The translations under genes were made by a program, and so were the position numbers. The notes beneath the pieces were generated by a model, which was given only the letters and a program-made list of their open reading frames with translations, did not search any database and was not told the DNA's origin. Of a DNA stretch of 64,000 nt, positions 1 through 64,000 are shown piece after piece; the first letter of the stretch is position 1, and every line of letters starts with the position of its first letter. Location: the NCBI RefSeq assembly GCF_000723465.1, contig NZ_HF545616.1, positions 124,001-188,000 of the forward strand. Reading direction: 5' to 3'. The stretch is from Ruminococcus bicirculans (ex Wegman et al. 2014) (GTDB lineage Bacteria; Bacillota; Clostridia; Oscillospirales; Ruminococcaceae).

Positions 1-515
1 ACTGCCACTATAGGGGGCAGGTCGTGGCGGAGGTCTTTAAGGATAGCTTTCAGGGCTTCCGTTGAGCCTGTTGAACCGCCTATGGCTATTATTCCGGAGG
101 TATTTATGGCAGGTATATGCACAACAGAATTAACTCTTGCTTTTTCAAGGCGCTGTATGCTTTCGGCAAAGCGTTTCTGAAAACGCTCGTTATCAGACGG
201 AGTGCCGTCAGGTTTATATACGACGTCTATGGCACCTGCCTGCATCATGGGATATTTATTGTTGTGCTGAATGGTAAGATAGATTATAGGCACAGAATAT
301 CGTGGGGCAAGGCTTATGATGTAGTCGTCCATATTGTTTTGGCAATCACCGTCGAGAAGAACATAGTCGGGAGAAAGGGCAGTGACGCTTTTTCTGCCGT
401 TGCTAAGGCAGGCTGAGGCAAGCTTTGAGCTTTGGAAGCCTGCGTTTGTAAGGGATTTTCTGCAAAGCTGTGCAAAGGCTTTGTTTTCGGTTATCACAAG
501 AAAGAGAGGCGTCAT
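1..515 (-). CDS. cheB: CheB chemotaxis methylesterase, partial (C-terminus beyond window)
   Basis: Protein-glutamate methylesterase/deamidase that removes methyl groups from chemoreceptors in the cytoplasm. The ATG at 515 overlaps the cheR stop by four bases (ATGA), so it is the last visible gene of the cheA-cheW-cheR-cheB operon. About 171 residues are visible. They comprise a receiver-like N-terminus (MTPLFLVITENKAF, then LSPDYVLLDGD) and the start of the esterase domain with the motif AIGGSTGSTEAL, which matches the nucleophile-serine loop of CheB (family pattern I-G-A/G-S-T-G-G). The receiver lacks a tidy acidic pair near its N-terminus (ITENK where DD is usual), so phosphorylation control may be altered. 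The gene runs off the left edge. Confidence 0.88.
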   Translation of the reverse strand, partial: MTPLFLVITENKAFAQLCRKSLTNAGFQSSKLASACLSNGRKSVTALSPDYVLLDGDCQNNMDDYIISLAPRYSVPIIYLTIQHNNKYPMMQAGAIDVVYKPDGTPSDNERFQKRFAESIQRLEKARVNSVVHIPAINTSGIIAIGGSTGSTEALKAILKDLRHDLPPIVA

Positions 516-1348
516 TTTTTATCCCCTCCCAGCTTGCGGTATATTGCAGGGGCAACTTTTACAAAAGGCATATACTTCGGCACTGATTCTGCGTGACCGA
601 TATAGAAATAGCCGCCATCCTCCATTGCGTCATAGAATTTTCTGCATATCTCGGCTTTTGTATCGTCGTCAAAATATATCATGACGTTACGGCAGACGAT
701 AAGGTCGAATTTCTTTTTGAAAGTGAAATCATCCATAAGATTGTGGTAACGAAACTCAACATTCTGCCTTATTGTATCGCTGACCTGCCAGAGATCCTTT
801 GTGTTTGAATATGGGTGAAAATATTTTTTACGCCAATCTTCGGGGATATTCTTTATGGACATACTGGTATAAATGCCGTTTTTGGCAGAACGCAGTGCGT
901 TAAGGGAGATATCCGTGGCAAGTATTTTCAAGTCCCAGAAACGGCGGTCAAAGCCGAAATAATCGTCCATACACATGGCAAGATTATATGGCTCGTTGCC
1001 GAATGAGCAGCCTGCACTCCATATACGCATATCATGATCGAGGACGTTTTTTTCGGCATAGGGGAGAAATTTCTCCATGAAGTGTTGGAAATGGTCCGTT
1101 TCACGCATGAAATATGTATGGTTGGTAGTAAGGCGGTTTATAAGGTTGGCAGTTTCTCTGCCTGTTTCATCGCTGTAGACGGCGCTGAGATATTCTGAAA
1201 AGCTGTTGAAGCCGCAGTCCAACACATAGTTGCTCAGCCTGCTTTCAACGATAGACTTTTTCCTTGCAAGGTCAAGACCGTATTTTTCTTTTATGAATGC
1301 AGTAAGCTCGTCAAAGTCTGACTGAGAGATCTCAAGACGTGACAGCAT
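512..1348 (-). CDS. cheR: CheR chemotaxis protein methyltransferase
   Basis: SAM-dependent methyltransferase that methylates glutamates on chemoreceptors (adaptation). It has 278 residues, the family's normal length. An N-terminal helical domain (about 1-75) has NRLTTNHTYFMRE, the usual substrate/receptor-binding stretch. It is followed by the SAM-binding loop IWSAGCSFGNEPYNLAM at about 109; family members usually read STGEEPYS. CRNVMIYFD lies near the C-terminus and closes the methyltransferase fold. A strong ribosome site (AGGAGG) sits 8 bases before the ATG. It lies 25 bases after cheW and overlaps cheB by 4 bases, so it is co-transcribed with them. Confidence 0.95.
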   Translation of the reverse strand: MLSRLEISQSDFDELTAFIKEKYGLDLARKKSIVESRLSNYVLDCGFNSFSEYLSAVYSDETGRETANLINRLTTNHTYFMRETDHFQHFMEKFLPYAEKNVLDHDMRIWSAGCSFGNEPYNLAMCMDDYFGFDRRFWDLKILATDISLNALRSAKNGIYTSMSIKNIPEDWRKKYFHPYSNTKDLWQVSDTIRQNVEFRYHNLMDDFTFKKKFDLIVCRNVMIYFDDDTKAEICRKFYDAMEDGGYFYIGHAESVPKYMPFVKVAPAIYRKLGGDKK

Positions 1349-1373
1349 TCCTCTTCCTCCTTGTTATTATGTT

Positions 1374-1817
1374 TTACCTGTTTGTTCTGACCAGAATATC
1401 AGGGTCAAGCAGGGATATGTTTTTGTTGTTTGCGTTTATAAAGCATTTTACAAGGCTGTTTTTTACGGGCGACACGGCGGTCTGCTGGGGGAGGATATCC
1501 TCAACGTCCAAGACCTTATCGCATATTATGCCAGCCTGATTTGAGCCGACTTCTATCACTATGGTACTGCTTCTGTTGTCATACTCTCCTTCGGGTAGTC
1601 CAAGGCGCAGGCGGAGATCTATCACGGGAACGGCTTTTCCTCGCAGATTTATAACGCCTTTTATGAACTTTGGTGTTTTCGGGAGCCTTGTGACGGGGAG
1701 AAGCCCTATTATATCGGTGACATCTTTTACCTCAAAGGCGTAATATTTTTCATCAGAAACAAAGGAGAGTATTTTTCCACCCTTCTGACAAAATTCGTTT
1801 ATATCCTGTTCTGACAT
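1374..1817 (-). CDS. cheW: CheW chemotaxis coupling protein
   Basis: Scaffold that couples chemoreceptors to the kinase CheA at the inner face of the membrane. It has 147 residues and a single CheW domain: KILSFVSDEKYYAFEVKDV starts the first beta barrel, followed by TDIIGLLPVTRLPK and GVINLRGKAVPVIDLRLRLG, the most conserved stretch of the family. The start lies two bases after the cheA stop, with the ribosome site (AAGGGTGA) inside the end of cheA, implying coupled translation. Nothing is missing. Confidence 0.95.
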   Translation of the reverse strand: MSEQDINEFCQKGGKILSFVSDEKYYAFEVKDVTDIIGLLPVTRLPKTPKFIKGVINLRGKAVPVIDLRLRLGLPEGEYDNRSSTIVIEVGSNQAGIICDKVLDVEDILPQQTAVSPVKNSLVKCFINANNKNISLLDPDILVRTNR

Positions 1818-1819
1818 CT

Positions 1820-3883
1820 TTATTCACCCTTTCGGAAGTCATAATTGCCGAGAAATTCTTTCATATCCAGTATTATGGTTATACTGCCGTCACCGAGGAC
1901 CGAACAGCCTGCCATGCCTGATTCTTTGAGGGGATAGGCGTCAAGGAGTGGTGAGAACGGTTTTACTACCACCTGCTGGTCAACTGTTATCCTGTCTGCC
2001 ATGAGGACGGCTTCCTTGCCACCGTCTTTACAACAGAGCATTATGCCCTTTGTTACGTCCTTTTCGGCATTTGGTATATCAAAATGGTCGCTCATTCTGA
2101 TAAGAGGCAGACATTTTTCACGGAGCATTATAAACTCGTTGCCCTCGGGGTCGGTGATAAAGCTTTCGGCTTTGCAGGAGAAAGCTTCGGAAACTGCGGA
2201 AACAGGCAGAGAGAAATTCTCGCCCCCTACGTCAACGCTTAAAACGTCAAGGATAGACAGAGAGAGTGGTATCCTTATAGTAAAGACAGAGCCTTCGCCA
2301 AACTTGGAGTCAACATAGAGCTTTCCGCCGACTTTCTCAAGGTTTTTCTTTACAACGTCCATTCCCACGCCTCTGCCTGAATATTCGGTTATTTTATCAT
2401 TGGTGGAAAAGCCTGCGGCCACAACAAAATTGAATATCTCTTTGTCGGTATATTCATTCTCAGGCTTTGTGAGCATACCATTTTTCTTGGCTTTCGCCAT
2501 AAGCTTTGCGGTATCCATTCCTGCACCGTTGTCACGGCAGGAGATAACCACTTCGTTGGAGTCATAGCCTGCGCTTAGAGTAACTGTGGCAGGTTCGGTC
2601 TTGCCTGCTTTTGCACGGACTTCGGGGTCTTCTATGCCGTGGTCAACTGCGTTTCTCACAATGTGCATAAGGGGGTCATTGAGGATATCTACGATAGATT
2701 TATCCACTTCCGTTTCCTGCCCTTCGAACACAAGAGTAACGTTCTTTTTGAGCTTTTGGTTCATATCCCTGACAACACGGTTCATCTTCTGAAATGCTGT
2801 GGAAACAGGCACCATTCGTATGGACATTACAACGTCCTGAAGCTCATCGGTAAGCTTTTTCAGCTCACGGGAGGATTTATTGAAGCGGTCAAGGTTTATC
2901 TCGGCTTTTTTCAGGTCGGGAGAGGAGATAACAGAGCCTTCGGTTATAACGATCTCAGCCACAAGGTCAAGAAGTCTGTTGAGCTTATCGAGCTTGACGG
3001 ATATCATGGACTGCTCATGCTTTTCGGCAGGCTTTTTGGGGACTGCATTTGCAGGCTGAGCAGGCTTTGGGGCTGACTTTTCCGGAGCAGACTTTTGGGC
3101 AGGCTGAGGTTTTTTGGCTGCGTTAGCAGGTTGCTCAGGCTTTTTCGCCTGCTCGGCTTTGTCAACGTTCACGGCGTTTTTCATAAGGTCAAGAACGCCA
3201 TTCGGGTCATCGGTGATAAGCTTTATGTAAAGTCCCTTTTTGGATATCTCGTCCCCTGCATTGTCGGCGTCAAGATCCTCAGGGAAAGTTTTTATTACCT
3301 CGCACATTTTACCTAAGGCACGCAAAAGCACCAATGCACGCATATCAGGCATTGCACAGCTTTCGGAATATGTGACCTTATAGGTGAGAACGCCTTCTTT
3401 TTCATCATCAGGGAAAAGCCCCTCATAGGTGTTGGTATCGGCTGAGGAAGTATCGGAACTGTCTGTGGCAGGCTGACCTTTCATGGTGGCAGCAAAGGCG
3501 TGTATCTTATTTTCAAGCTCTGAAAAATCGGTGAGCGGAGCGTCGTCATAGAGTGAATCAAGCTCTGATTTAAGGTTATCGGAGGCTGAGAAAAGAAGCT
3601 CATAGAGAGCAGGCTTGTCATATTTCACAGTAGGGTCTTCACGGATAATGTAGAAGAGATCCTCAACTGAGTGGGCAAGGGTAGACATATTGTGCATACT
3701 CATCATGGCGGCAGAGCCTTTAATAGTGTGCATGGTACGGAATATCTCGTTGATATCATCGGAGGAGATAGAGTCTTCCTGCTCGGTGCGCATAAGGATC
3801 TCGTCCAACTTTTCCAGAAGGTCGCCTGTTTCAAAGACGAACATATCCGCCATATTTTCCATACCGCTTTCAAATTTCGGCAA
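1820..3883 (-). CDS. cheA: CheA chemotaxis sensor histidine kinase (TTG start)
   Basis: Central kinase of chemotaxis; it autophosphorylates and passes phosphate to CheY/CheB. I place the start at a TTG (3883): GAAAGGGAGTGAC lies 6-7 bases ahead, and a sigma-A promoter (3935-3963) lies inside the longer open frame, which rules out the upstream ATG at 4051. This gives 687 residues. Domains: Hpt with phospho-acceptor His52 (TMHTIKGSAAMM), a P2-like region, a Lys/Pro/Ala-rich linker (about 290-335), the dimerisation domain from MISVKLDKLNRLLD, HATPase with N box MHIVRNAVDHGIED and G box GRGVGMDVVKKNL, and a CheW-like regulatory domain from about 545. It is the first gene of the che operon. Confidence 0.95.
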   Translation of the reverse strand: MPKFESGMENMADMFVFETGDLLEKLDEILMRTEQEDSISSDDINEIFRTMHTIKGSAAMMSMHNMSTLAHSVEDLFYIIREDPTVKYDKPALYELLFSASDNLKSELDSLYDDAPLTDFSELENKIHAFAATMKGQPATDSSDTSSADTNTYEGLFPDDEKEGVLTYKVTYSESCAMPDMRALVLLRALGKMCEVIKTFPEDLDADNAGDEISKKGLYIKLITDDPNGVLDLMKNAVNVDKAEQAKKPEQPANAAKKPQPAQKSAPEKSAPKPAQPANAVPKKPAEKHEQSMISVKLDKLNRLLDLVAEIVITEGSVISSPDLKKAEINLDRFNKSSRELKKLTDELQDVVMSIRMVPVSTAFQKMNRVVRDMNQKLKKNVTLVFEGQETEVDKSIVDILNDPLMHIVRNAVDHGIEDPEVRAKAGKTEPATVTLSAGYDSNEVVISCRDNGAGMDTAKLMAKAKKNGMLTKPENEYTDKEIFNFVVAAGFSTNDKITEYSGRGVGMDVVKKNLEKVGGKLYVDSKFGEGSVFTIRIPLSLSILDVLSVDVGGENFSLPVSAVSEAFSCKAESFITDPEGNEFIMLREKCLPLIRMSDHFDIPNAEKDVTKGIMLCCKDGGKEAVLMADRITVDQQVVVKPFSPLLDAYPLKESGMAGCSVLGDGSITIILDMKEFLGNYDFRKGE

Positions 3884-3934
3884 AAAAGTCACTCCCTTTC
3901 GGTGCTGTTGAAGCATACGGATATAATCAATAAT

Positions 3935-3963
3935 ATTATAGCAAATTTTTTGATATTTTTCAA
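3935..3963 (-). promoter_or_regulatory. Sigma-A-type promoter of the che operon
   Basis: Read on the minus strand: TTGAAA (3963-3958), 17-bp spacer, TATAAT (3940-3935). Transcription would start near 3927, about 45 bases before the TTG start of cheA. No sigma-D (flagellar) promoter was noticed here. Confidence 0.8.
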
Positions 3964-4009
3964 GCATTTTTGTGCATTTTAAGTAAAAGAAACGATCAAG
4001 TGAGGAGTT

Positions 4010-4400
4010 AGGAATTAGGAATGAGGAATGAGCAAAGCTGCCCCCAAGCACCGAGCGAAGCGATAGATAAAGCGCACGCTCAAGCTCGGCGCTGGAGGGC
4101 TTGTGGGGTCTAGGGGCAAAGCCCCTAGCGGAGTATGAGGCAGAGCCTCATTCGGCGATAGCCGACTAGGTGCAGATTGTAGTATTAAAAGCATATAGAA
4201 ATAAGATATCAGACAAAAGAAATATCGGAGTAACACAATCTGCACCGCTATTCTATCCCAAAGCAAAACGTATATCCGCAAAGAGCGGAGCGATTTTGCG
4301 GCGCAGAAACTTGCCAGAATACCTGTAGGGGAGCAGCGCAATTTCTGCTTTGCAGAAATACGACGTCCCGTTTCGAGGAGTTGCGGGGGGGTGAATTTGT
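4010..4400. repeat. Gene-free stretch with low-complexity and dispersed repeats
   Basis: Between cheA and the amidohydrolase there is no credible gene. The left part carries GGAATTAGGAATGAGGAATG-type sequence and CACCGAGCGAAG. Similar text recurs after mfd (40170-40250: AATGAGGAATGAG, CACCGAGCAAAG), so it is a dispersed intergenic repeat. Several short palindromes follow, such as GGGGCTTTGCCCCT-like sequence near 4108-4130. Open frames across it are repetitive and lack ribosome sites. Confidence 0.55.
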
Positions 4401-4528
4401 ACAAACCATGTAGGCGAATAAAGGCGGGCGAACGCTGTTCGCCCCTACCGCCATTTGTGGGGTTATCGCAGGATTGAGCAGGCAAACAGGTGCGGGCTGT
4501 CGAGGACGCCAGCCCCTACATGGTTTGT
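4401..4528. repeat. Composite REP-like element bounded by 14-bp inverted repeats
   Basis: ACAAACCATGTAGG at 4401-4414 is repeated exactly inverted as CCTACATGGTTTGT at 4515-4528. Inside are two smaller palindromes: GGGCGAAC-n3-GTTCGCCC (4426-4444), followed by CCTAC, and GGGCTG...CAGCCC (4494-4515), followed by CCTACA. The GGGCGAAC palindrome recurs at 17594 and, in shortened form, at 20388, so this is one member of a dispersed family. The unit contains no open frame that could encode a transposase. Confidence 0.7.
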
Positions 4529-4567
4529 AAAGTGCATAACAAAGTGCGGCTAACACAATTGCAAATA

Positions 4568-4598
4568 AAAAATGCGAAACGAAAACCGTTCCGCATTG
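4568..4598 (-). terminator. Intrinsic terminator of the zapA-U32-dut-amidohydrolase operon
   Basis: On the minus strand AATGCGGAACG pairs with CGTTTCGCATT (one mismatch) and is followed by TTTTTATTTG, just after the amidohydrolase stop. Confidence 0.8.
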
Positions 4599-4606
4599 GT
4601 ATCATA

Positions 4607-5755
4607 TCAAATTATTTTTCCGCCGCATATCACCATGTCAGGTGATACCATTACATCAAGGGGGTCGCCGCTGAATAGGGTGAGGTCTGCGTCAAGCCCT
4701 GTCTTTACAGAGCCTACCCGGTCGGATATGCCTGCTATCTCTGCCGCTGTGCAGGTGATAGCTTCAATGCCCTTTTCATAGTCAAGACCGTTTTTTACTG
4801 CAATAGCCGCTGACAAGGGCAGATATTCTATCGGCACTTCTGCGTGGTCGGTGCAGATTGCTACCTTTATGCCGTGAGAAGAAAGTATGCCGGCATTGGC
4901 TGGGGTAAGATTTGCCATTTCAGGCTTGCACCTGTCGCATATTACAGGACCTATCACACAGCTTGCTTCTTCCTCTGCAAGCTCGTCAGCTATGATATGA
5001 CCGTCAGTGCAGTGTATAAGCACATAGTCAAGCTCAAATTCTTTCGCTATCCTTATGGCGGTGAAAATATCGTCCGCCCTGTGACAGTGAAAATGCGCCT
5101 TGACTTCGCCTCTGAGAACAGGGAGCAGAGCCTCCGACTTCATGTCAAACTCCGGCATATCCTCCTCGCTTCCCATTGCACGCTCGACCGCTTCACCGTA
5201 TTTCTGCGCCTTTATAAGTGCTTCTCTTATTATGCCTGCCACTGCCATTCGGGTGTAGGGGGCGTCCTCTTTGTCAGAATAGGTGAGTTTAGGGTTTTCA
5301 CCCATTGAGAATTTCATTCCAACTGTGCCTACAAGCATTTTATCTATTCGCTTGCCATAGGTTTTTACTGCCGCAATACTGCCTGCAACAGGATTTGCTG
5401 AGCCTGGGGATACAAGACAGCATGTTACGCCTGCTTTTCTTGCAAGCTCAAAGGAATAGTCGATGGGGTTTATGCCGTCAACAATGCGGATATGTGCTGT
5501 GCATGGTTCAGATTCCTCGTTGAAATCTTCGCCCTCCATGCCTACGCCGCTTGTGGATAGTCCAAGATGTGTGTGAATGTCGATAAAACCAGGGTAAACT
5601 GTTCTGCCGTTGCCGTTTATGTCCTCGGCTGTGACAGCTTCGGGAGAGCCGCTTTCTACAGCGGAAATAATGCCGTCTGTTATCTCCACCCAGCCGTTTT
5701 CAATAACACGTCTGTCGCTGTCCATGGTCTTTATTTTAACGTTGTAAATTTTCAT
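4607..5755 (-). CDS. Amidohydrolase-superfamily protein
   Basis: Metal-dependent hydrolase of the amidohydrolase superfamily (imidazolonepropionase/adenine deaminase-like fold), substrate unknown. It has 382 residues. An N-terminal beta segment is followed by the metal motif PGFIDIHTHLG (about 55-65), then EVKAHFHCHRADDI with further metal-binding histidines, VLIHCTDGH, and AICTDHAEVP with the conserved Asp. A C-terminal beta sandwich has GLDADLTLFSGDPLD, typical of the family. It starts 18 bases after dut with its own ribosome site and is the last gene of the operon. It could be a deacetylase or deaminase; the context does not decide. Confidence 0.85.
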   Translation of the reverse strand: MKIYNVKIKTMDSDRRVIENGWVEITDGIISAVESGSPEAVTAEDINGNGRTVYPGFIDIHTHLGLSTSGVGMEGEDFNEESEPCTAHIRIVDGINPIDYSFELARKAGVTCCLVSPGSANPVAGSIAAVKTYGKRIDKMLVGTVGMKFSMGENPKLTYSDKEDAPYTRMAVAGIIREALIKAQKYGEAVERAMGSEEDMPEFDMKSEALLPVLRGEVKAHFHCHRADDIFTAIRIAKEFELDYVLIHCTDGHIIADELAEEEASCVIGPVICDRCKPEMANLTPANAGILSSHGIKVAICTDHAEVPIEYLPLSAAIAVKNGLDYEKGIEAITCTAAEIAGISDRVGSVKTGLDADLTLFSGDPLDVMVSPDMVICGGKII

Positions 5756-5773
5756 ATGCAGTTTTCACCATTC

Positions 5774-6214
5774 TTATTTGCCTGTTGAGCCAAAGCCGCC
5801 TGCGCCACGCTCTGTATCGGAAAGCTCTGTCACTTCCTCTACTTCGGGAGTGAAAACAGGGGTTATCACAAGCTGTGCGATCCTGTCGCCACTGTTTATG
5901 GTGTAGTCCTTGTCTGAACTGTTGTGGAGAGCGCAGATTATCTCACCTCTGTAGTCCCAATCGACAACGCCAACGCAGTTTGCAGGGGCAATGCCGAACT
6001 TTGATGCGAGTGAGCTTCTTGCATAGATAAGAAGAACACAGTTTTTCTCACCCTGAACCTCGGCTGATATGCCTGTGTGTATTTTCTCGGTCTGACCTGC
6101 TTTTATGGTTACAGGTGCGTCTGTGCAGGCACAAAGGTCATAGCCTGCGCTAAATTCTGTTTGTCTTGCAGGGATAACTGCATTTTCCTTAAGCTTTTTT
6201 ATAAGTAATCTCAT
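5774..6214 (-). CDS. dut: dUTP diphosphatase (dUTPase)
   Basis: Hydrolyses dUTP to dUMP and pyrophosphate, keeping uracil out of DNA. I start it at the ATG at 6214, one base after the U32 peptidase stop, with AGAGGAG 8 bases upstream. A longer frame into the preceding gene is not supported. It has 146 residues, the usual length of a trimeric dUTPase. All five signature motifs are present: AGYDL (1), ARSSLA (2), GVVDWDYRGEI (3; Trp where most have Ser/Asn), GDRIAQLVI (4) and RGAGGFGSTG (5, the nucleotide-binding arm). It is the third gene of the zapA operon. Confidence 0.95.
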   Translation of the reverse strand: MRLLIKKLKENAVIPARQTEFSAGYDLCACTDAPVTIKAGQTEKIHTGISAEVQGEKNCVLLIYARSSLASKFGIAPANCVGVVDWDYRGEIICALHNSSDKDYTINSGDRIAQLVITPVFTPEVEEVTELSDTERGAGGFGSTGK

Positions 6215-6215
6215 T

Positions 6216-8288
6216 TTATAAAACTCCTCTGTAGTATAGGCCATTGGTGGCGTTTTCGGGCTTTGCACCCCTTTCGCCATGGTAAGCCTTTATTATTTCG
6301 TTTATCCTGTGGGCATTCTCCTCATAGAAGTGAAGCTCCATATAGTCGGCATTATCAAAATCGTCGAGCTTGTCTGCAAGATACAAAATATCGGAATTTA
6401 GTATCTCTGCGCAATCTCTGCCCTTTGGACATCTCACCGTAAACTCTCTGCCTGTGCGGTCAAAAAGCTTGCCCTTGCAGTTTTTACAGCCCATATCGTT
6501 TCTTATAGGACAGTTTGCAGTGAGCATAAGGGGAAGTCTGCCGTATGCCACAAAGCCTATCTCAATGGGCTTCTTTAACTTTTCTATCTGCGACGCTTTA
6601 AGCTCAAAGGAAACTGTGCAGTCTTTTGCACCAAGTTTTTTTACCTCGTCCAATGCGGCTGAGTTGCAGAGATTGAATGAATAGCCTGAGTGAAGCTCAA
6701 AGCCAAGGTCATTCGCAATAAGGCAGTGGCCGATATTCATGGCGAGCATTTTTGTTATGCCTGCTTCTTTTGCGGCTGAAAGCTTTTCACATAGGGCTTT
6801 CTCGTCGAATGTGAAGCGTGGCATTATTATCATAAGCTTGCTTTTGTCTGACACGATCTTTGCCGCTTCTGACGCTATCTCTATTGGCACGCCAACAAGC
6901 TCTACATTGTCAAGGTCAACACCCTCAAGCTGAGAAAGTTTTGAGAGCATTATGCGTATTTTTTTGCGCTCATAAGCTTTTGGCAAGGCAGAGAAATCAG
7001 CAAGTGATTTGTCGGTAAAATCGGCGGTATGGGTGAAAAAGTCTATACGCTTCTGGTCAAGCTTTTCTACCGCCTGCCGTCTTAGGTCATTAAGTGCGGA
7101 AGCTGGATAGGCAAGGTCTTTGCCTATGGCGGCTTCAAGTCCTCCGAACTCGTATATGGTGTCCCCAAGCTTGGAGAGCTGTTTTTTTACATAGTCGCTG
7201 TCGCAGGCCTTTTTCAAGGCTTTTTGTGGTATATCGCCGTAAACGGTCACGGTGTTTCCCTCGCTGTCACGGAGAGAAAGCTCCGCCTGAGAACTTTCCT
7301 GAAGCTTTATGGTGAAAAAGGCTTTTGTGCGCTTTTCACATCTGCGGTAAAGCTCATGAAGCTCGGGAAGAATTCTGGCGGTGGCGGAAACGTCCTCTTT
7401 CTGCCTTGTGCCGAACATTTCTCTGCCTAATCTGCCATTGTAATAGCCGTCTGTAAAGCCACCGCGGGAAAAGACCGCTTCAAGGGCTTTTAGGTCATAA
7501 GGCTTGTTTTCGAGAGAATTTTTACAGCAGTTCACTGCCGCCGCAACATATTCGGGGCGCTTCATTCTGCCCTCTATTTTAAGAGAGGAAACTCCGTCCT
7601 TTTCGAGCCTTTGGAGCTTATCAACATAGGACATATCTTTCAGAGAGAGGGCGTAACGCTCCTGTCCCTTTGTTATCTTATCCCCTTGTGCAGGCAGTCT
7701 GCAAGCCTGAGCACAAAGTCCCCTGTTGGCACTTCTCGAACCTATCAACGCACTCATATAGCACTGACCTGACACGGACATACAAAGTGCGCCGTGGACA
7801 AAGACTTCTGTTTCGATGCCAAGGTTGGTGAGGTCTTTTATGGTATGCTCGGGAAGCTCTCTTGACAGGACGGCTCTTGAAAAACCGAGGTTTTTAGCCA
7901 TTTTCACACCGCTTTCGCTGTGGATGGTCATTTGGGTGGAGGCGTGATATTCAAGGTCGGGGCAACATTCACGGCATATTTTCACAAGGGTCAGGTCTTG
8001 GGTGATAAGTCCGTCAACGCCAATTTCTGCGGCAAATTTGACGGCTTTTTTGCACTCTTCGAGCTGTTCGTCAAAGACAACAGTGTTTATCGCCTGATAG
8101 ACCTTTACACCTCGCAGGTGACAGAGCCTTACGGCTTCTTTTAGCTGTTCATCTGTGAAATTGGCGGCATTTTGTCTGGCGGAGAATTTCTCTCCCCCGA
8201 GATAAACTGCGTCACAGCCGCTTCTAAGGGCGGCTTCGAGAGTTTCAAAAGAACCGCAGGGGGCAAGTATCTCAGCTTTGTGAGCCAT
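6216..8288 (-). CDS. Peptidase U32 family protein, likely RNA hydroxylation (RlhA/TrhP-like)
   Basis: It has 690 residues. The N-terminus (MAHKAEILAPCGSFETLEAALRSG) and the signature ETEVFVHGALCMSVSGQC followed by GLCAQACRLPA are diagnostic of the U32 family. Characterised members (E. coli RlhA, TrhP) act in prephenate-dependent hydroxylation of rRNA or tRNA rather than proteolysis. A long C-terminal extension (from about 400) holds a second Cys cluster, NCPIRNDMGCKNC...CPKGRDC. Together with the N-terminal cysteines this could bind an iron-sulfur cluster. The start overlaps zapA by one base, and dut follows after one base, so translation is coupled. The exact RNA target cannot be read from the sequence. 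Confidence 0.88.
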   Translation of the reverse strand: MAHKAEILAPCGSFETLEAALRSGCDAVYLGGEKFSARQNAANFTDEQLKEAVRLCHLRGVKVYQAINTVVFDEQLEECKKAVKFAAEIGVDGLITQDLTLVKICRECCPDLEYHASTQMTIHSESGVKMAKNLGFSRAVLSRELPEHTIKDLTNLGIETEVFVHGALCMSVSGQCYMSALIGSRSANRGLCAQACRLPAQGDKITKGQERYALSLKDMSYVDKLQRLEKDGVSSLKIEGRMKRPEYVAAAVNCCKNSLENKPYDLKALEAVFSRGGFTDGYYNGRLGREMFGTRQKEDVSATARILPELHELYRRCEKRTKAFFTIKLQESSQAELSLRDSEGNTVTVYGDIPQKALKKACDSDYVKKQLSKLGDTIYEFGGLEAAIGKDLAYPASALNDLRRQAVEKLDQKRIDFFTHTADFTDKSLADFSALPKAYERKKIRIMLSKLSQLEGVDLDNVELVGVPIEIASEAAKIVSDKSKLMIIMPRFTFDEKALCEKLSAAKEAGITKMLAMNIGHCLIANDLGFELHSGYSFNLCNSAALDEVKKLGAKDCTVSFELKASQIEKLKKPIEIGFVAYGRLPLMLTANCPIRNDMGCKNCKGKLFDRTGREFTVRCPKGRDCAEILNSDILYLADKLDDFDNADYMELHFYEENAHRINEIIKAYHGERGAKPENATNGLYYRGVL

Positions 8289-8794
8289 TAATGGCTTCCT
8301 CCCTCGGGTCTGTAATTTACTGTGCCGACAAAATTGCCGTTGTTAGGCTGATTAGGGTGGACAGGTCTTTCGATAGCGTTCTTTATCTCCTGCGAAAGAA
8401 GCTCGTTTGCGTTTATAACTTCGTCCTCAGGCTCTCTTTTTACAACTGTGCGTGCTTCGAGCTGTTCTTCAAGGTCATGGACTTTTGCCTGAAGCTCTCT
8501 TATTTCTTTCTGAGCTTCGTCAGCCTGACTTCTTGCTCTGCCTGCGTCGTCAACATAGTCCTTTATCTGGGTGCGGATATTCTCAATATTTTGATTTGCC
8601 TTGCTAAGCTCGTCAAGACAATCAAGTGCTGTCAGCACTGCGGCGTCCTGAACGGAAAGGCTCGGGATAGCTTTCATCATGCCTTTTATCTTTGAATTTA
8701 TCACCAACGCAAGTTTATTGGTATACTCCTGCGATTCTTCGGAAAGCAGATTGTATGTACGGTTATAAATATTTACTTTAAGCTTGTTTTTCAT
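8288..8794 (-). CDS. zapA: Cell division protein ZapA
   Basis: Binds FtsZ and promotes bundling of the Z ring at mid-cell. It has 168 residues. The N-terminal ZapA domain (KLKVNIYNRTYNLLSEESQEYTNK) is followed by a long coiled coil (about 60-125, rich in Glu/Gln/Lys) and a disordered Asn/Pro-rich tail unusual for the short Bacillus form. The ribosome site GGGAGGTC sits well spaced from the ATG. It is first in the operon with the U32 gene, dut and the amidohydrolase; zapA next to a U32 peptidase is a common firmicute arrangement. A -10 TATAAT on the minus strand lies at 8847-8852. Confidence 0.9.
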   Translation of the reverse strand: MKNKLKVNIYNRTYNLLSEESQEYTNKLALVINSKIKGMMKAIPSLSVQDAAVLTALDCLDELSKANQNIENIRTQIKDYVDDAGRARSQADEAQKEIRELQAKVHDLEEQLEARTVVKREPEDEVINANELLSQEIKNAIERPVHPNQPNNGNFVGTVNYRPEGGSH

Positions 8795-8846
8795 AGCTTT
8801 TGACCTCCCTTTATTTTCTTTGCTGTGAACTTGTATACTTAATTGT

Positions 8847-8852
8847 ATTATA
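8847..8852 (-). promoter_or_regulatory. -10 box upstream of zapA
   Basis: TATAAT on the minus strand, about 50 bases before the zapA start. I see no convincing -35 box at the usual distance, so this is a partial promoter call. Confidence 0.5.
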
Positions 8853-8925
8853 CACTACTTTTTGAGAAAAATAAAGAGGGTAAAAAGAAGTTTTTTGTAA
8901 ATACGCCCTTTGCGGTGGTTTTTGC

Positions 8926-8954
8926 TTGACATTTTTACAAATATGATATATAAT
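8926..8954 (+). promoter_or_regulatory. Promoter of the Rrf2 gene
   Basis: TTGACA (8926-8931), 17-bp spacer, TATAAT (8949-8954): consensus sigma-A promoter about 45 bases before the start codon. Confidence 0.85.
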
Positions 8955-8959
8955 TAATC

Positions 8960-8972
8960 ATAGATTTTCTAT
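8960..8972 (+). promoter_or_regulatory. Candidate Rrf2 auto-operator (ATAGA-TTT-TCTAT)
   Basis: A perfect 13-bp dyad immediately downstream of the -10 box, at the likely transcription start of the Rrf2 gene. Rrf2-family regulators often repress their own promoters, so autoregulation is inferred. No second copy was found to support the motif. Confidence 0.45.
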
Positions 8973-8998
8973 AGGATTTATGAAAGGATCTGACGCTG

Positions 8999-9433
8999 AT
9001 GAAAATATCCACAAAGGGAAGATATGCACTGAGGCTTATGCTTGACCTTGCTTTACATGAGCAGAGCGGATATGTGCCTATCAAAGCGATCGCTGAAAGA
9101 CAAGACATCAGCGACAAGTATCTTGAACAGATAATATCCATTCTTGCAAGAGCGGGCTTTGTAAAGAGCGTTCGTGGTGCAGGTGGCGGATACAAGCTGG
9201 CAAAAACGCCTGCGGAATACACTGTGGGAATGATACTTCGGCTCACAGAGGGAAGTCTTGCTCCTGTGGCTTGTCTGGAGGGGGAAGAAAATACCTGTCC
9301 ACGTCAGGACAGCTGTGCAACGCTGACGGTATGGAAAAAGCTTTACGGTGCTATAAATGATGTTGTTGACGGCATTACTTTGCAGGACCTTGTAAATCAG
9401 GAAAATGCAAGGATAGATGATTACGTTATTTGA
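8999..9433 (+). CDS. Rrf2/IscR-family transcriptional regulator
   Basis: Winged-helix DNA-binding regulator of 144 residues. It begins MKISTKGRYALRLMLDLA, the standard Rrf2 opening. A recognition helix region (IAERQDISDKYLEQIISILARAGFVKSVRGAGGGYKLA) follows, then three cysteines (ACLEGEENTCPRQDSC, about 92-107) in the spacing used by IscR/NsrR-type members to hold an iron-sulfur cluster. CymR-type members lack them, so cluster sensing is likely here. No isc/suf genes are adjacent, so the targets are unknown. It is a monocistronic unit with a consensus promoter and its own terminator. Confidence 0.9.
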   Translation: MKISTKGRYALRLMLDLALHEQSGYVPIKAIAERQDISDKYLEQIISILARAGFVKSVRGAGGGYKLAKTPAEYTVGMILRLTEGSLAPVACLEGEENTCPRQDSCATLTVWKKLYGAINDVVDGITLQDLVNQENARIDDYVI

Positions 9434-9440
9434 TATTTTG

Positions 9441-9468
9441 TAGGGGCGGGCTTTGCTCGCCCGTTTTT
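9441..9468 (+). terminator. Terminator after the Rrf2 gene (REP-like palindrome)
   Basis: CGGGC-TTTGCTC-GCCCG stem followed by TTTTTTG. It is preceded by TAGGGG, so it resembles the dispersed CCCCTAC-ended palindromes and seems to have been put to use as a terminator. Confidence 0.75.
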
Positions 9469-9476
9469 TGTGCGAT

Positions 9477-9791
9477 TTTAAGCTGTCTGTTTGCAGAATG
9501 GAGTGGTCTTGCCCATGACCGCTCTTTTTTTACGCCTTTTTATCTTCTACCTATAGCACAAAAGAAAGCCTATATGACAGCTTGGTTTTGTGCATAATTG
9601 ATTTTGTCATGTTCTTGTAAAATTATTGTGGGATATGGTATTGCTTTGATGCACAAATGTGATGTTCGGATAGGACTTTTGGATTGTGCAAAAGATACAA
9701 TTTGCGGTGGAAAAAGTGTGAAACTGAGGCATTTGCAAATCATAGTCTGGAGGTATAAAATAAGGATAGAAATTAAATTGGAGTGATAATA
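9477..9791. other. Gene-free leader region before the ECF transporter gene
   Basis: About 310 bases with no credible gene. Near 9688-9715 a weak hairpin (ATTGT...ACAAT) is visible. I could not match the leader to a riboswitch class I know, though ECF S-component genes are often riboswitch-controlled. No clear -35/-10 pair was found. Confidence 0.35.
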
Positions 9792-10343
9792 ATGAGTACA
9801 ACAGTTCAGGTAAAAAATTCAACAAAGCATATTCAGCTTATTTGTGTGACAGGTCTTTTTGCGGCAATGATATATGTTCTTACGGCATGGCTGCACATTC
9901 CTACGGGTGCAGGCTACACACACGCAGGTGACGGACTTATTTATCTTGCGGCTTCAATGCTTCCTACACCTTATGCAATGGCGGCAGGCGCTATCGGAGC
10001 AGGTCTTGCAGACGGACTTTCGGGATTTGTGGTATGGCTCCCTGGAACTATCGTTATAAAGGCGATAACTGCTCTTTGCTTTTCAAGAAAGACAGAGAAG
10101 ATAATCTGCGTGAGAAATCTTCTCGGCATTATCCCTGCACTTGTTATATGCGTGGTATGCTACAGTCTTTATGAGGGAATTTTTATGGCAGGCGGTTTCT
10201 CAAAGAGCGCAATAATTTCGGCTTTCGGTCAGACTCCTGCTTACTGCATACAGGTGCTTGCAAGCTCGATACTTTATATAGTGCTTGGTCTTGGTTTTGA
10301 CAAGGCTGGGCTTAAAAAGAAATTTTCACATTTGTTTGGATAA
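9792..10343 (+). CDS. ECF transporter S component (TIGR04002-like)
   Basis: Membrane substrate-binding subunit of an energy-coupling-factor importer for a vitamin-like substrate. I start it at ATG 9792 (GGAG 9 bases upstream) rather than the in-frame GTG at 9783, giving 183 residues. There are about five hydrophobic segments. The loop YTHAGDGLIYLAASMLPTPYAMAAGAIGAGLADG, with glycine/alanine-rich helices and an acidic residue, is typical of S components. No ECF ATPase or T component is nearby, so it would share a common module encoded elsewhere. The substrate cannot be told from sequence. Confidence 0.8.
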   Translation: MSTTVQVKNSTKHIQLICVTGLFAAMIYVLTAWLHIPTGAGYTHAGDGLIYLAASMLPTPYAMAAGAIGAGLADGLSGFVVWLPGTIVIKAITALCFSRKTEKIICVRNLLGIIPALVICVVCYSLYEGIFMAGGFSKSAIISAFGQTPAYCIQVLASSILYIVLGLGFDKAGLKKKFSHLFG

Positions 10344-10373
10344 TTTATTGGCATAAAAGCGTGATAAGCAAAG

Positions 10374-10397
10374 TGGACGACATCAGGTCGTCCCTAC
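10374..10397. repeat. REP-like palindrome GGACGAC-ATCAG-GTCGTCC + CTACG
   Basis: Short palindrome followed by CTAC, the same design as the elements at 4426, 17507, 17594 and 20296. It sits between the convergent ECF and PRTase genes. Confidence 0.65.
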
Positions 10398-10414
10398 GCA
10401 TTTTGGCAAAAGAA

Positions 10415-10446
10415 AAAGGGGCGGAAGTCAAATTCCGTCCCTTTAA
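10415..10446. terminator. Bidirectional terminator between ECF and PRTase genes
   Basis: AAAGGGGCGGAA pairs with TTCCGTCCCTTT (one G-T pair). On the minus strand it is followed by TTTTTCTTTT and on the plus strand by a weaker T-rich run. Confidence 0.8.
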
Positions 10447-10476
10447 CGTTATTTTTATGGAGAATGAAGTTACAAG

Positions 10477-11106
10477 CTATATCTTTGAATAGCCGAAGCT
10501 GTTTACCAAAGCGTCGACCTTCTGTCCTGATTTGCACATTGGGCATTCTGATGATGTATATGTCATGTAATCAGGCAGATCCTTTTCTGTGAAAAGGGCG
10601 TGGATAGCAGTGCCGTTGTTCTCTTTGATAGCGGAGAATATGGAAGCTATTCCTACAAGGTTGCCGTTATAGTATTTCAGACAGTCCATTGCTCTGTTTA
10701 TGCTCTTTCCAGTTGAAACGGAAGCGATAAGCAGAAGCACCTGCTTGCCCCATATCTTCTTCTGAGTGTTATCTCTGAATATCATCTGATTTACAGCGTT
10801 TAGCTCAGGTGTTACTACATTTACGTCTGCACCGCTGTTTATGCCGCTTTCGCCAAGGCTTTCAGCGAGAAAGGCACCGATGATCTCTGTGCCTTCAAGA
10901 CATATGATAGTGTCGATATGTGTTGAAACATAGGTGGCTGCCAATGCCTTTGCGGCTTCCTTTGCCATTTTATAACCAGTTTTAAGAGATGTTATATCTA
11001 CATAATAATTGATATGCGAGTGGTTAGTTGCATAGTGACCCGGTATAACGCCTATCTGTATCTTGCTGTTGCCTGCTGCCTGTATAATTTGCATACGTTC
11101 TTCCAA
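10477..11106 (-). CDS. Phosphoribosyltransferase-like protein (orotate PRTase-related), TTG start
   Basis: It has 209 residues. The overall order is that of type I phosphoribosyltransferases: helical N-terminus, IDTIICLEGTEIIGAFLAE (about 85-105), and a PRPP-loop equivalent QVLLLIASVSTGKSINRAMD (about 121-140). The two acidic residues usual in that loop are replaced by Ala-Ser, so catalysis may be lost or changed. The C-terminus has SSECPMCKSGQKVD, a Cys-x2-Cys knuckle not found in ordinary orotate PRTases. The TTG start follows AAGGAGGT with ideal spacing and lies after a consensus promoter (11157-11185). It may be a regulatory or divergent enzyme; the function is open. Confidence 0.7.
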   Translation of the reverse strand: MEERMQIIQAAGNSKIQIGVIPGHYATNHSHINYYVDITSLKTGYKMAKEAAKALAATYVSTHIDTIICLEGTEIIGAFLAESLGESGINSGADVNVVTPELNAVNQMIFRDNTQKKIWGKQVLLLIASVSTGKSINRAMDCLKYYNGNLVGIASIFSAIKENNGTAIHALFTEKDLPDYMTYTSSECPMCKSGQKVDALVNSFGYSKI

Positions 11107-11156
11107 AATAAAGACCTCCTTACAAGTAAAGTGTGAACAGTATGTTGCTATTCGTT

Positions 11157-11185
11157 ATTATATCACATATGAACAAGATTTTCAA
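11157..11185 (-). promoter_or_regulatory. Promoter of the PRTase-like gene
   Basis: Minus strand TTGAAA (11185-11180), 17-bp spacer, TATAAT (11162-11157). Confidence 0.8.
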
Positions 11186-11335
11186 TGCTATTTTTGATGA
11201 ATTTTGCTATATATTTTTGTGACAATACACAATTAATAAACTGATAAATCAAAATTTACAGCGATTTATTTGTAATCCGTGAGGTGTTGTGTATATTGTT
11301 GTGTAAACTAATGTATGATTTGTACAAAATTCTGC

Positions 11336-11364
11336 TTGTAATTTTATTGGAAAATGTGTATAAT
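11336..11364 (+). promoter_or_regulatory. Promoter of the small membrane protein gene
   Basis: TTGTAA (11336-11341), 17-bp spacer, TATAAT (11359-11364). About 75 bases separate it from the start codon at 11443. Confidence 0.6.
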
Positions 11365-11442
11365 TGAATGAGGAAAACTTTAAGCAGCTCTGTGATAAAG
11401 CTTTGCTGTTGATAAATGGCGTATCGGAGGAGGTCTTTTTAT

Positions 11443-11718
11443 ATGAGGACGAGAAAGCTTTTGTCGGGGCTTGGGGCGACTGTGATGTCGCTTATGATGA
11501 TAATACCGTGGGCGGTGTATGCGGACAGCCCTCAGGTGGAGGACAGCTCCATTGTGACGGAAAGCTCTGCGGCGGAGGCTATGGCGGAGCAGGAGGTTAT
11601 CAAGGCGCAGAAAAACTCCACCCAGAACACTGAGACCGATTGGGTGCTTTTCGGCTGTATCGGCGGCGGTGCGGTGGTAGTGCTTATAATGATAGGGCTT
11701 ATGGCTAAGAAAAAATAA
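11443..11718 (+). CDS. Small exported membrane protein, unknown function
   Basis: It has 91 residues from ATG 11443, which is preceded by CGGAGGAGGT, a very strong ribosome site. An N-terminal signal peptide (MRTRKLLSGLGATVMSLMMI... ending AVYA-DSP near residue 25) leads to a short acidic, Ser/Glu/Ala-rich stretch. A single C-terminal membrane helix (WVLFGCIGGGAVVVLIMIGL) ends in AKKK. The layout suggests an outside-facing peptide anchored by its C-terminus. It lies just before the exporter operon but has its own promoter and terminator. I recognise no family. Confidence 0.7.
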   Translation: MRTRKLLSGLGATVMSLMMIIPWAVYADSPQVEDSSIVTESSAAEAMAEQEVIKAQKNSTQNTETDWVLFGCIGGGAVVVLIMIGLMAKKK

Positions 11719-11727
11719 TACATATTA

Positions 11728-11753
11728 GGGCGGCGTGGGCTGCCCTTTTTTTG
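11728..11753 (+). terminator. Terminator after the small membrane protein gene
   Basis: GGGCGGC/GGCTGCCC stem followed by TTTTTTTG. Confidence 0.7.
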
Positions 11754-11935
11754 TTGGGGTGATTTGTTACAATCTGTATTGGTGAATGCTGTTTGCACCG
11801 AGAGTGTTTAAAAACATCAGGTGCCTCTGCGGGATAGTACGAGAAATTTTTTTTGTTTGCAACTTTTTTTGTTATTGCACGTCTTTATAGATGAGGGAAA
11901 TTCTTATGAGTTTCTTAAAACAACGTCTTTTTTTA

Positions 11936-11963
11936 TTGACTTGTATTCTTTTTATGGTATAAT
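11936..11963 (+). promoter_or_regulatory. Promoter of the two-adaptor exporter operon
   Basis: TTGACT (11936-11941), 16-bp spacer, TATAAT (11958-11963). The untranslated leader to the first ATG (12135) would be about 165 bases. Confidence 0.8.
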
Positions 11964-12064
11964 GTATACATAAAAACAGATAAGAACAAAAGACAACAGG
12001 ACAGCAAGATAACAAAGAATAATACGCTCATGCTATACCCTTATGGGGAGAGTGGGGCTGTTTT

Positions 12065-12097
12065 ATCCGTCTGGCTGCTGTCAGGCGGATTTTTTTT
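12065..12097 (+). terminator. Intrinsic terminator inside the exporter leader (putative attenuator)
   Basis: ATCCGTCTG pairs with CAGGCGGAT (loop of 8 bases, one G-T pair) and is followed by seven T. It sits between the promoter at 11936-11963 and the first gene at 12135, so it should stop transcription unless overridden. A conditional attenuator is inferred. I could not assign the upstream leader to a known riboswitch. Confidence 0.7.
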
Positions 12098-12134
12098 ATG
12101 CTGTTTTGAAAAAATCACAAACGGAGGTATTGCA

Positions 12135-13580
12135 ATGACCACGAAAAAAAGGATATGCACTGTTATAATAGTGCTTGTTATCGTCTGCGCAGTGTGTGTG
12201 GGAGGCTTTTTCGTATGGAAAAAGACCGGCAAGGGAGGCTCAAAAAGCTCACAGAAGGTATATGTGCAGAAGGTATCGTCGCTTAACACAGTGTCGGACT
12301 TCAAGCTTTCTAATTGCTCGTTTTTGGGCGTTGTTGAGGCGCAGGAGTCTGTGGACGTAAAGTATGACAGCTCAAAGACGGTGGACGAGATACTTGTTAA
12401 GGACGGTGACTCTGTTAAAAAGGGTGACAAGCTTCTTACATATGACGTTGAGGCTATAAACCTTCAGCTTGAGCAGGCTAAGCTTGAGGTCGAGAGGCTT
12501 CAGAACGAGATAACCTCAAACAAGAGCCAGATAGCTGAGCTTGAAAAGGAAAAGAAAAACGTTGATCAGGACGCCGCTGTGTCATACACGACACAGATAC
12601 TTTCTTTGCAGAGCGACATCGCCAAGAACGAATATGACATAAAGGCTAAAAACGTTGAGATCAAAAAGCTGGAGGTTTCCACAAAGAACGCATACGTCAC
12701 CGCTTCTATTGACGGAACTGTTAAGAACGTCAAGACGGTGGACAAGCTTCAGGAGGACGGCGGTGACGTTATAATGCAGATAACAGAAGAGGGCGACTAC
12801 AGAATAAAGGGCAGATTCAACGAGCAGAACAGCACTGACATCATGCAGGGCGTTTCTGTTATCGTAAAGTCAAGGCTTGATGATTCCACTTGGAAGGGCG
12901 AGATAACTTCTGTTGACACAAGTCCGCAGAAAAATTCTGACGATATGTACATGTACAGCTACGGTTCAAGCGATGAGATGAGCCAGTCTTCAAACTATGC
13001 TTTCTATGTTAAGCCTGAGAGCTTTGACGGACTTATGCTCGGTCAGCACGTTCTTATCGAGATAGACAACGGACAGGACACTTCTATAAACAAGACGGGC
13101 ATATGGCTCTATTCCGACTTTATCTGCAAGGACGGCAAAAAGAACTACGTCTGGGCTAAGAACGAGGACGGAAAGATAGAAAAGAGATATGTTGAAATAG
13201 GTCAGAAGGACGAGGATAACGGTGACTGCGAGATAAAATCAGGTCTTGAAAAAGGCGATTATATCGCATACCCTGACAAGTCTATCGAGGAGGGCATGAC
13301 GGCTACCACAAATGAGGCTGACGTGTCTGTTCCGCCTAATGACCTTGACCCGAACGACAACACGGACGGTGACGATAATATCGAGGGCGGTGACGAGGAC
13401 ATCGTTTATGACGGAAGCGATGAGGACGGCATGGCTATAGACGAGGATATGCTTGCAAGCATGACGGACGAGGAGATAGAAGAATACTTCAACAAGCTTT
13501 ACGGTGAAGAGGAAAATGCAGAAAATGCAGACGGTGAGAATGCCGACGCTGCTGATGCTGACGCAGCTTTCGCTGAATAA
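12135..13580 (+). CDS. HlyD/MacA-like membrane fusion (adaptor) protein 1
   Basis: Adaptor subunit of an ABC exporter, anchored by one N-terminal membrane helix (KRICTVIIVLVIVCAVCVGG) with the body outside the membrane. I start it at ATG 12135 (ACGGAGG upstream), giving 481 residues; the open frame continues back to 12030 but crosses the leader hairpin. It has a lipoyl/barrel-sandwich half (VDEILVKDGDSVKKGDKLLTYD), a helical hairpin (about 105-180, LQLEQAKLEVERLQNEI), the second lipoyl half (AYVTASIDGTVKNVK) and a beta-barrel. A strongly acidic, low-complexity tail covers about the last 85 residues. It is the first gene of a four-gene operon. Confidence 0.85.
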   Translation: MTTKKRICTVIIVLVIVCAVCVGGFFVWKKTGKGGSKSSQKVYVQKVSSLNTVSDFKLSNCSFLGVVEAQESVDVKYDSSKTVDEILVKDGDSVKKGDKLLTYDVEAINLQLEQAKLEVERLQNEITSNKSQIAELEKEKKNVDQDAAVSYTTQILSLQSDIAKNEYDIKAKNVEIKKLEVSTKNAYVTASIDGTVKNVKTVDKLQEDGGDVIMQITEEGDYRIKGRFNEQNSTDIMQGVSVIVKSRLDDSTWKGEITSVDTSPQKNSDDMYMYSYGSSDEMSQSSNYAFYVKPESFDGLMLGQHVLIEIDNGQDTSINKTGIWLYSDFICKDGKKNYVWAKNEDGKIEKRYVEIGQKDEDNGDCEIKSGLEKGDYIAYPDKSIEEGMTATTNEADVSVPPNDLDPNDNTDGDDNIEGGDEDIVYDGSDEDGMAIDEDMLASMTDEEIEEYFNKLYGEEENAENADGENADAADADAAFAE

Positions 13581-13592
13581 GGAGGGCTTGCA

Positions 13593-14279
13593 ATGGTATT
13601 TGAACTGAAAAATATCTACAAGGATTATTTGCAGGGCAAGGAAGCTGTGCCTGTGCTTAAGGATATTTCCCTTGAGGTCTCAGAGGGGGAATATGTGGCG
13701 ATAATGGGTCCGTCAGGCTCGGGAAAGTCTACGCTCATGAACATTATAGGCTGTCTTGACAAGCAGACAAAGGGAAGCTTTGTTTTTGACGGCTGTGACA
13801 TTATGCAGGCAAAGGATAGAAAGCTTTCGGAGATAAGAAACAAGAAGATAGGTTTTGTATTTCAGAACTTTAATCTGCTCCCAAGACAATCAGCACTTGA
13901 AAATGTGGAGCTTCCGCTGCTTTATGCGGGGGTAGGCAAAAGAGAAAGACGTCAGAGAGCAAAGGCGGCTCTTGAAAAGGTGGGGCTTGCACAGAGAATG
14001 ATGTTCAAGCCTACTCAGCTTTCAGGCGGTCAGAAGCAGAGGGTGGCTATTGCAAGGGCGATAGTCAACAATCCAAAGCTTCTTCTTGCAGACGAACCCA
14101 CAGGCGCTCTTGACACAAAGTCGGGCGATCAGGTAATGGAGCTTTTCAAGGAGCTTAATGACGACGGTGTTACTATCGTTATGATAACACACGAGCCTGA
14201 CATTGCAAGATGTGCAAAGAGGATAATGTATATTCGTGACGGCGAGCTTCATGGAGAAAAGGCAGGTGAGCAGGAATGA
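13593..14279 (+). CDS. ABC transporter ATP-binding protein (MacB/LolD-type)
   Basis: Cytoplasmic ATPase of 228 residues that drives the adjacent FtsX-type permease. It has Walker A GPSGSGKST (about 37-45), Q-loop FVFQNFNLLP, signature LSGGQKQRVAIARAI, Walker B LLADEPTGALD and H-loop VTIVMITHEPD. This is the standard composition of the MacB/LolD/FtsE group, which works mechanically on extracellular adaptors or substrates rather than moving solutes through a pore. It starts 12 bases after adaptor 1 and overlaps adaptor 2 by 4 bases (ATGA). Confidence 0.95.
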   Translation: MVFELKNIYKDYLQGKEAVPVLKDISLEVSEGEYVAIMGPSGSGKSTLMNIIGCLDKQTKGSFVFDGCDIMQAKDRKLSEIRNKKIGFVFQNFNLLPRQSALENVELPLLYAGVGKRERRQRAKAALEKVGLAQRMMFKPTQLSGGQKQRVAIARAIVNNPKLLLADEPTGALDTKSGDQVMELFKELNDDGVTIVMITHEPDIARCAKRIMYIRDGELHGEKAGEQE

Positions 14280-16123
14280 AAAAGGTAATAATAACACTCC
14301 TGTGCATAGCTATCCTCGGCGGAGGCGGATATGCGGGAGCAATGAAATATAAGAAAAATCAGGACAAGAAAACTGTTGTGGCGGTAGTTCCTGTTGACCT
14401 TATGGCGGAAACTGCGGATGCGTACGAGTGGGACAGCTCGGCGAACATGGATGGGCAGATAGTTTCTGCCAACGCTCAGAGAATTACTCTTGACAACGAG
14501 AAGCTTGTTAAAAAGGTGTTTGTGAAAAAGGGCGACACTGTGAAAAAGGGCGACACTATACTTGAATATGACATGACGGTGGTGGAGCTGGAGCTTTCAC
14601 AGAAAGAAAATCAGGTAAAGGTCTGCGAGCAGAACATCAAAATGGCTGAAAAGGAGCTTGCTAAATATAAGCTTTTAAAGCCTTCTGAGGACGCACCGCA
14701 AGAGCCTGACGATCCAGAGCCTGAGCCGGAACCAGAGCCGGAACCAGACCCAGAGCCAACTCCAGATCCTGAGCCAACTCCTGAGCCTATGGAAACTGTG
14801 GACGTTGTAAAGGCTGTTTTCCAGACGAAAAATGCAGGCACAAAGGACGATCCTTACATTATAAACTGCAACAGGAACACAAAGGTATCCAGAGCGTTTC
14901 TTGATAGGATAAAGACAACGGGGGCTTATGCGGAGCTTTGCGTTTATGATGATAACTCAAACTTTATATACAAGTGGATAGTCAACCGTGAAACAATTGG
15001 CAAAAAGGCTCTTGCAGACTGGACAGTTTCACAGGGGATAACTGAGGATAAGGAAAGCGGTACGCTTTCTCTTGACACTTCTGTGGAGCAGTTCGGCAAG
15101 TTCTCTATCGTTGTGCCTGCAGGCTCAGACCGCAGTGATGACAGTGCTGACGACAGCGATGATACTGATGATACCGACAATGGCGGTGATGTGGATATAT
15201 CTGATAACGGTGATCATGATGATAATGACGCTGGCATAGATGTCACTCCTGCTGACCCGTCACAGACGGACGGTACAAATTCAGGCTCTGAGGACTATAT
15301 GCACAGCCGTGCAGAGATAAAGAAAATGATATCAGAAAAAGAGGACGAGATAAAGAGCTTAAAGCTTAACCTTAAGTCTGCAAAGCTTGACTACAATGAC
15401 GCTTTGAAGAAAAAGACAGACGGCAAGGTAGTGGCTAATATCGACGGAGTCGTTAAGAAGATAGGCACTGTAGGCGACGCTGCCGCAGAGGGTGATAATT
15501 CGGACGATGGTGACGACAAAGACGATATGGACATTACGGACAGCAGCATGGACTACAGTGGTGACAGCTCTGATGATGACGTTTTCGCAATAATCGAGGG
15601 CGAGGGCGGAGTTTCCGTTACTTTTAGTGTGGGCGAGCTTAATCTTGACAGAGCGGCTGTGGGAAACACTGTTATGGTGAACTCATACAACACGGGAATG
15701 AGCATTGACGCTGAGATAACAAAGATAAGCAGCGAGCCTACGTCATACTCGACAAACAACTGGGGTGACAATCCTAACAGCTCCACCTACACTATAGAAG
15801 CTAAGCTCAGCGACAGCACGGATTTCAACGTGGGCGACTGGGTAGGCGTTTCATTTGTGAATGACACCACGACCAGTGATAGCGTTTATCTGCCTATACA
15901 TTATGTAAGGCAGGAAAACGGAAACTACTATATAATGAAAGCCGACAAGGACGGCAGACTTGTGAAAAGCTACATAAAAACAGGCAAGATAATGTATGGC
16001 ACTAATATCGAGGTCAAGGGCGGACTTTCTATGAAAGATAAGATATGCTTCCCATACGGCAAGGACGTCAAAGAGGGCGTAAGGACAAAGGAGACCGACA
16101 AAGTCCTTTATCCTGAGTATTAA
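14276..16123 (+). CDS. HlyD/MacA-like adaptor protein 2 with a large hairpin-tip insertion
   Basis: It has 615 residues, much longer than the usual 350-420 of the family. An N-terminal membrane helix (3-22) is followed by a lipoyl half (KKVFVKKGDTVKKGDTILEYD, about 79-99) and the first helix of a coiled-coil hairpin (100-134). About 200 foreign residues (about 137-343) come next: a Pro-Glu/Pro-Asp repeat spacer, a small folded-looking domain (about 174-282, VDVVKAVFQTKN... to FSIVVPAG) and an Asp/Ser-rich acidic linker. The second hairpin helix (344-380) and second lipoyl half (KVVANIDGVVKKIG) resume, then a barrel domain. It overlaps the ATPase gene by 4 bases. Confidence 0.85.
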   Translation: MKKVIITLLCIAILGGGGYAGAMKYKKNQDKKTVVAVVPVDLMAETADAYEWDSSANMDGQIVSANAQRITLDNEKLVKKVFVKKGDTVKKGDTILEYDMTVVELELSQKENQVKVCEQNIKMAEKELAKYKLLKPSEDAPQEPDDPEPEPEPEPEPDPEPTPDPEPTPEPMETVDVVKAVFQTKNAGTKDDPYIINCNRNTKVSRAFLDRIKTTGAYAELCVYDDNSNFIYKWIVNRETIGKKALADWTVSQGITEDKESGTLSLDTSVEQFGKFSIVVPAGSDRSDDSADDSDDTDDTDNGGDVDISDNGDHDDNDAGIDVTPADPSQTDGTNSGSEDYMHSRAEIKKMISEKEDEIKSLKLNLKSAKLDYNDALKKKTDGKVVANIDGVVKKIGTVGDAAAEGDNSDDGDDKDDMDITDSSMDYSGDSSDDDVFAIIEGEGGVSVTFSVGELNLDRAAVGNTVMVNSYNTGMSIDAEITKISSEPTSYSTNNWGDNPNSSTYTIEAKLSDSTDFNVGDWVGVSFVNDTTTSDSVYLPIHYVRQENGNYYIMKADKDGRLVKSYIKTGKIMYGTNIEVKGGLSMKDKICFPYGKDVKEGVRTKETDKVLYPEY

Positions 16124-16138
16124 AAGGGGGCGGATAAT

Positions 16139-17413
16139 ATGATAGAAAATATCAGACTTTCATTTAAGGGAATACTTTCACATAAGATACGCTCGTTTCT
16201 TACTATGCTTGGTATCATTATCGGTATTGCGGCTATCATTGCTATAGTTTCCACTATCAAGGGTACAAATGAGCAGATAAAGAACAATCTTATCGGTGCA
16301 GGAAACAACACTGTGAAGATCCAGCTTTCAAATGGCGACACTGTTTGCGACTTTTCTTATGAAGCGCCACCGTCTAATGTGGCAATGTTCACACCGGACA
16401 CTAAAAAACGTATCAACGAGCTTAAAGAGGTGGAGTCAAGCACTTTTTACCGCACAAGAAACAATCCTGACAATCTGTTTTATCTTAACAACAAAATGGA
16501 TTCGTCAACTATATACGGAGTAGACAAGGATTATTTTGATACTGTTGGATACGAGATAGTTGAGGGAAAGGGCTTTGCGGAGAGAAACTTTACCAAATTT
16601 GACAAGGTGGCAGTGGTAGACAAGACGCTTGCAGAGGGTCTTTTCCAGGGTGAAAGCCCTGTGGGAAAGGTCATAGACATAAGTGGCGAGCCGTTCACTG
16701 TGATAGGCGTGGCTGTGAAAAATTCAAACTTTGAGCCTGTTATAAGCTCAGTGGAGGACTACTACACATACAATCAGACATCAAGCGGACTTGTCTTTAT
16801 CCCCACAAACGATTGGGGGATAGTTTTCCGCTATGACGAACCAGAAAACTGTATCGTAAAGGCTGTGGACACGGACTCGATGACGAATGCGGGCAAAAAG
16901 TCGGCGGATATTCTTAACGAGAACGTTTCGGCTGTAAAGGGCGGAAGTAAGGAAACCAGCGCTTCTGTGGAATACAAGAGCGATAGCCTGCTGGAGCAGG
17001 CGAAGTCATTGCAGGATCTGAGTTCATCGACTAATAAGATGCTTATATGGATAGCTAGCATCTCTCTGCTGGTAGGCGGTATAGGCGTAATGAATATTAT
17101 GCTCGTGTCGGTAACAGAGAGAACGAGAGAGATAGGACTGAAAAAAGCACTGGGAGCAAGGAAAAAGAGAATTCTTGCACAGTTTTTGACAGAAGCGGCA
17201 GTGCTTACGAGCATAGGCGGAATAATCGGTGTGCTGACGGGCATAGGGCTTTCGCAGGTAATAGCGAAGGTAGCGGAAGTGCCTGTGGCGATATCCTCGG
17301 CGTCAATAGTAGTGTCGGTGGTATTTTCAATGGTAGTTGGAATAGTATTTGGACTTATTCCGTCCATAAAGGCGGCGAAGCTCAATCCTATCGACGCTTT
17401 GAGATATGAATAA
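16139..17413 (+). CDS. MacB/FtsX-type ABC transporter permease
   Basis: It has 424 residues. The N-terminal membrane helix lies in IRSFLTMLGIIIGIAAIIAI, preceded by the amphipathic opening typical of MacB (MIENIRLSFKGILSHK). A large extracellular domain (about 45-285) is followed by three C-terminal helices (LIWIASISLLVGGIGVMNIM; EAAVLTSIGGIIGVLTG; ASIVVSVVFSMVVGIVFGL). The coupling segment VTERTREIGLKKALGARKK is the conserved ATPase-contact loop. It is the last gene of the exporter operon. With no outer membrane expected, such systems in Firmicutes usually export or resist peptides; the substrate is unknown. Confidence 0.92.
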   Translation: MIENIRLSFKGILSHKIRSFLTMLGIIIGIAAIIAIVSTIKGTNEQIKNNLIGAGNNTVKIQLSNGDTVCDFSYEAPPSNVAMFTPDTKKRINELKEVESSTFYRTRNNPDNLFYLNNKMDSSTIYGVDKDYFDTVGYEIVEGKGFAERNFTKFDKVAVVDKTLAEGLFQGESPVGKVIDISGEPFTVIGVAVKNSNFEPVISSVEDYYTYNQTSSGLVFIPTNDWGIVFRYDEPENCIVKAVDTDSMTNAGKKSADILNENVSAVKGGSKETSASVEYKSDSLLEQAKSLQDLSSSTNKMLIWIASISLLVGGIGVMNIMLVSVTERTREIGLKKALGARKKRILAQFLTEAAVLTSIGGIIGVLTGIGLSQVIAKVAEVPVAISSASIVVSVVFSMVVGIVFGLIPSIKAAKLNPIDALRYE

Positions 17414-17424
17414 TAAGCTATAAT

Positions 17425-17466
17425 AAAGCGGTGTCGGAGTGTAAAGCTCTGACCCGCTTTTGTTTG
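17425..17466 (+). terminator. Terminator of the exporter operon
   Basis: AAAGCGG and TCGGAG pair with CTCTGA and CCGCTTT, followed by TTGTTTG. Confidence 0.7.
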
Positions 17467-17506
17467 CCTACACAGCTTTATGATAAATCAAACCTTAACG
17501 CTTCGA

Positions 17507-17537
17507 TGTGGGGACGTCGGGGGCGCCGTCCCCTACA
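17507..17537. repeat. REP-like palindrome (GGGGACG...CGTCCCC + CTACA)
   Basis: Imperfect palindrome with the family's CCCCTACATTT ending. Member of the dispersed set. Confidence 0.6.
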
Positions 17538-17593
17538 TTTGGGTGCAGTGTTTATACAATGTAATAATCAGTAGGATCGTGAAAAAATGAAAC

Positions 17594-17617
17594 GGGCGAA
17601 CACTGTTCGCCCCTACA
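17594..17617. repeat. REP-like palindrome GGGCGAAC-n3-GTTCGCCC + CTACA
   Basis: Perfect palindrome arms, nearly identical to the copies at 4426-4444 and 20388-20406. Confidence 0.7.
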
Positions 17618-17635
17618 GTTGGTCTGTGCGGAAAA

Positions 17636-17671
17636 CAAAAAAGCAGGCGGAGATCAATTCTCCGCCTGCTT
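17636..17671 (-). terminator. Terminator of metF
   Basis: AAGCAGGCGGAG pairs with CTCCGCCTGCTT, followed on the minus strand by TTTTTG. Confidence 0.85.
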
Positions 17672-17684
17672 GCGTTTGTGTAGA

Positions 17685-18539
17685 TCAGAAAAGCGACTTC
17701 ACCGCTTCACATATCTTCTCCGCTATATATGGATTGTTCATGGTGTAAAGGTGTATGCCGTCTACATCATTGGCGATGAGATCTACTATCTGCGATACCG
17801 CATAGGCTATGCCTGCATCTCTCATTGCTATTGGGTCGTTCTCGTATTTGTCCATTATCTTTAGAAACTTCTTCGGCAGGGTCGCATGACAAAGAGTTGT
17901 CATTCTAAGTATCTGCTTTTTGTTGGTCACAGGCATTATTCCTGCTTCGATAGGCACGTTTATCCCTGCTATGGCTGTTTTTTCTCTGAAATCGTAAAAT
18001 GTGCTGTTGTCAAAGAAAAGCTGGGTGATAAGCTGTGAACAGCCTGCGTCTACTTTATCCTTCAGGTGCTTTATATCATCTACTATGCTGTCGCACTCCG
18101 GGTGACATTCAGGATAGCATGCGCCTATTACGTTCATGTCGCTGTGTTCTTTTATGAAAGATACAAGGTCGGAAGCGTAGTGAAAATCACCTGCCGGCTC
18201 AAAATCAGGGTTTCTGTCACCTCTCAAAGCAAGTATGTTCTCAATATTCGCAGACTTCATCTCTTCAAGTTGCTCTAATACTCGTTCCTTTGTCTGATAA
18301 AGGCATGGAAGATGTGCCACCGACTCTATCTTGTGGTGATTTTTTATAGCCGAGCATATGTCGATAGTTGCATTGTTCGTGCTTCCGCCTGCTCCGTATG
18401 TTACGCTGATAAAATCAGGGTTAAGTGGCTGGAGCTGTGATATTGTGCTGTATATGCTCTCAACAGGCGTTGAACTCTTTGGTGGGAACACCTCAAAGGA
18501 TAATGTTGTCTTTTTCTTGAAAAGCTCGCAGGTCTTCAT
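17685..18539 (-). CDS. metF: Methylenetetrahydrofolate reductase
   Basis: Reduces 5,10-methylene-THF to 5-methyl-THF, feeding methionine synthesis and one-carbon metabolism. It has 284 residues, normal for bacterial MetF. The beta-barrel signatures are present: LSFEVFPPKSS (catalytic Glu and start strand), FISVTYGAGGST, VAHLPCL, NILALRGDRNPDF (FAD-binding Asp), VIGACYPECHPE and AGCSQLITQLFFDN. It is a single gene with its own promoter (18599-18627) and terminator. No S-box or other methionine riboswitch is visible in the short leader. Confidence 0.95.
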   Translation of the reverse strand: MKTCELFKKKTTLSFEVFPPKSSTPVESIYSTISQLQPLNPDFISVTYGAGGSTNNATIDICSAIKNHHKIESVAHLPCLYQTKERVLEQLEEMKSANIENILALRGDRNPDFEPAGDFHYASDLVSFIKEHSDMNVIGACYPECHPECDSIVDDIKHLKDKVDAGCSQLITQLFFDNSTFYDFREKTAIAGINVPIEAGIMPVTNKKQILRMTTLCHATLPKKFLKIMDKYENDPIAMRDAGIAYAVSQIVDLIANDVDGIHLYTMNNPYIAEKICEAVKSLF

Positions 18540-18598
18540 TTATTTTCCTCTTTTCTGTTATCTATATAAAAATATATTTTTTATTTTTTGTAAAGTAT

Positions 18599-18627
18599 AT
18601 TATAACACAAAATTCCTAGTAAATCAA
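18599..18627 (-). promoter_or_regulatory. Promoter of metF
   Basis: Minus strand TTGATT (18627-18622), 17-bp spacer, TATAAT (18604-18599). The leader to the ATG is only about 50 bases. Confidence 0.8.
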
Positions 18628-18742
18628 TAATTTTTATTTTATGGTCTTCCATAGCTTAAAACTATATCGAATGGAGATACAGGTATTATCTTGAAAAATC
18701 AGGCTGAAAAAGGTGGCAGTCGGTGAAAATTGTGTGTAATGC

Positions 18743-18771
18743 TTGATTATTGGCGAAAAGTATGCTATACT
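18743..18771 (+). promoter_or_regulatory. Promoter of the sugar transferase gene
   Basis: TTGATT (18743-18748), 17-bp spacer, TATACT (18766-18771). It supports a start downstream of the ATG seen at 18730. Confidence 0.75.
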
Positions 18772-18819
18772 TTACTCATTGAGCAGATAACAAAAACAGC
18801 AGAGAAAGGCGGTTTTTTG

Positions 18820-20235
18820 TTGAATAACAGAGATCAGTTCAAAAAGATACTTAACTATCTCAGTGCACTTGTTATAATCTGTGCCTTTATGAAGTGCTTC
18901 GACACGGTTTGGAACAACTTTTACAACAAGGCGATGCGTGACCCGTTCTGGCATAATGGTAACATTCTTATGGTGGCTATCTATGCGGTGCTCTATATAT
19001 CCATGGCAAAGACCTTTAACGGCTTCCGTCTTGGATATGATAAATTCACGGGGCTTTTTGGCTCGCAGGTGCTGGGTGTGCTGGGTGCGAATTTTATAGA
19101 ATTTATACTCGTTTCTCTTATCGGACGAGGCAGGCTCAACATAGCGCCCATACTTGTTATGACGGTAATTCAGGTGGTCATAGCCTTTGCGTGGAGCTAT
19201 GTTTTCACTTGGATATATCAGGCGGTATACCCTCCACGGCGAATGATAATCGTTTATGGAAACAAGAACGCTAAGTACCTTGTTTCAAAAATGAGCGTAA
19301 GAAATGACAAATACAGGATATGCGCTTCTATAAGCTGTGAGGAGAGCCTTGAGGATATCGAGCGTGAGATATTAAAACACGAGGCTGTTATAATCTCGGA
19401 TATCCCAAATGACCTGAGAAACAAGCTTTTGAAATTTACTTTTGAAAATTCTATCAGGACTTATATAAACCCTAAGCTGTCAGATATTATCGTAAGGGGT
19501 GCGGAGGATTTCCACCTTTTCGATACGCCCCTTTTGCTGGCGAGAAATGACGGCTTGCGCTGGGAACAGCGTGCGATAAAGAGAATACTTGACATTGTGC
19601 TGTCGGCTGCCGCACTGGTGGTGGCGTCACCGTTTATGCTAGTGACGGCTATTGCAATAAAGGCTTATGATGGCGGTCCTGTGCTTTATTCTCAGAAAAG
19701 GCTCACAACGGGGGGCAGGGTGTTCAAGGTATACAAGTTCAGAAGCATGATAGTTGACGCTGAAAAGAAAAGCGGTGCGACCCTTGCAAAGAAAAATGAC
19801 AGCCGTATCACTCCTATAGGTAAGTTTATAAGAAAAGTAAGGATAGACGAGCTTCCACAGCTTATAAACATACTAAAGGGCGATATGTCGTTTGTAGGGC
19901 CTAGACCTGAGCGGCCTGAGATCGCGCAGAAGTATGAAAAAACAATGCCTGAGTTCAAATACAGGCTGAAAGTCAAGGCTGGACTTACGGGCTATGCGCA
20001 GGTAATGGGAAAGTATAACACTACGCCTTATGACAAGCTGAAGCTTGACCTTATGTACATAGAGCATCAGTCGCTTATGCTTGATCTTAGAATATTCTTT
20101 ATGACGGTAAAGACCTGCTTTATACCAGAAGCCACTGAGGGCGTAAAGGATTCGGCTCCTCTTGAAACTCACCGTGACAGGATAGAGCATGACAACAGCA
20201 AGGACGAAAAGAACAGCGAAGAGATAAAGCTGTGA
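18820..20235 (+). CDS. Polyprenyl-phosphate sugar-1-phosphate transferase (WcaJ/EpsL-type), TTG start
   Basis: Initiating transferase that loads the first sugar phosphate onto undecaprenyl phosphate for exopolysaccharide or glycan synthesis at the membrane. The TTG at 18820 follows GAAAGGCGG with 7-base spacing and a promoter at 18743-18771; the longer frame to 18730 starts inside that promoter. It has 471 residues. Four N-terminal membrane helices (about 10-130) are followed by a Rossmann-like CoA-binding domain (RMIIVYGNKNAKYL) and a reentrant helix (LSAAALVVASPFMLV). The catalytic domain has GGPVLYSQKRL, YKFRSMIVDAE, RIDELPQLINILKGDMSFVGPRPE and KAGLTGYAQV. It is a lone gene with no glycan cluster beside it. 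Confidence 0.92.
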   Translation: MNNRDQFKKILNYLSALVIICAFMKCFDTVWNNFYNKAMRDPFWHNGNILMVAIYAVLYISMAKTFNGFRLGYDKFTGLFGSQVLGVLGANFIEFILVSLIGRGRLNIAPILVMTVIQVVIAFAWSYVFTWIYQAVYPPRRMIIVYGNKNAKYLVSKMSVRNDKYRICASISCEESLEDIEREILKHEAVIISDIPNDLRNKLLKFTFENSIRTYINPKLSDIIVRGAEDFHLFDTPLLLARNDGLRWEQRAIKRILDIVLSAAALVVASPFMLVTAIAIKAYDGGPVLYSQKRLTTGGRVFKVYKFRSMIVDAEKKSGATLAKKNDSRITPIGKFIRKVRIDELPQLINILKGDMSFVGPRPERPEIAQKYEKTMPEFKYRLKVKAGLTGYAQVMGKYNTTPYDKLKLDLMYIEHQSLMLDLRIFFMTVKTCFIPEATEGVKDSAPLETHRDRIEHDNSKDEKNSEEIKL

Positions 20236-20250
20236 TAATATGAAAATGCA

Positions 20251-20280
20251 GAGGGCGGATCATTTTCGCCCTCTTTTTTG
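20251..20280 (+). terminator. Terminator of the sugar transferase gene
   Basis: GAGGGCG/CGCCCTC stem followed by TTTTTTG. Confidence 0.85.
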
Positions 20281-20288
20281 TATTTTGT

Positions 20289-20406
20289 GTGTAGGGGCGA
20301 CCTGAGGTCGCCTGTGTTCGGAAATGCAACGTCACACCCAAAGCGAAAAAGTTTGTCTTATTGCAAATTTAGCAGGCGAACAAAGACGGACGAACACTGT
20401 TCGCCC
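20289..20406. repeat. Pair of REP-like palindromes
   Basis: GGCGACC-TGA-GGTCGCC (20296-20312), preceded by TAGG, and CGAAC-ACT-GTTCG (core of 20388-20406), followed by CCCCTACA, lie in opposite orientation. The pairing resembles the composite element at 4401-4528. Confidence 0.65.
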
Positions 20407-20427
20407 CTACATTTATCAACAAGTAAC

Positions 20428-20464
20428 AAAAGAGCAGAACGTGAAAATGCGTTCTGCTCTTTTT
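20428..20464. terminator. Bidirectional terminator downstream of spo0A
   Basis: AAAAGAGCAGAAC pairs perfectly with GTTCTGCTCTTTT, and T runs follow in both directions. It serves spo0A on the minus strand. Confidence 0.85.
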
Positions 20465-20484
20465 GCATATATGACTTATGACCC

Positions 20485-21267
20485 CTAGACCGCCATGGTG
20501 GTCTTGAATTTAAGGCTTATTTTGTCTGCGATAAGTGCGATAAATTCGCTGTTTGTGGGCTTGCCCTTGCCTGTGTTTATGGTGTAGCCGAAGAAGCTGT
20601 TGAGGGTGTCGATATCTCCTCTGTCCCATGCTATCTCAATGGCATGGCGTATGGCTCTTTCCACTCTGGAGGGCGTAGTTGCGAATTTTTTTGCCACTGC
20701 AGGATATAATAGCTTTGTAACGCTTTCAAGCATTTCCTTATCGTTCACGGACTGTATGATAGCTTCCCTGAGATAGTGATAGCCCTTGATGTGGGCAGGT
20801 ACGCCTATCTGATGGATTATGTCTGTGACGATTATCTCAAGGTTTATGCTCTGCTTGTTTTTCGTATAGCTTGAGTCGGAGGATATATCGGTGTCGATAT
20901 CCAGCATGGACTTTATCCTCTCGCCAAGTATCTTTATGTCGAATGGTTTGAGCATGAAATATGATGCTCCCGCGTTCATGACCTGTGTTTCTATAAATGA
21001 GTTCTCATAGGCGCTTGTGATTATAAAAAGCGGTTTCTGATAGGACGAGTTCTGTATCTTTCTGATAAGCTCGATTGCGTCAAGGCTCGGCATCACTGCG
21101 TCTGCGATAACAACGTCCGGCTGTTCGTTTTTGATAGCGTCATAGATAGTAAGTCCGTCCTTGGGACGTGTTATCACGAAAAAGCCCATTGCTCTCAGTG
21201 AGGAAGCACACGCTACCCCGTACTGTGCCGAATCGTCGCCAATAAGAATTTTGATCTTGTTTGTCAT
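20485..21267 (-). CDS. spo0A: Sporulation master regulator Spo0A
   Basis: Response regulator that commits the cell to sporulation and other stationary-phase states. Start at ATG 21267, which has GGAGG 8 bases upstream; the ATG at 21273 is too close to it. It has 260 residues. The receiver has the acidic pair (IGDDSAQ) and phospho-acceptor Asp56 (VVIADAVMP), the same position as in Bacillus. The C-terminal Spo0A DNA-binding domain has [16 protein letters not shown] and the recognition helix [21 protein letters not shown]. It follows spoIVB, the conserved order in Firmicutes. The promoter at 21341-21369 is its own. Confidence 0.97.
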
Positions 21268-21340
21268 TGTCATTTCCTCCGTCGTATAATCTGTCATTTT
21301 TGTTTGAGAGCGTTTGTTTTAACTCTCTTTCACAAGATAA

Positions 21341-21369
21341 ATGATAACACATTTATTTGTTAAATGCAA
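21341..21369 (-). promoter_or_regulatory. Promoter of spo0A
   Basis: Minus strand TTGCAT (21369-21364), 17-bp spacer, TATCAT (21346-21341). Further upstream AGTCGAA (minus strand, 21475-21469) differs by one base from the 0A-box core TGNCGAA, so Spo0A autocontrol is possible but not shown. Confidence 0.6.
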
Positions 21370-21537
21370 TAGTTTTTTAGAAAAATCGTCAACAAATTAT
21401 CGACTTATTAATGCAAAGTGTACAAATATCAGTGCGTGAATATGCCAAAACAAGATAATTAAGCATTGTTCGACTGTAGATGATATTTTTCTCTATGCAA
21501 AGCCTTTTCATAAATCGACAGCGATCGGCAAAGGTCG

Positions 21538-22764
21538 CTAACCTGCGTTTTCTATGGTGCTTTCGGCAAGCTCTGAGGTCTTTGAATACATTTCGTCAGC
21601 GAAGATACCGTAGCCTTTGGCGGTGTCCTCGATAAAAACATGGGTCACTGCGCCCACGAGTCTTCCGTCCTGAATGATAGGCGAGCCGCTCATGCCCTGC
21701 AAAATGCCCCCTGTTTTTTCAAGAAGCGTCTTGTCAGTTATTTTGATAACAAGGTCATGCTCGGCAGAATCTGAGAGATTTATTTGCTCGATAGAAATTT
21801 CGTACTCTTTTGGTCCGTCATTGTCAATAGAGGAGAGTATTTTGGCTTTGCCGGGGTGTATTTCCTGACGGAAGCCGAGAGGAAACTCTTTTGCATTTGG
21901 GCAAGGGTTTGCATTCAGTGTGCCGAACACGCCGCTTTCGCAGTTTTTCAGGATATCACCTGTGGAGGCGGAGTTTGCAAACTCGCCTAAAAGCTGTCCC
22001 GGACAGCCTGAGCGTGACTTGTTGAAGCCTGTGAGGTTTATTTCGCCAACTGTGCCTGCGGAGAGGGGGAGGGGTTCTTTTGTGTCTGCGTCACATACGG
22101 GGTGACCAAGGCCTCCGAAAGTTCCGTTTTCAGGGTCATAGAATGTGAGAGTGCCTATGCCTGCGGAGGAGTCACGCACCCACATTCCTGCTTTGTAGCT
22201 TCCGTTCTCAAGGCGTGGGCAGAGCTTGAAGGTCAGGTCGTTGCTTCCACGCTTTATGCGCACTGAGCAGGCTTCACCGTTTGAGCTTCTGATTATCTTT
22301 GCAACGTCTGCGTTGCTTTTGACTTTTTCTCCGTCGATAGATACTATAACATCGCCCTCTCTTATACCGCAATCTTTGGCAGGGCTTGAAGAATCCACCT
22401 TTTGCAGATCGACTACCATTACGCCCTCTGTGAGAAGCTTTATGCCGAATGGCTGTCCGCAAGGATAAAGCATTGGTCTTTCCATTGTCTTTGATTCAAC
22501 CTCCTTGACTGGCACTGCCCCAAAAAGCATGAGCATATTTTTTGTGTATCGTGATGCTCCTGACGAACCGCCTGACACCGCCACTGTCACCTTGCTTTCG
22601 CAGGGCTTTGAGGATATGGTGAAAAAGGAGTTCACGCTAAGCTCGCTGCCCTTTGAAACAAGGTAGAAATCGGGGAGCGTTGTGGAATAAAATCCTATAA
22701 GACCAAACAGCCCCAGCAGTATTATCCCTGTGACGCAGGCTGTTTTTTTGAAAAATGACGACAT
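21538..22764 (-). CDS. spoIVB: SpoIVB-type serine peptidase (S55)
   Basis: Secreted signalling protease that, in Bacillus, is released into the intermembrane space of the forespore and triggers pro-sigma-K processing. It has 408 residues. An N-terminal membrane helix/signal (ACVTGIILLGLFGLIGF) is followed by a PDZ domain (about 105-182, VMVVDLQKVDSSSPAKDCGIREGDVI). The S55 protease domain has catalytic His221 (FGGLGHPV) and Ser359 in GMSGSP. The ribosome site GAAAGGA is well placed. It lies upstream of spo0A, the usual arrangement, with a 270-base gap carrying the spo0A promoter. Confidence 0.95.
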   Translation of the reverse strand: MSSFFKKTACVTGIILLGLFGLIGFYSTTLPDFYLVSKGSELSVNSFFTISSKPCESKVTVAVSGGSSGASRYTKNMLMLFGAVPVKEVESKTMERPMLYPCGQPFGIKLLTEGVMVVDLQKVDSSSPAKDCGIREGDVIVSIDGEKVKSNADVAKIIRSSNGEACSVRIKRGSNDLTFKLCPRLENGSYKAGMWVRDSSAGIGTLTFYDPENGTFGGLGHPVCDADTKEPLPLSAGTVGEINLTGFNKSRSGCPGQLLGEFANSASTGDILKNCESGVFGTLNANPCPNAKEFPLGFRQEIHPGKAKILSSIDNDGPKEYEISIEQINLSDSAEHDLVIKITDKTLLEKTGGILQGMSGSPIIQDGRLVGAVTHVFIEDTAKGYGIFADEMYSKTSELAESTIENAG

Positions 22765-22924
22765 TTTTTCACGTTCCTTTCTGTTTTTCTTTTCGCTTTT
22801 ATTGTTGACCTGCTGAGAAATTTAATTCAGCCGTCGGCATAAGTATTATTTGTCTTGGAAAGCCTTTTTCAATTTTATTCTGCCTTCTTAACAGTGCAAA
22901 GGAAGAAAATTTCATTTGTATGTG

Positions 22925-22953
22925 TTGAATTTCGTGGCATACTATGATATAAT
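22925..22953 (+). promoter_or_regulatory. Promoter of the 23.0 kb membrane protein gene
   Basis: TTGAAT (22925-22930), 17-bp spacer, TATAAT (22948-22953), about 60 bases before the start codon. Confidence 0.7.
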
Positions 22954-23013
22954 AAAATATCTGATGAGAACACTATGATACGATAATATTTTAATACATA
23001 AAAGAGGTACATT

Positions 23014-23652
23014 ATGTCAAAAAAAGACAGACTTAAAGCACAGAAAGAAAAGCAGGACAGGCTCAGAAAAGAAGAGGAGCTTGAAGAACAGAGAGAGCGT
23101 GAGGAAGCCAGAGAAAGGCAGAGCCGCTCGGCGAAAAAGATGATGAAAAAGGCGAAACGCACAAAACCGAACGGTGAGCCTGTTTATTATCTTATTTTGA
23201 AGCTTCTTATGATAGTGCCGTTTGCGTATTCGGGATTTTTCTACGGCGGTGTAACTATCGTGGGCATCATGGGCAAGTATATAGAACCCGTTCCGCCAAA
23301 GTGGGTGCTGTGGGCAATGGCGGCAGGCGTTGTTGTTATGTTTGCAGGAATATTGTTTGCGTTTTTCAAAAAATATATCGTTTCCTTTATACTTAGCCTT
23401 GGGGGCATGATATCGTTTCTTAAAGCGGGCGGATATCTTATAAAAAGGATACAGGACAAGCTGAGCAATTCGGCTGTAGATCAGTCTTTGCAGAATATGG
23501 ATAAGGAATATATGTGGAGATTTTATCCTATAATAGGCGTTGCTGTTATATCAGCGACTCTGCTCATCTGCACTATAATAAGAAAACTCATTGAGCGAAA
23601 AAGACTGCAAAGAGAGAGGGATAACGCTCCTGTTGAGAGCATTATCAACTGA
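23014..23652 (+). CDS. Hypothetical membrane protein with charged N-terminal helix
   Basis: It has 212 residues. The first 50 are a Lys/Glu/Arg-rich helix of coiled-coil character (KEKQDRLRKEEELEEQREREE, cut here by rule). About four membrane segments follow: LLMIVPFAYSGFFYGGVTIVG; WVLWAMAAGVVVMFAGILFAF; YIVSFILSLGGMISFLKAGG; FYPIIGVAVISATLLICTII. It ends in a basic, charged tail. The ribosome site AAAGAGG fits the ATG. I recognise no family. It has its own promoter and lies between spoIVB (divergent) and the LacI-type gene. Confidence 0.65.
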   Translation: MSKKDRLKAQKEKQDRLRKEEELEEQREREEARERQSRSAKKMMKKAKRTKPNGEPVYYLILKLLMIVPFAYSGFFYGGVTIVGIMGKYIEPVPPKWVLWAMAAGVVVMFAGILFAFFKKYIVSFILSLGGMISFLKAGGYLIKRIQDKLSNSAVDQSLQNMDKEYMWRFYPIIGVAVISATLLICTIIRKLIERKRLQRERDNAPVESIIN

Positions 23653-23698
23653 TTTTGGTCTGCGTTTTTGTGTAAATGTGAGATTTTGCAATATTCTA

Positions 23699-23726
23699 TT
23701 GACTTTATGTCATAAAATGATATAAT
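23699..23726 (+). promoter_or_regulatory. Promoter of the LacI-type regulator
   Basis: TTGACT (23699-23704), 16-bp spacer, TATAAT (23721-23726). Confidence 0.75.
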
Positions 23727-23790
23727 TGAATGAGAATGTTATCAGAGTTTATTTTAAGGAGTTCATTAAGAAGAAAAAGCGGTGAGAATT

Positions 23791-24690
23791 TTGAAGAAAG
23801 CAGTTACACTTATAGATATAGCCAAAGCCTGTGACACAAGTAATGTCACTGTGTCAAAAGCCCTTGCAGGAAAAAGCGGAGTTAGCGATGCTCTCAGAGA
23901 GAAGATAAAGCAGGTCGCTGACGAAATGGGTTATGTGGGCGTTAAAAGCACTCAGAACAGGGGAGGAAATACTATCGGTGTGCTTATCCCATCAAAATTC
24001 ATCAATCCTAACGGTTCATTTTATTGGGCATTGTATAACGCTCTTGTAACAAGGCTCAAAAAAGAGAATATGTTCTGCATAATGGAAAATTTAGATCAGG
24101 AGGACGAGGACAGGCTCATGCTCCCGCATTGTATCGAGGACAAGCAGGTTTCAGCACTTATTTCACTGGGACAGCTTTCAAAGAATTATGCAAAGCTTCT
24201 TAATGACAATGTGAAAGATCTTGTACTGCTTGATTATTATGTGCCGTCCTTAGACTTGGACGCTGTTGTGACAAATGGCTACAGCGGAGGCTACAAGCTT
24301 ACTTCATATCTTATAAAAATGGGTCACAAGAAGATAGGATACATAGGAAGTAAATTTGCCACAACGAGTATTTTTGACAGATATATGGGCTATGTAAAGG
24401 CTATGATAGAGCATGGCTATGAGGTCAACGAAAAGTGGCGTATCGACGATCGTTACAAGCGTGATTTTATCACTATGACTTTCCCTGAGGACGATATGCC
24501 AACGGCTTTCGTATGCAACTGCGACGAGGCGGCTTACCGTGCAATAAGACAGCTCCGTGGCATGGGATATAACGTGCCTGAGGATATTTCCATCGTGGGA
24601 TATGATAACTATTTGATCTCCGAAGTTTCAGACCCGACTATCACGACTATAAACGTTGACGCAGATTATATGGCGGACCTTGCGGCATGA
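23791..24690 (+). CDS. LacI-family transcriptional regulator, C-terminally shortened
   Basis: DNA-binding sugar-responsive repressor. It has 299 residues from the TTG at 23791; a GTG at 23782 is also possible. The helix-turn-helix is VTLIDIAKACDTSNVTVSKALAGKSGVSD, the standard LacI headpiece with hinge. The periplasmic-binding-like core begins at NTIGVLIPSKF and runs to DISIVGYDNYLISEVSDPTITTINVDADYMADLAA, where it stops. Family members continue about 30-40 residues with the last helix and strand, so this one looks truncated by a frameshift or deletion. It precedes the sugar ABC transporter on the same strand, so it is the likely regulator of that uptake system. Confidence 0.85.
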   Translation: MKKAVTLIDIAKACDTSNVTVSKALAGKSGVSDALREKIKQVADEMGYVGVKSTQNRGGNTIGVLIPSKFINPNGSFYWALYNALVTRLKKENMFCIMENLDQEDEDRLMLPHCIEDKQVSALISLGQLSKNYAKLLNDNVKDLVLLDYYVPSLDLDAVVTNGYSGGYKLTSYLIKMGHKKIGYIGSKFATTSIFDRYMGYVKAMIEHGYEVNEKWRIDDRYKRDFITMTFPEDDMPTAFVCNCDEAAYRAIRQLRGMGYNVPEDISIVGYDNYLISEVSDPTITTINVDADYMADLAA

Positions 24691-24721
24691 CCCCGTTGGT
24701 TGTGTCGGTTGTCTGATCTTG

Positions 24722-24757
24722 GCGACAGTCTTTGTTAAGACTGTCGCTATTTTTTTT
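24722..24757 (+). terminator. Terminator of the LacI-type gene
   Basis: GCGACAGTCTT pairs perfectly with AAGACTGTCGC around a TGTT loop, followed by TATTTTTTTT. Confidence 0.9.
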
Positions 24758-24841
24758 GTGCATATTGCTAAAATTCAAGTCCTTAAGTTTATATTTGTTC
24801 ACAAATTTGCGATTAAAAAGATATTAATTTCTAAAAAGATA

Positions 24842-24870
24842 TTGACTTAATATTATTTAGGATGTATACT
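24842..24870 (+). promoter_or_regulatory. Promoter of the sugar ABC transporter operon
   Basis: TTGACT (24842-24847), 17-bp spacer, TATACT (24865-24870), about 65 bases before the start codon. Confidence 0.8.
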
Positions 24871-24915
24871 TAATATTGTCGTTGAAGACAAATTAATTTA
24901 CTTAATAAAATTAAG
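24845..24915 (+). promoter_or_regulatory. ACTTAAT repeats and a CTTAAT-AAA-ATTAAG dyad at the transporter promoter
   Basis: ACTTAATATT occurs at 24845-24854 and 24869-24878, and ACTTAAT again at 24900. The last overlaps a perfect dyad CTTAAT-AAA-ATTAAG (24901-24915). These sit across and just after the promoter, the place for an operator. Binding by the adjacent LacI-type protein is inferred; the region is AT-rich, so some repetition is expected by chance. Confidence 0.45.
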
Positions 24916-24936
24916 CTAATTCGGAGGTTATCAAGT

Positions 24937-26304
24937 ATGAAAGCAAAGAAGATATGTGCCGGTGCAATGGCACTGGTTTTGTCAATGGGAACAATGAGTG
25001 CGTTCACAGGCTGCGGAAGCTCTACAGATTCAAGCAGCAAGGCTGTTACACCTGAAGTATCGCAGGCTGATATCAAAGACTCATTCGACGCAAAGGGTGC
25101 AAAACTGGAAGTTCTTACGAACAGAACTGACAGAAAAGAGGACGGCAAGCTCGACGCTCTCACAGACAAGTTTGAGGAAGCTTACAACTGCACAGTTGAA
25201 TACACTGCATACAAGGATTACGATACAGATGTAGCAACAAGAATGGGTACAGATGATTACGGCGATGTTCTTTGTATACCTTCAAGCCTTAAGCTTGAGG
25301 AACTTCCTACATATTTCGTATCTCTCGGAACTTATGACGAGTTCAAGGACACATATCGCTGGTCAGACAAGAAGATGACGGCTGACGGCAATGTTTACGG
25401 ACTTGCAGTAGGCGGAACAGCTACAGGCGTTCTTTACAACAAGAAGATATGGGAGCAGGCTGGTATCACAGAAACTCCTAAGACTCCTGACGAGTTCCTT
25501 GCAGATCTTCAGCTCATCAAGGATAACACAGACGCTATCCCTTACTACACAAACTTCAAGGACGCAAGCTGGACTATTACTCAGTGGCAGAACCTTGTTC
25601 TTTCAGCAGCAGGCGGTGCTGAAGCTGAAAACAAGCTTCTTCAGGATAAGAGCGACCTCTTTGTAGAGGGCAACGGCTATTATGAAGTATACAAGCTGAT
25701 GTATGATCTGTTCTCAAAGCCTGACCTTCTTGAAGAAGACCACGCTAACACAGAGTGGGAATCATCAAAGGTATGGTTCGGTGAGGGCAAGATCGCTACA
25801 ATGGTAATGGGTTCATGGGCAGTTTCACAGTTCATGGAACAGGCTGAGAACCCTGACGATATCGGTTATATGCCTGTTCCTGTCACAGCGGCTGACGGAA
25901 AGGTATACGCAGAGGAAGGTCCTGACTATACTCTCGGCGTAAGTGCAAACTCCAAGAATCAGGATCTTGCAAAGGCATATGTTGAGTGGTTCGTTTCTGA
26001 TTCAGGTTTCTCTGAGCAGGAGGGTATGATCTCAACAGTTCAGAACAAGGAGCTTCCAAGCACACTGTCAGGATTCAAGGACGCTGTATTCTTCGAGAAG
26101 GCTGTTTGTCCGGATGACCTCGTTGGTAAGTTCGACGAGATCGACAAGGAGTCAGGCGTTGGCGTATGGCAGGGCGACGAGGACAACTTCAAGATCAAGC
26201 TTGCTGAGGCAGCATTCGCAGGCAAGGGCGACGACGGTTTCAACGAGATCATCGCTGATGTAAACAAGAAGTGGGCTGCTGCAAGAGATAAAGTTCTCGG
26301 CTAA
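24937..26304 (+). CDS. Sugar ABC transporter substrate-binding lipoprotein (family 1)
   Basis: Extracellular sugar-capturing lipoprotein tethered to the membrane. It has 455 residues. The signal peptide ends with the lipobox AFTGC, giving lipidated Cys26, followed by a Ser-rich linker. The body has features of family-1 solute-binding proteins: LEVLTNRTDRKEDG, NVYGLAVGGTATGVLYNKKIWEQAGI, MVMGSWAVSQF, and a C-terminal LAKAYVEWFVSD. The strong GGAGG ribosome site and codon bias fit high expression. It is first in the operon with two permeases. An oligosaccharide substrate is likely, and mannan-derived sugars are suggested only by the GH130 gene 4 kb away. No ATPase gene is present, so a shared MsmK-type ATPase is probable. 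Confidence 0.92.
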   Translation: MKAKKICAGAMALVLSMGTMSAFTGCGSSTDSSSKAVTPEVSQADIKDSFDAKGAKLEVLTNRTDRKEDGKLDALTDKFEEAYNCTVEYTAYKDYDTDVATRMGTDDYGDVLCIPSSLKLEELPTYFVSLGTYDEFKDTYRWSDKKMTADGNVYGLAVGGTATGVLYNKKIWEQAGITETPKTPDEFLADLQLIKDNTDAIPYYTNFKDASWTITQWQNLVLSAAGGAEAENKLLQDKSDLFVEGNGYYEVYKLMYDLFSKPDLLEEDHANTEWESSKVWFGEGKIATMVMGSWAVSQFMEQAENPDDIGYMPVPVTAADGKVYAEEGPDYTLGVSANSKNQDLAKAYVEWFVSDSGFSEQEGMISTVQNKELPSTLSGFKDAVFFEKAVCPDDLVGKFDEIDKESGVGVWQGDEDNFKIKLAEAAFAGKGDDGFNEIIADVNKKWAAARDKVLG

Positions 26305-26322
26305 GACTTAAGATAAATCCCT

Positions 26323-26355
26323 TATCAGGTACAGGCATTGTTCCTGTGCCTGATA
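26323..26355 (+). promoter_or_regulatory. Intercistronic hairpin between binding protein and permease
   Basis: TATCAGG-TACAGG pairs with CCTGTGCCTGATA around a short loop. No T run follows, so it is more likely to protect the 3' end of the abundant upstream message, or partly terminate, than to act as a full terminator. This is typical between binding-protein and permease genes. Confidence 0.65.
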
Positions 26356-26377
26356 ATTGTGTTCAGGAGGACCTCAA

Positions 26378-27346
26378 ATGCAAAACGGCAATAGAAAAGG
26401 CATTGCACAGTGGTCAAAGACTTATGCGGGTAAAAAGTTCTATACTTCTATACTGTTTCTTGCACTGCCGATAATCCTGCTTGTAACGTTTACCTTTATC
26501 CCTGCTCTGGATATGGTCATATTCAGTTTTCAGAACAGAGACCCATACGGCACTAACCCTACATATGCAGGCTTTTCAAATTATGTAACGATATTCACCG
26601 ACAAGGACTATCTTGAAACTTTCAAGAACAGCCTTTATTATCTTGTTGGTTCATTCATTCAGCAGGCACTGGCTTTGCTGCTGGCGTCTATCCTCTGCTC
26701 AAAGATAAGAGCAAAGGGACTTTTCAAGGGAATACTTTTCTTCCCTTATCTTATGAACGGTGTTGCGGTATCTATCATATTCCAAAGATTTTTCCTCAAA
26801 GGTCAAAAGGGTCTTACCCCTGACGGAACGCTCAACACTATCCTTACCACACTGGGCCTTGACCCGATACTGTGGTTCGATGTTGACAGGCCGTTTCTTG
26901 CAAACTGCTGCTTGGTGTTCATTTCCATATGGAAATACATAGGCTTTGATATCATCATGTATATCGGTGCTATCCAGTCTATTAGCCCTGACCTTTACGA
27001 GGCGGCTGACCTTGACGGTGCGAACCCATGGCAGAACTTCAGATATATCGTATTTCCAAGCATAAAGCCTATCATCTCATTGCAGCTTATCCTTGCTGTA
27101 AAGGGTGCTATCTCAGTATTCGAGATACCATATATCACAACAAAGGGCATGATGGGCACTACCACATTCGTTATCAAGACTATCAACACGGCGTTCTCGC
27201 TGAAAAAGGTGGGTCTTGCTTCGGCAATGGGTATCGTGCTGCTTATCATAACGATAATCGTAACGTTTATACAAAAATACTTCTTCCGTGAGGACGACAA
27301 GACCCCTAAGGAGAACAAAAGGAGCAGAAAGGGGGCTGTGAAATAA
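26378..27346 (+). CDS. Sugar ABC transporter permease (MalF-type)
   Basis: Membrane subunit of a carbohydrate importer. Start at ATG 26378 with CAGGAGG upstream, giving 322 residues. There are six membrane helices, the first at FYTSILFLALPIILLVTFTFIP. The cytoplasmic EAA loop, which contacts the ATPase, reads ISPDLYEAADLDGANPWQNFRYIVFPSIKP (about 205-235). A short basic tail follows. It overlaps the second permease by one base (TAATG), implying coupled translation. Confidence 0.93.
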   Translation: MQNGNRKGIAQWSKTYAGKKFYTSILFLALPIILLVTFTFIPALDMVIFSFQNRDPYGTNPTYAGFSNYVTIFTDKDYLETFKNSLYYLVGSFIQQALALLLASILCSKIRAKGLFKGILFFPYLMNGVAVSIIFQRFFLKGQKGLTPDGTLNTILTTLGLDPILWFDVDRPFLANCCLVFISIWKYIGFDIIMYIGAIQSISPDLYEAADLDGANPWQNFRYIVFPSIKPIISLQLILAVKGAISVFEIPYITTKGMMGTTTFVIKTINTAFSLKKVGLASAMGIVLLIITIIVTFIQKYFFREDDKTPKENKRSRKGAVK

Positions 27347-28209
27347 TGGCACAGAATGAAAACAAAGATTCAAAGCCGCTTTATATCGGCTCAAGGGTAC
27401 TGAACATTTTCAAGTATGCTTTTCTTATACTCTGCTGTCTTATAGTAATAGTACCGATACTTGTTGTGCTCATAGGCTCGCTGAAAACTTACAAAGAGCT
27501 TTCAAACACCACGGTGTTCACTCTTCCGGAAGTGCCTCAGTGGGAGAACTTCAAGACAGCGTTTTTTACACAGAACATTCTTCTTGCATTCAAAAACACG
27601 GCTATAATCATTGTTGTATCCTGCGTTGGTTCGATAATAACAGGTACGATGACGGCTTATGTCGTTCAGCGCTTCAACACCTATTTTTCAAGAACAGTAA
27701 AGACAGCGTTCCTTATTGCAACGCTTCTGCCTAATATCACAATGCAGGTAACGGTATTCCAGATAGTTTACAAGCTTGGTCTTTACAGATCTATGCTTGC
27801 ACCTATCATTTTGAATATCGGTACTGATATTATTTCTATCTATATTTTCATTCAGTTTTTGGGGCAGATATCATATTCCCTGGACGAAAGTGCTATTATG
27901 GACGGCGCTTCTTATCCAAGGGTTTATTTCAGCATAATTCTCCCTAACCTTAAGCCTGCAATAGCAACAGTGCTTATCATCAAGTTCGTTGGTATCTACA
28001 ACGATTTCTACACTCCAAAGCTTTATATGCCTGATGATGACCACGTTGTTATCTCAACTGTGCTTTACAATCTTATGAACGCCACTTCTGTACAGTGGGA
28101 GGTAGTTTTTGCGGGAATCGTAATTTGTATCATTCCGACTCTTATTATATTCCTCTTACTGCAAAAGTACATCTACAGCGGACTTGTTTCGGGAGCTGTA
28201 AAAGAATAA
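27346..28209 (+). CDS. Sugar ABC transporter permease (MalG-type)
   Basis: Second membrane subunit, 287 residues, six membrane helices. The EAA loop is ISYSLDESAIMDGASYPRVYFSIILPNLKPA (about 165-195). The N-terminal helix FKYAFLILCCLIVIVPILVVLIGSLKTYKE opens in the usual MalG way. The ATG overlaps the stop of the first permease. No ATPase follows, as is common for family-1 sugar transporters in Firmicutes that share one ATPase. Confidence 0.93.
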   Translation: MAQNENKDSKPLYIGSRVLNIFKYAFLILCCLIVIVPILVVLIGSLKTYKELSNTTVFTLPEVPQWENFKTAFFTQNILLAFKNTAIIIVVSCVGSIITGTMTAYVVQRFNTYFSRTVKTAFLIATLLPNITMQVTVFQIVYKLGLYRSMLAPIILNIGTDIISIYIFIQFLGQISYSLDESAIMDGASYPRVYFSIILPNLKPAIATVLIIKFVGIYNDFYTPKLYMPDDDHVVISTVLYNLMNATSVQWEVVFAGIVICIIPTLIIFLLLQKYIYSGLVSGAVKE

Positions 28210-28239
28210 GCTTTATTCCCATTTTAATTTCCTTACCAT

Positions 28240-28285
28240 AGCGGGCGGTATGACCTTTTAGGAGGTCGATACCGCTTTTGCTTTA
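28240..28285 (+). terminator. Terminator of the sugar ABC transporter operon
   Basis: AGCGG-GCGGTATGACC pairs with GGTCGATACCGCTT around TTTTAGGA, followed by TTGCTTT. Confidence 0.75.
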
Positions 28286-28294
28286 TAGGCAAAC

Positions 28295-28336
28295 AAAAAA
28301 AGCGATGAACCTTTTGCAAGGTCATCGCTTTTTTAT
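28295..28336. terminator. Bidirectional terminator after the aminotransferase
   Basis: AAAAAAGCGATG pairs with CATCGCTTTTTT, and T runs lie on both strands. Confidence 0.85.
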
Positions 28337-28368
28337 ATAGAGAGTATTGTTATCTTGACTTAGTTGAA

Positions 28369-29646
28369 TTATTTTGCAAGAAGCTTTTCTACACTTGCAA
28401 GCTTAACTGCTGTAGCGAACACGTCGGCTGCAATTTTAAGCTCGTTCTCAGGCGGGAATGTAGGAGCAATTCTGATGTTTGAATCATCAGGGTCCTTTCC
28501 GTAAGGGTATGTCGCACCTGCACCTGTGAGGACTACGCCTGCCTCTTTGCAAAGCTGACAAATTCTCTTTGCACAGCCGTTAAGAGCGTTGAAGCTTATA
28601 AAGTAACCGCCGTTTGGCTTCTCCCAGCTTCCGATTCCCAGAGGTGCTATCTCCTTTTCGAGAGTGTCAAGAACTATCTTGAACTTAGGTTCGATTATAG
28701 CTCTGTGCTTCTTCATATGCTCCATAAGGTTTTCATATGTGCCGAAGAACTTAACGTGGCGGAGCTGATTTATCTTGTCATAACCGATAGTCTGAACTGT
28801 CATCATAGATTTGAGGTACTTGATGTTCTTTTCAGATGACGCTATCATTGCAACGCCTGCACCAGGGAATGTTACCTTTGAAGTGGAGGCAAGCATATAA
28901 ACTCTGTCAGGGTTGCCTGCCTTTTCGCACTCGTCAAGAATGTTGAGAAGTTTGTCAGGCGTATCAGAAAGGTGGTGGATACAATATGCGTTATCCCAGA
29001 ATATCTTGAAATCCTTAGCCTTTGTCTTCATGGCTGCAAGACGTTTTACTACTTCGTCAGAGTATGTTGTGCCTGTAGGGTTAGCATACATTGGAACACA
29101 CCATATACCCTTTATAGTATCGTCTTCGGCAACGAGCTTTTCTACCATATCCATGTCAGGACCGTTTTTGTCCATTGGAATGTTTACAAGCTCAAAGCCC
29201 ATTTTTTCTGTTATAAGAAAATGTCTGTCATATCCAGGAACAGGGCAGAGCCACTTGACTTTTGTGTCCTTCCAAGGCTTCTCACCATCGCCTGTGCCAA
29301 AAAGCACGAACTTTGCGATAGTATCATACATGATGTTAAGGCTTGAGTTTCCGCAAATGATAAGCTCATCAGGTGTTACGCCGAGCATAGGAGCAAAAAG
29401 TGCCTTAGCCTCAGGCAGACCGTCAAGACCGCCGTAGTTTCTACAATCTGTGCCGTCCTCAGCGAAACAATCCTCGCTGCTCTTTACTGCTGTGAGCAGA
29501 CCCTCTGTCAGGTCGAGCTGTTCGGCAGACGGCTTTCCTCTTGCCATGTTCAGCGAAAGTCCCTGAGCCTTGAAATCGTCATATTTTTTCTGGACTTCTG
29601 CTTTGAATGATGCCAGTTCCTCTGCAGACATTTCTGTTAGTTTCAT
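28369..29646 (-). CDS. Class I aminotransferase (aspartate/alanine type, PLP-dependent)
   Basis: PLP enzyme of 425 residues, starting at ATG 29646 with GTGGAGG upstream. It belongs to the subgroup of fold-type I aminotransferases of about 425 residues annotated as aspartate aminotransferases in Firmicutes. Visible motifs: LNMARGKPSAEQLDL near the N-terminus, NYGGLDGLPEAKALFAPMLG, CVPMYANPTGTTYS (Asn contacting PLP), FWDNAYCIHH (Asp/Tyr pair), and MLASTSKVTFPGAG with the Schiff-base Lys. It stands alone; the exact amino-acid pair is unproven. Confidence 0.88.
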   Translation of the reverse strand: MKLTEMSAEELASFKAEVQKKYDDFKAQGLSLNMARGKPSAEQLDLTEGLLTAVKSSEDCFAEDGTDCRNYGGLDGLPEAKALFAPMLGVTPDELIICGNSSLNIMYDTIAKFVLFGTGDGEKPWKDTKVKWLCPVPGYDRHFLITEKMGFELVNIPMDKNGPDMDMVEKLVAEDDTIKGIWCVPMYANPTGTTYSDEVVKRLAAMKTKAKDFKIFWDNAYCIHHLSDTPDKLLNILDECEKAGNPDRVYMLASTSKVTFPGAGVAMIASSEKNIKYLKSMMTVQTIGYDKINQLRHVKFFGTYENLMEHMKKHRAIIEPKFKIVLDTLEKEIAPLGIGSWEKPNGGYFISFNALNGCAKRICQLCKEAGVVLTGAGATYPYGKDPDDSNIRIAPTFPPENELKIAADVFATAVKLASVEKLLAK

Positions 29647-29699
29647 ATCAATGTCCTCCACTTGTAAATTATAAATTATAGTACACTATTATACAGAAC

Positions 29700-30190
29700 A
29701 ATTCGGCAAATCCCGACTTGCGCCGCACTCTGCCGAACGTATCCGATATCCTTACTTATATTGTATACCCTTTTCACTGTTTTTGCAAGTGCTTTTTTCT
29801 ATTCTTGCAAAAAATCAGAAACTTGCACGAATATGCTTATGCTAATATGACCATTATGGGCAACTTTTATAATTTACATTCAAAATACTGCCTGATATTT
29901 CATTTTTATCATGGACTTGGCGGAGAACGGACGTGCAGGCGGATAAAGTCGCATATTTTTAGTGCGATGCAAAAATATGAAACCAAGCAAATTGTTAATA
30001 AAATGTTAAATTTAAGAAGAATACGTTTACATATAAATTTTAAACGTTTTCAGCAAAAATAGGGGCTTGAATTTTTTCTGAAAGTGTGTTTTAATAATAA
30101 CAGCGGCATTTTACCGATAAGGTAAGCCGAATGATATCGCCTTGAATAAGCGGGAAAAGTTTCGCATTTCTATTCGGGGGAAGAATAAAA
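29700..30190. other. Long AT-rich gene-free region before the GH130 gene
   Basis: No credible gene. It contains a LacI-type-looking site AAACGTTT (within 30041-30049, with ATACGTTTA at 30021) and a possible promoter TTGAAT (30067-30072), 17 bp, TTTAAT (30090-30095). The short frame read across 29718-30062 lacks a ribosome site. Confidence 0.5.
30041..30049 (+). promoter_or_regulatory. Candidate LacI/GalR-type operator (TAAACGTTT)
   Basis: A palindromic A-A-A-C-G-T-T-T core just upstream of the probable GH130 promoter, the usual core of LacI-family operators. Which regulator binds is inference. Confidence 0.4.
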
Positions 30191-30195
30191 ACAAG

Positions 30196-30229
30196 GGCAT
30201 GACCTGACGGTCAGCCTCAGTATTTTTTT
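30196..30229 (+). terminator. Terminator-like hairpin in the GH130 leader
   Basis: GGC-A-TGACC pairs with GGTCA-GCC around a TGAC loop, then TCAG and seven T, 25 bases before the start codon. It may attenuate the gene; the stem is short and its strength is uncertain. Confidence 0.5.
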
Positions 30230-30253
30230 ATATTATGAAAGGTGGATTTTAAC

Positions 30254-31252
30254 ATGAGCGTTAAAGTAATCAACGGACAGGCTATCCCAAATATGCCTTG
30301 GCAGGATAAGCCGGCTGACTGCAATGAAGTGATCTGGAGAGATAACAGAAACCCTATCATTCCTAGAAATCTTCTTCCTACATCAAACTCTATCTTCAAC
30401 AGTGCGGTAGTTCCTTTCGAGGGCAAGTTCGCAGGCGTATTCCGTGTTGACGATAAGGAAAGAAACATGGCTCTCCATGCTGGTTTCTCTGAGGACGGTA
30501 TTCACTGGAACATCAACCCTACAAGAATTATGTTCGAGCAGGCTGAAAAGTCTACAGAAGAAGTAAATCAGTGGGGCTACGGCTATGACCCAAGAGTATG
30601 CTTCATCGAAGACAGATATTGGGTAACATGGTGTAATGCATACGGCTGGAAGCCAACTATCGGCGTAGGCTATACATATGATTTCAAGACATTCTATCAG
30701 TGCGAGAACGCATTCCTCCCATTCAACAGAAACGGCGTACTCTTCCCAAGAAAGATCGACGGCAAGTATGTAATGTTCTCAAGACCTTCTGACTCAGGTC
30801 ACACACCATTCGGTGATATGTACATTTCACAGTCACCTGACATGAAGTACTGGGGCGAGCACAGACACGTTATGGGACCTCTCAAGGGCTGGGAGTCCAA
30901 GAAGATCGGTGCAGGTCCTATTCCAATAGAGACAGACGAGGGCTGGCTCTGCTTCTATCACGGTGTTCTTGAGTCTTGCAACGGCTTTGTATACAGCTTC
31001 TCAGCTTGCATCCTTGACAAGGAGCAGCCATGGAAAGTTAAGTACAGATGCGGCGAGTATCTCATCAACCCAAGAGAGATCTATGAGTGCGTAGGCGATG
31101 TTCAGAACGTAACATTCCCATGCGCAACACTTTGCGACGCTGAGACAGGCAGAATTGCTATTTACTACGGCTGTGCTGACACTTGCGTAGGTCTTGCTTA
31201 CACAACTGTTGACGCTGTTGTTGACTATGTAAAGAGCCATTCTTCTATCTAA
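30254..31252 (+). CDS. GH130 beta-1,4-mannooligosaccharide phosphorylase (RaMP2-like)
   Basis: Intracellular phosphorylase predicted to release mannose-1-phosphate from beta-1,4-mannooligosaccharides. Start at ATG 30254 (AAAGGTGG upstream), 332 residues, the length of Ruminococcus albus RaMP2 and shorter than the RaMP1 type. It is a five-bladed propeller in which [19 protein letters not shown] carries the conserved Asp proposed as proton donor and [17 protein letters not shown] the phosphate-contact region; [22 protein letters not shown] is a second hallmark. Codon bias is strong, like the upstream transporter. It has its own promoter region, leader hairpin and terminator. Specificity by name is inference from family and length. 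Confidence 0.88.
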
Positions 31253-31286
31253 TTTGGTGATTTGATAGACTAACAGAATAGTTTAC

Positions 31287-31319
31287 AAAAGAGCAGAACT
31301 TCGGTTTTGCTCTTTTTTG
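31287..31319 (+). terminator. Terminator of the GH130 gene
   Basis: AAAAGAGCA...TGCTCTTTT stem with TTCG loop and a T run. Confidence 0.8.
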
Positions 31320-31330
31320 TTGTTAGGACA

Positions 31331-31360
31331 TAAAAAAGACGGCTTTGAAAGCCGTCTTTT
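31331..31360 (-). terminator. Terminator of the AraC/hypothetical operon
   Basis: AAAAGACGGC pairs with GCCGTCTTTT; the minus strand continues TTTATG. Confidence 0.85.
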
Positions 31361-31420
31361 GAATTATAACAAATAGATGCGTAGTACATATAGACGATGT
31401 ATTTGTGCAGTGGCAATGGT

Positions 31421-31915
31421 CTATATTTTTTCAGGTGCGTCCTTTTCGTATTCGGCGAATTGCTTTTCCATATCGGCTTCGCTTTCGCCAACTGAGCGCA
31501 GTATCTCCTTGAGAAATACTCTGTCCTCAGGCTCTCCTGAAAGCTTTGCACTGTGCTTTTCATAGAAGTATCTCATTTTAAGCACGCTGATAGGGGAAAG
31601 CTCCTGCTTTTCTGCGGCTTCGTATGCAGAGTTCACGTCTGTGATGAAAAAGCCCATGCTGTATTCAGGAGCCTCCTCGCATGTAGCTTTAAGCATATCT
31701 GCTATAAGATCTTCACGGACGTACACCACTCTGCCTGCAGAGTGGAGCATTCGCATTGTGCTGTTGTAGTCTGATACCCTGAGTGTTTTAAGCTCATCAC
31801 GGCTCAGACCCAGCCATGAAAGGGCAACGGCTGCTGCAGCCTCAGTATTGGTTTCATGCAAAGCTTTGACCTTATCCTCTATCTGAGAAAAGGAATAGAT
31901 ATATTTTTGTTTCAT
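31421..31915 (-). CDS. Hypothetical protein, 164 residues
   Basis: Soluble, mostly helical protein starting at ATG 31915 with AAGGTGGCG upstream, 13 bases after the AraC regulator stop, so the two form an operon. It contains VALSWLGLSRDELKTLRVSDYN, which at first resembles a tyrosine-recombinase segment, but no catalytic R/H/Y set follows. It has an acidic, charged C-terminus. I recognise no family. Its pairing with an AraC regulator gives no further clue. Confidence 0.6.
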   Translation of the reverse strand: MKQKYIYSFSQIEDKVKALHETNTEAAAAVALSWLGLSRDELKTLRVSDYNSTMRMLHSAGRVVYVREDLIADMLKATCEEAPEYSMGFFITDVNSAYEAAEKQELSPISVLKMRYFYEKHSAKLSGEPEDRVFLKEILRSVGESEADMEKQFAEYEKDAPEKI

Positions 31916-31928
31916 ATTTATCGCCACC

Positions 31929-32747
31929 TTACGCCTTTATCTTCCTGTATTCAGCAGGCGAAATATTCTCGTGCTTTTTGAATACAACATAAAAATACGA
32001 GCTGTCGCTGAAGCCTGTTTCCGAAGCTATCTCCGCAACTGTCTTTGAGGAGTAGGTAAGAAGCTCCTTTGCGTGGCTTATGCGCACTGTGTTTAAATAT
32101 TCCATTGGTCTTATGCTGAAATTTTTCTTGAAAAGTCTGCAAAGGTGCTGTTCTGATACCCCTGCCACAGCCGCCATATCTGCGAGCTTTATAGGCTTTG
32201 AATAATTCTCCTCAGTGTATTTCATGACCTTTGCGACGGCTTCGGAATTTACACGGCTCTTGTATGGGAACTTATCGTCCGAAAGCTTGCGGTATTCAAG
32301 AAGCATATCGTAAAGCTGTGCAGAGGCATAATAGTTGCCGTATGCCTTGTCGCTTTTTATGGTGTAATATGCGCTGTCAAAAAGCTTGTGCATACGCTCT
32401 GCGCCGCAGTTTAAGAAAACATGAAATTTGTTAAGATCCCATTCTTTCAGCAGTTCGAGAGCCTGTTTGCCGTCAAAGCAAACCCAGTCAAGATACCATG
32501 AATGAGTCGTGGCTCTATATTCGTGGGGACAGTGCGGTGGTATATAGAAAATGCTGTCAGGCATTATTTTTACGGTCTTGCCGTCTACCGTTACCTCACC
32601 CTCGCCCTCAAGACAGACGAAAAGCTGAGGATAATCATAGCCCTCCGGTCTGCTGACAGGAAACTGCCAGCAGCTCACGCCTATGCCGATGATATAAAAT
32701 GGCAGAGCTTTTTCAGTTCCTATAACAGGATAGAATTGTTTCTGCAT
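31929..32747 (-). CDS. AraC-family transcriptional regulator
   Basis: It has 272 residues from ATG 32747 (GGGGGA upstream). The N-terminal cupin sugar-sensing domain (YPQLFVCLEGEGEVTVDGKTVKIMPDSIFYIPPHCPHEYRATT) has the histidine-containing strand pattern. A C-terminal pair of helix-turn-helix motifs follows (IKLADMAAVAGVSEQHLCRLFKKNFSIRPMEYLN and VAEIASETGFSDSSYFYVVFKKHENISPAEYRK). Regulators with this layout usually activate carbohydrate-use genes. GH130 lies convergently next door, but a link is unproven. The promoter is at 32812-32840. Confidence 0.92.
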   Translation of the reverse strand: MQKQFYPVIGTEKALPFYIIGIGVSCWQFPVSRPEGYDYPQLFVCLEGEGEVTVDGKTVKIMPDSIFYIPPHCPHEYRATTHSWYLDWVCFDGKQALELLKEWDLNKFHVFLNCGAERMHKLFDSAYYTIKSDKAYGNYYASAQLYDMLLEYRKLSDDKFPYKSRVNSEAVAKVMKYTEENYSKPIKLADMAAVAGVSEQHLCRLFKKNFSIRPMEYLNTVRISHAKELLTYSSKTVAEIASETGFSDSSYFYVVFKKHENISPAEYRKIKA

Positions 32748-32811
32748 ATATTTTCCCCCATATCTGAAGCAGAAAAAACTGCAATATATGAACATGATAA
32801 CTACACATTTT

Positions 32812-32840
32812 ATTATAGCAGTGTCGCAATATGTTGTCAA
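32812..32840 (-). promoter_or_regulatory. Promoter of the AraC regulator
   Basis: Minus strand TTGACA (32840-32835), 17-bp spacer, TATAAT (32817-32812): consensus match. Confidence 0.85.
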
Positions 32841-32877
32841 GCAAAAGAATAAATTGCGATAAAATATGAACCAACTG

Positions 32878-32906
32878 TTGACTTTTTATCCCAACCGTAT
32901 TATAAT
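32878..32906 (+). promoter_or_regulatory. Promoter of glmU
   Basis: TTGACT (32878-32883), 17-bp spacer, TATAAT (32901-32906), divergent from the AraC promoter. Confidence 0.85.
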
Positions 32907-32972
32907 AATAAGGAAATGGTGCGAAAGTGCCAAGTCTTATTTTGTGGGACGTATCTGAAAGGAATTTGTATT

Positions 32973-34400
32973 ATGGAGAACAATGTTATTATTCTTGCCG
33001 GCGGACAGGGCAAGAGAATGAAGACCAATATGCCAAAGGCTTTGTGCAATGTTATCGGTGAGCCTATGCTGGAGTGGGTGCTGACAGCCTGCGAAAATGC
33101 AGAGCTTGACGATATCTGCGTTGTAAAAGGCTACGAGGGTCAGCAGATAGAGGATTATCTTGCAGCGAGAAAGTCAAAGGCTAAAATCTGCACTGTTATG
33201 CAGGAAGAGCGACTTGGCACAGGTCATGCTGTTATGCAGGCGGCTGATTTCCTTAAAGCTCACGCTGAGGGAAACACACTTATACTTTGCGGCGACGCTC
33301 CTTTTATCGACGCAGAAACTATCAAGGGTGCGCTGGAGCTTCATACTGAAAAGGACTGCGGCGTAACTGTTGTTACATCAAGAGTTGAGAACCCTACAGG
33401 CTACGGCAGAATAATCCGCACTGAGAATGGCATTTCAGGAATAGTTGAGCACAAGGACTGCACACCTATGCAGCTTGCTATCACTGAGATAAACTCAGGC
33501 TGTTACTGGTTCAAGACGGCTGATCTGCTGGAAGTTCTTTTCGACATCAAGCCAGAGAACGCTCAGGGCGAGTATTATCTTACAGACTGCATCGAGCTGC
33601 TTATTGCAAAGGGCAAAAAGGCTGACGCATTTATTTCGGCAAATCCTCATGTTGCGCTTGGTGCAAATGACAGACGTGGTCTGCTTGCACTCAATGATAT
33701 CGCAAGATATGAGATAATAGGAAAGTGGCTTGACGAGGGTATCGAGTTCTGCTGCACAGACGGTGTTTCTATCGGAAACAATGTTACTATCGGTCATGGA
33801 ACAAAGATACACAGCGGAGTTATCCTCAGAGGAAACACCACTATCGGTGAAAACTGCAATATCGGCAACAACTGCATAATAGAGAACACAACTGTAGGAA
33901 ACGGCGTAAACCTCAACAATGTTCAGGCTTACGAGTCTGTTATCGAGGACGACGTTAAGATAGGGCCTTATGTTCAGCTCAGACCTAATTCACACATCAA
34001 AAAGGGTGCGAAGATAGGCGACTTTGTGGAGATAAAGAACTCAACTATCGGTGAATACACAGCGGTGGCACATCTTACATACATCGGCGATTCTGACGTC
34101 GGCTCAAATGTAAACTTCGGCTGTGGCGTTGTAACAGTAAACTACAACGGCGACAAGAAGTTCAGAACTGTTATCGAGGACAATGCTTTTATCGGCTGTA
34201 ACACAAACCTTGTTGCACCTGTAAGAGTTGGCAAGGGCGCATACACAGCGGCAGGCTCAACTATCACAACTGATATCCCTGACAACGCACTTGCTATCGA
34301 GCGTGGCAGAGAGACTATCAAAGAGGGCTACGCTGAGAAGAAGCTCAAGGCGAGAACAGAAAAGTTCGAGGCTATCCACGGCAAGTCTGAGGAGAAGTAA
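32973..34400 (+). CDS. glmU: Bifunctional UDP-N-acetylglucosamine pyrophosphorylase / GlcN-1-P acetyltransferase
   Basis: Makes UDP-GlcNAc for peptidoglycan in two steps. Start at ATG 32973 (GAAAGGA upstream), 475 residues, slightly longer than usual. The N-terminal uridyltransferase has VIILAGGQGKRMKTNMPKAL, QEERLGTGHAVMQA and LILCGDAPFID. The C-terminal left-handed beta-helix is built of hexapeptide repeats (about 265-440, e.g. VTIGHGTKIHSGVILRGNTTIG) with KKGAKIGDFVEIKNSTIG and GVVTVNYNGD near the acetyl-CoA site. It is a single gene. In many Firmicutes prs follows glmU; here it does not. Confidence 0.96.
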   Translation: MENNVIILAGGQGKRMKTNMPKALCNVIGEPMLEWVLTACENAELDDICVVKGYEGQQIEDYLAARKSKAKICTVMQEERLGTGHAVMQAADFLKAHAEGNTLILCGDAPFIDAETIKGALELHTEKDCGVTVVTSRVENPTGYGRIIRTENGISGIVEHKDCTPMQLAITEINSGCYWFKTADLLEVLFDIKPENAQGEYYLTDCIELLIAKGKKADAFISANPHVALGANDRRGLLALNDIARYEIIGKWLDEGIEFCCTDGVSIGNNVTIGHGTKIHSGVILRGNTTIGENCNIGNNCIIENTTVGNGVNLNNVQAYESVIEDDVKIGPYVQLRPNSHIKKGAKIGDFVEIKNSTIGEYTAVAHLTYIGDSDVGSNVNFGCGVVTVNYNGDKKFRTVIEDNAFIGCNTNLVAPVRVGKGAYTAAGSTITTDIPDNALAIERGRETIKEGYAEKKLKARTEKFEAIHGKSEEK

Positions 34401-34417
34401 TATACCCAAATATAAGC

Positions 34418-34452
34418 AAGACCCTGTCTTTTGTAAGGCAGGGTCTTTTATT
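34418..34452 (+). terminator. Terminator of glmU
   Basis: AAGACCCTG pairs with CAGGGTCTT, followed by TTATTTG. It overlaps the end of the convergent XRE gene. Confidence 0.8.
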
Positions 34453-34663
34453 TGTTTAGCTTTTTGTTGTTTGTCCTGCCGAGGATATAGTCGGTGGAAA
34501 CGCCATAGAAGTCTGCTAGGATAAGGAGGTGTTCCACGGGGATAGTTCTTGCACCACGCTCATATCTTGAATACACTGTCTGACTTGTAAAAAGTATTTC
34601 GGCTATTTGCGTTTGGTTCATGTCGCTATCTTCTCTTAGATCCCTTAATCTCTGGAAATACAT
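34448..34663 (-). CDS. Small XRE-family DNA-binding regulator
   Basis: It has 71 residues, essentially one helix-turn-helix domain: LRDLREDSDMNQTQIAEILFTSQTVYSRYERGARTIPVEHLLILADFYGVSTDYILG. This resembles the repressors of phages and small mobile modules. It is divergent from the membrane protein genes at 34802-35948. A perfect dyad AGTACC-TATT-GGTACT (34708-34723) lies between them and is the obvious candidate operator. No sensory domain is present. Confidence 0.9.
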   Translation of the reverse strand: MYFQRLRDLREDSDMNQTQIAEILFTSQTVYSRYERGARTIPVEHLLILADFYGVSTDYILGRTNNKKLNK

Positions 34664-34707
34664 AAAAATACTCCTTGCTTTTTGTATAAATTGTAGAAAG
34701 TGATTTT

Positions 34708-34723
34708 AGTACCTATTGGTACT
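34708..34723. promoter_or_regulatory. Perfect operator-like dyad AGTACC-TATT-GGTACT
   Basis: 16-bp palindrome in the divergent intergenic region, adjoining the -35 box (TTGACT, 34725-34730) of the 34802 gene, whose -10 is TATGCT (34748-34753). It is a likely binding site of the neighbouring XRE protein. Confidence 0.65.
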
Positions 34724-34801
34724 ATTGACTTTACCATATTTTTGTGCTATGCTATACATATTAAAACCGAATGGTCTTAAAAGTGCGGAGGTATAATAAT
34801 C

Positions 34802-35362
34802 ATGAGAAAAAAAGAGAAAAAAGGCATTGGCTGTGGAGGCATTATAATTATCATTATTGGGTTGGCTATCTTAGCGGCTTTGATAGTTCTAATTACAGAC
34901 AAAGATGATAACAAGAATAATTCTGAGAGTTCAAATAATTCGTATTTTGCAGATGAAAATATTACAGATAGTTTTGACAACAGTATAATTTCCAAATCAG
35001 AAGATGATATTGAAAGCAAGGCAACAGATGATAAGAATGATTTGAAAATTGGGTCTGATGAGGAAAAGGATAGTAAGTCTGAAAAAACAGATTTAATAAG
35101 ACCTGAGTTCAAGGAAGCCATTGATAGTTATGTTGAATTTTTTGATGAGTATGCTGAATTTATGAAAAAATACAATAATTCTAATGACGCTATATCTATG
35201 CTTAATGATTACACGGATTATATGAAAAAATATTCTGAAACAATGGAAAAGTTCAGTAAACTTGAATCAGAAGAAATGAACGATGCAGAAACAGCGTATT
35301 ATATTGATGCGTCTGCAAAAATATCAAAGAAATTACTTGAAGTATCACAATCAATATCATAA
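34802..35362 (+). CDS. Membrane-anchored protein, DUF6591-like
   Basis: It has 186 residues. A Lys-rich start (MRKKEKKGIGCGG) is followed by one membrane helix (IIIIIIGLAILAALIVLI), a low-complexity Asp/Ser/Lys/Asn linker (about 33-100), then a helical domain from LIRPEFKEAIDSYVEFFDEYAEFMKKYNNS to the end. That C-terminal domain matches my memory of DUF6591, found in many clostridial membrane proteins of unknown function. The base composition is clearly more AT-rich than glmU or pth on either side. It forms a likely operon with the next gene. Confidence 0.7.
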   Translation: MRKKEKKGIGCGGIIIIIIGLAILAALIVLITDKDDNKNNSESSNNSYFADENITDSFDNSIISKSEDDIESKATDDKNDLKIGSDEEKDSKSEKTDLIRPEFKEAIDSYVEFFDEYAEFMKKYNNSNDAISMLNDYTDYMKKYSETMEKFSKLESEEMNDAETAYYIDASAKISKKLLEVSQSIS

Positions 35363-35393
35363 AAAGTTCAGAACGAAAAATTGAGGGTTTATT

Positions 35394-35948
35394 ATGAAAG
35401 AAAAAAACAAACTGTTTATACCATATGTTATAACTTTGATAGGCACAATAATGATGATTTTGTTGCTTGTATTGCCTTTTACTACAGCTACTGACGAATA
35501 TGCTGAAAGGCTTGATAGGTTTGCTGATACAGAAGTATATAAAGGTCTTAGCTTGACTTGTGCAGATGTAAAAAATGTAAGCCTTGTTGATTATGCAAGA
35601 ATATACGTTGCTGTCGGGGAAAACTTTTGGAAAAATGAGTATGCTGGTTGGATTTATGCAGGTCTAATTGCTGCTATATGCTTATTTTCTTTGATAGCGG
35701 TAATAAAAGCTATTCGAAAAAAGCCTATAGGTATCATAATATCAACGATTTTTACGGTGATAACCGTTGCTATTTTTAATTGGGATCTTAGTGCAAGACA
35801 CGTTGTGCAGAATGAAAATTATGTTTGGGGCGTTGCACATTATTGTTATTATATTATTCCAATTATAATAATTGTAGGTTCAATATGGCTTTTTATAAAG
35901 AAAAGACAGCTAAATAAAGATATAAGCAATTCTCCCTTGCAATCCTGA
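35394..35948 (+). CDS. Hypothetical four-helix membrane protein
   Basis: It has 184 residues. Membrane segments are seen at about 8-29 (FIPYVITLIGTIMMILLLVLP), 85-104 (WIYAGLIAAICLFSLIAVI), 110-127 (IGIIISTIFTVITVAIF) and 155-172 (YYIIPIIIIVGSIWLF). An extracellular loop follows the first helix. It lies 31 bases after the DUF6591-like gene, is AT-rich, and is followed by a terminator. I recognise no family. Confidence 0.65.
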   Translation: MKEKNKLFIPYVITLIGTIMMILLLVLPFTTATDEYAERLDRFADTEVYKGLSLTCADVKNVSLVDYARIYVAVGENFWKNEYAGWIYAGLIAAICLFSLIAVIKAIRKKPIGIIISTIFTVITVAIFNWDLSARHVVQNENYVWGVAHYCYYIIPIIIIVGSIWLFIKKRQLNKDISNSPLQS

Positions 35949-35965
35949 AAAAATTATGCTATAAT

Positions 35966-35996
35966 AAAGCCGACAGTAAAATGTCGGCTTTTGTTT
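35966..35996 (+). terminator. Terminator of the XRE-linked membrane gene pair
   Basis: AAAGCCGACA pairs with TGTCGGCTTT, followed by TGTTT. A second hairpin, ACCCCGTCTT...AAGACGGGGTT, follows at 35999-36026. Confidence 0.8.
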
Positions 35997-36086
35997 ATAC
36001 CCCGTCTTGCATAAAGACGGGGTTATTGTGCGTGGATAGAATAAGCTGTCGGGGCTGACATATTATAAAAGATAGGAGAATTTACA

Positions 36087-36710
36087 ATGGATATATTTGA
36101 GAAATTAAAGAAATTGTCTGCCGAGAGGGAAACGGCTATGGGCAAGCCTGAGTATATTATCGTGGGTCTTGGAAACCCCGGTGTGGCTTATGAGAATACA
36201 CGCCATAACGCAGGCTTTCTGGCGGTGGCGGCTATGGAAAAGAAATACGGATTTACGGTGAATACGCATAAGTTCAAGGCTCTTGTGGGACGTGCCGTTA
36301 TAGGCGGAAAAAGCTGTCTTGTCATGAAGCCTGAAACTTTCATGAACAATAGCGGTGAGGCTGTCAGCGACGCTATGGATTTTTATGATATACCGCTTGA
36401 AAATGTTGTCGTGGTCTATGACGATATTTCACTTGACGTGGGCAAAATGAGGATATGCAGAAATGGTTCGGCTGGCGGTCATAACGGCATAAAAAGCATT
36501 ATTGCACTGTGCGGCGGTCAGGATTTCCCAAGGGTAAAAATAGGCGTGGGCAAAAAGCCTCACCCTGATTACAACTTGGCTGACTGGGTGCTTTCAAGAT
36601 TCACTGACGAGGAAATGAAAAAGCTTTCTGATGTGGATAAAAACACCTGCGAGGCTGTGGAGCTTATGGTGCAGGGCAAGATAAACGAGGCTATGAACAA
36701 GTTCAATTAA
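36087..36710 (+). CDS. pth: Peptidyl-tRNA hydrolase
   Basis: Frees tRNA from stalled peptidyl-tRNA. It has 207 residues. A short N-terminal extension (about 20 residues) precedes the usual core YIIVGLGNPGVAYENTRHNAGF, with the Asn and catalytic His of the family. MKPETFMNNSGEAV, VVYDDISLDVGKMRI (catalytic Asp) and GSAGGHNGIKSI complete the active site. The ribosome site ATAGGAG suits the ATG at 36087. It is followed after 25 bases by mfd, the standard firmicute pair. Confidence 0.96.
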   Translation: MDIFEKLKKLSAERETAMGKPEYIIVGLGNPGVAYENTRHNAGFLAVAAMEKKYGFTVNTHKFKALVGRAVIGGKSCLVMKPETFMNNSGEAVSDAMDFYDIPLENVVVVYDDISLDVGKMRICRNGSAGGHNGIKSIIALCGGQDFPRVKIGVGKKPHPDYNLADWVLSRFTDEEMKKLSDVDKNTCEAVELMVQGKINEAMNKFN

Positions 36711-36735
36711 GCATATTTTTTCGGAGAACAGCAAG

Positions 36736-39700
36736 ATGAATATTTTTTACGAAATGGCGAGCCGTCTTGGCTTTTATAAAGATGTGAAAAACTGCCTGCT
36801 CAAAGGGTTTACCCCTTGTGCGGTCACGGGCGTTTCAAATATACACAAGGCTCAGACCGCAATGGCTCTAAGCAGGCTTTCCCCTTGCCTTGTTATATGC
36901 GACGATGAAGCGTCAGCCATTAGAATGACAGGGGATATAAACGAAATGGCTGGGGAACAGCTTGCCTGCGTTTTTCCTGCAAAGGATCTGAACTTTGCAT
37001 ACATGGAGGGCGTTTCAAGAGAATATGAGCATAAAAGGCTGGAGGCTCTTTCTCTCATCACTCAGGGCAAGTGCAAGATAATCGCCGCAAGTATGGAAGC
37101 TTGCTTGCAGGGAACTATTCCGCAGGATAAGCTGAAAGAGTTTTCCTTTGAGATAAAAACAGGGGGCGAACTGAGTCTTGAGGAGCTTACAAGCAAGCTT
37201 CTTGCAGGCGGTTATACAAGAACAGATCAGGTGGAGGGTCAGGCGCAGTTTTCTGTGAGAGGCTCTATCGCCGATATATTTCCTGTGCAGGAGTCACGCC
37301 CTGTGAGAATAGAGCTTTGGGGCGACGAGGTTGACTCTATATCATATTTTGACCCCGAAAGCCAAAGACGTACCGACCCTATAGACGAGATAACGGTTTT
37401 CCCTGCCTTGGAGATAATTTTCCCTGACACTGATGACCTTGTGGCAAAGCTTGAAGCCTTGTCGAAGTCTGTCCGTGGAAGCCGTACCGATAAGATAAGA
37501 ACGAATATTTCAAGGGATATAGAAACGGCTCAGAGCGGTATCACGCTCACAAATCTTGATAAGTATTATACTGTGTGCTATGACAAACTCACAACAGTGT
37601 TTGATTACTTTGAGAGCGGTGTTTGCCTTGTGTCGGAGTATACGAACTGTATCGAAAAGGGCAAGGCGGCTCTTGCTCAGCTTTCAGAGGATATGAAGCT
37701 TCTTTATGAGGACGGCATACTTTTCAGAAAGTTGGAGGGCTTTTATCTTGATATACCACAAGCGGAACTAAAAATAACACAAATGAAGTCGGTGTTTCTT
37801 GACAGTTTTATGCGTTCAAATAACGGTGTGAAGTTCAAAAAGCTTATCAATACCGACTGCCGACAAACGGCGGCTTGGGGCGGTAATATCATCAATCTTG
37901 AAGAAGAACTGAAAAATCTCTGCTCTCAGGGGTATTGTACTGTTGTGCTGGCAGGCTCGGAAAAGACGCTTCCTATTATAAATAAAGACCTTAATGATGC
38001 TGGCATCTCTGCGGAGATCCTCACTGAGGACAGCGAGATAATAAAGGGTAAAGTATACCTGCGCACGGGCTGTCTGTCAGGTGGCTTTGATTATCCTGAC
38101 ATAGGCTGTGCGGCTATCACTCAGATGAAAGCCATGAGTGCAAAGAAGCGTAAATCCCATCACAAGGCAGGAGAAGAGATAAAAAGCCTGTCGGATATAC
38201 AGACAGGCGATCTTGTTGTTCACGCTATGTACGGAATAGGCAGATTTTCAGGAATAAAAAATATAGAAACGAACGGTGTAACAAAGGATTATATCACCAT
38301 AAAATATGCAGGTACGGACGTGCTTTATGTGCCTGTTACTCAGCTTGACCTTGTGTCAAGATATATAGGTCCTAGAGATGACGGGGCAGTGAAGCTTAAT
38401 AAGCTCAACTCTATGGAGTGGACTAAGACACGAAACAAGGTAAAGTCTGCCGTAAAGGATATGGCGGAGGAGCTTACAAAGCTTTATGCTCAAAGACAAA
38501 TGGCAAAGGGTTTTGCTTTTTCCCCTGACAACGATTGGCAGGCGGATTTTGAGGAGCGTTTCGACTATCAGGAAACCGACGATCAGTTAAGATCTATACA
38601 GGAGATAAAGACGGATATGGAAAAGCCGTCCCCAATGGACAGACTTCTTTGCGGAGATGTGGGCTTCGGCAAAACGGAGGTGGCTCTCCGTGCGGCGTTC
38701 AAGTGTATGCTCGATAACAAGCAGGTGGCTATACTTGTGCCAACAACTGTTCTTGCATGGCAGCATTATCAGACGGCGATAAAAAGATTTGAGCATTTCC
38801 CCGTGAAGGTGGAGCTTTTGTCGAGGTTTAGAAAACCAAAGGAGCAACAGCAGATAATAAGAGAGCTGAACCGTGGCACTATCGACCTTATCATAGGCAC
38901 GCACAGGCTTGTGCAGAAAGACGTTAAGTTCAAGGACTTGGGTCTTGTTATCATAGACGAGGAACAGCGTTTTGGTGTTGCCCATAAGGAAAAGTTCAAG
39001 GAAACTTTCAAGGGCGTTGATGTGCTTACACTTTCGGCTACCCCGATACCAAGAACGCTTAACATGGCAATGAGCGGTATCAGAGATATGTCGGTCATAG
39101 AGGAGCCACCTATGGACAGACACCCTGTTCAGACCTATGTTATAGAGCATAATATGGGCGTTATAGCGCAGGCCATAAGCAAGGAGCTGCGACGTGGCGG
39201 TCAGGTGTATTATATCCACAACAGGGTGGAAACTATCATGATGACCGCAAATAAGCTTCAGGAAATGCTACCTGACGCAAGGATAGCGTTCGCACACGGA
39301 CAAATGCCCGAGGAGGAGTTGTCGGAAATATGGCGGCAGCTTTGCGACAGAGAAATAGATATCCTTGTCTGCACCACCATAATCGAAACGGGTGTTGACG
39401 TGCCGAATGTAAATACACTTATAATAGAGGACGCTGACAGATTGGGACTTTCACAGCTTTATCAGCTCCGTGGACGTGTGGGAAGATCAAACCGCCGTGC
39501 TTTTGCGTACTTCACTTTCAGACGTGGCAAGGTACTCACGGAGGTAGCGGCAAAAAGGCTAGACGCAATAAGAGAGTTCACGCAGTTCGGTTCAGGCTTC
39601 AGGATAGCGTTGCGTGACCTTGAGATAAGAGGTGCAGGCTCGATACTCAGCGGTAAACAGCATGGACATATGGAAGCTGTGGGATATGATATGTATCTGC

Positions 39701-40191
39701 GACTTCTAAATGAGGCTATAGCTGAACAAAAGGGCGAGGCTCTGCCACCGTCACCTGAGGATTGTTTGGTGGATATATCCATAGACGCATTTATACCTGA
39801 CCATTATATAGAAAATCTGTCACAGAGGATAGACTGCTATAGGAAGATAGCTTCCATAGGCAATGAGGAGGATTCCAGGGACGTTATCGACGAGCTTATA
39901 GATAGATACGGTGACCCACCGAAATCAGTGCTGGGATTGGTGAACGTTGCACTTACGAGAAATACTGCTTCAAAGCTTGGCATAAAAGAAATAACACAAA
40001 GAGGTGATAAGGTGCTGTTCTTTGTTAAAACCGCAGAGGTGGAGCAGATACAAGCGTTGTATGGAGCTTATAAGAATAGGATCAGGTTTTTTGACGGAGA
40101 TAAGCCGTATTTTGCAGTGACATTGGAGAAAAAGCAGAAAGCTGCAGAATTAATGGCGGAAACGGTAAGATTAATGAGGAATGAGAAGTGA
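36736..40191 (+). CDS. mfd: Transcription-repair coupling factor Mfd
   Basis: ATP-driven translocase that removes RNA polymerase stalled at DNA damage and recruits UvrA. It has 1151 residues, full length. It has a UvrB-like N-terminus (GQAQFSVRGSIADIFPV), an RNA-polymerase-interaction domain (LVVHAMYGIGRFSGIKNIE), Walker A GDVGFGKTEVAL, the DEEQ box (VIIDEEQRFGV), motif III LSATPIPRTLNMA, helicase C-terminal motifs (ETGVDVPNVNTLI, QLYQLRGRVGRSNR) and the TRCF C-terminal domain. It ends just before an intrinsic terminator and the rRNA promoters. Confidence 0.97.
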   Translation: MNIFYEMASRLGFYKDVKNCLLKGFTPCAVTGVSNIHKAQTAMALSRLSPCLVICDDEASAIRMTGDINEMAGEQLACVFPAKDLNFAYMEGVSREYEHKRLEALSLITQGKCKIIAASMEACLQGTIPQDKLKEFSFEIKTGGELSLEELTSKLLAGGYTRTDQVEGQAQFSVRGSIADIFPVQESRPVRIELWGDEVDSISYFDPESQRRTDPIDEITVFPALEIIFPDTDDLVAKLEALSKSVRGSRTDKIRTNISRDIETAQSGITLTNLDKYYTVCYDKLTTVFDYFESGVCLVSEYTNCIEKGKAALAQLSEDMKLLYEDGILFRKLEGFYLDIPQAELKITQMKSVFLDSFMRSNNGVKFKKLINTDCRQTAAWGGNIINLEEELKNLCSQGYCTVVLAGSEKTLPIINKDLNDAGISAEILTEDSEIIKGKVYLRTGCLSGGFDYPDIGCAAITQMKAMSAKKRKSHHKAGEEIKSLSDIQTGDLVVHAMYGIGRFSGIKNIETNGVTKDYITIKYAGTDVLYVPVTQLDLVSRYIGPRDDGAVKLNKLNSMEWTKTRNKVKSAVKDMAEELTKLYAQRQMAKGFAFSPDNDWQADFEERFDYQETDDQLRSIQEIKTDMEKPSPMDRLLCGDVGFGKTEVALRAAFKCMLDNKQVAILVPTTVLAWQHYQTAIKRFEHFPVKVELLSRFRKPKEQQQIIRELNRGTIDLIIGTHRLVQKDVKFKDLGLVIIDEEQRFGVAHKEKFKETFKGVDVLTLSATPIPRTLNMAMSGIRDMSVIEEPPMDRHPVQTYVIEHNMGVIAQAISKELRRGGQVYYIHNRVETIMMTANKLQEMLPDARIAFAHGQMPEEELSEIWRQLCDREIDILVCTTIIETGVDVPNVNTLIIEDADRLGLSQLYQLRGRVGRSNRRAFAYFTFRRGKVLTEVAAKRLDAIREFTQFGSGFRIALRDLEIRGAGSILSGKQHGHMEAVGYDMYLRLLNEAIAEQKGEALPPSPEDCLVDISIDAFIPDHYIENLSQRIDCYRKIASIGNEEDSRDVIDELIDRYGDPPKSVLGLVNVALTRNTASKLGIKEITQRGDKVLFFVKTAEVEQIQALYGAYKNRIRFFDGDKPYFAVTLEKKQKAAELMAETVRLMRNEK

Positions 40192-40248
40192 GGAATGGCG
40201 GAGCCATACCGAGTAAATCATTAACACAAAATAGAGGAAACACCGAGC

Positions 40249-40286
40249 AAAGTGACAACTGAGCGACGCTCAGTTGTCACTTTTTG
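40249..40286 (+). terminator. Terminator of the pth-mfd operon
   Basis: AAAGTGACAACTGAGCG pairs perfectly with CGCTCAGTTGTCACTTT around a 1-3 base loop, followed by TTTGT. Confidence 0.9.
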
Positions 40287-40378
40287 TATCAAAAGAACAA
40301 AAGAGCAAAGCAAAATGGACAAAAAGAGATAAGAAAAGGGAAATAAAGTGTAAAAAAAGCAGAAAGCGAAAAAAGGGG

Positions 40379-40407
40379 TTGACAAAATGGCATAAAAGTG
40401 ATAAAAT
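40379..40407 (+). promoter_or_regulatory. rRNA operon promoter P1
   Basis: TTGACA (40379-40384), 17-bp spacer, TAAAAT (40402-40407). Confidence 0.8.
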
Positions 40408-40555
40408 AAACAAGTCGCCTCGAGAGAGAGCGATAAAGGAAGAAGCGAAACGAAGGTAAAAGGTTCGGGAGAACAGCAGAGACCGAAGGAGTAGCTCAAA
40501 AAGAACTCAACAAAAGAGTTCAAACGAATTCATAAAGAATTCACAAAGAAAAGTC

Positions 40556-40584
40556 TTGACAAAGCTTAGCTAATATGATATAAT
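40556..40584 (+). promoter_or_regulatory. rRNA operon promoter P2
   Basis: TTGACA (40556-40561), 17-bp spacer, TATAAT (40579-40584): full consensus. Confidence 0.9.
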
Positions 40585-40670
40585 AGATAAGCTGATTTAA
40601 GACAGCACATTAGAAAACACGAAAAGATCGAAAGTCAAAAAACTTTTTTGAAAAAACTTCAGAAAAGGGG

Positions 40671-40699
40671 TTGACAAAAGATAAAAAGTGTGATATAAT
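40671..40699 (+). promoter_or_regulatory. rRNA operon promoter P3
   Basis: TTGACA (40671-40676), 17-bp spacer, TATAAT (40694-40699): full consensus. Like P1 it is preceded by GGGG. Confidence 0.9.
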
Positions 40700-40735
40700 G
40701 TAAAAGTTGCACGACACAAAAGAGTGTAACGAAAC

Positions 40736-40757
40736 AGCATCTTGAAAATTGAACAAA
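40736..40757 (+). other. 5' strand of the 16S precursor processing stem
   Basis: AGCATCTTGAAAATTGAAC here is complementary to GTTCAATTTTGAGGATGCT at 42488-42506, so the two would pair across the 16S precursor as an RNase III stem (one mismatch). A related pair (42784-42805 with 45783-45808) flanks the 23S. Confidence 0.75.
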
Positions 40758-40897
40758 GACGAATAGTACGAAACCCTTGAGAGATTCTTTTGAGAAAAAG
40801 AATTAAAGGTCTAACATAAAGACGTAAAAGAAATGTACGTTCAGTGAAGTGAACTGAAACAGGATAACAAGAGCAGAGATGCTTTTGATATACAACT

Positions 40898-42412
<1,515 letters not shown>

Positions 42413-42555
42413 TGGAGAACGGAGAAGTAAAAAAACTTCTCATAAACAAATTCTCCGGTCAGCAAAGGTTTAAGAAAGTAGTTTTTGTTCAATTTTGAGG
42501 ATGCTGGAAACAGTATCTTTAAAACAGCACAATGGAGTACCTAGTCCCTGCATAT

Positions 42556-42631
42556 GGGGGTGTAGCTCAGCTGGGAGAGCACCTGCTTTGCAAGCAGGGG
42601 GTCAGGAGTTCGATTCTCCTCATCTCCACCA
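42556..42631 (+). tRNA. tRNA-Ala (TGC)
   Basis: 76 bases, cloverleaf with acceptor GGGGGTG/CATCTCC, anticodon TGC within CTTTGCAAG, TTCGATT T-loop and encoded CCA. It lies in the 16S-23S spacer. Confidence 0.96.
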
Positions 42632-42680
42632 AGGGACGAAGGAAGACGAACAGCTTGAGTGCCGTTATGTAAAGCATAAT

Positions 42681-42757
<77 letters not shown>

Positions 42758-42916
42758 GCAAGAGAGATCTTGCAAGGAACGAAACTTGAAAATTGAATAA
42801 TGAAAAGCAAAAGTAATGCAAATGAGGAAAAATGAACGACAATAACGAAAGTTAAAGTCGGGTAAAAAACCTGCAATTAGCATAAAAATTAAGAGGATTA
42901 GACATAATTCAAAAAT

Positions 42917-45753
<2,837 letters not shown>

Positions 45754-45827
45754 ATTGGTTATGACTACTCCTTTTAACCAACAGCTTTTTCATTATTCAA
45801 TTTTGAGGATTCGTTCCTCTTCACTTA

Positions 45828-45943
45828 GTCGGTGGCGTTTGAGTTGAGGTCACACCTGTTCCCATGCCGAACACAGTAGTTAAGCTCTTCTTCGCCGAAA
45901 ATACTTGGATGGTAACGTCCCGGTAAGATAGGGTGCTGCCGAC
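45828..45943 (+). rRNA. rrf: 5S ribosomal RNA
   Basis: About 116 bases, bounded by the terminal stem GTCGGTGGC (45828-45836) with GCTGCCGAC (45935-45943). The internal CCCATGCCGAACAC and the loop around TTAAGCTC are typical. Confidence 0.95.
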
Positions 45944-45989
45944 ACCTTACTAAACAGAGAAGATAATATTCTTCTCTGTTTAGTCATAT

Positions 45990-46065
45990 TCCTCCTTAGC
46001 TCAGTCGGTAGAGCATTCGGCTGTTAACCGAAGGGTCGTTGGTTCGAGTCCAACAGGGGGAGCCA
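45990..46065 (+). tRNA. tRNA-Asn (GTT)
   Basis: 76 bases, acceptor TCCTCCT/AGGGGGA, anticodon GTT at 46023-46025, T-loop TTCGAGT, encoded CCA. It is the last gene of the rRNA operon, 46 bases after 5S. Confidence 0.96.
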
Positions 46066-46066
46066 G

Positions 46067-46098
46067 AGAGCTGTAGCTTTTGCTATGGCTCTTTTTTG
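46067..46098 (+). terminator. Terminator of the rRNA operon
   Basis: AGAGCTGTAGC pairs with GCTATGGCTCT (one G-T pair) around TTTT, followed by TTTTTG. Confidence 0.85.
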
Positions 46099-46263
46099 TA
46101 TATATGTTTTTGTGTCAACGAAAGCAGTTAGAGTGTAATGTTCGCCTTTAATCGTTTATTTATGCCTTTTCTCGGCTTAACTACAAGAGTAGTTTATATA
46201 TGTATGGAAGTAGGGCTTCCGTATGCTTACTTTGATGTAAGTGTACGAAAGCACTGTTTGTCT

Positions 46264-46294
46264 AAAAAAACACAGCACACGTTATGAGTGCTGC
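46264..46294 (-). terminator. Terminator of the tcdA-GNAT unit
   Basis: Minus strand CGCAGCAC...GTGTGCTG hairpin followed by TGTTTTTTT. Confidence 0.75.
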
Positions 46295-46330
46295 GATAAA
46301 TAATCTGCTCGATAAATTGGAATTTAACGT

Positions 46331-46936
46331 TTATTCGAAGATTAAAGTTTCCCGATGAGAAAAAACCAATTTGATATTTTTCTTTGAATTCATCAACAAC
46401 ATTAAAGTACCTTGTTCTTTTGTTCCCATTTGTGTTGTCATAGCCAAAGAACGATATGGTTTAAAGCCGCATTTTTCCTGAACTCTTTTAGAGCGTTCAT
46501 TAAAGTTATAATAACCGCAAAGCAGAAAATCATAATCCAATTCATTGAACAAATAATCTATTACTGCATTTACAGCTTCGGGTACAAGCCCGTTTCCCCA
46601 ATAGTCTTTACTCAAAACATAACCTAATTCTCTGCCGTAGTAATCCTTGAATTCTGTTAAAGCATCTTCTAACCCATACTTTTCTATGCCAACAGTACCG
46701 ATTACTTTATTGTTTTCCTTCAAGCAAATTGCAAATACTTTATCATTGCTGATAAATGAATTCATAATACTCTGAGATTCGGCAATACTTTCATGGTGTT
46801 TCCAGCCTGCCATCTCACCAACGCCTTCGACGGACGCATATTCATAAAAATCTTCCAAATCGGTTTGTCTGAATGGTCTAAGAATGAGCCTTTCTGTTTC
46901 TATCACTTTTCCGTTTATTCTGAAATCAGCGTTCAT
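46331..46936 (-). CDS. GNAT-family N-acetyltransferase (RimJ/RimL-like)
   Basis: It has 201 residues from ATG 46936 (GTAGGTGA upstream). A longer frame back to 47128 overlaps tcdA on the same strand and is not needed. It opens IETERLILRPFRQTDLEDFYEYAS, the standard start of RimJ/RimL-type acetyltransferases. YGRELGYVLSKDYWGNGLVPEAVNAVIDY follows, which holds the acetyl-CoA-binding loop, then the NFNERSKRVQEKCGFKPYR end. The substrate (protein N-terminus or small amine) is unknown. Composition is more AT-rich than its neighbours. Confidence 0.85.
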   Translation of the reverse strand: MNADFRINGKVIETERLILRPFRQTDLEDFYEYASVEGVGEMAGWKHHESIAESQSIMNSFISNDKVFAICLKENNKVIGTVGIEKYGLEDALTEFKDYYGRELGYVLSKDYWGNGLVPEAVNAVIDYLFNELDYDFLLCGYYNFNERSKRVQEKCGFKPYRSLAMTTQMGTKEQGTLMLLMNSKKNIKLVFSHRETLIFE

Positions 46937-47039
46937 ATTTTCACCTACTACATTAAATTCCGATTTGTCGAGCAGATCACCCGACCAAATTCCAAAACCA
47001 TTATACCACAGCTGATCAATGGTTCGTCCCTTGTTTGTA

Positions 47040-47795
47040 TTATTTCTTAGCCAGATCTTTAATAACTTCTCCTGCAACGATAAGCCCCACCACTGACGGA
47101 ACAAATGCCGTTGAGCCTGGAATATCACGGCGCACTGTGCATTTTCTTGCCGTACCAGGAGGACAAATACAGTCCTGACGGCATGAAATAGCCATATCTT
47201 CTATCGGTCTGATAGGCTGTTCCTCTGAGTAAACAACTTTAAGCGACTTTATGCCTGCCTTTTTAAGCTCTCGTCGCATGACTTTTGCAAGTGGGCAGAC
47301 CTTTGTCTGATAAATGTCCGCCACACGGAATGCTGTAGGGTCAAGCTTGTTGCCTGCACCCATTGAGGATATAACAGGTACTCCTGCGACGTCTGCTCGC
47401 TTTATTATCTCCAGCTTGCCTGTAACAGTGTCAATGGCATCGATAATGTAATCATACTGAGTAAAATCAAACTGATCCGCTGTGTCAGGCATATAAAAAC
47501 ACTTGTATGTGTTTACCTTTATGTCAGGGCAGATGTCGTGAACACGCTCCTCCGCCACGTCTACCTTGTATTTTCCTACTGTTTTTCTTGTGGCAATTAT
47601 CTGACGATTGATGTTGGTCAGACACACTTTGTCATCATCTATAAGGTCAAGCTCGCCTACACCGCTTCGTGCAAGGGCTTCAACTGCATATCCGCCTACA
47701 CCGCCTATGCCGAAAATCGCAACCCTGCTGTTGCTGAGCTTTTCCATTGCTTCTTTGCCGAATAAAAGCTCGGTTCTTGAAAACTGATTTAGCAT
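47040..47795 (-). CDS. tcdA: tRNA threonylcarbamoyladenosine dehydratase (TcdA/YgdL)
   Basis: E1-like ATP-dependent enzyme that cyclises t6A37 in tRNA. It has 251 residues. Adenylation fold: VAIFGIGGVGGYAVEALARSGVGELDLIDDD (nucleotide-binding glycine loop and Asp), CLTNINRQI (Asn-Arg pair contacting ATP), YIIDAIDTVTGKLEII, and the C-terminal GSTAFVPSVVGLIVAGEVIKDL. These are the marks of TcdA rather than ThiF or MoeB, which carry a different C-terminus. Cysteines in CRQDCICPPGTARKC may bind metal. It lies upstream of the GNAT gene with a 103-base gap. Confidence 0.92.
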   Translation of the reverse strand: MLNQFSRTELLFGKEAMEKLSNSRVAIFGIGGVGGYAVEALARSGVGELDLIDDDKVCLTNINRQIIATRKTVGKYKVDVAEERVHDICPDIKVNTYKCFYMPDTADQFDFTQYDYIIDAIDTVTGKLEIIKRADVAGVPVISSMGAGNKLDPTAFRVADIYQTKVCPLAKVMRRELKKAGIKSLKVVYSEEQPIRPIEDMAISCRQDCICPPGTARKCTVRRDIPGSTAFVPSVVGLIVAGEVIKDLAKK

Positions 47796-47944
47796 ATAAA
47801 CACTCCTGAATACTGTTTTATTCTTCTATGATATCATATCTATGCCCTTTTTTCAAGTGCATTTTTGTCTGCTTTTATTAATTTTCTGATTGATCCTATA
47901 TGTATTATATAATATCTTTGTTTCGGTTTTCGACCGCATTTTCG

Positions 47945-47973
47945 TTGCGTTTTTATCAAAAATGTGCTATAAT
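47945..47973 (+). promoter_or_regulatory. Promoter of tex
   Basis: TTGCGT (47945-47950), 17-bp spacer, TATAAT (47968-47973). It lies inside the longer reading frame of tex, supporting the start at 48022. Confidence 0.75.
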
Positions 47974-48021
47974 ATTATATGTGATAATACGCAAAAAGTA
48001 ATAAAAAGGATTGGTAAAAAC

Positions 48022-50172
48022 ATGGACATTAACAAGACCCTTGCGGAAGAATTTAAGCTCAGACAGGAGCAGATAGACAACACTGTTGCACTCCTTGATG
48101 ACGATAAAACTATACCGTTTATTGCACGATACAGAAAAGAGCTTACAGGCTCGTTGGACGATCAGGTGCTTAGAGAGATCGCTGACAGGCTCACTTACCT
48201 GAGAAATCTCGAAAAACGTAAAGGCGAGATAATCTCTTCTATCACTGAGCAGGAGAAAATGACAGACGAGATAATGTCTGCTATCGAAAATGCAAAGACC
48301 CTTGTGGAGGTGGAGGATATCTACAGACCTTTCAAGCCGAAACGTAAAACAAGGGCTTCGGTGGCAAGAGAAAAGGGGCTTGAACCACTGGCTGAACTTA
48401 TCCTGACCCAGGATAAGAAATGCGACCCGCAGGTCGAGGGGTCAAAATTTATCAACGAGGACAAGGGCGTAAAGTCTGCGGACGAAGCTTTGCAGGGTGC
48501 AATGGACATAATCGCAGAGGATATCTCTGATGACGCTGACCTGAGAAAATACATAAGAACGCTGTTTTCGCAGATAGGCGTGATAAGCTCAAAAGCGTCT
48601 GACGAGAATGCCGAGTCGGTGTATGAGAATTATTACGACTATGCCGAGGCTGTGGGAAAGATAGCAGGTCACAGAGTTTTGGCTTTGGATAGAGGCGAAA
48701 AAGAGGGCGTTCTGAAAGTATCAGTGAATGTCCCAGAGGGCGCAGGGGAGAGAGCCTGCGTGTCAAGATATGTGAAAAATAAGTCAGAGTGCGGACAGCT
48801 TGTTACGGCTGCTTGTGAGGACGGCTATAAAAGACTTATTTATCCGTCCATAGAGCGTGAGATAAGGGCGGAGCTTTCGGCAAACGCTCAGGAGGGGGCA
48901 ATAAAGGTGTTCTCCTCAAATCTCAGACAGCTTCTTATGCAGCCGCCTGTTAAAGACACTGTTACCCTTGGTCTTGACCCAGGATATGCTCACGGTTGTA
49001 AGACCGCTGTAGTGGACGCTACGGGCAAGGTGCTTGACACTGCGATAATCTACATTACTCCGCCAAGAAAGGATACAGAGCGTGCTAAGCGTATTCTGAC
49101 GGGCTTTATAAAGAAATATGGCGTTACGACTATCTCCATAGGCAATGGCACAGCTTCAAGAGAAACGGAGCAGTTCACAGCGGAGCTTATCAAAGAAATT
49201 CCGCAGAAAGTTTCTTACATGGTGGTGTCTGAGGCAGGCGCTTCCGTTTACTCCGCTTCCAAGCTTGCGGCTGAGGAGTTTCCTGAGTATGACGTTTCAC
49301 TTCGTTCGGCAGTATCAATAGCACGCCGTTTGCAGGACCCTCTTGCAGAGCTTGTAAAGATAGACCCAAAGGCAATAGGTGTTGGACAGTATCAGCATGA
49401 TATGCCAAAGGCGAGAATGGACGAGGCTTTAAAGGGCGTTGTTGAGGACTGCGTAAACTCAGTAGGCGTTGACCTTAATACGGCTTCATACTCATTGTTG
49501 TCATACATATCGGGCATAAATATGACAGTTGCAAAGAATATTGTTTCCTACCGTGAGGAAAACGGTGCTTTCACAGAGAGAAAGCAGCTTATGAAAGTGC
49601 CAAAGCTTGGAGCAAAGGCATTTGAGCAGTGCGCAGGCTTTTTGAGAGTGCGTGGCGGAAAAAATCCGCTGGATAACACGGCTGTTCACCCTGAGTCATA
49701 CAAGGCAGCACAGGCGCTTATTGACAGGTGCGGGCTGAGCCTTGCGGACATGGGCGATGTAAAGCAGATAGCTGAGAAAGTCAATGCAATGGGCATGAAG
49801 AAGCTTGCCACAGATATCGGCATTGGTGCTCCGACGTTAAAGGACATAGTAGGGGAGCTTGAAAAGCCGGGTCGTGACCCTCGTGACGAGCTTCCTCCAC
49901 CGCTTATGAGAAGCGGCGACATCATGGAGCTTAAAGACCTGAAACCGGGCATGGAGCTTATGGGCACTGTAAGAAACGTTATAGACTTCGGAGCGTTCGT
50001 TGATATCGGTGTTCATGAGGACGGACTTGTACACATTTCTCAGATGTGCGACAGATATATAAAGCACCCTCTTGAGGTCGTAAAGGTCGGTGAGGTAGTT
50101 AAGGTTTGGGTACTTAACGTTGACCTGAAGAAAAAGCGTATTTCGCTTACTATGAAAAAGCCTAAGGTGTAG
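48022..50172 (+). CDS. tex: Tex-family RNA-binding transcription accessory protein
   Basis: It has 716 residues from ATG 48022 (AAAAGGA upstream). It has an N-terminal helical domain with PFIARYRKELTGSLDD, a YqgF/RNase H-like domain (VTLGLDPGYAHGCKTAVVD), a helix-hairpin-helix region (SLLSYISGINMTVAKNIVSYREENGAF) and a C-terminal S1 RNA-binding domain (GMELMGTVRNVIDFGAFVDIGVHEDGLVHISQM). All are the expected Tex domains in order. Tex binds nucleic acids and influences transcription and, in some species, toxin expression. It is a single gene with promoter and terminator. Confidence 0.95.
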   Translation: MDINKTLAEEFKLRQEQIDNTVALLDDDKTIPFIARYRKELTGSLDDQVLREIADRLTYLRNLEKRKGEIISSITEQEKMTDEIMSAIENAKTLVEVEDIYRPFKPKRKTRASVAREKGLEPLAELILTQDKKCDPQVEGSKFINEDKGVKSADEALQGAMDIIAEDISDDADLRKYIRTLFSQIGVISSKASDENAESVYENYYDYAEAVGKIAGHRVLALDRGEKEGVLKVSVNVPEGAGERACVSRYVKNKSECGQLVTAACEDGYKRLIYPSIEREIRAELSANAQEGAIKVFSSNLRQLLMQPPVKDTVTLGLDPGYAHGCKTAVVDATGKVLDTAIIYITPPRKDTERAKRILTGFIKKYGVTTISIGNGTASRETEQFTAELIKEIPQKVSYMVVSEAGASVYSASKLAAEEFPEYDVSLRSAVSIARRLQDPLAELVKIDPKAIGVGQYQHDMPKARMDEALKGVVEDCVNSVGVDLNTASYSLLSYISGINMTVAKNIVSYREENGAFTERKQLMKVPKLGAKAFEQCAGFLRVRGGKNPLDNTAVHPESYKAAQALIDRCGLSLADMGDVKQIAEKVNAMGMKKLATDIGIGAPTLKDIVGELEKPGRDPRDELPPPLMRSGDIMELKDLKPGMELMGTVRNVIDFGAFVDIGVHEDGLVHISQMCDRYIKHPLEVVKVGEVVKVWVLNVDLKKKRISLTMKKPKV

Positions 50173-50184
50173 GGATCCAAAACG

Positions 50185-50216
50185 AAATAAGTTGGAAAAG
50201 TCCTAAATAAGTGGGA
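50185..50216 (+). repeat. Direct repeat AAATAAGTTGGA / AAATAAGTGGGA
   Basis: Two near-identical 12-mers 20 bases apart (50185-50196, 50205-50216), right after the tex stop and before its terminator. Spacing of about two helical turns is what LytTR regulators bind, but the pair is on the wrong side of the tex terminator from agrA1, so a role is uncertain. Confidence 0.4.
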
Positions 50217-50245
50217 CGTTGGTCTTACACTTTTGCGGCAGACTG

Positions 50246-50272
50246 AAGGGCTGTTAGAACAGCCCTTTTTTG
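50246..50272 (+). terminator. Terminator of tex
   Basis: AAGGGCTGTT pairs perfectly with AACAGCCCTT, followed by TTTTG. Confidence 0.9.
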
Positions 50273-50323
50273 TTTGCCACCGGGTGTGGTCTTGACGCAG
50301 GGAGCTGTGAAACGCCTTATGGC

Positions 50324-50352
50324 TTGACCTTACGGTATAATTATGGTAATAT
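50324..50352 (+). promoter_or_regulatory. Promoter of the first agr regulator/kinase pair
   Basis: TTGACC (50324-50329), 17-bp spacer, TAATAT (50347-50352), about 35 bases before the start codon. Confidence 0.6.
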
Positions 50353-50392
50353 AAAATCGTACATAGACTATGTTATAAAAGGACGTGAAAAA

Positions 50393-51118
50393 ATGCGGAT
50401 CGCAGTTTGTGATGATAATGCTGTTTTTCTTCAGTTTTTTAAATCTATGCTGGCAAATGAACTTGAATCAAGGTCGGTCAAGGCTGAAATAGAAACGTTT
50501 ACCAAAGCTGAGAGCTTTTTTTACTGCCATGGTAAAAAGCCTTTTGCGGCTATATTTCTTGACCTTGATATGCCTGAAATGACCGGTTTTGAAGTCGCGC
50601 GGCAGCTAGGTCAGAATGGTAATTGCTTTGTGATCTTTGTGACAAGTCATCAGGAACTGGTTTATGGCAGCTTTAATTTCAGACCGCTGAATTTTATCTG
50701 CAAAGATCCTGACGCTGATGTTATGAAGGATAGGCTCCATATGGTAGCAGGACAGTTGACGGACGCACTGAAGCAGGAAAAGACAGTGGTTTTGGAGAAT
50801 AGGGAGCAGGGAAGGATCTCTGTAAAGCTTCGAGATGTAACTTATATAGAGAGCAATAGCCACAGCATCATATATCATTTTGCAAATAATAAGGATACTA
50901 TTGCAGTCAGAGATAGCATTGGCGAGATAGAAGAAGCTTATCGTAAATTTGATTTTATACGGGTGCATAAAAAATATATCGTCAATCTGAAATATGTTTT
51001 TAACATAAGCCGTTCAAATGAAACAGTGATCTTCAAAAGCGGTTCAGAGCTTCCCATGAGCCGAGGATATAAGAATGCAGTTGACGACGCTTTGACTGAA
51101 TATCTGAGGAGAAAGTGA
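50393..51118 (+). CDS. AgrA-type LytTR response regulator (agr cassette 1)
   Basis: It has 241 residues from ATG 50393. The receiver has CDDN at the N-terminus and phospho-acceptor Asp57 (FLDLDMPEMTGFEVA). The C-terminal LytTR DNA-binding domain (about 135-241) has ISVKLRDVTYIESNSHSIIYH and IRVHKKYIVNLKYVFNI. It is the response regulator of a peptide quorum-sensing system; its kinase follows with a TGATG overlap. Gene order regulator-kinase-AgrB-AgrD differs from the staphylococcal B-D-C-A order. Its likely target is the promoter at 52501, which carries the CATTTCGTGACA element. Confidence 0.9.
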   Translation: MRIAVCDDNAVFLQFFKSMLANELESRSVKAEIETFTKAESFFYCHGKKPFAAIFLDLDMPEMTGFEVARQLGQNGNCFVIFVTSHQELVYGSFNFRPLNFICKDPDADVMKDRLHMVAGQLTDALKQEKTVVLENREQGRISVKLRDVTYIESNSHSIIYHFANNKDTIAVRDSIGEIEEAYRKFDFIRVHKKYIVNLKYVFNISRSNETVIFKSGSELPMSRGYKNAVDDALTEYLRRK

Positions 51119-52443
51119 TGACTATTACATTGTGGACGATATTTGAGATCTTGATAAACTTTTATCAGGGCGGTCTGGAAACATGGTTTATATATAAATT
51201 TCTTACGCCAAGATCTTATGAAAGGGCTAAGATATGGGCTGTTATATTTGCCGTTTGTGAAGGCTGTCTGGTCACTGCTTTTAATTATTTCACTGTATTT
51301 GAGGGCTTTGGAAGTGCTTTGTACTGGGCAAGTCTGCTTGTTTTTGCGTTTTGCTTTTTTAGTGACAATGCAGTAAAGAAATTTCTTTCCATATCCCTCT
51401 CGCAGGTTGCGATCTTGTTGATAACGTCATTGGAACTAAATGCTGTATCGTCATTTTTTAAAATATCCCTCAGGAAGCTTGTGGTCGAACAAAGCTTGCT
51501 TAGATCTGTGACGCTTATAATGATCCAGATCTCTATATTCATTGTATTTAGATTAATACTGATGGCCTTTAAACATACAGATGATTATACGGCTTCAGAT
51601 TGGGTTACGATAATTGCAGTGCTTATTATTTCGTTTTTCCTCGTTATGGTAATACATGAACTGTCCCTTTCGGCAGACGATGGCCATAGGCTGTATATAA
51701 ATCTGTCATATATGCTTGTCTTTGTTCTTAATATACTTATATTCTGGATAATAAATTCTTTGATAAAAAAGAATCGGAAGCTCAAGGAAATGGAGATAGT
51801 CAAACTAAGAGAGCAGTATCTTGAGCAGTTTATCGGAAATGCCGAGTCGCAATATGACGCCATGAGAAAACTAAGGCATGATATAAAAGACAAATATGAA
51901 ACGGTCAATGAACTGTTGAAAGTCCAAAAAATAGATGAAACGAGAAAATTTATCTCAGAAAGCTTTGACCTTATCGAGAAGTCGGAGTCCTATGTTAAAA
52001 CGAAAAATAATATTGTAAATGCTATCGTTAACGCAAAGCTTACGATGGCTTCTTCCTTGGGGATAAAAATATCATGTATAACAGTTTCAGATTTTGAGGG
52101 AATAAAGGGAACTGACCTTTGCGATCTGTTGAGCAACACGTTGGAGAATGCTATAACGGCATGCAAGGAAATAGCCGACGACGCAAATAAATTTCTGTAT
52201 CTGAAGATCGACCGAGAAACGGATACATATACGTTTTTGATAAAAAATTCAATAGATCATTCTGTTATGGATAGTAATCCAAGGCTTACGACCACAAAGG
52301 CTGATAAAAAACAGCATGGTCTGGGGACCTCAATAATCAGAGAGATAGCAAGAAAATATAATGGCAGATGCGATTTCTATGAGTCGGAGGGAATGTTTTG
52401 CTGTCAGGTAACACTGATGGCAGATACAACGGTCCTGAACTAA
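51118..52443 (+). CDS. AgrC-type GHKL sensor histidine kinase (agr cassette 1)
   Basis: It has 441 residues. Five to six N-terminal membrane helices (about 1-215) form the peptide-sensing region. A cytoplasmic helical region carries the phospho-acceptor His254 in KLRHDIKDK. The HATPase domain of the GHKL type has N box SNTLENAITACKE and KKQHGLGTSIIREIARKYNG. The start overlaps the regulator stop (TGATG), with AGGAG upstream. A hairpin of AACGGTCC...GGACCGTT at 52428-52460 closes the transcript. Receptor specificity for the cassette 1 peptide is inferred from linkage. Confidence 0.9.
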   Translation: MTITLWTIFEILINFYQGGLETWFIYKFLTPRSYERAKIWAVIFAVCEGCLVTAFNYFTVFEGFGSALYWASLLVFAFCFFSDNAVKKFLSISLSQVAILLITSLELNAVSSFFKISLRKLVVEQSLLRSVTLIMIQISIFIVFRLILMAFKHTDDYTASDWVTIIAVLIISFFLVMVIHELSLSADDGHRLYINLSYMLVFVLNILIFWIINSLIKKNRKLKEMEIVKLREQYLEQFIGNAESQYDAMRKLRHDIKDKYETVNELLKVQKIDETRKFISESFDLIEKSESYVKTKNNIVNAIVNAKLTMASSLGIKISCITVSDFEGIKGTDLCDLLSNTLENAITACKEIADDANKFLYLKIDRETDTYTFLIKNSIDHSVMDSNPRLTTTKADKKQHGLGTSIIREIARKYNGRCDFYESEGMFCCQVTLMADTTVLN

Positions 52444-52460
52444 TTGTTCTGGACCGTTGC
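52428..52460 (+). terminator. Hairpin at the end of the cassette 1 kinase gene
   Basis: AACGGTCC-T-GAAC pairs with GTTC-T-GGACCGTT around TAATT. There is no T run, so it may only pause or trim transcription. It directly abuts the operator element of agrB1. Confidence 0.55.
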
Positions 52461-52462
52461 TG

Positions 52463-52474
52463 CATTTCGTGACA
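52463..52474 (+). promoter_or_regulatory. CATTTCGTGACA element upstream of agrB1 (LytTR operator candidate)
   Basis: This 12-mer recurs as CATTTCGGGACA and CATTTGGGGACA before agrB2 (58499, 58520). In both loci it ends 26-27 bp before the -35 box, the place for an activator. Binding by the linked AgrA-type proteins is inferred. Confidence 0.65.
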
Positions 52475-52500
52475 AAAACCTGCAACTCATTCCAAAAAGC

Positions 52501-52529
52501 TTGACATATTGCTGTTATTCTAGTAAAAT
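52501..52529 (+). promoter_or_regulatory. Promoter of agrB1-agrD1
   Basis: TTGACA (52501-52506), 17-bp spacer, TAAAAT (52524-52529). Confidence 0.8.
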
Positions 52530-52565
52530 TCAAATTAGGGTAAGACAAAAGCGAGGCGGTAGTTT

Positions 52566-53162
52566 ATGGATCTTGTTGTATCGGGTATACTTAATTTTTT
52601 GACCGAGCAGGAAGCTATCGGCAAAGCAGATGAGGTACAGGATTTTTATCGGTATGGCATAGAAATAACTATTTCATCAATGTTAAACATTGTGCTTGTA
52701 TTGCTTATGGGAGCATTGACAGGGCATTTGCTGGAAAGCGTAATATATTTGGCAGTGTTTATTGCTGTCAGGGTTATTACCGGAGGGTATCATGCAGATA
52801 CATATTTCAGATGCAATCTGCTGATGTGTTCAACATTTATTGCTACAGCTTTTCTTAATGACAAGGTATGCGGATATATAAATATATGGGTGATAGCTGC
52901 CTTTGTGGTGTTTGAAGAGATAATAGCTTTTGTATTCTGCCCTGTGGAGAACAAAAATAAGCCTATAGAAAAAGATAAAAAGCCAAAGTTCAAAGCGATG
53001 GGAATGATAGTTTTTCTGTTGCTTGATCTGTTTGGCGGGGCGATTATCAATAGATATCAGATGGTTGGATCTATGATCCTGTTAACAAATCTATTAATTG
53101 CAGTTTTAATAATATCAGCGAAGATCAAAGAAAAGAGGTGTGATAAGAATGAGATCATTTAA
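52566..53162 (+). CDS. agrB: AgrB-type peptide-processing membrane protease (agr cassette 1)
   Basis: Membrane cysteine endopeptidase that cleaves AgrD and forms the (thio)lactone. It has 198 residues with about five or six membrane segments. The catalytic set is intact: Arg69, His76 and Cys83 in VRVITGGYHADTYFRC, with the seven-residue spacing of Staphylococcus AgrB (R70, H77, C84). It starts with AAAGCGAGGCGG-type sequence upstream of ATG 52566. Its 3' end overlaps agrD1 by 14 bases, so the peptide is translated in coupling with its protease. Confidence 0.93.
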   Translation: MDLVVSGILNFLTEQEAIGKADEVQDFYRYGIEITISSMLNIVLVLLMGALTGHLLESVIYLAVFIAVRVITGGYHADTYFRCNLLMCSTFIATAFLNDKVCGYINIWVIAAFVVFEEIIAFVFCPVENKNKPIEKDKKPKFKAMGMIVFLLLDLFGGAIINRYQMVGSMILLTNLLIAVLIISAKIKEKRCDKNEII

Positions 53163-53283
53163 GAAATTGCTTGCCAGCCTTATTGCCAGAGCAACTAAGA
53201 GAATGGGTATAGCTGCCTGCGGATGTGCATCAATGTATGGTGGCTATCAAACTAAAGAGCCAAAAAACATTTACAAGAATTAA
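53149..53283 (+). CDS. agrD: AgrD-type autoinducer precursor (agr cassette 1)
   Basis: It has 44 residues, overlapping agrB1; GAGGTG lies 8 bases upstream. An amphipathic basic N-terminal helix (MRSFKKLLASLIARATKRMG) leads to the signal region IAACGCASMYGGYQTKEPKN. The YQTKEP segment matches the post-cleavage YQPxEP of other AgrD proteins. If cleavage lies before Tyr33, the five-residue ring would begin at Ser28 (a lactone). If Cys26 is used, the ring would have seven residues. Two cysteines (24, 26) make this precursor unusual. No other gene competes for this stretch. Confidence 0.82.
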   Translation: MRSFKKLLASLIARATKRMGIAACGCASMYGGYQTKEPKNIYKN

Positions 53284-53363
53284 GCGTAAAGCTACAAGAA
53301 TTACGATAAGCATTACAAAGTCTTTATCATTTCCCCTTTAAATCTTGTGATACTTGTAAATGA

Positions 53364-53412
53364 GGTAACATTGGCAGGAAAATAACTTCCTGCTGGTGTT
53401 ACCGTTTTTTTA
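53364..53412 (+). terminator. Terminator of agrB1-agrD1
   Basis: GGTAACA and GGCAGGAA pair with TTCCTGC and TGTTACC, followed by GTTTTTTTA. Confidence 0.85.
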
Positions 53413-53752
53413 TTTGTAGTGAGTTCAAGCTTTTGACAGTGAGTAGATTTGCTTTTAGACACAAAAAAATTACGCCCTACAAAAGGATGCGCTGTACTAT
53501 TCGGTTTTCAAAGAACGGGCGGAGGCTATAGAGAAAGCCCCCTCACTTTCCATGTTGAAAAGTTGAGGGGGCTACAACCAAGTTTTTTAATTTTCTAAAA
53601 GATTTTTGAGCTTTGCTCTGATTTTTGTCGAAGGCATAAAGAAAGAGCGCCGGAGATTGCCGTCCCCGTTCGGCTGGGGATACATGGTCAGAATGTGGGT
53701 GTCGCTTGCCGCCTTTCGGAAAGGGACTTGCTGGCAAGCTCGCTTTCAGGAA
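53413..53752. other. Gene-free junction region with mobile-element-like sequence
   Basis: A hairpin AGCCCCCTCA...TTGAGGGGGCT (53536-53573) is followed by GC-rich sequence, about 53640-53740, whose minus-strand reading (PASPFPKGGKRHPHSDHVSP) I recall as a recurrent spurious ORF in gut Firmicutes. That points to a dispersed repeat or element remnant. No gene is supported. Confidence 0.45.
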
Positions 53753-53788
53753 AATAGGCGGTGGCGGAATGATCCGTCACCGCCTATT
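53753..53788 (-). terminator. Terminator of the surface-protein relic
   Basis: AATAGGCGGTG(A/G)CGGA pairs with its inverse copy around a short loop; the minus strand ends CTATTTTCC. Confidence 0.75.
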
Positions 53789-53822
53789 GTGTTTAGGCTA
53801 TTTTGATTTCGGAAGCGTCGGC

Positions 53823-56336
53823 TTATTTAACCTCGGATTCCTTTCTCTTTTTGCCGCTTACGCCCAGCAGAGTCAGAACGCCGCACAGAGCAGCCAGCCA
53901 ACCGATGTGGTTGCTGCTGTCACCGGTCTGAGGACACTTGGTGGAGTCGTCATTTCCTGGCTTATTGGTGTTATTACCACTGCTGCCTGTATTGCTTGTG
54001 TTGCCGCCGTCGGGAAGCTTGTCGATGACCGTATTCTCGCTGCGCTTGGCGCTGCAAACGGTGCATTCCTCGTGCTTGATGCCGGTGGCCTCCTTGGTAG
54101 CGGCCTTGTCGATCATCCACTGGAAGCTGTGTGCTGCCGTGTCGGCCTTGTCGCCGCACTCGCACTCATGCCAGTGGTTGGTGCCGTCATACTTCCACTC
54201 TGTACTGTAGCTGTGGGTATGATTGCTGCCTGTTGCGGGGATCGGTGCGGTTTCAAGAACCTTCTTGCAGACGGTGCATTCCTTATGCTTAGTGCCGTCG
54301 GCGGTTTCGGTAGCTGCTGTGTCAACGATCCACTCGCTGGCGCTGTGAGCCGCAATATTGGCCTTATCGCCGCACTCGCACTCATGCCAGTGATCGGTGT
54401 CGTCATACTTCCACTCGGTGCCGTAGCTGTGGGTATGGCTTGGAGGCGCATCCTTATAGGTGGCCTCGAGCTTCACATCATTGCCGGGCATGGTGAAGGT
54501 GGTAGTCGCCTTGGTGGCGTCTGCCAGAGTGACATTGCCTTCCAGCACGACCCACTTGTCAAAGACCTTGCCTGCCTCCGGTGCGTCCGCCGTAACGGTC
54601 ACAACGGTGTTCTGCGCGATCTTGTCCGTGATGAGTGTTCCTGCGGCAACGGAGGCCGTGCCCTTGATGACCGTGACCGTGAACTCGGTCGCAGCGGAGC
54701 TTCTGACGAACCTTGTCTCGCCGCAGTCGGCGCGCTGGCAGGTGTAGAGAATTCCTTCGCTCTTGCCCTGTTTTGCAGGTTTGCCGCCGTCCCAGTCGTG
54801 GCTGAGCTTATTAACGACATGACCGTAGCGGATAATCTGTCCGCAGCCGGCTGTGCACTGCTGGTCGCCGCTATAGCCTGAGGTGGTGCATCCTGGCTTA
54901 ACCTCATTGATCAGCTTGTAGTTATCGGCAATTTCGTGGAGGGACGGGGTTGAGACGCCCTTCTGCGCGATCCTGTCGCACGATGTGCAGTACTGGCTGC
55001 CGGAATAGCCCCTCTCTGTACAGGTCGCCGTTCTTACATCCCGCAGTTCAAGGGGACCGCTATGCTTGAAGTCGCCGGTCTCGCCCTTTACGGTGCCGCC
55101 GCAAGCCGTGCAGCGGTAGTCGCCCTCATAGGCGCGGTGCCGACAGTCGCCCGATTTGGCGTTATAGCGTTTTCCACCATGGCTCGCGTCTGTGGTTGCC
55201 GAGTTGGCCGTGCCGTAGTAGTACAGCGGCTGCAGTGGACCGGTATGACCGGCGTTTGCAGGTGGGTAGATATCCGAACCGGCACTGATGACATGGCCGC
55301 AGTCTGCGCAGGCGGTGTCGCCGGTGTAGCCCTTACGGTCGCAGATCTGCTCCTTCGCATTGAGCACCGTGGTGCCGCCGCTGTGGTCACAGCCTGCATA
55401 GACAGGCTCAAAGAAGAAACTGCCGCCGCCGGGGGCACCCATGGCGCTGAACTCTGGGATCGTGCAGCCCCACTCAAGGGCGGAGCCGTTGGTCACCAGT
55501 TTGAACTGGGACTTCGCCTCGTTGGCACTCCAATTTTTATGAACCGGTGCAGTGCTGTCAGACACGTTGTATTCGCGGAGATACTCCACCTTCCAGCCGA
55601 TGGCTTTCTGACCGGTTCTCTCCTCGGGATAAAGCTTGATCTTGTCGCCGGGCTTGACGATCATACGGGTTGCCCGACCGTTTTTCACCGTCACAAGGGC
55701 GGTGTCCTTTGTCCAATGATCGGTTCCTTCGTCATCATCCTTGTCGATTTTTGTCTTTGTGTACTCGCAAATGCTGCATTCAGCCTCCATGCCGCCATTG
55801 CTGCCTGTGGTATCGGGGTTTTCGACCACATTCCAGCGGCCCCAACTATGTGGAACCATGATGAATTCCTCGCAGCCGGGAACCTTGCACTTTTCGGGGT
55901 GGGCATAGTCAGATTCAATGATGAGCTCCTCCACCGTCTTGGTCGAGCCGCCGATGTTGAAGGTATACTCATAGATACTGTCGAAGCCGGTGCAGTCCCA
56001 GTTCCAGCCGTAATCATGGACATGGCTCTTCACAGGAACTATATAGTCGCAGACGGAACATCTGAGCACATCGACTCTGCCGCCGCCCACTGCGTCATAG
56101 CTTCTGTCAAACACAAAGGTATGCGGGAAGATGCGCTCCTTGGAGCCGGTGGTCATATAATGCGCTTCGTAAGAGCCTGCTTCAAACAGGCACGGGAGCT
56201 TGTGACCGTCGCATTTCGGGTCGCCGCCCACGACACCGTTATGGGTATTCCCATGCTTATCGACCCAAGTGACCTTGTATTCCGGCGTTCTCTCGCTGTC
56301 TTCTGTGAAGCACTTATAAGTACACCCACTCTTAAA
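53823..56336 (-). pseudogene. Cell-wall-anchored Cys-rich repeat surface protein, 5'-truncated
   Basis: About 838 codons remain open, but the frame begins right after a TGA (56339-56337). There is no signal peptide and no ribosome site, so the 5' end is missing. Below it lie many CxxC knuckle units (CSVCDYIV, CTACGGTV, CTSCDRIA) and two HTHSY-TEWKYD...HWHECECGDK repeats near the C-terminus. A cell-wall sorting signal follows: CPQTGD, a hydrophobic helix (IGWLAALCGVLTLLGVSG), then KKRKESEVK. Base composition is far more GC-rich than the flanking agr genes, pointing to transfer. Long open frames on the opposite strand are a by-product of that composition. Confidence 0.8.
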
Positions 56337-56381
56337 TCAGGCAATAGACCATATTCGATGAATATAAAATAACGCAACATG

Positions 56382-56426
56382 AGGCTATGTCTCCGAAACT
56401 ATTAATGGAGGCATAGCTATTTTTTC
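56382..56426 (+). terminator. Orphan terminator between the surface-protein relic and agr cassette 2
   Basis: GGCTATGTCTCC pairs with GGAGGCATAGCT (two wobble pairs), followed by ATTTTTTC. No plus-strand gene ends here, so it probably belonged to a gene now deleted. Confidence 0.65.
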
Positions 56427-56428
56427 TC

Positions 56429-56457
56429 TTGAAATAATCTCTCCGATGTGGTATAAT
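56429..56457 (+). promoter_or_regulatory. Promoter of the cassette 2 regulator/kinase pair
   Basis: TTGAAA (56429-56434), 17-bp spacer, TATAAT (56452-56457). Confidence 0.8.
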
Positions 56458-56500
56458 GATAACTGATACATAAAGCATGACCAATTGTGAGGTGATTGCT

Positions 56501-57196
56501 ATGAATATTGCTATCGTTGATGATGAACCTGTATTCTTAAAACAACTTCATAACAGATTAAGAGAAATGAAACTCCCCGACTGCGAAATACACGAATTTA
56601 CAAGCGGGAGAGACTTATTGAGTTTCTATGTCAAGGGAATGTATGAAGTCATCATACTCGATGTTGAAATGCCCGATCTGACCGGATTGCAGACCGCTGA
56701 AAGAATCAGACAGATAGATGGTTCAGTTATTATTTCTTTCCTGACGAATTATGCCGAATTTGCCGTTAAGGGCTACGATGTGGGAGCGTTTCGCTATATA
56801 TTGAAAAATCAGCCAGACTATGTATATACCAAACAGCTAAATTCTATCATTGCTGAGTGCCAGCAGCGATTTAGAACTTTCACTTTCAATAATAAAAATC
56901 TGTCATTCAAGTTCAGGCTGACAGATATTCTTTACTTTGAGGGACATAGAAGAAAGGTATCACTATTCACAGTTAATGGTGAATTGGAGTACGGCGGCGA
57001 TTTTTCAACTGTGTGTGGCGAGTTGTTAAAGTACAATTTCGCTATTATAAACCGTGGAATACTTGTAAATCTTGACCATATACAGAATATTACCAAGTAC
57101 GATATTATTCTAAGCAACGGCAGAAAAATCCCCATAGGCAAAACATATAAAGATGAGATAGTTGCTCGCTATCTTAACTATGCAACAGGGAGATGA
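56501..57196 (+). CDS. AgrA-type LytTR response regulator (agr cassette 2)
   Basis: It has 231 residues from ATG 56501 (GTGAGGTG upstream). The receiver has VDDEP and phospho-acceptor Asp54 (IILDVEMPDLTGLQ). The C-terminal LytTR domain runs from about 128 with FRLTDILYFEGHRRKVSLF and IINRGILVNLDHIQNI. It differs clearly from the cassette 1 regulator, so the two cassettes are not a recent duplication. It overlaps the kinase gene by 4 bases (ATGA). It probably acts on the tandem CATTTCGGGACA/CATTTGGGGACA sites before agrB2. Confidence 0.9.
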   Translation: MNIAIVDDEPVFLKQLHNRLREMKLPDCEIHEFTSGRDLLSFYVKGMYEVIILDVEMPDLTGLQTAERIRQIDGSVIISFLTNYAEFAVKGYDVGAFRYILKNQPDYVYTKQLNSIIAECQQRFRTFTFNNKNLSFKFRLTDILYFEGHRRKVSLFTVNGELEYGGDFSTVCGELLKYNFAIINRGILVNLDHIQNITKYDIILSNGRKIPIGKTYKDEIVARYLNYATGR

Positions 57197-58491
57197 TCGA
57201 GTTGCCCGTATTGATTGAAAATATCATTGAGATTGTCAATGTAGCAATTGAAATGATGTTGGTATTCTTATACTTTTCCTTGTTGAGTAAGGCAAAAGTT
57301 AATAAAGCAGTTCTTTATCTGTCGTATCTTCTTTCTACTGTAATACTGTCAGCGACAGTTTTGTTGACAGATAATATTTTAGTGTATCTGATTACAACCA
57401 TTATTCTTATTAGCTCCATGTCCTTTATTTGTTATGATGATTCAATCCGTCATAAAATATTTTGGAACATATTGTTTTTACTGATTATATCTATATCTGA
57501 ACCTATTGTGATTGGATTACTTTGCATTGCTAATATGGGAACACCAGATGAATTCTTAGAGTCTGGTTTAGGACGTTATCTCGGAATGGTAGGCACAAAT
57601 ATAATTTATTTATGGCTTATAGGATTGATGCACCGCATAATAAACAAAAAAATTCGTGAACTGCCGATAAAATATTGGATATTGATAATAGTTATTCCAA
57701 TCATAAGTATTTTTCTTTTACAAACAATGCTTGATGGATTTGTTGGCAGCAACACTTATAGTTATGTTTCTTTGGGCGTTTCTCTTGCAGGAATTATCTT
57801 TATAAACCTTGCTATGTTTAATTTCTTTGAAAGTTTTGAAGATAAGATAAAGTTAAAATACCTTGAAACAATAAAGCAACAGGAACAGGAAAACTATAAG
57901 CTGCTTACCCTGTCATACAAGCAAGTACGAGAGTTTAAACACGATATTGAAAATCAATTTTTAGTTCTGAATGATATGTTGGAAAACAATGATACTGATT
58001 CTGCTAAGGAATATCTTGTCAAGCTAAGCTCATTTGTAAGGCTTGCTAACAGACTCTGCTATACTGGTAATAATGCCGTCGATTCTATTGTGAACATCAA
58101 GGGTTCTCTTGCTCAGACATACGGTATAGAGTTTATTTGCAAGGTCAATATCATAACAAATATCAAGGCAGACGAATTGGAGTTGTGCCGTATCATCGGA
58201 AACGCTCTTGACAATGCAATAGAAGGTTGCCAGAGAGCTGGTGTATCACATAAGCATATTTGGATAAGCCTAATGGAAGAACGAGAGAAGCTATTTATTG
58301 TCATTACAAATACATCAGATAAGGTAGATACATCTGTTTTAACATCAACAAAGAAAGAACAAGGGCTTCACGGCATAGGGATAAACAGTATCAAATCCTC
58401 CGTTGATAGATTGGGTGGGTTAGTAAGTTTCGATTATGATGACGGAATTTTTAAGCTGAACATTATGGTTCGTAATTGTTTACAAATTTAA
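57193..58491 (+). CDS. AgrC-type GHKL sensor histidine kinase (agr cassette 2)
   Basis: It has 432 residues. About six membrane helices make up the first 210 residues. A coiled linker (YLETIKQQEQENYKLLTLSYKQ) leads to His250 in REFKHDIENQ. The GHKL ATPase domain has the N box GNALDNAIEGCQ and the G box KKEQGLHGIGINSIKSSVDRLGG. It starts with the ATGA overlap on the regulator. The composition is AT-rich, like the rest of this cassette. Confidence 0.9.
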   Translation: MIELPVLIENIIEIVNVAIEMMLVFLYFSLLSKAKVNKAVLYLSYLLSTVILSATVLLTDNILVYLITTIILISSMSFICYDDSIRHKIFWNILFLLIISISEPIVIGLLCIANMGTPDEFLESGLGRYLGMVGTNIIYLWLIGLMHRIINKKIRELPIKYWILIIVIPIISIFLLQTMLDGFVGSNTYSYVSLGVSLAGIIFINLAMFNFFESFEDKIKLKYLETIKQQEQENYKLLTLSYKQVREFKHDIENQFLVLNDMLENNDTDSAKEYLVKLSSFVRLANRLCYTGNNAVDSIVNIKGSLAQTYGIEFICKVNIITNIKADELELCRIIGNALDNAIEGCQRAGVSHKHIWISLMEEREKLFIVITNTSDKVDTSVLTSTKKEQGLHGIGINSIKSSVDRLGGLVSFDYDDGIFKLNIMVRNCLQI

Positions 58492-58498
58492 CTATTTG

Positions 58499-58531
58499 CA
58501 TTTCGGGACAAGAAGACGACATTTGGGGACA
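58499..58531 (+). promoter_or_regulatory. Tandem CATTTCGGGACA / CATTTGGGGACA (LytTR operator candidate)
   Basis: Two 12-mers (58499-58510, 58520-58531) 21 bp apart, i.e. two helical turns, the layout bound by LytTR dimers. The second ends 27 bp before the -35 of agrB2. The same element occurs before agrB1 (52463). Confidence 0.7.
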
Positions 58532-58558
58532 CTTTGAGACCTTTTTTCTCAAAACCTA

Positions 58559-58587
58559 TTGAAAAAATTTGCAACTTGTGTTATGAT
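58559..58587 (+). promoter_or_regulatory. Promoter of agrB2 and downstream genes
   Basis: TTGAAA (58559-58564), 17-bp spacer, TATGAT (58582-58587). It lies within the longer AgrB2 reading frame, which rules out its upstream start. Confidence 0.75.
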
Positions 58588-58609
58588 TTTTGCAGGAAGT
58601 GATTCAGAA

Positions 58610-59200
58610 ATGATTTCAAAACTTGCAAAAAGCATAGCACACTTTTTTGTGGTTCAGAACATAACGGAAGAATCCAAAGAGGTGATCTACGCATATGGAA
58701 TGGAGCTGCTGATCTCTGATGTGCTGAATACCATTATCGTCCTGCTGATTGCTCTGTTTTCCCATACGCTGCCTGCGGTTGTTGTATTCATAGCCGTATT
58801 TATGGGGTTGAGACAGTTTGTAGGTGGGTTTCACGCTAACAGTCATCTTAGTTGTATGTTCACGCTTGTCATGGTGATGATGGTTTTCTCTTACGGCATT
58901 TGCAATGTAAGCGGACATATTACGCCAATATTCAGCATCAGTTTCATAATGATAGCATTACCAATCATTCTATGTATTGCTCCCGTTCCGCATCCGAATA
59001 AACCGATGTCAGAGGAAAAGAGTGTCAAGCTAAGGAAAAGAAGCTGCATCTTAGCTGTTACCCTATCCGTTGTCACGATTGCACTGCTTGTATTCCAATA
59101 TCAAAAACTAAGCCTTTATGTATCAAGCGGAATGCTGCTGTCAGCAATCATGGCACTGCTCGGTCACTTTTTGAATCGGGGTGATAACAGTAAACGATGA
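58610..59200 (+). CDS. agrB: AgrB-type peptide-processing membrane protease (agr cassette 2)
   Basis: It has 196 residues from ATG 58610 (GCAGGAAGTG upstream). The catalytic Arg68, His75 and Cys82 in LRQFVGGFHANSHLSC keep the exact spacing of the family. Four to six membrane segments follow, with a basic loop KLRKRS and a charged tail. It must process one or both AgrD-like precursors encoded directly downstream; its 3' end overlaps the first of them by 20 bases. Confidence 0.93.
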   Translation: MISKLAKSIAHFFVVQNITEESKEVIYAYGMELLISDVLNTIIVLLIALFSHTLPAVVVFIAVFMGLRQFVGGFHANSHLSCMFTLVMVMMVFSYGICNVSGHITPIFSISFIMIALPIILCIAPVPHPNKPMSEEKSVKLRKRSCILAVTLSVVTIALLVFQYQKLSLYVSSGMLLSAIMALLGHFLNRGDNSKR

Positions 59201-59354
59201 TAAGGAAAGAGAAAAACGGAGTATTTTGGCGATTGTAATTCTTGCTCTTGTAAGGCTGGTGCTGTATATCTCAAATGGCAGCGTTTGCGGTATTACGTTT
59301 TATCAACCGAAAGAGCCTGACTTATCTGAACTGTTTGAAAGGATGGATTTGTAA
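59181..59354 (+). CDS. First AgrD-like precursor of cassette 2 (predicted ring CGITF)
   Basis: 57 residues if read from the GTG at 59181; a TTG at 59226 with CGGAG just ahead would give 42 residues, closer to usual AgrD length. A hydrophobic helix (ILAIVILALVRLVLYISNG) is followed by SVC-GITF-YQPKEPDLSELF. This is the classic order Cys, three residues, aromatic, then YQPxEP and an acidic tail, as in clostridial AgrD. The stop overlaps the ATG of the next precursor (TAATG), arguing for real translation. Whether it is a signal, a decoy or a degenerate copy is open. Confidence 0.72.
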   Translation: MITVNDDKEREKRSILAIVILALVRLVLYISNGSVCGITFYQPKEPDLSELFERMDL

Positions 59355-59509
59355 TGAAAAAGCTGATGAGCATAGCAAAGAAGGCTTCTACGGCACTGGC
59401 GGCTCTTGCGCTGGTGGTAGCTACCACATCAGTTCCGAGTGCTTGCTTCCATTGGTTCGCACAACCTGTAGAGCCAGAAGAGCTGAGAAACTATGTAAAC
59501 AAGAAATAA
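59354..59509 (+). CDS. agrD: Second AgrD-like precursor of cassette 2 (predicted ring CFHWF)
   Basis: It has 51 residues. A basic amphipathic start (MKKLMSIAKKASTALAALAL) and an Ala/Val/Thr-rich stretch lead to PSA-CFHWF-AQPVEPEELRNYVNKK. The Cys-x3-Phe ring followed by A/YQPxEP is a textbook cyclic-lactone autoinducer precursor. AAAGGATGG lies ahead of the ATG, inside the preceding ORF. The 1-base overlap with that ORF implies coupled synthesis. It is followed 34 bases later by the large secreted protein. Confidence 0.88.
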   Translation: MKKLMSIAKKASTALAALALVVATTSVPSACFHWFAQPVEPEELRNYVNKK

Positions 59510-59543
59510 TTGGCAACTGTGTGTTGCAGAAAGGTGGTATGAA

Positions 59544-62500
59544 ATGGTTAAGAATAAGATTTTGAAACGTATCGTGGCAGGTCTTAGCTGTATTGCGTTA
59601 TCTACAACTATGCTTACGAGTTTACCTGCTTTTGCCGATGATTATGTTGACGAATATCAATATTACTCAACGTTAGATCCTAATGGTGAAGAGTACCAAG
59701 AATGGAAATCAAATCTGGCAAGTTCTGCTGTAAGTGTTCCCCAAAATAGAATGCTTAAAAGTATTCTCAAAAATAATACTTTAATAGCAAATGACTACAT
59801 TGAGTTCAACACTGCAAGTAATGGTCACTATACTATTGGTACAATAGGAGGAAACCCTAACAGTTCAACTGATGATAATAAAAAGATGCTTTTCGGTCAT
59901 CCGGGTGGAGGAACATCAAAAACAACAATTGTTGTTGGTGAAAGCATAAATGAGTTTACATCATCAAATGTAACTTATGATGCTGATGGTTCTAAAAGTG
60001 TTTCCAAAGCTTCTTATGATGGTGTTGATGTCACACAAGAACTATCTATTATTGAGAATTCGGCGACTGGACGAGATGATGTTGTTAAGATTAAGTATAT
60101 CGTCAAAAATGATACAGAATACGCCAAACAAGTGGGCATAAGAATTATGATGGACACTATGCTCGGTGGTAATGATGCTGCGCCATTCAGAGTAAACGGA
60201 TCTGATGTAACAACTGAAACCGTATATTCAGGTTCTAATATTCCGCAAATATGGCAAGCCTTTGATTCCGCAACTAATCCCGGTGTAGTAGCACAAGGTA
60301 CATTCTACAAATCGGGAGACAGAAAACCTGATAAAGTACAATTTACTAATTGGGGAAATGTAACAAGTACGCTATGGGATTATGTGACTCAGCCAGGACG
60401 ATCTAATGGAGATAGTGCAGTATCCATCACATGGAACAAAGATACTTTCACCAGTGGTGAAACACGAGAATTTGTTACCTATTATGGATTGAGTGAGTTA
60501 GAACAGAATTTAATTCCTCCGTTAGCATTAAGTGTATACGCTGATAATAAGGTTAGTATTTCCAATTTTAATTATGATGATATAAATGCAAATGTATATT
60601 TGGATAATATTGGAGATGGCGATGCGACAGATGTATCGATAAAAATCACTGCTGATAACCTTGAACCAAAGTATGGAACCTCACTTACACACAATTATTC
60701 GGTAATAAAGCCAAGTAAAAGCTATTCAATTCCTTTGAAATTTATAGTTCCAACAGATTCAAAACATAATTCTGATATAAATGCAAAATTGGATTTTGAA
60801 TTATCATACAAAGTTGCCAAGACCGGTGATACAGAAGTAAAGCGAATAACCAAAAACATAACAATTCCTAAATTGAAAAGAGCCGTTGTAGTAGTACCGG
60901 GAATAATGGGAATAGATCTTGCAAAAACATCAAATGATGAAAGTGTATGGGGATCTTGGATTGAACAGCCAAGTAACTTTGATGATGTTAAAAAAATTCA
61001 CAATGCGTTCCAGTCGCTCAAATGCGATTACTACGGTAATAGTAATATTGAATTATATCCTGTTAATAATTATGGATATGATGATACTTATAAAGGAATA
61101 ATTGAATCACTAAATAATGATACTGATATTTCTGATAAGTATGATATCTTATTTTTCCCGTATGATTGGAGAATGGGAGCGCAAATAACGGCTAATAATC
61201 TTCATGATCTTATTAGTGATTATAATGAGGTAGTTTTTGTTGCACATAGTATGGGTGGTATTGTTACAGAAAAATACATTTCGGAATATGGTGCTGATAA
61301 TATTTCTAAACAAATAACTGCCGGAACACCATTTTGGGGTGCGCCAACGATGCTTTGCGTTTTAAGCACTGGTGATTTATCATATATCATAGGAGGACTC
61401 GGGGTAGCAGAATCATTATTTACTTCATTTGAACTTCCAAGTGTTTTGGTGAATTTAGGCAGTTGTTATGATTTGTTGCCAAATAAAGATTATACAGATG
61501 ACTGGCAGTGGATATATTCATATAAACGAACTTATGATCATTGGTATGATTATTTTATAGATAACGGCAATTTTACGTATTTTACATTTGACGAATTTGA
61601 TGAGCTGATTTCTGATGATTATAATAATTATCTTTGGATAGATGGAAAATATAACCATAGCCGCATAAAAATATCCCAAAACAATACTAATAATCTGAAA
61701 AGAATAGCATTAGTAGGAAGTAATAGAAATACCATTTCAACTATTCAACATTGTCCTGGCGATAGAGGATTGCAATTCGTTCCAGAATATGGTATTGGCG
61801 ATAGTGTAGTTCCAATTGAAAGTGCAACAATGAATTTTAATCACGATCTTTTGGATATAAAAATCTTTGATCAAGATCATATGGGGTTAATACAGAGTCA
61901 GGAATGCATAGATGAGATATTAAAAAACATAAAAGATACAAAATCATTTATGAAGCTGCCCATGAGAACAAAAATGGCAAATAACAATCTTACATCTAAT
62001 GCCATAGAAGAAACCAAGACACTTTCAAATAAGCTTGCTATTTCAGGTTATTTTGATTTATTCTTTTCAAACGAAACCTGTTCATATTATTACACAAATT
62101 CAGAGGTTCATGAAGGGAATAATTTTAAATTTGACCCTTTAACATCAGTTGGCAATCCGATTTTACTGGCTCAATTTGCTGATGATAATTATGATTGTAA
62201 AATCAATTCACTTGCTGATCAAAACACTGATATTATGTGCAATATTGATGGAAACATCTATTTGTATACCAATATCTCTGTGAATAGTGGATCTGTATTA
62301 TTCTTAAATTTATCAGATGGTTCATTTTTTATTAACATTGATCTTGATAATGATGGTGAAATAGATACAACTGTTACGCCAACTATCAATCCAGGGGTAA
62401 TTCAAGATGATGAGAAATCACCTGAAATAACAGTAGAATCTTGCAATGCAGGTATTAGTAACTCAAATACTATAAATCCCAATATAGTTATAACTAACAA

Positions 62501-62861
62501 CTCTGACAAGCCTTTAAAAATGAGTGATATAACTATAAATTATGTATTTAATGCAGACAATAAAGAAAACCTTGAATACCATTGCGACTGGCTTGCTGTA
62601 GATAATCAATACTTAGGTAATACTTCGGTTTGTGAATTTGTTAATGACGATTACGGAAATACATATGCAAAAATCAAATTTAATACCGATGTTGAACTTC
62701 AACCTAATAAACAGTTTGTAATCCATTTTAGACTAAATGCAGCAGATTGGTCTAATTGGGATACATCGAATGATTATTCAATGGGAACAGAACAGCTATT
62801 GCCAAATGATAAAATAATTGTTTTTTATAATGAACAGCTTATAAGCGGTGTCCAGCCTTGA
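59544..62861 (+). CDS. Secreted LCAT-like lipase/acyltransferase with C-terminal CBM3
   Basis: It has 1105 residues with a signal peptide cut near Ala31 (LPAFA-DDYVDE). Residues about 85-325 form an unassigned beta-rich domain, and about 325-440 a CARDB-like sandwich. An alpha/beta-hydrolase domain of the LCAT family starts at AVVVVPGIMGIDLAK (about 446). It has FFPYDWRMGAQI, nucleophile Ser569 in VAHSMGG, Asp753 in YGIGDSVVPIES and His779 in DQDHMGL, so the triad looks complete. Residues from about 960 match CBM3 (ITNNSDKPLKMSDITINYVF, HCDWLAVDN, LNAADWSNWDTSNDYS), which binds cellulose. It is AT-rich, with AAAGGTGG before the ATG, and probably in the agrB2 transcript. Confidence 0.85.
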   Translation: MVKNKILKRIVAGLSCIALSTTMLTSLPAFADDYVDEYQYYSTLDPNGEEYQEWKSNLASSAVSVPQNRMLKSILKNNTLIANDYIEFNTASNGHYTIGTIGGNPNSSTDDNKKMLFGHPGGGTSKTTIVVGESINEFTSSNVTYDADGSKSVSKASYDGVDVTQELSIIENSATGRDDVVKIKYIVKNDTEYAKQVGIRIMMDTMLGGNDAAPFRVNGSDVTTETVYSGSNIPQIWQAFDSATNPGVVAQGTFYKSGDRKPDKVQFTNWGNVTSTLWDYVTQPGRSNGDSAVSITWNKDTFTSGETREFVTYYGLSELEQNLIPPLALSVYADNKVSISNFNYDDINANVYLDNIGDGDATDVSIKITADNLEPKYGTSLTHNYSVIKPSKSYSIPLKFIVPTDSKHNSDINAKLDFELSYKVAKTGDTEVKRITKNITIPKLKRAVVVVPGIMGIDLAKTSNDESVWGSWIEQPSNFDDVKKIHNAFQSLKCDYYGNSNIELYPVNNYGYDDTYKGIIESLNNDTDISDKYDILFFPYDWRMGAQITANNLHDLISDYNEVVFVAHSMGGIVTEKYISEYGADNISKQITAGTPFWGAPTMLCVLSTGDLSYIIGGLGVAESLFTSFELPSVLVNLGSCYDLLPNKDYTDDWQWIYSYKRTYDHWYDYFIDNGNFTYFTFDEFDELISDDYNNYLWIDGKYNHSRIKISQNNTNNLKRIALVGSNRNTISTIQHCPGDRGLQFVPEYGIGDSVVPIESATMNFNHDLLDIKIFDQDHMGLIQSQECIDEILKNIKDTKSFMKLPMRTKMANNNLTSNAIEETKTLSNKLAISGYFDLFFSNETCSYYYTNSEVHEGNNFKFDPLTSVGNPILLAQFADDNYDCKINSLADQNTDIMCNIDGNIYLYTNISVNSGSVLFLNLSDGSFFINIDLDNDGEIDTTVTPTINPGVIQDDEKSPEITVESCNAGISNSNTINPNIVITNNSDKPLKMSDITINYVFNADNKENLEYHCDWLAVDNQYLGNTSVCEFVNDDYGNTYAKIKFNTDVELQPNKQFVIHFRLNAADWSNWDTSNDYSMGTEQLLPNDKIIVFYNEQLISGVQP

Positions 62862-62877
62862 AGTAGAGGTTGAAGCA

Positions 62878-63741
62878 ATGAAAAAAACAATTATAATTAT
62901 AATTATATCATTATTAGTTACGGCAGGCACTTTTGTTTTATCTAAGTATCACAACAGAGATAAAATGATGACTCAAATGAATAAAGATATACAAGATTAT
63001 TATTATATAAGCTGTCCAAATGGAAATGAGCTTGACATCAAGCAAAAGAGCAGTAATGAATATCAATACTCTATTCTTAGTTATCCTTTTAGCACAACAG
63101 AATACACTAACAAATTTACATTCAGATTAAAAGTGAGTCTTGATCAGAAATTCATATTTGAAAAAATCGGCTTATTGACAGGCACAAGCGGAGTAAACGC
63201 AAATACAGACTTTCCTAATTGTCTTATTAAAGAAAATGATTCTTCTCAATATCAACGTTTTTTTCTCCCCACGCCAGAAGAAGATAATGATGTTTCAACA
63301 ATCCTTGGCGAAGGCAAAATATATGTATCATTCAAGAATGCAATCAATTCATCAGATATATCATCTGTAATAGATGAATATAGTGAATACGGAACAGTGA
63401 CATGGCTTTGGGTCGATACTTACAATGATTCTGATTCAACACTACCAACGATTCAAAATCCTCAAAATGACGAAAGAGGAGTGTATGGTATCCCGTTGTT
63501 CTATGCTGGCGAAAAGCTCATTTCACCATTAGATAAGTTTGTTAATATAATAAATGATAAACACGCTTATTTGGAAGACGAATTTGAAAACATAAGAAAC
63601 GGTATTAATACAGGTAAAGATACTATTAAGCAATCTGATATTAATATTATAGGTATTGTTTTATTGTCCCAAAAAGATTTGAACCGTAGTGCCATAATAA
63701 ACGAAATCGCCATAAAGGGAAATGTCTATGTAGTTAACTAA
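62878..63741 (+). CDS. Membrane protein with sigma-factor-regulator-like (Sigma_reg_C) domain
   Basis: It has 287 residues from ATG 62878 (AGAGG upstream), 16 bases after the lipase-CBM3 gene. One N-terminal membrane helix (KTIIIIIISLLVTAGTFVLS) is followed by an extracellular body. The C-terminal half (about 150-287: KIYVSFKNAINSSDISSVIDEY, GTVTWLWVDTYND, GVYGIPLFYAGEKLISP, NIIGIVLLSQKDLNRS) resembles the Sigma_reg_C domain of anti-sigma-factor-like proteins. The usual cytoplasmic anti-sigma part and a sigma gene are absent. A role in sensing or as a partner of the secreted enzyme is a guess. Confidence 0.65.
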   Translation: MKKTIIIIIISLLVTAGTFVLSKYHNRDKMMTQMNKDIQDYYYISCPNGNELDIKQKSSNEYQYSILSYPFSTTEYTNKFTFRLKVSLDQKFIFEKIGLLTGTSGVNANTDFPNCLIKENDSSQYQRFFLPTPEEDNDVSTILGEGKIYVSFKNAINSSDISSVIDEYSEYGTVTWLWVDTYNDSDSTLPTIQNPQNDERGVYGIPLFYAGEKLISPLDKFVNIINDKHAYLEDEFENIRNGINTGKDTIKQSDINIIGIVLLSQKDLNRSAIINEIAIKGNVYVVN

Positions 63742-63860
63742 ACTATAAATTTATTGTTATCTTGTTTTATTGCCAAATACTATATTTTTCGTTCCACACA
63801 AGTCTGAATAGGCATTGTGGGGCACACCACAACAGGCACAAACTCTATTGGAACTGAATA

Positions 63861-63920
63861 ACCGCAAGCCCTCGGAAATGCTCTTGTAAGCGTTTCTGAG
63901 GGCTTTTTCTTTTCAGCGGT
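63861..63920 (+). terminator. Terminator hairpin framed by ACCGC/GCGGT
   Basis: AGCCCTC-GGAAATGC pairs with GCGTTTCTGAGGGCT, followed by TTTTCTTTT. ACCGC (63861-63865) and GCGGT (63916-63920) extend the symmetry. I recall similar units at the borders of mobilisable elements in gut Firmicutes. The sequence beyond, to 64000, is GC-richer and holds no complete gene. Confidence 0.6.
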
Positions 63921-64000
63921 TAGAATTCCGCTCCGCAGGCTCGGATAGTGATGTGTGGCATTTCCGTTCGCCTGACGGTCAAGCTGAGGTCGGCTCGGTG

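Follow-up and report, generated by a model that had tools for sequence, protein, structure and literature searches.

A conserved second AgrD-type precursor in an agr operon on a predicted integrative mobilizable element of Ruminococcus bicirculans

The agr locus of Ruminococcus bicirculans analyzed here encodes a single AgrB peptidase followed by two small AgrD-type precursors, denoted D1 and D2, and poses two questions, namely, whether one AgrB makes two signals and whether one AgrC reads both. The locus lies in a 64,000-nucleotide stretch of the genome, which is referred to as the window. In its AgrB, the Cys ring and P-x-x-P tail of AgrD, the GHKL kinase, the LytTR regulator and the direct repeats, the operon resembles the agrBDCA systems of the Staphylococcus aureus type and of clostridia, but it differs from these in the presence of two tandem AgrD-type precursors, the first of which appears to belong to a separate subfamily. 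The P-x-x-P segment after the ring is described as the AgrB recognition region in the accessible parts of two previous studies (PMC8748961, PMC3901668), and a third names pentameric thiolactone AIPs (PMC11297923).

The features of the locus are collected in Table 1. Below, G000 is the source genome, which consists of two replicons of 2.24 and 0.73 Mb, the second denoted C2; other G numbers denote other genomes and L numbers denote contigs or loci. The coordinates, the TAATG-type junction and the ring and tail motifs reported for both ORFs in the initial annotation all held on re-reading. The end of agrB overlaps D1 by 20 nt, the D1/D2 junction reads TTGTAATG, with one base common to the D1 stop and the D2 start, and the rings CGITF (D1) and CFHWF (D2) are followed by YQPKEP and AQPVEP, respectively. 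In AgrB, the GG[FY]HA..H..C stretch is retained across 11 aligned sequences. Among solved structures, AgrB matched four SAKe entries over 24-30 residues, with no stretch passing alone, and these matches were judged to be due to chance. The gene for the large protein starts 34 nt past D2 and probably belongs to the agr operon; its product additionally shows a weak match to alpha/beta hydrolases (PGAP1, 19 bits, under the cut-off of 24.3). At several other loci, large proteins with similar starts come after D2.

Table 1. Features of the agr locus and of the element that carries it (window coordinates)
Feature	Coordinates	Strand	Basis
Predicted integrative mobilizable element, 13.9 kb	56302 to 70224 equivalent (L187:6725); left part 56302..64000 in window		borders, identity, mobilization genes
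agrA-type response regulator with LytTR domain	56501..57196	+	PF00072 68.2 bits, PF04397 53.8 bits
agrC-type GHKL sensor kinase	57193..58491	+	PF14501 74.7 bits
Pair of LytTR/AgrA-like direct repeats of 12 nt ahead of agrB, starts 21 nt apart	58499..58531	+	script scan
agrB, membrane peptidase	58610..59200	+	PF04647 138.6 bits, cut-off 23
D1, first AgrD-type precursor, 57 codons, GTG start	59181..59354	+	TIGR04223, purifying selection, own clade
D1 ring codons (CGITF)	59286..59300	+	sequence
D2, canonical AgrD, 51 codons, ATG start	59354..59509	+	TIGR04223 43.9 bits
D2 ring codons (CFHWF)	59444..59458	+	sequence and D2/single-AgrD alignment
Large protein, signal-peptide-like start, CBM3	59544..62861	+	PF00942 35 bits, cut-off 22.4

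Direct repeats ahead of the B and D genes have a regulatory role in the agr system of S. aureus. The pattern used to scan both strands of the window for such repeats was read from the loci under study, so the resulting counts are descriptive. No site in the window other than the one before agrB reaches 12 + 12 matches. Lowering the threshold to 20 gave three sites, compared with 0.5 per shuffled strand; of the two extra sites, one overlaps the first and the other, at 52463, precedes the agrB of a second agr cassette (cassette 1, see below). Similar repeats are located before agrB in 7 of the 14 other loci (G308, L141, L146, L150, L154, G182 and G169, the last with a second copy before D1) and were not found in the scanned L142, L157, L168, C2 region (L160), L016, L017 and L024.

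The first matter to settle is whether D1 is a genuine gene of the AgrD type. D1 scores 21.1 bits against the AgrD profile TIGR04223 (E 2.6e-4), above the curated cut-off of 19; this is far lower than the score of D2, from which D1 differs in the N-terminal part. All 11 aligned D1s match the profile at E <= 1, some of them under the cut-off, and the two D1 copies on C2 fall below it in a genome search, with 18.3 and 16.5 bits. Compared directly, the D1 and D2 alignments match with an hhalign probability of 96.6%. Both precursors possess a five-residue Cys ring that ends in a bulky hydrophobic residue, as expected of an AgrD, followed by the P-x-x-P region (QPKEP in D1, QPVEP in D2), and both are adjacent to agrB, with the exception of a pair at 638.9 kb on C2. 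All 11 aligned D1s have the ring Cys (Cys36), Thr39, the Q-P and the final P, and the ring Cys is likewise invariant in 12 aligned D2s and single AgrDs; the divergent D1s of G169 and G385 retain the Cys and QP..P but not the Thr. As to the N-terminal amphipathic leader expected of an AgrD, D1 shows a charged N-terminus, unlike D2, and a hydrophobic stretch, visible by eye, that is retained in close copies. Between the two starts originally proposed for D1, the 57-codon GTG and the 42-codon TTG, the GTG is favored because it is kept in all nine close D1s compared, the window copy included, and because the agrB stop of L146 overlaps it in the sequence GTGA.

The D1 sequences are subject to purifying selection. 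In nine of the ten pairwise comparisons among G000, G160, G308, G387 and G151, dN/dS is 0.07-0.21 at dS of 0.57-1.08; the tenth pair, involving the near-identical G160, shows zero synonymous change. When four chosen, non-overlapping pairs were summed without the first eight codons of the alignment, where D1 overlaps agrB, changes affected 48.5 of the 131.3 synonymous sites versus 37.5 of the 456.7 nonsynonymous sites (p 1.1e-13); taken pair by pair, three of the four are significant alone and L150/G151 is not (w 0.65, p 0.69). D2 behaves similarly in the same four-pair test (p 3.2e-26). In a tree of 9 D1s, 7 D2s and 8 single AgrDs, the D1s form one clade apart from all the others with a support of 98/98, which is to be read as a bootstrap on short sequences that is not fully settled. 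The AgrD profile score, purifying selection and the separate clade rule out D1 being a chance ORF or a decayed copy: D1 is a real, conserved gene under purifying selection. By sequence comparison, the D1s can be assigned to a second AgrD subfamily, present here in a mobile agr operon. The arrangement recognized in the initial annotation, two coupled AgrD-type precursors behind one AgrB, is thus backed by profile matches, conservation, selection and gene order.

The arrangement also occurs outside the source genome. Among 396 genomes of the family, 17 have matches to a D1 profile at E <= 0.001, and nine of these, from nine genera, have strong matches of 41 bits or more (G000, G151, G154, G160, G169, G182, G308, G385 and G387); the other eight, at 20-27 bits, are taken, as a group rather than match by match, to be ordinary AgrDs. 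Of the nine genomes with strong matches, seven also have D2 behind D1. In the eight close loci, D1 precedes D2 with an overlap of 1 nt (three loci) or 4 nt (five loci). A DNA pattern scan yielded 21 stretches, of which 9 are D1 loci or remnants and 12 have no agrB nearby; it added the D1-D2 pairs of the Ruminococcus metagenome contigs L141, L146, L150 and L154 and a D1-D2 remnant in L139. The distribution is sparse within genera. In the own genus (29 genomes), neighboring AgrD matches at E <= 0.1 occur in G000 only, and G005:C42, G012, G022 and G041, which have this AgrB type, show one AgrD each and no D1; in the genus of G387, D1 was found in 1 of 16 genomes, along with one weak match. In an order-wide sample of 394 genomes searched with the first D1 profile, strong matches are limited to G000, and the weaker ones in 24 other genomes (17-27 bits), most of which were read, look like ordinary AgrDs. 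No D1 match was obtained in plasmid and phage records with tblastn, and neither of the two stretches found by pattern scan in viral contigs has agrB nearby.

The ring sequences were compared across 14 loci, treating the C2 copies as one. The D1 ring is CGITF in seven of these (the window, G160, G308, G387, L141, L146 and G182) and CGFTF in G151 and L150; the rest have CSITF (L154), CSITY (C2), CVLTF (G154), CAVWF (G169) and CAIFF (G385). The D2 ring is CFHWF in the window and G160, CYHWF in G308, G387, L141 and L146, CHCWF in G151 and L150, CHYWF in L154, CWWWY in C2, CFLAF in G154 and CYWWF in G169. The two rings differ at every locus that has both, and both change between distant lineages.

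Several loci depart from the standard layout. The initial annotation held that relatives with a decayed D1 and a conserved D2 would refute the two-precursor reading; such a state was found in one relative, G005:C24, which retains D2 and has lost D1, but part of agrB is lost there as well, so this is a broken locus rather than a case of selective D1 loss. The arrangement in G182 is agrA-agrC-agrB-D1, with no D2 seen and D1 as the sole AgrD beside agrB; this agrB lacks the usual first residues, and the D1 has a different C-terminal end. The G385 contig stops just past D1. In G387 and G151, agrB is shortened at the 5' end, with D1 and D2 intact; an apparent insertion in the G160 agrB turned out to be merely masked sequence. 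C2 (L001, L007, L160) carries a D1-D2 pair with agrB and no nearby GHKL kinase match at 632.7 kb and a third pair of the genome, behind a kinase and without agrB, at 638.9 kb. These two pairs are identical in D2 and most of D1 and diverge further upstream. In the 632.7 kb copy, other sequence stands in place of the usual start of D1.

The D1-D2 operon rides on what is predicted to be an integrative mobilizable element common to different genera. Where unmasked, the element DNA is 99.7-100% identical to that of G160, which is placed in a different genus. The element is sharply delimited on both sides, and inspection by eye shows an 11-nt inverted match, AAGTACACCCA, close to its ends. Genes in the right part specify a small resolvase, a relaxase (PF03432, 113.5 bits), an accessory mobilization protein (NikA-like, 37.2 bits; MobC, 24.4 bits) and, at the element end, a large serine recombinase of 583 aa with Resolvase, Recombinase, Zn ribbon and DUF4368 domains; no direct repeat was detected near the mobilization genes in L187 at the threshold used for the agrB repeats. 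The insertion sites in G000, G160 and G308 are all different. In G000, the element appears to split one surface-protein gene, into two parts on the minus strand. The first, 53823-56231, has an InlB-repeat-like domain and matches Gram_pos_anchor weakly (14.9 bits, cut-off 20); the second, L187:6624-8309, past the right border, is rich in cysteine, begins with a signal-peptide-like segment and lacks Pfam matches. The interrupted genes in G160 and G308 are presumably a DNA methylase gene and yfhO, respectively. G308 shares the left border with G000, along with a recombinase of 94% and a relaxase of 48% identity. Serine recombinases are encoded upstream of the agr genes in L154 and G169, and G182 has a MobC relative of 74% identity; the recombinase or relaxase matches close to the G387, G154 and C2 loci are distant, at about 27% identity, and were not counted as evidence of mobility. 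The element location of the locus had been out of sight for the initial annotation.

Cassette 1, the second agr cassette of the window (50270-53283), comprises a regulator, a kinase, agrB and an AgrD-like ORF. One of the possibilities originally raised was that D1 is a substrate reserved for the AgrB and kinase of this cassette. This is disfavored, given that in G308 and G160 alike a single AgrB match is accompanied by just two AgrD matches at E <= 0.1, namely, D1 and D2, so any processing of D1 in these genomes would fall to that AgrB; these counts are lower bounds because part of G160 is masked and the G308 assembly is a draft in about 40 contigs. Furthermore, cassette 1 has an AgrD-like ORF of its own (53140-53283; GGYQTKEP tail; TIGR04223 18.4 bits, slightly short of the cut-off, 19).

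On balance, we favor a model in which the single AgrB of the agrA-agrC-agrB-D1-D2 operon matures two AIPs, with D1 giving a second signal. D1 and D2 would be translated by coupling, AgrB would cut both precursors at the P-x-x-P tail, and the products released would be two different thiolactones of five residues each, perhaps with short tails, c(CGITF) from D1 and c(CFHWF) from D2. D2 would be the ancestral-type signal for AgrC, and D1, as a member of one old subfamily, a second AgrB substrate, most likely a modulating second signal in the same AgrC circuit; AgrA would then raise expression of agrB-D1-D2 and of the secreted protein behind them. The position of D1 above the AgrD cut-off, the match between the D1 and D2 alignments, its invariant Cys, Thr, Q-P and P, selection, the short overlap with D2, the one-AgrB, two-AgrD complement of G308 and G160, the D2-less G182 and the D1-D2 repeat of G169 all support this model. 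Weighing against it are the low AgrD score of D1, which in the C2 copies is under the cut-off, its different N-terminal part, the non-significant L150/G151 pair, the retention of D2 without D1 in G005, the agrB-linked C2 copy without the D1 start region and the four relatives of the same genus with a single AgrD. Two different signals from one operon are, in our view, plausible.

The same observations bear on other explanations of D1. It could be an AgrD-derived accessory peptide that stays unexported and acts as a decoy, brake or chaperone on AgrB or AgrC, with the ring kept for binding; the charged N-terminus and hydrophobic stretch of the close copies, the separate clade and the place of the gene, after agrB and before D2 at the close loci, are compatible with such a role. 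We nevertheless consider it unlikely: a mere binder would not need the ring Cys and the P-x-x-P residues that are invariant in the aligned D1s, and in G182, its agrB defect notwithstanding, D1 is the only AgrD seen beside agrB. Somewhat less likely still is that the D1 ring peptide targets other cells or receptors, such as foreign agr systems or element-free neighbors, rather than its own AgrC. The operon does sit on a genus-crossing element, the seven loci with CGITF combine it with CFHWF (two), CYHWF (four) or no D2 (one), and there are 6, 9, 10 and 7 GHKL-type matches in G160, G308, G385 and G182, respectively, the weaker ones generic, so that other receptors could exist; there is, however, no known target, and the rings of D1 and D2 covary from lineage to lineage, a pattern also compatible with a receptor common to both. 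That D1 is a functionless leftover of an agrD duplication is very improbable in the face of purifying selection, a single clade, presence in nine genera and the conserved overlap, although this may still hold for single damaged loci, given the loss in G005, the C2 copy and the L139 remnant.

Among the known systems, one parallel to the favored model, in which one AgrB serves both precursors, is Clostridium autoethanogenum. In this bacterium, according to the accessible part of the report, the two agrD genes are split between two operons that each have a separate agrC, and the authors infer that one AgrB processes both AgrDs (PMC8748961); here, both agrDs are in one operon with one agrC. The agr3 locus of phage phiCDHM1 similarly places agr genes on a mobile element and, as far as the accessible part of the report goes, has one agrD and no agrA (PMC3901668); here, the carrier is a predicted integrative mobilizable element, and agrA and two precursors are present. 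G724 (L110, L134) also has two AgrDs behind one AgrB, but these are near-copies of another AgrD type whose rings differ (SASEWDV and SASEWNA), unlike the D1 and D2 combination. The literature search, with most subscription journals beyond its reach, returned no report of such a tandem agrD and, with the same coverage, none of agr on an integrative mobilizable element. The agr operons found in the literature, as described in the accessible parts of the sources, have one agrD each, and a conserved second precursor subfamily behind one AgrB sets the present locus apart.

D1 is short, has GTG or TTG as its start codon at most of the loci read and overlaps agrB in the close group, so it may be missing from annotations and AIP surveys. 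We tentatively suggest, as a scenario that we consider less probable than not by a wide margin, that a two-signal agr system is disseminated by the mobilizable elements of Ruminococcus-like bacteria in the gut, with D1 contributing a second ring peptide that changes slowly and serves to modulate or police responses to the D2 signal. If so, D1 might mark carriers of the element or antagonize other agr circuits, and the operon would represent a mobile two-word code. Since the element is found in different genera, it may be possible for a peptide signaling dialect itself to pass between members of the gut community.
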